Assembly: GCA_023146675.1 (NCBI GenBank)
Contig: JAGLBQ010000028.1
Coordinates: 1 to 32,018 of the forward strand
Origin: Cocleimonas sp.
GTDB lineage: Bacteria > Pseudomonadota > Gammaproteobacteria > Thiotrichales > Thiotrichaceae
Direction: 5' to 3'
Length of the DNA stretch: 32,018 nucleotides
Shown here: positions 1-32,018 of the stretch, one piece after another
Numbering within the stretch: position 1 is the stretch's first letter
How the letters are laid out: every line of letters starts with the position of its first letter
Translations under genes and position numbers: made by a program
The notes under the pieces: model-generated
The model's input: only the letters and a program-made list of their open reading frames with translations
What the model was told of the DNA's origin: nothing
Database searches by the model: none

Positions 1-607
1 TATCGGTATCAAGTGGCACTCCCGTGTTATCACCAACCTCAGTGGCATCATCAAGACCATCACCATCGGTATCCTTTTCTAGTGGATTGGTATTAATAGC
101 GCCTTCAAGTAGAGTGGGGAGGTTATCGTTATCATCATCATCATCAAGTGCATTGATTTTACCATCACCATCTGTATCCGTTGCTGCACTTGGTTCCTCA
201 CCCACTTCTTCATTGTCAGGGATACCATCGCCATCGCTATCGGTTTTGTTTGGATTTGTTTTTAATGTGGCTTCTTCATCATCAGTTAGCCCATCACCAT
301 CACTATCAACCGCCTCTTTAGGCTCTGTTGAATCTGTGCTATTTACTTGTTGTGCGTCTTCTTTTTCTGCACTCTTGGTTTTACTTTCATCCTTTGTTTC
401 TACTTCTACTTCTACTTCTTTTTCATCTTCTTTTTTCTCCCCTTCTGGAATGCTAGGAGTAGCTGTTGAAGCTGGGTGCATTGTGCTGGTAGTACTTAGT
501 ATTTTATTTGAATCACAGAAGCCTTTTATTTTGCAGGTATAATACCACCAGCTACCAAGCGCCCATATGGCGGCTAGAATAAGTAGAATAAGTACACGTT
601 TGTTCAT
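1..607 (-). CDS. Thrombospondin type 3 repeat (DxDGDG) protein, N-terminal part, runs off the left edge
   Basis: Reverse-strand translation from ATG at 605-607: MNKRVLILLILAAIWALGSWWYYTCKIKGFC... then acidic linker and DSDGDGLTDDEEA / DSDGDGIPDNEE / DTDGDGKINALDDDDDND / DTDGDGLDDATE repeats; open to position 1. Similar architectures often end in an OmpA domain (not visible here). Confidence 0.85.
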   Translation of the reverse strand, partial: MNKRVLILLILAAIWALGSWWYYTCKIKGFCDSNKILSTTSTMHPASTATPSIPEGEKKEDEKEVEVEVETKDESKTKSAEKEDAQQVNSTDSTEPKEAVDSDGDGLTDDEEATLKTNPNKTDSDGDGIPDNEEVGEEPSAATDTDGDGKINALDDDDDNDNLPTLLEGAINTNPLEKDTDGDGLDDATEVGDNTGVPLDTD

Positions 608-742
608 GAGCATTGGCTCCTTTGAGGATGACACGATTTTGATAATTGTTGTGTTAAGTAGGGGGATTTAAACAGGCTGTAGTTATAGCATGTTTTTAAT
701 AAATTATGCCAACTATATGAATAATTAGCTATTTTGTATATT

Positions 743-1285
743 TTATTGGCTATTAGCTGAGTTTATTTTCTTATATTCTGAGTCTTCAAATGTTATGCGT
801 TGAATAGAAAGATGATGAATCCAATAACTAAGCCCCATCGTTAGTAGTACCGCTGTTGCAAAGGCATACAAGCCATAATGAATTTCAATTTTTGCCAGCG
901 CCCCCAGTTTTACTGAAACAAGTAATAGCGCAACGACGAAAACATCAAGCATTGACCATTTGCCTATTATTTCTATCACATGCAAAGACTTGTCAAGTAG
1001 AGAGCCACGAGAATAGTCAACATTTAAGATAAGCAGTAGGTTGGCTATTTTAATAACAGGGACGCAGAGGCTAAACAAGGTAATGATAATAAATAAAAAC
1101 CATTCTTGATCTGCATAAAACTGTTTCACGGTTGATAGTAGTGACACTGTATTTTCAAGAAAACTAAATTTAATCAATGTCAGTAAGGGGGCAGTTATAG
1201 CAATAACCAGTATCCCTAGTGCCGCCAACAATAATAAATTGATGATAATTGCTTGTTTTGGAAAATGACGTATCAGTGATTTCAT
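743..1285 (-). CDS. PqiA-like (paraquat-inducible protein A family) membrane protein
   Basis: 180 aa, 4 hydrophobic segments, IGKWSMLDVFVVALLLVSVKLG motif typical of PqiA domains. Confidence 0.75.
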   Translation of the reverse strand: MKSLIRHFPKQAIIINLLLLAALGILVIAITAPLLTLIKFSFLENTVSLLSTVKQFYADQEWFLFIIITLFSLCVPVIKIANLLLILNVDYSRGSLLDKSLHVIEIIGKWSMLDVFVVALLLVSVKLGALAKIEIHYGLYAFATAVLLTMGLSYWIHHLSIQRITFEDSEYKKINSANSQ

Positions 1286-1293
1286 TGTTATCC

Positions 1294-1882
1294 TTATTGT
1301 TTTTTTCTAAATTGTCCAGGCGCCAGTCCTGTGATTTCTTTAAAAGCATTATAAAAATTTGACTGCGAGATAAATCCTACCGATAAACCGATAGAAAAAA
1401 CGGATGCAGTTGGCTTATTGATTAATTGTTGCTTTGCTTCTGTAATGCGATATTCGCGTATAAAGCGTGAAAAGCCTTTTATTTAATTTGCTATTGATTA
1501 ACTCAGATAGTTGGTGCGATGTTAGCTTTAGCAATGTTGCAATTTCTGCAAGATTAATATTTTCATTAATATACAATTTTTCTTGCTCCATTAGTTGCTT
1601 TAAATCCGCTAATGTCTTATCACAATCTATATGCTTTAATGTAGAAGTAGCATAAGTCACCTGCGCCGCTTCTTCTACTTCTATGGTGATATTTGGGGAG
1701 CGTATCAAGGTTAAATCGGCAATAAAAAAACAAACAACATAAGCACTCCCCATTAAAAATGCCAAAGGTTGGGCACTATGCGCAATCGCAAGCAATAAGG
1801 CGCTGAAAATTGAGAATATGATAGTGAAGATGGCAAGTGTTTGCATTTTAATGAGTCTAACCATGAAACAGATAAAATACAC
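1294..1882 (-). pseudogene. AraC-family HTH regulator with N-terminal membrane segments, disrupted by a frameshift at 1477-1480
   Basis: Track ORF 1415..1882 has the first HTH helix region (INLAEIATLLKLTSHQLSELINSKLNK) then loses homology. The alternative frame from ~1476 reads GFSRFIREYRITEAKQQLINKPTASVFSIGLSVGFISQSNFYNAFKEITGLAPGQFRKKQ* (stop 1294-1296), a canonical AraC second HTH. Codon 1 of the track ORF is GTG; the true start may be the ATG at 1864 or 1846. Confidence 0.8.
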
Positions 1883-1890
1883 GAAAAAAT

Positions 1891-2646
1891 ATGCAAGAAA
1901 TAATTAATCAATTCAGCACACTGCAACTTATATCTATTGTTCTGATTTTTATTTGGACAGGTTTTGTGCGCACAGGAATAGGTTTTGGTGGTGCTGCTTT
2001 GGGTTTGCCATTACTACTATTAGTTGATGGAAATCCCCTTTTCTTTTTGCCGATTATAGGCGCGCATCTGTTATTTTTCACCTCTTTAACACTGAGCAGT
2101 CGTATTCACAATGTTAATTGGTCCGTTGTTGGTAGCGTGATGGCGGTAATTATTATTCCCAAGTTCATCGGTATTCTTGGATTATTTAGTTTGCCAACAC
2201 ATATTTTGACCATTATGGTGTTTTTAATCACCTTATTTTACGGGTTGACATGGTTATTTAATTACACCATTAGCAGTCAGTCCAAATGGGTTGATGGGTT
2301 TTTATTGGTATTAGGTGGCTATGTAAGTGGCACATCATTAGTGGGAGCACCCTTGATAGCGGCTGTTGTGATGCGCTATGTCAAGAAGACAGAGCTTAGA
2401 GAGACGCTGTTTATCTTATGGTTTATTTTAGTGTTCTTTAAAATGGGTACCTTCGTTGCCTATGATGTACCTTTAAACTGGCAAGCAGCGTTATGGCTCT
2501 TACCATTTGCTGCGATTGGGCATTTTGCAGGTTTAAAAGCGCATGAGTACTTAGTACACTCTGATTCAACTGTTTTTCACCGTGTTTTAGGTTTGGGTTT
2601 GATTGTTGTATCAAGCATTGGTTTGGTAAAGATTATAGGGTCATAA
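1891..2646 (+). CDS. TauE/SafE-family sulfite exporter/permease
   Basis: 251 aa polytopic protein; TGFVRTGIGFGGAALGLPLLLL and GGYVSGTSLVGAPLIAAVVMR motifs typical of TauE/SafE. Confidence 0.85.
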   Translation: MQEIINQFSTLQLISIVLIFIWTGFVRTGIGFGGAALGLPLLLLVDGNPLFFLPIIGAHLLFFTSLTLSSRIHNVNWSVVGSVMAVIIIPKFIGILGLFSLPTHILTIMVFLITLFYGLTWLFNYTISSQSKWVDGFLLVLGGYVSGTSLVGAPLIAAVVMRYVKKTELRETLFILWFILVFFKMGTFVAYDVPLNWQAALWLLPFAAIGHFAGLKAHEYLVHSDSTVFHRVLGLGLIVVSSIGLVKIIGS

Positions 2647-2649
2647 ATT

Positions 2650-3021
2650 ATGAGTTTTTTAGGATTTCATCATGCCAGTATGATAGTTGCTGATACAGAG
2701 CGCGCATTGGTATTTTATCATAAAATATTGGGGTTGCAGATTGCTTCTGACCGACCTGACCTTGCCTTTTCTGGCGCATGGTTGACCATTACGGAGCAAC
2801 AACAGATCCATTTGTTGGAAGTACCTAATCCAGATCCATTAAAAAGACCAAAGCATGGTGGGCGTGATCGGCATGTAGCATTACGGGTGAGTGATGTAGA
2901 AAGTTTACGTTTGCGTCTAGAAGCAAATGAAATAGCCTATACGGTGAGTAAGTCAGGCAGAAAAGCGCTTTTTTGTCGAGACTTTGATGGCAACACACTA
3001 GAATTTATCGAATCTATTTAA
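2650..3021 (+). CDS. VOC (glyoxalase/bleomycin resistance) family protein
   Basis: FHHASMIVADTERALVFYHKILGL ... HVALRVSDVESLRLRLEANEI ... RDFDGNTLEFIE. Confidence 0.85.
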   Translation: MSFLGFHHASMIVADTERALVFYHKILGLQIASDRPDLAFSGAWLTITEQQQIHLLEVPNPDPLKRPKHGGRDRHVALRVSDVESLRLRLEANEIAYTVSKSGRKALFCRDFDGNTLEFIESI

Positions 3022-3036
3022 TTGGGCTTTAAGCAA

Positions 3037-3513
3037 ATGAAACCAACGGAAATAAAACTAACTAAACCACAGATAGAAACGTTGCAGAATGATCCTTTTT
3101 ATAAGGCCTATAAAGGAAAATTTTCAGGGATCTTACGTTGGCATCAGCTTGATGAGTTATGGACGGAATTAACCAATAAAAAGCAAGATGATTGGTATGT
3201 ATATGCGGTTGGAGAGCAGCCTCCACAGAAGACTGTTAGTGCTGAAAAGCTAGTGACTTTCATTCAGGAGCTAGATCAGCTACTTCGTCGGGAACATGAC
3301 GAGGATTACTGTGGCATTGTCTATGCTGACAGCCATAAGGAGCCTGCATTTATAAAGGTATTTGATCCTAACAATCTTGGGACAGCTTGTGGATCAAGTG
3401 GCATACCTCCTTTACCAGGCTGGATTTTATCAAAAATAAAACCAGTCAATTTACCCTCTGCTTTTCCGCAACCAAGGAATAGAAAGAGATGGTGGAAATA
3501 TTTATTTGGATAA
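3037..3513 (+). CDS. Hypothetical protein
   Basis: Intact ORF; ATG at 3037 preferred over the TTG at 3022; no family recognised. Confidence 0.65.
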   Translation: MKPTEIKLTKPQIETLQNDPFYKAYKGKFSGILRWHQLDELWTELTNKKQDDWYVYAVGEQPPQKTVSAEKLVTFIQELDQLLRREHDEDYCGIVYADSHKEPAFIKVFDPNNLGTACGSSGIPPLPGWILSKIKPVNLPSAFPQPRNRKRWWKYLFG

Positions 3514-3565
3514 GTTAGCTAGAATGCTATCACTGGGTTCATTATCCAAATAAGACAATCAAAGG

Positions 3566-4681
3566 ATGAATGGACTGATGTTACAAAGGGAAATGGATAG
3601 TACGGTTGATTATGGAATACCACTGATTGAACCAAAAAAAGGATTTTTAGAGAAGCTTTTTAAAACAGATTCAAAATCTAAGCTGAAGGATAAAATCCCC
3701 ACTATTACCCGAAAAGCAAACCATAGCGTCAGTGATAGGGTTTTAAATACCGTATCAAAAAAAGCTTTAACATGGGGTTGGTTGAAATATCTAGGTCGAT
3801 TAGGCGTACCCGCCCAAGTTCTTAGTATCGTTGCATTTGGAACCTTATTAGGTGCTGCCTATGCAGTCACTATGCAAACAGGAAATAGACAATTAGTAGA
3901 AGGTGATCTTTCCGTAGGTAGCACGTCCGCGCCTCAGGAAAATATTGCGCTGCTAGAACAGACTCCAGCACCCGTCGTAATGCAAGTAGAGCCTGAGCTT
4001 CAGTCGCAGAAAATAGAGCGGGAAGCTATCTTTCAACAGATTTTGCCTGTAGCTTCATTAGAGCAAGATGTAGAGTCTATTATAGAATCAGAGGAGATAG
4101 GGCTGAAAGAAAAGGATGTAACTGATCCAAGCCATGAGATTACTACGCAAACAAGAGAGGGGCAATTCACAGAAGGAGAGTTGTCAGTAGCGGATACGGA
4201 TAGCATACCTGATCTTCAGGAAGATGCTTTGTTGTTAGAGCAGAAAATACAGAAGAAGGAAGCTATTTCACAACAGACTTCCTCTATCGCTTTATTGGAA
4301 CAAGATCTGGGATCTATTATAGAATCAGAAGCGACAGAATTTAACGTAATAGATGTGACTGAATCAAACTTAATGCTTTCTCTCAATAGTTCTATTGATG
4401 AACTTCAAAAAACAGTTAACTCTCCAAAAAGTCTTAGCCCAGAAGAGTCAGACTCAAGAGAAAGCGCACCAACAGAAGTGATAACTTCAGAGCTAAATAA
4501 ATATGATCAAAAAAGAATCAAAGAATTACAGCAACAAATACTGTCAGTGAAACAAAAAACAGCAAAATACGACCAGAGTAATCTGCGCTTAGAAGGAAAG
4601 TTAGAGCTGTTGACTGTTAAAAATAGGGCGCTGTCAAATCAGTTACGTCAACTTGATGATTTGTTTGATTCATTAAAATAG
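3566..4681 (+). CDS. Hypothetical single-TM protein with internal duplication and C-terminal coiled coil
   Basis: 371 aa; TM ~VPAQVLSIVAFGTLLGAAYAV; duplicated ~80-aa block; C-term LQQQILSVKQKTAKYDQSNLRLEGKLELLTVKNRALSNQLRQLDDLFDSL heptad-like. Confidence 0.7.
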   Translation: MNGLMLQREMDSTVDYGIPLIEPKKGFLEKLFKTDSKSKLKDKIPTITRKANHSVSDRVLNTVSKKALTWGWLKYLGRLGVPAQVLSIVAFGTLLGAAYAVTMQTGNRQLVEGDLSVGSTSAPQENIALLEQTPAPVVMQVEPELQSQKIEREAIFQQILPVASLEQDVESIIESEEIGLKEKDVTDPSHEITTQTREGQFTEGELSVADTDSIPDLQEDALLLEQKIQKKEAISQQTSSIALLEQDLGSIIESEATEFNVIDVTESNLMLSLNSSIDELQKTVNSPKSLSPEESDSRESAPTEVITSELNKYDQKRIKELQQQILSVKQKTAKYDQSNLRLEGKLELLTVKNRALSNQLRQLDDLFDSLK

Positions 4682-4778
4682 CATTATCAATTAGAAAACT
4701 ACAGACGGCTAGAGCCGTTACAGAATCTACGTTATAGTCACTCCTTTATTTTTAGCAACACTTTTAGGAGAAAAAACT

Positions 4779-5846
4779 ATGCATGCACTATTATCTGTAC
4801 TATCTATCGTTATGATTACTTTGCTAATGATCTCTCCCTTAGAGTCTAAAGAAAACAAGGGGGAGCCTATAGGAAAATATACGGGTGCTAAAACAGCAAC
4901 TCATCCTAGTTGGTTTAAAGAAAGTTTTCTAGATCTGGAAGAAGATATTGCGGATTCAGCAGAGCAGGGCAAACGCTTGGTGGTTTATTTTTGGCAACCA
5001 GGTTGTCCTTATTGCGCTCAGCTTTGGGATGATAATTTTGCGCAGCAGGATATAGTAGATACTTTCCGTAAAAATTTTGAAATTATTGCGATTAATATGT
5101 GGGGTAATCGTGAGGTAGTGAGTGTGGGGGGTAATGACTATACAGAAAAATCATTTGCTGAAGCCTTATCAGTCGCTTATACGCCGACGCTATTTTTCTT
5201 TGATGAAAATAAAAAAGTGGCGTTAAAGCTAGAAGGTTATGTACCACCCGAAAATTTTCGTTTGGCATTACAGTATGTCTCGCAGCATAAAGAAAAAGAG
5301 GGTAATTATGCTAATTTTGTTGCTACAAACAAGGGTAATGATAAAAATAACGAGGGTAAATTACAGTCTGAATCCTATTTTTCTAAGCCCGCGTATCAAC
5401 TGCATATTAGTCATCTAAGTGAGGAGGATAAAGGTAAATATCAGGTGGTCTTTTTTGAAAAGCCTGACTGTAAAAATTGCGATCTATTGCATCAAAAAAC
5501 ATTGCAAGATAAAGAAACCATTACGTTAGTTAAGCAATTTAAATCAATCCAATTAAATCGTTTTGCAGATACTAAGGTGATTACGCCTGCAGGAAAGCAT
5601 ACAACCGCGAAAGAATGGGCAACGCAGTTAAATATTACTTATTTACCTGCAATGGTGTTTTTTGATCCCGAAGGAAAAGAAGTAATGCGGATTGATGCAC
5701 AAATGCGTAGTTTTCATGTCCAATCTGTTTTTGATTATGTGTTGAGCGAAGCTTATAAAACAGAGTTGAATTTTCAGCGCTATATTTCTGAGCGTGCTGA
5801 TAAGATTCGAGAAAAGGGGAAAGATGTTAATATTTGGCAGTATTAA
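4779..5846 (+). CDS. Secreted tandem thioredoxin-fold protein
   Basis: Signal peptide; domain 1 VVYFWQPGCPYCAQLW...AYTPTLFFFD; domain 2 VVFFEKPDCKNCDLLH...TYLPAMVFFD, each with CxxC and a cis-Pro-like TP/LP. Confidence 0.85.
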   Translation: MHALLSVLSIVMITLLMISPLESKENKGEPIGKYTGAKTATHPSWFKESFLDLEEDIADSAEQGKRLVVYFWQPGCPYCAQLWDDNFAQQDIVDTFRKNFEIIAINMWGNREVVSVGGNDYTEKSFAEALSVAYTPTLFFFDENKKVALKLEGYVPPENFRLALQYVSQHKEKEGNYANFVATNKGNDKNNEGKLQSESYFSKPAYQLHISHLSEEDKGKYQVVFFEKPDCKNCDLLHQKTLQDKETITLVKQFKSIQLNRFADTKVITPAGKHTTAKEWATQLNITYLPAMVFFDPEGKEVMRIDAQMRSFHVQSVFDYVLSEAYKTELNFQRYISERADKIREKGKDVNIWQY

Positions 5847-5951
5847 TTTTTTGAATAAAGTAGAATGCAGCATAAGTGGTTATTAAACTTATTAATATAT
5901 TTTAATATTATAAATTACCACCTCCTTTTAGTTTTTGGTTACACTTATTCG

Positions 5952-7004
5952 ATGAAGTTAATACATACAATTATTGCGTTTATATTCACCTCTTTACTGG
6001 CTAATACTGCTATTGCTGTGCCGCATCAAAAGCAGGTCATGTTGTCAGCAATGAGTCCATCCGCTTTGCCTGAAAAGAAAAAGAAAGCGAAAAAAAGATA
6101 CAGAGGTAGTTCTTGTTTAAGAAGTGTTGATACCGTTAGGCGTAAAGCGCGCGAGATAGATTTTATTATCAATAAAAGTGCACAGCGATACTCTGTTGAT
6201 GCTAATTTGATTAGAGCAGTGATTGCAGTTGAATCTTGTTATAACGCTCGTGCTGTTTCTCCAGCAGGAGCGCAAGGATTGATGCAGTTAATTCCTGCTA
6301 CGGCAGATCGTTTTGGTGTTACCAATAGTTTTGATGTAAAACAAAATATTAATGCAGGGACAAAATATTTACGTTTTTTATCTAAGCGTTTTAACGGTGA
6401 TTTGCGTAAAGTCACTGCGGGATATAATGCAGGAGAAGGAAGGGTTGATCAGTATAGTAGAGCGCCCTACAATGGTGTTCCACCGTATAAAGAAACACGT
6501 AATTATGTGAAAAATGTATTACGCATATACGGCGAATTATCGGGTAATTATGATCAAGCATCGCTCAATGTGGATGATGGCTTGGTGAATAGACATCCCG
6601 CTAGTTATAAAGGTATGTCTGCTGAAAAAAGAGCTATTTTAAGTAGAATACGTTCATTGGGCGTGAAATCTGCCTATCAGTCTCGGAAGAAATCGACCTA
6701 TCAATCTCGAAAGAGAGTAGCACCAAAAAGAAAGCTTCCTCCTCGGGCTATTAAAGCACAAGTAATACACAAGCCAGTTTATAAAAATGGACTAAGACTT
6801 GGCGGATATAGAAAGCCAGTATCAAGCATAAGCGAGCTTTCCCCCAGAAGACAACGCGCTATCACGAGATTAAAAGCATTGCAGAAAAAATTACACGTAA
6901 TAAATGCTAGATCTAACAAAACATACGCAACATTAGGAAAACCTGGAAGGAAAGGGTGGAAGACTAATCGTCAGAATGCACCGCAATTGTATAAAAGACG
7001 ATAA
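5952..7004 (+). CDS. Lytic transglycosylase, SLT domain, with long basic C-terminal tail
   Basis: RYSVDANLIRAVIAVESCYNARAVSPAGAQGLMQLIPATADRFGV...NINAGTKYLRFL...VTAGYNAGEGRVDQY; start ATG at 5952 gives a signal peptide (MKLIHTIIAFIFTSLLANTAIA). Confidence 0.9.
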   Translation: MKLIHTIIAFIFTSLLANTAIAVPHQKQVMLSAMSPSALPEKKKKAKKRYRGSSCLRSVDTVRRKAREIDFIINKSAQRYSVDANLIRAVIAVESCYNARAVSPAGAQGLMQLIPATADRFGVTNSFDVKQNINAGTKYLRFLSKRFNGDLRKVTAGYNAGEGRVDQYSRAPYNGVPPYKETRNYVKNVLRIYGELSGNYDQASLNVDDGLVNRHPASYKGMSAEKRAILSRIRSLGVKSAYQSRKKSTYQSRKRVAPKRKLPPRAIKAQVIHKPVYKNGLRLGGYRKPVSSISELSPRRQRAITRLKALQKKLHVINARSNKTYATLGKPGRKGWKTNRQNAPQLYKRR

Positions 7005-7013
7005 TTAGAGTAT

Positions 7014-7706
7014 TTAGTTATCCTTACACTTTTCTCGCATTAGGGCAATATAGTCATCCAGACTTTGCCCTGATTGCTCACTGAACGTTTGCTCTAGTAT
7101 TTGTAATTTTTGGATTCTATCTAAACGAAAATTACGAAAACTATCACGCAATTCACACCATGCGGTAAGCGTCCAAACATTACCCCAAAAAAATAAACCC
7201 AGTGGCTTTAGTTTCCGTTGACTGGGTGTATCGTCTGCTTTGTTATAATCTATTTGTAGATAATTAAAGGTTGCAATTGCATTGCGGCAGTGATCAAGCG
7301 TTGTTTTCAGGTCTTTACGATCACCAAAACTAAGCGCAAATAGTTTGCTATCATCAATATGTGCGTGTAACTCGTCAGGGATAACAGCCTGAATTTTATC
7401 AAGAACAGACTGAGCGCTACTGCCTAACTCTGAACCACCCCAAACTTTAAGAATACGCACTCCAAGAACTAATGCCTCAAGCTCATTGGCATTAAACATT
7501 AAAGGAGGGACATCTAAAGAATAGCGTAAGTGATAGCCAACACCTGCTTCGCCTTCAATGGGAACACCTGAAAGACTGAGGTCTTGAATATCACGATAGA
7601 TAGTGCGCTGGGAAACCTCCAGTCTTTCGGCAAGGTCTCGTGCCGTGATTAACCGTTTATTACGCAAAATTTGCACTAATTGAAACAGGCGGTCAGCACG
7701 ACGCAT
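7014..7706 (-). CDS. YafY-type HTH/WYL-domain transcriptional regulator
   Basis: N-term HTH (RLITARDLAERLEVSQRTIYRDIQDLSLSGVPIEGEAGVGYHL) and WYL-like C-term (LGLFFWGNVWTLTAWCELRDSFRNFRLDRI). Confidence 0.9.
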   Translation of the reverse strand: MRRADRLFQLVQILRNKRLITARDLAERLEVSQRTIYRDIQDLSLSGVPIEGEAGVGYHLRYSLDVPPLMFNANELEALVLGVRILKVWGGSELGSSAQSVLDKIQAVIPDELHAHIDDSKLFALSFGDRKDLKTTLDHCRNAIATFNYLQIDYNKADDTPSQRKLKPLGLFFWGNVWTLTAWCELRDSFRNFRLDRIQKLQILEQTFSEQSGQSLDDYIALMREKCKDN

Positions 7707-7716
7707 TAAGTTCTCC

Positions 7717-8088
7717 CTAGCCTACTGAATAAAGTCCAACGCGATTGCCTTCGCTATCTGAAAACTGGGCAAAGTGACCGCATTCGCCATCATTTATCGC
7801 TGTTTTTGGTACAAGAATTTCCGCACCATTTTCTACAGCACGATTTAATGGGATACTTAAATCATCACCACCATTGAGATAGATAACAGCACCTGTTTTA
7901 CTTGGCTCATAACCTTCTGCCTGTACCAACATGCCGCTAACGGCAGGGTCTTCGTGATCAAAAATTGCCATTTTAAAGCCATCCATATTATCGTCTTTAA
8001 AGCCTGTTTTCAGAACCGCACTATAAAACTCTTTAGCACGTTGCATATCGGTAACGGGAATCTCAAACCATGTGACAATATTTTTCAT
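7717..8088 (-). CDS. VOC family protein
   Basis: VTWFEIPVTDMQRAKEFYSAVL...FAQFSDSEGNRVGLYS; 10 bp upstream of the WYL regulator on the same strand. Confidence 0.88.
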   Translation of the reverse strand: MKNIVTWFEIPVTDMQRAKEFYSAVLKTGFKDDNMDGFKMAIFDHEDPAVSGMLVQAEGYEPSKTGAVIYLNGGDDLSIPLNRAVENGAEILVPKTAINDGECGHFAQFSDSEGNRVGLYSVG

Positions 8089-8168
8089 AAATTACTCCTT
8101 TGAGTGTATTTGGAACGTTCTGGAAATGAAAATTAAGTTCTCATTTCTTAATAAGTAGTTTAGTTGAT

Positions 8169-8196
8169 ACCTACTGACAGCATCCTGTCAGTAGGT
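8169..8196. terminator. Perfect 12-bp stem hairpin (ACCTACTGACAG-CATC-CTGTCAGTAGGT), 22 bp after argB
   Basis: Inverted repeat read directly; no strong U-tract on either strand. Confidence 0.5.
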
Positions 8197-8218
8197 TAAA
8201 ATTTAATCAAGATTAATA

Positions 8219-9208
<990 letters not shown>

Positions 9209-9325
9209 CTACATGGATTTTTTCTAAGCTTTTTAATATAGTAGGAGCGTTTATTTTTTACATTCGCTATAGATACTCATTTTATAAATTTATAACAAAA
9301 CTACTTTTTAAGGGTCTTTTTTCTT

Positions 9326-10501
9326 ATGGCAATCCAGCTTTCTGATCGCGTACAGCGTGTTAAACCATCTCCAACACTAGAAATCAGTGCATTAGCATTG
9401 AAATTAAAAGCACAAGGGCGGGATATTATCTCGTTGGGGGTGGGTGAGCCTGATTTTCACACAGCACCTCATATCAAAGAATCAGGTATCGCGGCAATTG
9501 CAGAAAATAATACAAAATATACCGCAGTGGATGGTATTCCTGAGTTAAAAGCAGCCATTATCAATAAATTTAAAAAGCAGAACGATTTAAGCTACGAGTC
9601 CGATCAAATTCTGGTTTCCTGCGGCGGTAAGCAGAGTTTCTCAAACCTTTGCCAAGCCTACTTAAATGATGGTGATGAAGTTATTATTCCTGCACCTTAT
9701 TGGGTGTCTTATCCTGATATGGTCATGCTAGCAGGAGGTGTGCCTGTCATAGCCAGAGCAGGGCAAGAGACGGGTTTTAAACTGACCGCTGAAACACTAG
9801 AAGCTTCCATTACGGATAAAACGCGCCTCTTTGTCATCAATAGCCCATCTAATCCAACGGGTGTTATGTACAGTAAAGATGAGTTAGCAGCATTGGGCGA
9901 GGTGTTATTGAAGTATCCTAATATTGTTATTGCCACTGATGATATGTATGAATTAACCCTCTTTGGTGTTAATGAATTTTGCAATATTGTCAATGCAACC
10001 CCAGCACTTTATGATCGTACCGTGGTCATGAATGGGGTATCAAAAGCCTATGCTATGACAGGTTGGCGTATTGGTTATGCAGGTGGACCACTAACATTGA
10101 TTAAAGCAATGAAAAAAATCCAGTCACAAAGTACCTCAAATCCTACTTCAATTTCACAAGTTGCAGCCGTTGAAGCGCTAACTGGGGATCAAAGTAGTAT
10201 TGATACCATGATGGAAGCCTTTGAAGAAAGGCATAATTTTGTCGTAGCAGAATGCAATAAAATGGATGGGGTGGAATGTCTGCCTTCTGATGGTACATTT
10301 TACAGCTTTCCCAATGTTGAAGGCATGATTAAGCGTCTTGACGGGGTGAACAATGATGCAGAGTTGGCAACTTATTTATTAGATAAAGGTGTGTCACTGG
10401 TGCCAGGTAGTGCGTTTGGATTAGAGGGGCATATTCGTATTTCTTATGCGACTAGTATGGAAAACTTAAAGAAAGCGATTGAACGGATTGCTTCACTTTA
10501 G
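9326..10501 (+). CDS. Class I aspartate aminotransferase family protein
   Basis: ISLGVGEPDFHTAPHIKE, INSPSNPTGVMY, GVSKAYAMTGWRIGYAGGP (PLP lysine), VPGSAFGLEGHIRISYA. Confidence 0.93.
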   Translation: MAIQLSDRVQRVKPSPTLEISALALKLKAQGRDIISLGVGEPDFHTAPHIKESGIAAIAENNTKYTAVDGIPELKAAIINKFKKQNDLSYESDQILVSCGGKQSFSNLCQAYLNDGDEVIIPAPYWVSYPDMVMLAGGVPVIARAGQETGFKLTAETLEASITDKTRLFVINSPSNPTGVMYSKDELAALGEVLLKYPNIVIATDDMYELTLFGVNEFCNIVNATPALYDRTVVMNGVSKAYAMTGWRIGYAGGPLTLIKAMKKIQSQSTSNPTSISQVAAVEALTGDQSSIDTMMEAFEERHNFVVAECNKMDGVECLPSDGTFYSFPNVEGMIKRLDGVNNDAELATYLLDKGVSLVPGSAFGLEGHIRISYATSMENLKKAIERIASL

Positions 10502-10582
10502 CAAAGTGTACGCATTACGTGGCTCTAGCGACATAACCTCTCACTGACAGCTAGAGCCTCGTAACCAGAGAAATTATTCCAC

Positions 10583-12355
10583 ATGATGATAACGAACCCT
10601 CTTACTAAAGTAGCATTGACTCTCATTCTATTAGGCTTATCAGCCTGTTCTAATCTTCCTAAAAAACCAGCGCCACCAGCAAACCAAAAAGCAGGTGATT
10701 ACAGCTACTTAAAAAAACATATGAGCTGGTTTATCAATAAAGAAATGCGTAAAGCCAATACTGTGGGCTTAAGCATTGCGCTAATTGATGATCAAAAAAT
10801 TGTTTGGCAACAGGGTTTTGGTTTTGCAGATAGGGAAAGGCAGATTAAAGCGGATACACAAACCCGTTACCGTGCAGGCTCAATCTCCAAAGTTTTCACC
10901 TCAATGGCGGTGATGCAACTGGTTGAAGCGGGGAAAATGAATCTTGATCAGCCGCTGGTTCGTTACTTACCTGAGTTTAAAATCAATAGCCGTTTTGGCT
11001 CTACCGATAACATTACTCCAAGAACAATTTTAACCCACCATTCAGGGCTTCCCAGCGATTGGTCGGATCGCATGTGGGCTAAAAAACCGCTCCATTTTAC
11101 TAAGCTAGTTGGAGCAATTAAAGAGGACTACACAGGTTATCCTGTTAATAAAGCGCTGAGTTATTCCAACTTAGCGATCAGTCTATTAGGTCATGCGATA
11201 CAGAAGATAAGTGGGCAGAACTATAGTGATCATATGCAGCAAACTCTACTTGCGCCAATGAACATGCATCATTCAGAATTTGCATTGGGTTTAAGAGGTG
11301 AAAATGCAGCTAAAAGTTATATTGATGGCAAAGCTGTCGCTGAACTGCCATTGGGGAAAATCCCAGCAGGTGGTTTAAATACTACCGTTACTGATCTTTC
11401 TCAGCTTGCAATCATGCTGAATAAACAGGGGAAAATAGAAAGTCAGCAGGTGTTATCAGCAAGGTCATTAAAAACTATGTTTACTGTGCAAAATAAAAAT
11501 ATTCCACTGGATTTAGGTAATAAAATCGGGTTGGCATGGTTTATAGATGATCAAACACTGGCAGGTAAAGAGCGTGTTTATGGGCATAATGGCGTGACGA
11601 TTGCGCATCGTGCTGTATTTGCGGTATCAGAGAAATCAAAACTAGGGGTTGTTATTCTGTCAAACTCGGGTGGTACGCCGATTTTAAAGATTGCCAAAGA
11701 GTTTTTACAATCGGCATGGCAGGCTAAATATGCTAAAAAATTACTAACTCTGGATGCAAAACCATTGGCATCTCCCCTCAAAAATTCTGCAATTGTGGGG
11801 TCTTACACTACTATGTTAGGGGTTATAAAAATTATAGAGAAATCACCAAATTATTATCAAATAAAATCTAAACGCGGTACTTTTGATTTATTGCCTGCTA
11901 AAAATGACACGCTGTATTTAAAATATCGACTGCTTGGATTGTTTCCAATGGATGTTGGTAAGCTTAAAGATGTCCGTCTATCTATACACAAAATTGATGG
12001 CTATCAGGTGATTGTTGCAGAGCGAAACCAATATCGACGTATTATGGGGGTAAAAATTGAGCGTAAAGAAATCCATAGTGCATGGAAAAACCGTCTTGGT
12101 CGCTATAAAATAGTAAATTCCCAAGAGAGTGATTTAACATATGTTGACTCCTTTTTGCTTAAAGTTGAGAATGGTTTTTTAATCGCACAATTAAACTATC
12201 CTAAGGGGAGTGATGATATGGTACTGACAACGATAAATGATAAAGAAGCTATTATAGAAGGATTAGGCAGAGGAAAGCGTGAGACGATACGGATGACCGT
12301 TGATAAAACGGGGGCAGAAGTAGTTATGTACAGTGGGCTACGGTTTAAGCGCTAG
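10583..12355 (+). CDS. Serine hydrolase, beta-lactamase/class C PBP fold, lipoprotein
   Basis: Lipobox LGLSACSN; SxxK in AGSISKVFTSMAV; YSN in LSYSNLAISLLGH; YGHNG near the end of the domain; ~200-aa C-terminal extension. Confidence 0.88.
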   Translation: MMITNPLTKVALTLILLGLSACSNLPKKPAPPANQKAGDYSYLKKHMSWFINKEMRKANTVGLSIALIDDQKIVWQQGFGFADRERQIKADTQTRYRAGSISKVFTSMAVMQLVEAGKMNLDQPLVRYLPEFKINSRFGSTDNITPRTILTHHSGLPSDWSDRMWAKKPLHFTKLVGAIKEDYTGYPVNKALSYSNLAISLLGHAIQKISGQNYSDHMQQTLLAPMNMHHSEFALGLRGENAAKSYIDGKAVAELPLGKIPAGGLNTTVTDLSQLAIMLNKQGKIESQQVLSARSLKTMFTVQNKNIPLDLGNKIGLAWFIDDQTLAGKERVYGHNGVTIAHRAVFAVSEKSKLGVVILSNSGGTPILKIAKEFLQSAWQAKYAKKLLTLDAKPLASPLKNSAIVGSYTTMLGVIKIIEKSPNYYQIKSKRGTFDLLPAKNDTLYLKYRLLGLFPMDVGKLKDVRLSIHKIDGYQVIVAERNQYRRIMGVKIERKEIHSAWKNRLGRYKIVNSQESDLTYVDSFLLKVENGFLIAQLNYPKGSDDMVLTTINDKEAIIEGLGRGKRETIRMTVDKTGAEVVMYSGLRFKR

Positions 12356-12391
12356 CACAATATGATAACCTATACTTTGCTCCCTCAGCTA

Positions 12392-12431
12392 AATTGATAG
12401 CGCCCAAATAAGAATTTGGGTGCTATCAATT
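12392..12431. terminator. Bidirectional-type hairpin between convergent genes
   Basis: AATTGATAGCGCCCAAA-TAAGAA-TTTGGGTGCTATCAATT, 17-bp stem with one mismatch/wobble. Confidence 0.75.
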
Positions 12432-12470
12432 GGTGACTTTGCCAAGAACCGAATTAAATAAGTTAGTTGT

Positions 12471-14945
12471 TCAAGTCAAAGCTTTCGCGCCATCAATAAA
12501 CCCCTGAATCTCATCAATACTAGGTAGTGTGCTGCGCTTGGTTATATATTCATGGACGGTAGAAATTTCTTGTAATACATTATCAGCATTTGAGGCGGCA
12601 AGTTTGGTCGTTGTGTTAAAGCCTGCAAGTTCGAGCAATTCTGCCAAAATACCATCTACTCCTTTAATGCGAATTAGATCAGCATTATTTACCCAGCCAT
12701 GAACAACCCACTTCTCTTTACCTAAGCTTTTGGATAATAAATTAATGCCTGTATCGGTTGATGTTTTTGTGAGTAAGTCTTGGGTGGTTTTAATACCCAT
12801 GATGTAAAGTCGTCTATCATCTTCGTTTGATATGGATTGAATAGCATCAATGGGAAAGTTTGATTCTTCTGCATCAGGGTAATGCGTTAAACTTTCTTTC
12901 GCCTGACTTAAACCATCTTTAGCTTTCTCAATTCCTGACATTGCCAGCTCTGCAATTCCTGCTGAAGCGAACATGCCTTTAATGCCATTGCTAGAGTTTT
13001 CATTGCTATCTTGATTATGATTGTAAGATTTTATGGAATCCTTTGCATCAGATGCTTTGTGAACAATTTCTTCTTTAGCACTATGGATTCCTTCTTTTGC
13101 CTTGTCAAAACTAGACTTTAATTTGTCAGAAACACCAGAGGATTCAAACTTTTCTTTTATATCTGAAAAGACATTTTTTTCTTCTGGTATGGCATTTTTT
13201 TGCACAACATGATCAACAGGTGCTGTTGTTATAGCGTCTTTTGTGTCTGATATTTTTTGTGATAGTTCATTGGGCGTTATTTTTTTCTTTACTTTATTTT
13301 GTTCTGCTGTTACTGGAGTAGACCGTATTTTTTCCTTCTTCGGTGTATTTGGTGCATAGTCCAGCGGTGCTTTGATGCTTTCTACCGCACTATCTTTTAC
13401 AGTTGAAACTTTGTCGAGTAGGTCTTTTTTACCTGCTTTTGCTTTATCAAAAGCAGATGTTAACTTGTCAGAAACAGCAGAGGATTCAAATTTTTCTTCT
13501 GGGTTGGTATTTTTTTGATCAATAGGTGCTGTTGTTATAGCGTCTTTTGTGTCTGATATTTTTTGTGATAGTTCATTGGGCGTTATTTTTTTCTTTACTT
13601 TATTTTGTTCTGTTGTTGCTGGAGTAGGCTGTGTTTTTTCCTTCTTCGGTGTATTTGGTGCATAGTCCAGCGGTGCTTTGATGCTCTCTACCGCACTATC
13701 TTTTACTGTTGAAGCATTGTCGAGCAGGTCTTCTTTACTTGCTTTTTCTTTATCAAAGCCAGATATTGATTTATCTGAAAGGATACTTTTTTCTTCTGGT
13801 TTGGCATTTTTCTGATCAATAGCTGTTGTTACAGCGTCTTTTGTATCTGACGTTTTCTGTGATAGCTCATCGGGTGTTATTTTTTGCTTTACTTTATTCT
13901 GCTTTGCTGGAGTAGGCTTAATTTCTTCCTTTTTAGATATATTTTTTGCATAGTCCAGCGGGGCTTTGATTGTTTCTAAGGCACTATCTTTTACCGTTGA
14001 AACTTTGTCGAGTAGGCTTTTTTTACTTGATTCTTCTGACGGTGCAGTAATGTTATCGCTATTAACAGGTTTAGCCTGATTCAAATCAGGTTCTGCTTTA
14101 TTTTCTGTTTCTGCATGTGAAAGGAGATCACTGTCTTTAGCTAATTGTTTTTTTAGCTTGTCTTCTTTAGTTGCAAGATCTTTTTTTAGTGTTTTCTGAA
14201 GAGTGTTTGCCTGTTGTAAACGGGTCTCAGCTTTTTCTTTTTCGACTAATGCATTGGATATTTGTTCTTCTTTTTCTTCCAGTTGTTCGGTTAGTTTTTT
14301 CTCTTTTATCGCAAAGCCTTTGGTTAAATTATCAACCTGTAACTCTCCTTTTCCCAAGTCTTTCTCGATATCAACGAGCTTATTAGTCGCATGATCAAGA
14401 TCAGTTTTGGTTGATTTTAATTTTGTCTCTAAGGTTGTATTTTTTTGTTGATATTCTTTTAGTCTGTTTTGTGTGTCTTTTTCTAGTAGAGACAATTGTG
14501 AAGAAGAGTGTTCCAGTTTCTTCTCTAGATCAATACTGGAGCTTTGTTGATCATCTTCATACTCCGATATTTTGCTATCAAACTGCGCCATGCTCATGGC
14601 GAGTTCTTCATCTTTTTGTGCGAGTAATGACTGCTGCTTATGTGTTTCCTCATCCGCAGTAGCCAGTTTTATCGTTAAACGCTCAAGCTTTTGGTTGTAG
14701 GTATGCTTTTGAGTTTCTATTTTACTTTCAAGTCTTTCTTTTTCATGGGTTACACCAGAAAGCTTATTTATTTTGCTGGCATAGCTATTGCGCTCTTGAC
14801 TGAGCGCATCGTATTTATCTTGCCACTTTTCATTAAGCGTATTCAGTTTCTTTTTACCACCTCCACGCAGTAACCACCCCAGTAAACCCGCAACCAAAGC
14901 AGTGATTAGAAGGCATAACCAAATTTGTGATAGTAAGTAAGCCAT
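12471..14945 (-). CDS. Membrane-anchored coiled-coil protein with tandem repeats and DUF4332-like C-terminal domain
   Basis: N-term TM (LLSQIWLCLLITALVAGLLGWLLRGG), ~250 aa coiled coil, three ~100-aa repeats, C-term DAIQSISNEDDRRLYIMGIKTTQDLLTKTSTDTGINLLSKSLG...VNNADLIRIKGVDGILAELLELAGFNTTTKLAASNADNV resembling DUF4332 (HhH-like). Confidence 0.85.
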   Translation of the reverse strand: MAYLLSQIWLCLLITALVAGLLGWLLRGGGKKKLNTLNEKWQDKYDALSQERNSYASKINKLSGVTHEKERLESKIETQKHTYNQKLERLTIKLATADEETHKQQSLLAQKDEELAMSMAQFDSKISEYEDDQQSSSIDLEKKLEHSSSQLSLLEKDTQNRLKEYQQKNTTLETKLKSTKTDLDHATNKLVDIEKDLGKGELQVDNLTKGFAIKEKKLTEQLEEKEEQISNALVEKEKAETRLQQANTLQKTLKKDLATKEDKLKKQLAKDSDLLSHAETENKAEPDLNQAKPVNSDNITAPSEESSKKSLLDKVSTVKDSALETIKAPLDYAKNISKKEEIKPTPAKQNKVKQKITPDELSQKTSDTKDAVTTAIDQKNAKPEEKSILSDKSISGFDKEKASKEDLLDNASTVKDSAVESIKAPLDYAPNTPKKEKTQPTPATTEQNKVKKKITPNELSQKISDTKDAITTAPIDQKNTNPEEKFESSAVSDKLTSAFDKAKAGKKDLLDKVSTVKDSAVESIKAPLDYAPNTPKKEKIRSTPVTAEQNKVKKKITPNELSQKISDTKDAITTAPVDHVVQKNAIPEEKNVFSDIKEKFESSGVSDKLKSSFDKAKEGIHSAKEEIVHKASDAKDSIKSYNHNQDSNENSSNGIKGMFASAGIAELAMSGIEKAKDGLSQAKESLTHYPDAEESNFPIDAIQSISNEDDRRLYIMGIKTTQDLLTKTSTDTGINLLSKSLGKEKWVVHGWVNNADLIRIKGVDGILAELLELAGFNTTTKLAASNADNVLQEISTVHEYITKRSTLPSIDEIQGFIDGAKALT
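13218..14040. repeat. Three tandem in-frame repeats (~306, ~294, ~220 bp) inside the DUF4332-like gene
   Basis: 89 bp identical between 13218-13306 and 13524-13612; third, diverged copy from ~13820. Confidence 0.9.
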
Positions 14946-15865
14946 TATTGCTTGTCCTCAATTGTAATTTCAATACGACGATTTCTAGCTCGACCAACAT
15001 TTGTTTTATTGCTGGCTACAGGTTCGCTAGATCCATGTCCTTGTGCCGTTAAACGTTTAGAGTCAATACGCTGATCGATAAGATACTTCATCACAGCCTT
15101 GGCACGCCCATGACTCAATTTTTTATTAAGTGATGCTTTTCCTGTAGAGTCTGAATGCCCATGAATGACTAGGTTGAAGCTACCGCATTCCTTAGCTGCT
15201 AAGGCTAGCTTATTAAGTACCCTGATACTGTTTTTCTGCACAGAATCACTAGAGGTATTAAAGTAGATAGGCGTTTTAAGTATCTGGTTAAATTTTTTCT
15301 GACAATCTTTTGATGCTTTTACTTGTTTTATAGGTGCTTCCTGAGCGGCTTCTTTTTCCTGAGACTCATCTTGTTTTACCGATATTTCTTTTGTTATTTC
15401 TGCTTTTTGAGTTTTATTCTGTTTTACGGGAGGCTCTATTGTGGGAGTATTTTTAGTTTTTTGTGTATCTTCTACTGAATTATCATCAGAATCAGTAGTT
15501 TGTTCTTTTGGCTGTTCTATATTTTTTGTATCAACCTGAGGACTGTTATTTTGATCTGAATCTTGAGGGGTTGCAGTACTGTTAGTAACAGTCAGTTGAT
15601 TCTCTATGAGGTTGTAACCATTAATACGCACAGCTTGATCAGCCGCATCTTTTGCTTCCTTGTTAGGAGCAGAGCCCGTTAGGGTAATATCGCGACCATC
15701 GACAGCAAGATTGACCCATCCTAGATTTTGCTTATCCAGTGCTTCCTGTGCGCGTGTATTAATATCGCTTTGAATAGTCGTTGCGGTGTTCATTTTGTGG
15801 GAGCAGTAATAGCCTAATAAGGCAGTAGGTATGAGTAATAATAAGAGAAGTAAAAATTTTTTCAT
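14945..15865 (-). CDS. BON-domain plus OmpA-family C-terminal (peptidoglycan-binding) protein
   Basis: BON-like ALDKQNLGWVNLAVDGRDITLTGSAPNKEAKDAADQAVRINGYNLIENQLTV; OmpA core PIYFNTSSDSVQ...LVIHGHSDSTGKASLNKKLSHGRAKAVMKYLIDQRIDSKRLTAQGHGSSEPVASNKTNVGRARNRRIEI; TAATG overlap with the next gene. Confidence 0.93.
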   Translation of the reverse strand: MKKFLLLLLLLIPTALLGYYCSHKMNTATTIQSDINTRAQEALDKQNLGWVNLAVDGRDITLTGSAPNKEAKDAADQAVRINGYNLIENQLTVTNSTATPQDSDQNNSPQVDTKNIEQPKEQTTDSDDNSVEDTQKTKNTPTIEPPVKQNKTQKAEITKEISVKQDESQEKEAAQEAPIKQVKASKDCQKKFNQILKTPIYFNTSSDSVQKNSIRVLNKLALAAKECGSFNLVIHGHSDSTGKASLNKKLSHGRAKAVMKYLIDQRIDSKRLTAQGHGSSEPVASNKTNVGRARNRRIEITIEDKQ

Positions 15866-16303
15866 CAGATCTCCTGAAACTAATGTGAGCTGGAGGTGGT
15901 CACATTGTGAGTATCTATTATGATTAAGGTAATAAGTAAATGCTAATGTACTAATATTATTACTATTAATTCACCGCTCGTATGGTCATTAGTACACTAT
16001 ATCCTATTGTAATGCTTTTCGCTGGTTATTATCTAGACAAAAAGTCTAATTATATAACACTAAGGTTAATTAATTTTATTATCTTTATTAGAAATAGTTA
16101 TCAGTATGAAAATACTGAGTATTTTAGTAAATTAACTATAAATAACTGAGCTTTTTAACCATACTTTGTCGCTATAGCAAATACGGATTTAGAGGAGTCT
16201 CTTTATTGATAAACACTAGAGTCAATAGCCCTCATAATTTTAATTTATTACAGACCGCATAAGGTAATTTTTTTATTTATATTTAACCCAAATAGTGAGA
16301 AAA

Positions 16304-16822
16304 ATGGAATTTAATCAAAATAACTCAATCCTACTCCAATCTGTTTATCCTGATCTTAAGCGCTTAGCTTCGATTTATATGTCAAGGGAGCGAGCAGGGC
16401 ATACGTTATCGCCAACAGCACTCGTCAATGAAGCCTATTTAAAGCTGTGTTCCAATAAGAATATTGAAAGTGAGGATAAACAGCATTTTTTAGCGATTTG
16501 TGGGCGCTGTATTCGACAGGTATTAGTGGAGCACTCGCGCAAGAAAAATGCATTAAAACGTGGTGGTGACCTTATCTTTTCAACGTTGTATGAAGAATCA
16601 TGCGGCAATGATGTGGGTAAGGAAACAGATTATGCGGCATTGGATGAAGCATTGAGGCGTTTAGAGCAGTTAGATGAGATACAGGTGAGAGTGGTCGAGT
16701 TGCGTTTTTACTCAGGAAGGACAATTGAGGAAATCGCTACACTTCTTGACCTCTCAGAATCAACGATAAAGCGCAAATGGATGATGGCTAAAGCATGGTT
16801 GTACAAGGAAATAAATCAGTAG
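16304..16822 (+). CDS. ECF-type sigma-70 factor, of the type paired with Ser/Thr kinases (ECF43-like)
   Basis: Sigma2 YPDLKRLASIYMSRERAGHTLSPTALVNEAYLKL; sigma4 LDEIQVRVVELRFYSGRTIEEIATLLDLSESTIKRKWMMAKAWLYKEI; overlaps the kinase ORF. Confidence 0.9.
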   Translation: MEFNQNNSILLQSVYPDLKRLASIYMSRERAGHTLSPTALVNEAYLKLCSNKNIESEDKQHFLAICGRCIRQVLVEHSRKKNALKRGGDLIFSTLYEESCGNDVGKETDYAALDEALRRLEQLDEIQVRVVELRFYSGRTIEEIATLLDLSESTIKRKWMMAKAWLYKEINQ

Positions 16823-19068
16823 TAGAAGAAAAAACAAGTGAAGCAAAAGCCTATGCTCGCATAGAAAAATATTTTTTATCTGCTTTGGCAGTAGACAAGA
16901 AAAACCGAATCGAATGGTTAAATCATGCGCTAAGTGATGACTTAGATATACTCAAAGAAGTTAAGCTACTGCTGTGTGCACACCATGAAACAGATAGCTT
17001 TCTGGAAACCCCCGCGCCGGTGAAAGCCACTATTGATGACATGACTTCTCGCTGTCCTGATTTGGCAGGTAGACGGCTTGGGGTTTATGAGGTCATTACT
17101 AAAATAGCCACGGGTGGAATGGGGAGAATCTATTCTGCCAAACGTGTTGATGGCGAATATGAAAAAATGGTTGCCATTAAGGTGGTTGAGTACTCCAGCC
17201 TTGATACGGGGTTATTCCAGAAAGAGCGTCAATTATTGGCAGATTTCCAGCATCCTAATATTGTTACTTTGTTAGATGGTGGGACATTAAAAGAAGGTTT
17301 TCCCTACCTGGTCATGGAGCTGGTAGATGGACTGGCTATCAATCGTTATGTAAATTCAGCAGAGCTTTCAATTAAAGAAATAGTGACATTATGCTGTGAA
17401 CTTTGTGCAGTTGTTGATGATGCGCATCAGCAAGGAATTATTCACTGTGACTTAAAACCAGATAATATTTTAGTGATCAATAAAGGCAGCCGCAAAGGCA
17501 CGCTTAAACTACTTGATTTTGGTATCGCGCAAACTTTATCGCTGCGAAAAACAGAGGCTGATATTAAGCCAAGAGGGCTCACACCAGAATATGCCAGCCC
17601 ACAGTGTCATTACAATAAAGTGCCTCATGCGACCGATGATGTCTTTAGTCTTGGGGTGATTCTTGGGCAGCTACTCAGTGGACAGCCTCTTTCATTAATA
17701 CAAAAAACATCACAAATAAAAGAACACTATCAAGCGCCCGATATTAATGAGCTGGCAACGCATATTGAAGATAGAGAATTAGTACAAATTATGCGTAAAG
17801 CAACGGCGAATAAGCGCAGTGGGCGTTATCATTCTGCTAAGGCACTTCAAGATGATTTGCAAAACTGGTTAGATGAAAAGCCTGTTGCTGCTGCACAGGG
17901 AGGGATGATATATGCGCTAAGTAAATCGATACACCGTGTGCGATATATAATTTTTATTGTGGTTACTCTTGCATTATTGGCGGCGCTTATTGGGCAAATA
18001 TTAGGAGAGCATTATGAGTTCCAACAGAGCAGTGATTTACGTGAGCATAATGCAATTGATGCAGTTGATGATTTAAACACGTTATTATCAAGCATTCCTT
18101 ACACCCCTAAAGTAGAAAAAGAAGTAACGACATTAACACTTAATCTTCTGCAAAATTTACACAAGGCAACCCCCGATAGTCAAATAATTAAAAAACGCTA
18201 TGCAGATATACTAATTCGTATGGCGAATGTGAATGGGCATCCTTATTATTTGAATCTGGAGAATAAGGCAAAAACACGCAGACAGTATGAAAAAGCACTG
18301 GGTCTATACAAAGAGTTGGAAAATTTGGAAAGTAGTAAGCTAGATGAGTCAATACAGCAGTCAGCGATTGTTAACCAACGCTATATTGAACACAGGTTGG
18401 CAGGGTTTGAGATTTATGAGAAAGGGGAGAGTGATCCCAATACAATATTTCAGGCACAGAAAAAAATGATCCTAGTGTGGGAAAAGCTAGCCTCTCGAGA
18501 GTTTGTCAACTTACCCTCTAAACAACGACTATTGCTGATTAATATGCTATTAGAAAATGCATATGAAAGCCTGCGTATAACGCCCTATGTGGAAACATGG
18601 GCTTTACTGGGCAATGCAAAAAAGATGTTGGAAAATAATGATATTGATGTGGCTAACTCTTTAAATGAACACACTTATTTACAGGCATTTTATTATGAAA
18701 TAACAGGGCATTATTACTACCTACAAGGCAACGTGAATGCAGCACTGACTTCTTATAGCAAAATTAAGCGCAGTATCGCAGGTGATCAATTTTCAGGTCG
18801 CTATCGTTATTTACTCACTAGGGTTGATAGTGCATTTGCTTGTCTTGGCTATTTGCAAAAAAACAATACAATGCAACAGCAACACTTTAAATATTTTGAC
18901 TATGCGCGTGCTAATTTAGAAGCGTTAGCCAATGAATATACCAATGTACCTTTTTTGCAATATCGGTCTGACAATATGAATCAGCGACAAAATGTTAGAA
19001 CAGCTAAAGGGCAGAAAGCATTCTGTGCTAATCCAATCGAGTTTTTATTGCCATCTATGAAAATTTAA
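16795..19068 (+). CDS. Transmembrane Ser/Thr protein kinase with helical repeat (TPR-like) C-terminal region
   Basis: GGMGRIYSAKR, VAIKVV, HCDLKPDNIL, DFGIA, TPEYASPQC, DVFSLGVILGQLLSG; TM YIIFIVVTLALLAALIGQIL; N-term helical segment typical of sigma-linked kinases. Confidence 0.93.
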   Translation: MVVQGNKSVVEEKTSEAKAYARIEKYFLSALAVDKKNRIEWLNHALSDDLDILKEVKLLLCAHHETDSFLETPAPVKATIDDMTSRCPDLAGRRLGVYEVITKIATGGMGRIYSAKRVDGEYEKMVAIKVVEYSSLDTGLFQKERQLLADFQHPNIVTLLDGGTLKEGFPYLVMELVDGLAINRYVNSAELSIKEIVTLCCELCAVVDDAHQQGIIHCDLKPDNILVINKGSRKGTLKLLDFGIAQTLSLRKTEADIKPRGLTPEYASPQCHYNKVPHATDDVFSLGVILGQLLSGQPLSLIQKTSQIKEHYQAPDINELATHIEDRELVQIMRKATANKRSGRYHSAKALQDDLQNWLDEKPVAAAQGGMIYALSKSIHRVRYIIFIVVTLALLAALIGQILGEHYEFQQSSDLREHNAIDAVDDLNTLLSSIPYTPKVEKEVTTLTLNLLQNLHKATPDSQIIKKRYADILIRMANVNGHPYYLNLENKAKTRRQYEKALGLYKELENLESSKLDESIQQSAIVNQRYIEHRLAGFEIYEKGESDPNTIFQAQKKMILVWEKLASREFVNLPSKQRLLLINMLLENAYESLRITPYVETWALLGNAKKMLENNDIDVANSLNEHTYLQAFYYEITGHYYYLQGNVNAALTSYSKIKRSIAGDQFSGRYRYLLTRVDSAFACLGYLQKNNTMQQQHFKYFDYARANLEALANEYTNVPFLQYRSDNMNQRQNVRTAKGQKAFCANPIEFLLPSMKI

Positions 19069-19715
19069 ACAATCAGTGATATAACTTTTTTCAATTTTGG
19101 ATTGATAACTAAACATATAAATATCAATAGCTTATAATTAAAACAAGTGAAAGTTAGGCTGACCTAATTCTTATTCTACCTACGCATGTCAGTTATACCT
19201 TATTTAAATTATGTAGTGATTATCACTAATTGGAAAAATACTACCGTTTATCGCTGATAAGGGCTATTGGAAATTAATATCGGTGAATCAGGTACATAAT
19301 AGATGAGGAACAAGCATGAAATAATTTTTCAAATGATGACATAGAGTTTTTATACTCAAAAAATGGGCATAGCAATCCTTGGTTGAAGGTTCTCAGTTCT
19401 TAGTAGAGGTATTTCTACTCTACATGACGATTGAAATGATTTACTCAGAGGGCAAGAAGATAGTCTGCTCTTTTGATACAAGTCAGAGTTGGGAAGTTAT
19501 TCCGTGCATGTTCCAATGACATAGTTAGGACTGACGATTTAATAACATACGAAACAATAATGCAGTATTTTGTACCCAACCAAGGGGACAGATAGCAATT
19601 TCAGAGTTCTGGTTATTGAATCCTCAGTCTTTAGGTAATGGATTATCTACTATGCTAAATACTCGTAAATCATATAGATTTATGTTCTCAAGGATGAATT
19701 ATGTAGGATTTTATA

Positions 19716-20045
19716 ATGAAAAAAACAGCATTAAGTATAGTCTCAATCATTTCAATACTCTTAGTATCAGAACCCGTTCTAGCAGAAAATGCATCAATAA
19801 AAATACGTATTCAAAAGCAAGAATTGCGTATCCAAAAAGGATGCGATAAAGGACAGATAACCCATGGTGAAGAGCTAATTCTTAAAAATGAACAAAAAAA
19901 TATAAAAAAAATGATAAAAAAACTGTCGAGGGGGCGATCTTTTTCATCAGGAAGTAAAAATAAAGTACACACAGCATTGAATAGATCAAGCATTAATATT
20001 TTTAAAAAACGTTATAATAAACCGAAGCGAAAAGGGAGTAAGTAG
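19716..20045 (+). CDS. Small secreted, lysine/arginine-rich protein
   Basis: Signal peptide MKKTALSIVSIISILLVSEPVLA-EN; body IKIRIQKQELRIQKGCDKGQITHGEELILKNEQKNIKKMIKK resembles small RIxxQxxRIxxGxxSGxLTxxEA-type periplasmic proteins; SD-like AGGA 5'. Confidence 0.75.
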   Translation: MKKTALSIVSIISILLVSEPVLAENASIKIRIQKQELRIQKGCDKGQITHGEELILKNEQKNIKKMIKKLSRGRSFSSGSKNKVHTALNRSSINIFKKRYNKPKRKGSK

Positions 20046-20157
20046 GGAAAACGTTAGCTTATGTTTTTACACATTAAAATTAACGACTTGCATAATGTAT
20101 TTTTATATGCTGATAAAAATTAATATTTAATGGGGTAAATGTAATCTATTAGTTTTT

Positions 20158-20184
20158 ATGAAATAACTTTCCAAGTTATTTCAT
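20158..20184. terminator. Hairpin between convergent genes
   Basis: ATGAAATAACTT-TCC-AAGTTATTTCAT, 12-bp perfect stem. Confidence 0.65.
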
Positions 20185-20191
20185 GTGTTTA

Positions 20192-20524
20192 TTAGTCAGA
20201 GTTACGGACTTCTTTTTTTATTATTTTATTGTCTTGAAAAGTAATAAAGCATGCCACACGAAAGAAAGGACTGTTTTGAGTTTCAACTGATAAAGTGCCA
20301 TTATTTTCCTTCATATTAGAAAAAACTCTATATTTTAATTCCTTTGCTTTTGACATCACATTTTTATAATGGCTCTCCTCAGTAAAACTGTTGCAAAAAT
20401 CATTCGCTGGCTTGGAGTAAAACCATAAGGGAAGCCATACTAAGAATAAGAGAAATGATATTACTATAAATATTTTAAAAATAGATTTAAATATTCTTCT
20501 GAATATTGAAATGTCTTTTTCCAT
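20192..20524 (-). CDS. Hypothetical small single-TM protein
   Basis: 110 aa; TM FIVISFLLFLVWLPLWFY then soluble C-term domain. Confidence 0.6.
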   Translation of the reverse strand: MEKDISIFRRIFKSIFKIFIVISFLLFLVWLPLWFYSKPANDFCNSFTEESHYKNVMSKAKELKYRVFSNMKENNGTLSVETQNSPFFRVACFITFQDNKIIKKEVRNSD

Positions 20525-20633
20525 AACTTTATCACTTTATATTATTATCTTAAAGTTCGTCTCCAGCACTTTTTTGTTCTATAACTAACATATTTGAAGT
20601 ATTTACTGTAGTATCCAAACTAAATATATTTAA

Positions 20634-22742
20634 TTATTTCAAGTATCTGTTAAGAAAAATAGTGGTAACACGAGATGTTGATAATGACTGAGATTGTGAG
20701 CAATTATTTACATGTTGCGATATTATTTTTCTAGCAATACGTTCTGTTCTATTAGCACCCTCAGTTGATACAGGAAATTTTTTTTCTTTAGCGCAAAGCA
20801 GTTTCAATTTTGACAAATACATTGCAGCGATTGAGTTTAAACGTTTTCTAATGATTAATTCCTTTCCTTTTAATAGTTTTCTTTTATGTATTAGTGCATT
20901 ATTGCTTGATGCATCACTTTGTTGTTTTATAGCCTCTAATCCATCAAGCTTTTGTTTTAATTGAGTTGTGTGTTGATTGAAGGTTTTGCTGTAATTAACC
21001 AGTTGATGGATTGCTGTTTTTTGTTTTTGTTTTTGTTTGTCAATTTTAGTTTTGGCTTGATTCTGCTTTTGTCTTTCAAGCTCTGCTAGCATATTACGCT
21101 TTTTCTCAGCAGCATTACTTTTAGTAATATCCTGTTCTTCATTTTGTGGTCTATTGTGCTTCTTAAGCTTAGCAGGTGGTGTAATAGCGATAGGAGGGTT
21201 GTCTGCTTTTTCTTTTTCTCGTTGTTCCCTTATTTTATTATTTTCAAACTCCAATCGTCGTTGTTTAACGAGAGCTGCAAGACGTCTTTTTTCAGCCAAT
21301 TTTTTTGCTTCAATTTTTTCTAATTGTTTACGTTTTTTGTGTTCTTGTTCCAATGCTATTTTTCTAATTCTAAGCTGCTCCTCTTTATGTTTTTTTTGTT
21401 CCGCTATTTTTTGTTCTTGCTGCTTCCTTTTTTCATGATCTTGCTTAATTAACAATAATCGAGCCTTTTTCTGTTTTTTCTTAGCAAGCTTAAGCTTTTG
21501 TTGCTGCTTTAATAATGCTAGTTTTTTTTGTGCCTTTAATTCCTTTTTCTCCTCAATTAATCGCTGTTTCTCAGCTTCAGCCGCCTCTGCTTTTCTATTA
21601 GCCTGCTCTTGTTGTTTTAAAGTTTCAGCTTGTGCTTGCAGGTGCTTTATCTTTATCGCTTCTTGCTTAGCTTTTTCTTCGGCAAGTAAGGTTTTGTTTA
21701 GGCTTATAGCCATTTTTTCTTGAATATTATTTGCAATAAATTGTGTGTTAGTCTGAATTTTTGGAGGTTCTTGACTTTTACTTTCAACCAAAGCAGCTGA
21801 ACCAGTTTTTTCCTCCTGACCTTGCCAAAAATAATAGCTACCAGCCGTAGCGGTAGTGATTGCAAATAAGGACAAAATAAATGTTGCCATCCTTCTTTTT
21901 GGTTTTTCTCTTTTTATTTTAAGAGGCTCAGTTGAGCCTGCTACCTGAGACTTTATTTTTGTTGGATTGACTTGTGCTTGTTTTTTCTTGAAAAGTAACA
22001 AACAATTATTGTCAGTTTGCTCTGTATCACCCTTAGATTCAAATTGGCGATAACACTTAATAATATTAGAATGTAAGCGAGCATTCGTTTTGGGGGTAGT
22101 ATAGCGATGGGATAATAAAGCCATCATTTCAAGGCGGTATTCTTCAATATCAAGAAGTTGAAAGGAAGGCTTAGCGTCATGCTCAAGATCAACGAGTAAG
22201 TTTGATAGTGAAATATTCGTTGGTTTTTTAATCTCACAATGATAGCGACGATTTACCAAGGCAATATGGGTATTACCAAGAAGAAGAAATATAAGTTGTT
22301 TTTTATATTGATAAAGTAACACAATCGATGGATCATATAGTGCTAAAATCTGCTGCTGCTCATGCGTTGTTTTATTGTCATTACTGAACTGATCAATAGC
22401 TACTAAGGAACCACTTTTAGTCTTTTTATTTTTAATTGAATCCAGCAAAACAGCTGCTTTCCACTGCTTACTAAATAATGTTAAAAACACCTCAGAAAAG
22501 TTAAGCTCTTTTTCTAATATATCAGAAAAGGCACGTTGAGCTACTTTGATAGCGAGTTCCGCACCCCGAGTGCTTCTAGAAGTAACCAATCTATCCTCAT
22601 TATTTTCAGGCAGATGCTCACTCGCGATGACAAACAAACCTTGAGACTTATCAATACAAAATGGCTGTGTAAAATGATGAAAATTAGGATTGGAAAGAGT
22701 ATTGCTATCAAAAAGCGTCCAATGCGATAATTGAGATGGCAT
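20634..22742 (-). CDS. Membrane protein with putative degenerate PP2C-like N-terminus, TM and long K/E/Q-rich coiled coil
   Basis: N-term SHWTLFDSNTLSN...GLFVIASEHLPENNEDRLVTSRSTRGAELAIKVAQRAF, SGSLVAI, LLLGNTHIAL, DNNCLLLFK laid out like PP2C motifs; TM MATFILSLFAITTATAGSYYF; then ~350 aa charged helix. CDS itself is secure, PP2C relation tentative. Confidence 0.7.
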   Translation of the reverse strand: MPSQLSHWTLFDSNTLSNPNFHHFTQPFCIDKSQGLFVIASEHLPENNEDRLVTSRSTRGAELAIKVAQRAFSDILEKELNFSEVFLTLFSKQWKAAVLLDSIKNKKTKSGSLVAIDQFSNDNKTTHEQQQILALYDPSIVLLYQYKKQLIFLLLGNTHIALVNRRYHCEIKKPTNISLSNLLVDLEHDAKPSFQLLDIEEYRLEMMALLSHRYTTPKTNARLHSNIIKCYRQFESKGDTEQTDNNCLLLFKKKQAQVNPTKIKSQVAGSTEPLKIKREKPKRRMATFILSLFAITTATAGSYYFWQGQEEKTGSAALVESKSQEPPKIQTNTQFIANNIQEKMAISLNKTLLAEEKAKQEAIKIKHLQAQAETLKQQEQANRKAEAAEAEKQRLIEEKKELKAQKKLALLKQQQKLKLAKKKQKKARLLLIKQDHEKRKQQEQKIAEQKKHKEEQLRIRKIALEQEHKKRKQLEKIEAKKLAEKRRLAALVKQRRLEFENNKIREQREKEKADNPPIAITPPAKLKKHNRPQNEEQDITKSNAAEKKRNMLAELERQKQNQAKTKIDKQKQKQKTAIHQLVNYSKTFNQHTTQLKQKLDGLEAIKQQSDASSNNALIHKRKLLKGKELIIRKRLNSIAAMYLSKLKLLCAKEKKFPVSTEGANRTERIARKIISQHVNNCSQSQSLSTSRVTTIFLNRYLK

Positions 22743-22937
22743 GAAAATATGAGTCCTTTTTAAGATCTTTGCTATTTATAAAATGCGATGGCATCATTTT
22801 TTCGTCCTTGAAAAACAGATGTTAAATGGTAGTTTTTGAAAACAATAGCTAATTATTATGAAAATTTCCATGCTATTAAGTAGTCATTATAACTGATGAT
22901 TAGATATACTCTGTATTGAGAGCTAAAATAATCAGTG

Positions 22938-25802
22938 TTAAGAGGCTTTTTTAAGTCGGGTGCATTTTAGACCAAATTGACGTTTCAACAAACCCAGATA
23001 AATTAAAAAGAAAGTAAATAAGCTATCAAAAGAGCCACCTGATTTATCATCTGCTACGATAGTTTTTTCTTCAGAAATTTTAATTTTTTCATCATCATTA
23101 ATAATAGTTGCTGTAGCGCTATTATTTATCAGTATCACATTGCTGCTAGGATTAGATAATAATAGCCAGAAGGTTTCATTATCTTCTATTAATTTATCGG
23201 CTACTATATCAATACTGATGGTTGCTGATATTTTTCCTGCAGAGATGGATAATGTCCCGCTATCTTTAAAAAAGTCACTGCCTGCGTGTGCTGTGTCATT
23301 AATAGTAACGTATTTTATACTGGTATTAGTCTTTGCTATTTGGTTTAATTTAATAGTAAAAATGGCTTTGCTTATCCCTAAATCACCTTCAATAATTGAA
23401 ATATTAGGTATTGTTACAGTGATGGGGGCAGTAATCGTGTCATTATCGATCACCATACCTTTTGTAATCAGATCACCTGTAGATTTAAATTGAATATTTT
23501 GTGGCGAACTTAGGGTTAAGTGATAAGTTTTATCATCCTCAGCAATGGTATTGCCAATGATCAATTGTGATATGGTTGCGTTGATTTGTCCCGTTAAAAT
23601 ATTGATTAATCCGCTTTGTATTTTGGCATTATTTTTACTGTCATGAATAGTATATTTAATCGATGAGTCTTCCGTTGCTGCTTTATTAAGACTGATAATA
23701 TAGCGCAGTGTTTTAGTGTCTGAATCGCCTTCTGTAATGGTAGGAGCATTGACGCTAGCGATTGGTTTATTCTCTGTTTGTAAGAATTCATTTATTTCTA
23801 CTTCACCCTCAGACAGTGCAAAGAAAATATTATTGCTACAGGCAACCATCATACGCGCATCGATCATTGCCCTTGTTGTGTCAGGGATGGTTAAAAACTG
23901 TGATCCATCATTTGGGGTGAGCATTAATAAATCCTGCGATGCACCCTCTTTTGTTAGTAGTTTTATATCAACATGATTACAGTTTACAGGTGCCCAGCTT
24001 GAGCCTGCTTCATTCCATCTGACTTCAATCTTTTCATTGCGATGATACAAAGAAAAATTTGTTTGTGAGATCACTTTAAATGGATTACCACTTGTCATTA
24101 TTTTTGTGTCTGCACGTGCTATGCCGCCATTATTATCTCGAACGGTAACAGCAAATTTCAAATCACGCTTGGTTAGGGGGAGTTGTTCGCCTTTTATTGG
24201 AGACTCACCAAATAATGTTGCTAGTTGTGGGAAGAATCGCTGATCAGAGTTAGAGGGTAAATAGCTACGAAATAGGGGGTTGTCACCCGCATCAATACCG
24301 ACCTTAACGGCTGTTCCATTGCTATCTATTTGATCCCATGTATAACTTAATGTATCGCCATCAATATCGGTCGCATGACTGCTTAATTGAAAAGGTGTAT
24401 TAACAGGAATAAAAAAGGGGGTGCCGACGGTTAGGGTTGGATTGTTATTATTACTCGCGTCTTTAACGCCGCAATTTGCTTTGCCGCTGTAGCGTGTATA
24501 GTGATTGATTTGATCGATACTCACCGCATTAAAAACAGCGTCTGAGTTGCGTTGTAAATTATCTGCGCCACAAATTCCCGCATAAGACATCACGGTGCTG
24601 CCACTACCAGGTTCTACGGCTGCGTCATGTTCACGGTTTCCGCCGCTACAGTTTTGCTCAATACTATTAAAGGTATGTGTTGCACCTAATTGATGTCCTA
24701 TTTCATGTGATACATAATCTATATTAAAACTATCGCCATAAGGACTAGGTGATCCTGTAATCCCTCCCGCTTTATGTGATTCTTGATTTGATCGACAAAC
24801 ACCGCTAAGTATTGCGAGACCACCAGTGCTTGCACCTCCAAAAAGATGACCAAGATCATAATTAGCATTACCAATGACCCTTTCCATATTCGTAATATTT
24901 TCATCCATCATATCGTGAGGATTGTCATTGGAAAAAGGATCAGAGGTGGGGTTTAGGTAGATTATTTTATCATTATTGGCAACTAATATAAATTTTATCC
25001 CAAGGTCGCGCTCATAAATCTGATTGACTCGGTCAATTGTTGTCAACATAGCACTTAATGTAGATGCTTTAGTGCCGCCATTTAATGCACTGTATTCTGC
25101 ACTAGCTGCTAGAGCTAAGCGATAAGTAATCAGTTTATTGGATGTTCTAGCTTGTACTTTTAATGACGTTGACCAGCTGTTTTTGGATAAAGGTGGTTGA
25201 ATGACAATCTCATCATAATCTGTTGTACGTTGGAATAGTTGCTTATTTTTTTGTTTACTAAAGCTATTATATAACGTGTTTGACCTTCCTGAATTTAATG
25301 ATTTATTTGCGAAGGTTTTATCAGGATCAATAAAAATTGTGTCAGCATTTTCCAATATCAACATGGCATGGAAACCTGCTTCAGTAAAATTAATGCGACC
25401 ATGAATATTTTTACCGTTAGCCGCTTTGACTTTCCATGTTTTAAATTCAGGAAACTTGTCTGCTAATGCTTTTTCCATTATGTAGTGTTCCGTTGCAATA
25501 ACAGCTAGCATCGAGCCATCAGGAAGTGGTAAATTTATTATTTTATTCTGGGTGGTATTTCTTGCCACCTGCTGTTCAGACGCAACTTTATATTGTGTAT
25601 TTTCACTAGAAAAAAGCTGTTGGCGCAAAGCTGTCTCATCTAAACTCAATAAGCGAGCAGAGTAGGGTGCTGATACTCCTGACACGGAAGATCTTAATTG
25701 TTTGATGGATGAGTCATTATGATTAGAAATATCTTTCCAGATGGGGTTGGCAAAAATATTAGTCGATACAAATAGGCTTAATGCAATAAGGGTTCTGCGC
25801 AT
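22938..25802 (-). CDS. Secreted reprolysin-like (M12B) zinc metalloprotease with Calx-beta repeats and GlyGly-CTERM-like tail
   Basis: Signal peptide; HEIGHQLGATH zinc motif and downstream STVMSYAGICG Met-turn; two Calx-beta-like repeats (ITEGDSDTKTLRYIISLN..., IIEGDLGISKAIFTIKLN...TATIINDDE); C-term SGGSFDSLFTFFLIYLGLLKRQFGLKCTRLKK. Confidence 0.9.
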   Translation of the reverse strand: MRRTLIALSLFVSTNIFANPIWKDISNHNDSSIKQLRSSVSGVSAPYSARLLSLDETALRQQLFSSENTQYKVASEQQVARNTTQNKIINLPLPDGSMLAVIATEHYIMEKALADKFPEFKTWKVKAANGKNIHGRINFTEAGFHAMLILENADTIFIDPDKTFANKSLNSGRSNTLYNSFSKQKNKQLFQRTTDYDEIVIQPPLSKNSWSTSLKVQARTSNKLITYRLALAASAEYSALNGGTKASTLSAMLTTIDRVNQIYERDLGIKFILVANNDKIIYLNPTSDPFSNDNPHDMMDENITNMERVIGNANYDLGHLFGGASTGGLAILSGVCRSNQESHKAGGITGSPSPYGDSFNIDYVSHEIGHQLGATHTFNSIEQNCSGGNREHDAAVEPGSGSTVMSYAGICGADNLQRNSDAVFNAVSIDQINHYTRYSGKANCGVKDASNNNNPTLTVGTPFFIPVNTPFQLSSHATDIDGDTLSYTWDQIDSNGTAVKVGIDAGDNPLFRSYLPSNSDQRFFPQLATLFGESPIKGEQLPLTKRDLKFAVTVRDNNGGIARADTKIMTSGNPFKVISQTNFSLYHRNEKIEVRWNEAGSSWAPVNCNHVDIKLLTKEGASQDLLMLTPNDGSQFLTIPDTTRAMIDARMMVACSNNIFFALSEGEVEINEFLQTENKPIASVNAPTITEGDSDTKTLRYIISLNKAATEDSSIKYTIHDSKNNAKIQSGLINILTGQINATISQLIIGNTIAEDDKTYHLTLSSPQNIQFKSTGDLITKGMVIDNDTITAPITVTIPNISIIEGDLGISKAIFTIKLNQIAKTNTSIKYVTINDTAHAGSDFFKDSGTLSISAGKISATISIDIVADKLIEDNETFWLLLSNPSSNVILINNSATATIINDDEKIKISEEKTIVADDKSGGSFDSLFTFFLIYLGLLKRQFGLKCTRLKKAS

Positions 25803-26102
25803 GACGGGGGGTCCAGTTATTGTTATTATTTTGTAGCTTAGGAGAATGACAATCGGGGATTTGCTACATTAATTTAAGATGATTATTGCAAAGTAAGGCT
25901 GAATAACTGTTAAACAGAACGACCAATAGCTCATTAAAAGCAAACAAAAAGATAAAAGGTAATAAAGTCAGCCGCTTTATTGGAGAGGGTTACTTTAGGT
26001 TGTGTTAAATGCTAAGATATAGAGCAATCTTATAATAAAAATTATAGAGTGGATAAGCGATAATGCATCCACCCGTATTACTCATATCTAATGTACCTCA
26101 CA

Positions 26103-28853
26103 ATGCAAAGCACCGTTCTCGCCATTCTTTTCTTTTTTGTATCAGCCATTACAATGTCTTCCTTCTATGTCTTTGATTGGTTGATTGTTGTTATGGCAAC
26201 TATTTTAGGTTTTGTTCTAGGTCGGATAAATCAATTACATAAAGAAGTGAGTGGCTTACGTGCTGCAATGGCTAAAGACTGGGAGCAGCGTGATAAACGA
26301 GCGGTAGCATCTACTTCATCTACAGAGGAAAAAACAGTAACAAGCAATACTCTGCGAGCAGCAGAGAAAACATCAAAATATTATCAAACAGTGGATAATA
26401 CTGACACTAGTGTAGAGTCTGTTGGTACCACACAAAGCAGAATAAAACCAAGCTACCAACAAGCAATAAACCCGCCCTCACCGACTATTATCGATAAAGC
26501 CATTTCACTGGTGAAAGGCTATTTCACCAGTGGAAATCTCTTTGTACGCATTGGTATATTGATCTTGTTTTTTGGTGTGTCATTTCTATTAAAATATGCC
26601 GCAGATAACGGTGTGTTTCCAGTTGAATATCGTTTAATGGCAGTGGCTATTGCTGCAATAGGACTACTTACCTTCGGCTGGTCATTGCGACATAAAAAGC
26701 AAACCTATGGGCTATTACTGCAAGGTACTGGGGTCGGCTTTCTCTATCTTGATATTTTTGCCGCACTCAATCTCTATCATTTAATCCCACTTCCAGCCTT
26801 TGCACTAATGTTTGTTATCAGTATGTTCGCTGCTGCATTAGCGGTATTACAAAACTCACGTTCATTGGCAATCTTTGGTTTTACAGGTGGTTTTTTAGCC
26901 CCAATTCTCACCTCCACTGGCTCTAATAACTATATTGGACTCTTTAGTTATTACATTATTCTCAATATTGCGATTGTCACTATTGCGTGGTTTAAAGCAT
27001 GGCGAGAATTAAATCTGCTGGGCTTTTTATTCACCTTTGTTGTGGGTGCCGCATGGGGGTATTCAGCCTATCAAACTGAAAATTTTGCGACGGTAGAGCC
27101 ATTTCTGATTATTTTCTTCCTACTCTACGTGTTGATAGCAGTTTTATTTGCCCTACGCCAACCAGAAAAGCTGCGTGGCTATGTTGATGGTAGTCTGCTC
27201 TTTGGTGTACCACTTGCCGCATCAGGTTTGCAATATGCGCTGGTGAAAGATTTTGAATACGGTATTTCCATCTCTTCCTTCGCAATTGGCGCATTCTATT
27301 TATTATTAGCGTGGTTCTTATGGAAAAAAGCAGGTAATGCACTGCGTTTATTATCCGAAGCTTTTCTCGCTTTAGGGGTGATTTTCACCTCATTAGCAGT
27401 ACCCTTTGCATTAGCACTAACACAGTCCTCCGCCGCATGGGCATTAGAAGGGTTGGGTTTAATCTGGCTAGGCTCACGGCAAAGCCGCCTTTCTGTCCGA
27501 GCCTTTGGATTATTATTGCAAGCAAGCGCGGGCGTATTGGTTGTTTATGGGTTTATGCAGTATCTATCGACCTCTTACACAGAAACTCCCTTTGTTAATG
27601 CTACTTATATCAGCGCATTAATGATGGCAATAGCGGGTATTTTATCCGCTAGATTATTAGCAACTGATTTTGAAGGTAGCAAAAAATGGGAAAAAGTCAT
27701 TAGCAATGTGTTGCTGGTATGGGGTTTGGCATGGTTATTTGCAGGAACGCTGTATCAAATAGGTAAACATCTTGATGATGATGGGTTAATTGCAGGTTTT
27801 ATGTTGTTGGAAGTCGCTGTCAGCCTAATTTTTATGATCACAGCACTACGCACTAAACCGCAGTGGAAACAGGCATGGATTGTTGCTATTGCTTTATTGC
27901 CTGCAATGCTGATGAGCGCATTGATGCAGTCTGATCTGTTGTCAGGCTTCAATATTCAATATGACCATCCATTTAGTGACGGTGGTTGGTTAGCATGGCC
28001 ATTAGCATTTATCGCCTTATATACTATTATTTTTCAGCTTGATAAACATCAGTTTGCTACATCATTACGCCCCCTTATTCATACCCTAAGCGCATTACTG
28101 TTGGTTATTATCATTACATGGCAAGGCGCGTACCAATTATTTTATATCGCGCAAGAAACAGGTTGGGCAACGCTATGGTTTGCTATTCCTGCAACATTGG
28201 CATTATGGTTTATTGTGAAATCAAATCATTGGCCGGTTGAACATAACCGCAATAGTTATCTACAACAAACAGGGTCAGCATTAGCGATTTATCTTATTCT
28301 ATGGGGGTTATTCGCAGTAACTGCTCGCGGAAGCTCAGATCCTTTACCGTGGATGCCTTTATTAAATCCACTCGATATAACTTTAGCCATTGTATTGATA
28401 ACCCTTTATCAATGGTGGCAATCGCTCAGCCATAAAGAGTTAATGATAAATATTAGCCAATTTGAACCCAATAAAAGCATGTTTGCAATTGGCATCGCAG
28501 GGCTGACCTTCCTATGGCTAAATTTCACCTTATTTCGCATTGCATCACACGGGTTTGATGTGCCCTATAATGTAGAAGGTTTATACTACTCTAATTTAGT
28601 GCAAACGGCAGTATCCGTACTATGGGCGCTTTCGGGTGTGATACTAACGATCTATGCCAGCCGTCAAAAGATGCGTACCGTATGGATAGCAGGTGGGATT
28701 TTGCTCGGTGTGGTGGTGGTTAAATTATTTACAGTGGATTTATCATCATTGAGTAGTTTGGCTAGGATTGTGTCATTCCTCGTTGTTGGAGTCTTGCTGA
28801 CGAGTATTGGCTATTTTGCGCCATTGCCTAATACTGAAGACGAGTCATCATAG
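26103..28853 (+). CDS. DUF2339 family polytopic membrane protein
   Basis: ~920 aa, N-term TM and coiled coil, then GNLFVRIGILILFFGVSFLLKYAADNGVFPVEYRLMAVA and many TM segments, typical DUF2339 layout. Confidence 0.88.
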   Translation: MQSTVLAILFFFVSAITMSSFYVFDWLIVVMATILGFVLGRINQLHKEVSGLRAAMAKDWEQRDKRAVASTSSTEEKTVTSNTLRAAEKTSKYYQTVDNTDTSVESVGTTQSRIKPSYQQAINPPSPTIIDKAISLVKGYFTSGNLFVRIGILILFFGVSFLLKYAADNGVFPVEYRLMAVAIAAIGLLTFGWSLRHKKQTYGLLLQGTGVGFLYLDIFAALNLYHLIPLPAFALMFVISMFAAALAVLQNSRSLAIFGFTGGFLAPILTSTGSNNYIGLFSYYIILNIAIVTIAWFKAWRELNLLGFLFTFVVGAAWGYSAYQTENFATVEPFLIIFFLLYVLIAVLFALRQPEKLRGYVDGSLLFGVPLAASGLQYALVKDFEYGISISSFAIGAFYLLLAWFLWKKAGNALRLLSEAFLALGVIFTSLAVPFALALTQSSAAWALEGLGLIWLGSRQSRLSVRAFGLLLQASAGVLVVYGFMQYLSTSYTETPFVNATYISALMMAIAGILSARLLATDFEGSKKWEKVISNVLLVWGLAWLFAGTLYQIGKHLDDDGLIAGFMLLEVAVSLIFMITALRTKPQWKQAWIVAIALLPAMLMSALMQSDLLSGFNIQYDHPFSDGGWLAWPLAFIALYTIIFQLDKHQFATSLRPLIHTLSALLLVIIITWQGAYQLFYIAQETGWATLWFAIPATLALWFIVKSNHWPVEHNRNSYLQQTGSALAIYLILWGLFAVTARGSSDPLPWMPLLNPLDITLAIVLITLYQWWQSLSHKELMINISQFEPNKSMFAIGIAGLTFLWLNFTLFRIASHGFDVPYNVEGLYYSNLVQTAVSVLWALSGVILTIYASRQKMRTVWIAGGILLGVVVVKLFTVDLSSLSSLARIVSFLVVGVLLTSIGYFAPLPNTEDESS

Positions 28854-28872
28854 GCTCTAAATAGCTCCAAAT

Positions 28873-28901
28873 TTTAGTTTGTATGATGCATACAAACTAA
28901 A
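28873..28901. terminator. Perfect 12-bp stem hairpin between DUF2339 gene and queC
   Basis: TTTAGTTTGTAT-GATGC-ATACAAACTAAA followed by TCTTCTTG; could be a terminator or an operator. Confidence 0.5.
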
Positions 28902-29016
28902 TCTTCTTGATCATCCTTTCTCTTTTCGTTATAAAGCTCCTTCTTGGCTATCAATAGCCCCTGTCGATGCACCAGGTAAAAAACACAGAGGGATATTTCT
29001 CTCAATAGAAGGAATT

Positions 29017-29709
29017 ATGAAAGCACTTGTCGTTTGTTCAGGTGGCTTAGATTCCGTTACTTTAGCGTATAAAGTAGCGAATGAAGGCACGCTTGCTTCC
29101 TTGTTGTCCTTTAATTATGGACAACGTCATTTAAAAGAGCTCGACTTTGCACGTCAATGTGCAGATCATCTAGGCGTAAAACATACCGTCATTGATTTAC
29201 GCCAAGTGGGTCAATACCTGACCTCAGCCCTTACCCCAACCTCATTACAAAGTGAAGCGATTCCTGATGGGCATTATGCCGAATCCAGTATGGATGTAAC
29301 CGTCGTACCGAATCGTAATGCCATTATGATGACTATTGCGTATGGATTAGCCGCATCTCAACAGGCGGATACTGTTGCAATGGCGGTGCATGGCGGGGAT
29401 CATTTTATTTATGCTGATTGTCGACCTGCTTTTATTACTGCCTTTGCCGCCATGCAAACACTGGCATTAGAAGGGATTGCAGATGTATCACTCTATACCC
29501 CCTTTTTAAAAGATGATAAATCGGCGATTGTGAGAGAAGGGTCGCAATACAGTGTGCCATTTGAGCAAACATGGTCGTGTTATAAGGGGCTTGCACAACA
29601 TTGTGGACGGTGTGGAACGTGTGTAGAACGGCGTGAAGCCTTTCATCTTGCAAAGGTAACTGATCCTACCTGTTATGACGATGCTAACTATTGGCAGTCG
29701 GTGGTTTAA
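29017..29709 (+). CDS. queC: 7-cyano-7-deazaguanine synthase
   Basis: MKALVVCSGGLDSVTLAYKVA, SFNYGQRHLKELDFA, VPNRNAIMMTIAYGLA, CYKGLAQHCGRCGTCVERREAF; start at 29017 rather than 28879. Confidence 0.95.
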   Translation: MKALVVCSGGLDSVTLAYKVANEGTLASLLSFNYGQRHLKELDFARQCADHLGVKHTVIDLRQVGQYLTSALTPTSLQSEAIPDGHYAESSMDVTVVPNRNAIMMTIAYGLAASQQADTVAMAVHGGDHFIYADCRPAFITAFAAMQTLALEGIADVSLYTPFLKDDKSAIVREGSQYSVPFEQTWSCYKGLAQHCGRCGTCVERREAFHLAKVTDPTCYDDANYWQSVV

Positions 29710-29712
29710 TCT

Positions 29713-30087
29713 ATGTATATTATTAGCAAACAATTTCACTTTAGTGCGTCACACCAACTATTAAACCTGCCTGATGAGCATCCTTGTGCACGTTTACACG
29801 GGCATAACTATATTGTTGAGATAGAGCTGCAATCTGAGAGTTTAAATCACTATGGTTTTGTGCGTGACTATAATGATTTAGATGCCTTAAAACAGTTTAT
29901 TGATGATACTTTGGATCATCGTCATTTAAACGATGTGTTAGGTCATGATGACACTACCGCAGAGCATCTGGCTAAATTCATCTTTGATTGGGCAAAACCA
30001 CAATGGCAAGAAGTAAGTGCTGTACGCGTGAGTGAAACACCTAAAACATGGGCAAGCTATCAGCCAACTCAGAAGACAGTCTTATGA
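29713..30087 (+). CDS. queD: 6-carboxytetrahydropterin synthase
   Basis: FSASHQLLNLPDEHPCARLHGHNYIVEIEL...GFVRDYNDLDALKQFID..LDHRHLND..TAEHLAKFIFDWAKP. Confidence 0.95.
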   Translation: MYIISKQFHFSASHQLLNLPDEHPCARLHGHNYIVEIELQSESLNHYGFVRDYNDLDALKQFIDDTLDHRHLNDVLGHDDTTAEHLAKFIFDWAKPQWQEVSAVRVSETPKTWASYQPTQKTVL

Positions 30088-30869
30088 ATGCGCCCCTTAT
30101 TTTAGAACGTCCGCTACGAGATGTAGATGAGACATCATTAATCAGTATTGCTGAAATTTTTGGTCCAACGATTCAGGGGGAAGGGGCATTAATTGGAATG
30201 CCTACACTCTTTGTTCGCACGGGCGGGTGTGATTACCGTTGTGCATGGTGTGACACAGGCTATGCTGTCTTGCCTCAATTTGAAGATCAGTGGAATTTAA
30301 TGGATGCCTCCGCTATTTTTAAGAAAATTGAAACACTTAGTCAAGGTCATCCATTATGGGTCACATTGTCAGGTGGCAACCCAGCTTTACAGGATTTTTC
30401 CGAATTAATTCAACGAGGACAGCAAAAGGGGTATCAATTTTCAATGGAAACACAAGCAAGTATTGCAAAGCCTTGGTTTTCATTATTAGATCAGCTCACC
30501 CTCAGCCCTAAACCACCCTCAACAGGGATGCGTTTTAAACAGCGTGGATTAGAGCGCTGTTTAGATGCTTGTGCGTCTGATCGCACACATCCTGTTGATA
30601 TTTCATTGAAGTTTGTTGTCGCTGATAAAGCCGATATTATCTGGGCAAAAGCCATTGCAGACTTACATCCACATATTCCAAGTTTTATTCAGCCTTGTAA
30701 TACGGACGCAAGCCTTGAAGGCAATAAAACGCAACAGACCCTGGCGGATAACCGTGATCAACAGCGTTTACTGTGGTTAATTGAATGCACTCAAGCATTG
30801 CACTGGCATCAAGTAAGGATACTTCCCCAGTTGCACCGCTGGTTATGGGGTGATCAAGTAGGGGTTTAA
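30084..30869 (+). CDS. queE: 7-carboxy-7-deazaguanine synthase (radical SAM)
   Basis: ISIAEIFGPTIQGEGALIGMPTLFVRTGGCDYRCAWCDTGYAV (CX3CX2C); ATGA overlap with queD stop, so start 30084 preferred over 30048. Confidence 0.95.
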   Translation: MNAPLILERPLRDVDETSLISIAEIFGPTIQGEGALIGMPTLFVRTGGCDYRCAWCDTGYAVLPQFEDQWNLMDASAIFKKIETLSQGHPLWVTLSGGNPALQDFSELIQRGQQKGYQFSMETQASIAKPWFSLLDQLTLSPKPPSTGMRFKQRGLERCLDACASDRTHPVDISLKFVVADKADIIWAKAIADLHPHIPSFIQPCNTDASLEGNKTQQTLADNRDQQRLLWLIECTQALHWHQVRILPQLHRWLWGDQVGV

Positions 30870-30882
30870 TTTAAGGAGTACC

Positions 30883-30914
30883 CAAGAGCGCCCGTTAAGA
30901 TGATGGCGCTCTTG
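30883..30914. terminator. Hairpin between convergent queE and M16 peptidase gene
   Basis: CAAGAGCGCC-CGTTAAGATGAT-GGCGCTCTTG 10-bp perfect stem. Confidence 0.75.
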
Positions 30915-30926
30915 CCTTTAAATTTG

Positions 30927-32018
30927 CTAAGGCTTCAATATTTCTAGCTCAATCTCTTTAGCTGATTGCAATACCTCTTGTGATCCAATCACTGCAATAT
31001 GACCCTTCTCAGGTTGTAAATATTTTTCCCCCACTTGCAATAAATCATCCACACTGACATTCAGAATATTCTGGCGACTTTGTTTGCGATATCTATAATG
31101 ACGACCATGCAGGTCTGAGTAGAAGGCATTGACGGCTTCGCCTGAAGGAGAACTTGGGTTATCGATACTACTAACAACGCTGAGAATAGCTTCTTCTAGT
31201 GCTTGCCCGTCATGCTTTGTATCCAGTAGCCAATTTAGGCTGGAATCAAAGTCATTCAGTGTTTCGACAAAGCGTGGGTCGCGGTAGGAGTAAAAGCGGA
31301 AGGATGCGGTATCAGGGTCATAATTTGCTCCACCACCATAAGCTCCCCCTTGCTCACGAATAGTACGGTGTAAATAACCATTACGCAGGAAAGAGCCGAG
31401 TACACTTAATGCAGCGGAATCTTGATGTCCTGTTGGTGCGGCAGAATAAGCTTTACCACAAAAGTTGACTTGGGTGCTAATCGCCCAGCCTTGCATGATT
31501 TTACTGGGTGTCCAGATAATATCAGAGTCTGCTTGTTGCGCAGCGTTGTCAGCATTTTGCCATTGCTTGTTCAGTGTTTGTTCAAGTTCTGGCAGGCTTT
31601 TTTCATCAGCAATGAGTACAAATTGACGGGGAGCGGTGATTAGTTTCTGATGTAACTGCTGTAATTTTTCACTGAAATCACGTAACGCATTGTCGTCGTT
31701 AAAGCTGGCATCTAGTATTTTTAAGTTTTGAATACTCAACAGCCCATTATTGCGATTTGAAATATTGGCACGTGCAGAGAGACCTGCGCTGGCAGCTAAA
31801 CTAGCAAGGAGGTGACCTCTATTGGTGATTCCTGCTTCTTGCGCTGCACGCATTTGTGCAATGAGTTCGCGCAGTCGATTTAGCTCATCAAAGCGTGCAT
31901 CAAAAAAGGTGCTGTGTAATAGCTCACCAAGTGCATTTTGATTTCGTTCTAGCGCTTTTCCATAGAGTGAAAAATAGCCTTTCACACGATTACTATCGCC
32001 TATTTCACTGCGTCTTGA
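30927..32018 (-). CDS. M16 family (PreP-like, M16C) metallopeptidase, C-terminal part, runs off the right edge
   Basis: AALSVLGSFLRNGYLHRTIREQGGAYGGGANYDPDTASFRFYSYRDPR; frame remains open through 32018 (SRRSEIGDSNRVKGYF), so the GTG start at 31985 is an artefact. Confidence 0.88.
   Translation of the reverse strand, partial: SRRSEIGDSNRVKGYFSLYGKALERNQNALGELLHSTFFDARFDELNRLRELIAQMRAAQEAGITNRGHLLASLAASAGLSARANISNRNNGLLSIQNLKILDASFNDDNALRDFSEKLQQLHQKLITAPRQFVLIADEKSLPELEQTLNKQWQNADNAAQQADSDIIWTPSKIMQGWAISTQVNFCGKAYSAAPTGHQDSAALSVLGSFLRNGYLHRTIREQGGAYGGGANYDPDTASFRFYSYRDPRFVETLNDFDSSLNWLLDTKHDGQALEEAILSVVSSIDNPSSPSGEAVNAFYSDLHGRHYRYRKQSRQNILNVSVDDLLQVGEKYLQPEKGHIAVIGSQEVLQSAKEIELEILKP

Follow-up and report, generated by a model that had tools for sequence, protein, structure and literature searches.

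ECF43 sigma factors lack the acidic DAED motif of region 2.2, and the threonine found there instead, within the phospho-acceptor motif QTTA/STTA, is the residue that the linked kinase phosphorylates (PMC8999054, PMC13147305). Of the described members, EcfP of Vibrio parahaemolyticus, which is linked to the membrane kinase PknT, controls polymyxin resistance (PMC8999054). EcfK of Xanthomonas citri is encoded as a gene pair with the membrane kinase PknS (PMC13147305, PDB 9EED), and a pair of the same kind is present in the window analyzed here, by which we mean the whole stretch of 32,018 nucleotides. The window comes from the genome (2.6 Mb, 405 contigs, 84.8% complete) of a marine, Leucothrix-like bacterium. 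Among its named relatives, the nearest is a MAG entered as Leucothrix mucor HyVt-493, with a sigma factor 96% identical to that of the window.

Gene order, conserved residues, a common promoter motif and linkage are read directly from the sequences; we infer phosphorylation of the sigma factor, its recognition of the motif and the role of the small secreted protein. With a probability of about 0.7, the locus encodes a circuit in which phosphorylation switches an ECF43-type sigma factor, with the small secreted protein as target and the neighboring OmpA/DUF4332 and PP2C-like genes left outside. Open reading frames and domain searches confirmed the presence and placement of the sigma factor, kinase, BON-OmpA, DUF4332, basic peptide and PP2C-like genes, all of which had been named in a preliminary description. 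The features are as follows.

12471..14945, minus strand: protein with transmembrane (TM) segment, coiled coil and DUF4332 (PF14229, E = 1.7e-20)
14945..15865, minus strand: BON-OmpA protein (OmpA, E = 4.6e-19; BON, 26.9 bits, just below the cut-off of 27.0)
16147..16176, plus strand: candidate ECF-type promoter of the sigma gene, TGAGC (-35)-N18-CGCTATA (-10)
16304..16822, plus strand: ECF43-type sigma factor (TIGR02999, PF07638), with a GTG start listed at 16295
16795..19068, plus strand: membrane Ser/Thr kinase (Pkinase, E = 2e-34)
19160..19187, plus strand: candidate second promoter copy, for the small gene, TGACC-N18-CGCAT
19243..19302, plus strand: extra conserved non-coding blocks past the second promoter copy and before the small gene, a ACCGTTTATC..TGATAA palindrome and TCAGGTACATAAT (-10-like)
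19716..20045, plus strand: small secreted basic helical protein of 109 aa, the kept third member of the sigma-kinase locus
20634..22742, minus strand: protein with degenerate PP2C-like N-terminus (remote PP2C_2 similarity), TM segment and coiled coil

The locus was compared with a set of 64 genomes of the order in eight genera (g1 to g8), where g1 is the window's genus and consists of nine genomes, the window's own (G000) and G019-G026. The sigma factor matched TIGR02999, which we take to correspond to ECF43, with 164.5 bits (cut-off 126, E = 2.4e-48), and PF07638 with 148.7 bits (E = 2.2e-43). Its translation more likely begins with the ATG at 16304 than with the GTG at 16295, because most relatives start at MEFNQNN or equivalent. 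At the DAED site of region 2.2 the window sigma factor reads SPTA, with the threonine (T38) encoded at 16415-16417, and in 23 of 24 family sequences this site is xPT[AVE] (e.g. SPTA, CPTA, TPTV), whereas the most distant one has QATD. Accordingly, DAED is replaced and the threonine is invariant in the alignment of the 24 family sequences, as a threonine also replaces the acidic motif in EcfK; EcfP has STTA where the window has SPTA, and both are accompanied by a linked membrane kinase. T94 in the linker (codon 16583-16585) was invariant in this alignment too and may be the counterpart of T106 of EcfK, which itself lies outside the 24 sequences.

A kinase gene was found downstream of the sigma gene in 23 of the 24 sigma loci, and in the window the two genes overlap by 28 bp. 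The kinase has an N-terminal extension of about 97 aa, a kinase domain (98-340), one TM helix (384-400) and a TPR-like periplasmic domain of about 350 aa with a conserved GHPYxLN and, at the C-terminus, FCxxPxxFLLP; PknS has these four parts too, its periplasmic domain being of the TPR kind. TPR matches were obtained in the periplasmic domains of relatives, and the search with this domain of the window kinase alone gave none. The motifs ATGGMG (the first Gly of GxGGMG is replaced), VAIK, HCDLKPDN, DFG and TPEYASP, together with the TM helix, identify a Hanks-type kinase, in which K129, D219, N224 and DFG241 are retained. It is of the non-RD type, since HCD is found here and in all 23 kinases encoded beside an ECF43-type sigma factor in the family, in contrast to HRD in PknS (9EED). 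The best PDB match was 9EED itself (X. citri PknS 1-364, E = 6.5e-44), with the N-terminal extension included in the alignment. The TIGR02999 match, the threonine in place of DAED, the gene overlap and the PknS match thus bear out the earlier proposal that an ECF43-type sigma factor is paired with a membrane Ser/Thr kinase.

The small secreted protein gene followed the kinase gene in all the 13 testable loci from three genera (g1, 7/7; g4, 5/5; g3, 1/1). The testable g1 genomes were G000, G019, G020, G022, G023, G025 and G026; the contigs of G021 and G024 end between the two genes and lie outside the count. The protein belongs to a two-repeat family with the pattern [RI..Q..RI..G...GxLT..E..L]. 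A Pfam search with the window protein found no family, a profile search of PDB sequences produced no convincing match, and its structure model was helical and weak (pLDDT 60.5), with no match at E < 0.001 when this model was compared with PDB folds. Genus g5 has the sigma factor and kinase without the small gene, and relatives of the small protein beyond the window's family are mostly found in the absence of ECF43 genes; both observations count against the circuit reading. A general tie of the family to ECF43 was rejected, as it was not seen outside the window's family in 369 gammaproteobacterial genomes, where only G427 and the window genome held both. In genus g2 (L082-L085, L087), relatives of the small protein, some of them with two repeats, are encoded divergently from a different ECF sigma operon, and the family has thus come together with ECF operons more than once. 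Other relatives in Gammaproteobacteria (L143, L150) lie beside a TetR-like regulator, and at L150 also beside an exporter-like gene (both named from translations). In g3 and g4, secreted DUF4360 proteins (PF14273) are encoded between the kinase and the small gene, and in g4 also after it (L050-L056, L060); the window has no DUF4360 gene, and in g1 such genes are located elsewhere.

Alignment of the regions upstream of the sigma gene gave a single block, TATAAATAnnTGAGCTTTTT...TCGCTATA, common to the nine g1 genomes; G024, where the OmpA gene is missing at this place, has it as well. The pattern counted was TGA[GC]C-N18-CGC[AT], and exact copies preceded the sigma gene in 9/9 g1 loci and the small gene in 14 of 17 regions of g1 and g4 (0.02 expected from shuffles), although the motif was spotted by eye and counted afterwards, and genomes of one genus are not independent. 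The -35 and -10 elements recur, equally spaced, in the g4 regions before the small gene. L049 is one base off the motif; in L060 (g3), where a DUF4360 gene precedes the small gene, a variant lies in front of the DUF4360 gene; and L048 (G019) has no motif before the small gene, which counts against the circuit reading. Of the 711 ORFs that were at least 95 aa long and had sufficient upstream DNA, the exact motif was present within 350 nt upstream in 24. These comprised nine sigma genes, small genes in 11 linked copies plus one unlinked paralogue (L089), and three other ORFs. Elsewhere, genome-wide scans of the g1 genomes gave scattered, mostly weaker matches.

The distance from motif to start of the small gene is 157-342 nt in most relatives and 556 nt in the window, and the window's distance, with other conserved blocks in between, is likewise a point against the circuit reading. 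A longer gap between kinase and small gene places the copy about 540 to 700 nt away in the window and in two relatives. Within this gap, the ACCGTTTATC..TGATAA and TCAGGTACATAAT blocks are present in most or all of the nine g1 genomes, with some variants, and constitute a possible second promoter and operator; an Rfam search for an RNA element between kinase and small gene found no family above threshold. A strong motif copy also precedes a gene for a secreted, basic, cysteine-containing protein of 107-116 aa (L171; G000 contig C199, 9064-9384, minus strand), and this protein was rejected as a trans target, no relative being found in the other eight g1 genomes.

These counts bear on the view that sigma factor and kinase are the sole unit, with the small protein co-transcribed or a stable neighbor and the motif belonging to another ECF sigma factor. 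Other candidates for such a factor are present, since the genome has a second ECF43-type sigma and kinase pair (L057; G000 contig C1, 10726-13526), which lacks both the small gene and the promoter motif, as well as two further PF07638-matching sigma factors. Moreover, the exact motif is absent from the sigma genes of g3, g4 and g5 and from the second ECF43 copy, which counts against the circuit reading, and the g4 sigma genes have a conserved upstream block of their own, TTGGAGCTTT..TTGTTATC. Nevertheless, throughout g1 the sigma gene itself is preceded by the motif, and the small gene has it upstream in two genera whose upstream neighbors differ, and we regard the sole-unit view as unlikely. 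The preliminary description would have been contradicted had only sigma factor and kinase co-occurred; this outcome was not fully obtained, for the small protein accompanies them in every testable locus and has the motif in common with the sigma gene.

That description had in addition placed both the OmpA/DUF4332 pair and the PP2C-like protein in the regulon or among the structural partners. In a five-gene envelope module of this kind, the pair would serve as output or anchor, and the PP2C-like protein would either oppose the kinase or be its pseudophosphatase partner. The BON-OmpA and DUF4332 genes overlap by one base (TAATG), and the pair is divergent from the sigma gene, across a shared intergenic region of 429 bp, in six of the seven testable g1 genomes, which favors the module. 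However, the pair is missing beside the G024 sigma gene, adjoins the sigma gene in g1 only, and occurs without it at 15 or more loci from three genera (g1, g3 and g4); no reverse-strand motif was found in the shared intergenic region, and no copy points at the pair. On this linkage and motif absence, the pair was rejected as part of the regulon, and the comparison argues for a separate conserved module that is a neighbor of the circuit and is not supported as part of it. As for the PP2C-like protein, PP2C_2 matches in three of seven orthologues (best E = 0.0018) speak for the module, whereas the whole window protein gave E = 0.63 and 13.1 bits (cut-off 24), and the putative DG metal-binding motifs are replaced, the first by an invariant Glu (E42) and the second being absent, with positions judged by eye. 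A single-sequence structure model of the N-terminus was unusable (pLDDT 33). The gene adjoins the locus only in G000 and its nearest relative G020, is located elsewhere or on contigs without the sigma-kinase locus in five other g1 genomes, and has no TGA[GC]C-N18-CGC[AT] motif upstream. It was therefore dropped as a regulon member, and its distribution suggests that it is probably a chance neighbor. Hence, of the five-gene neighborhood proposed earlier, the co-occurrence of sigma factor, kinase and small protein held and that of OmpA/DUF4332 and the PP2C-like gene did not, and we consider the five-gene module very improbable. Between the small gene and the PP2C-like gene lies an extra 110-aa ORF with a TM segment (20192-20524, minus strand), which had no relatives in the loci compared. 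On its other side, the PP2C-like gene is accompanied by a gene for a secreted reprolysin-like metalloprotease with a Calx-beta domain (22938-25802, minus strand), and this pair is kept in G020 (L113).

In the circuit that we favor, the periplasmic TPR-like domain of the kinase would sense an envelope signal, and the cytoplasmic kinase domain would phosphorylate T38 of the SPTA site, and perhaps the linker T94 as well. Phosphorylation would restore the negative charge missing in the sigma factor and thereby allow binding to RNA polymerase. From the promoter at 16147-16176, the active sigma factor would then transcribe the operon to which its gene belongs, which would amount to autoregulation, and from the copy at 19160-19187 the small secreted protein gene. 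Because DUF4360 proteins are part of the sister-genus modules, the output may be a set of small secreted envelope proteins. The small protein may shield the envelope, influence the kinase or have its effect beyond the cell. A further speculation, which we hold to be rather doubtful, is that the small secreted protein binds the periplasmic TPR-like domain as ligand or brake and closes a feedback loop of sigma factor, kinase and secreted protein; we know of no such loop described for ECF43 systems.

To our knowledge, few ECF43 circuits have known outputs, and no ECF43 target promoter was found in the open literature searched. The comparison across genera provides a concrete promoter, TGA[GC]C-N18-CGC[AT], and a likely direct target, a family of small secreted proteins without Pfam assignment. 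With these, one can test in a new lineage what kinase-switched sigma factors respond to and what they are for, and secreted DUF4360 proteins are tied to the same sigma-kinase module, of which they are members in g3 and g4 and not in the window. Unlike for EcfK/PknS, no T6SS genes were seen in the window, and a small secreted protein is linked instead. Taken together, the sigma-kinase core belongs to the known type of circuit represented by EcfK/PknS and EcfP/PknT, and the small secreted protein with its promoter is the new part.
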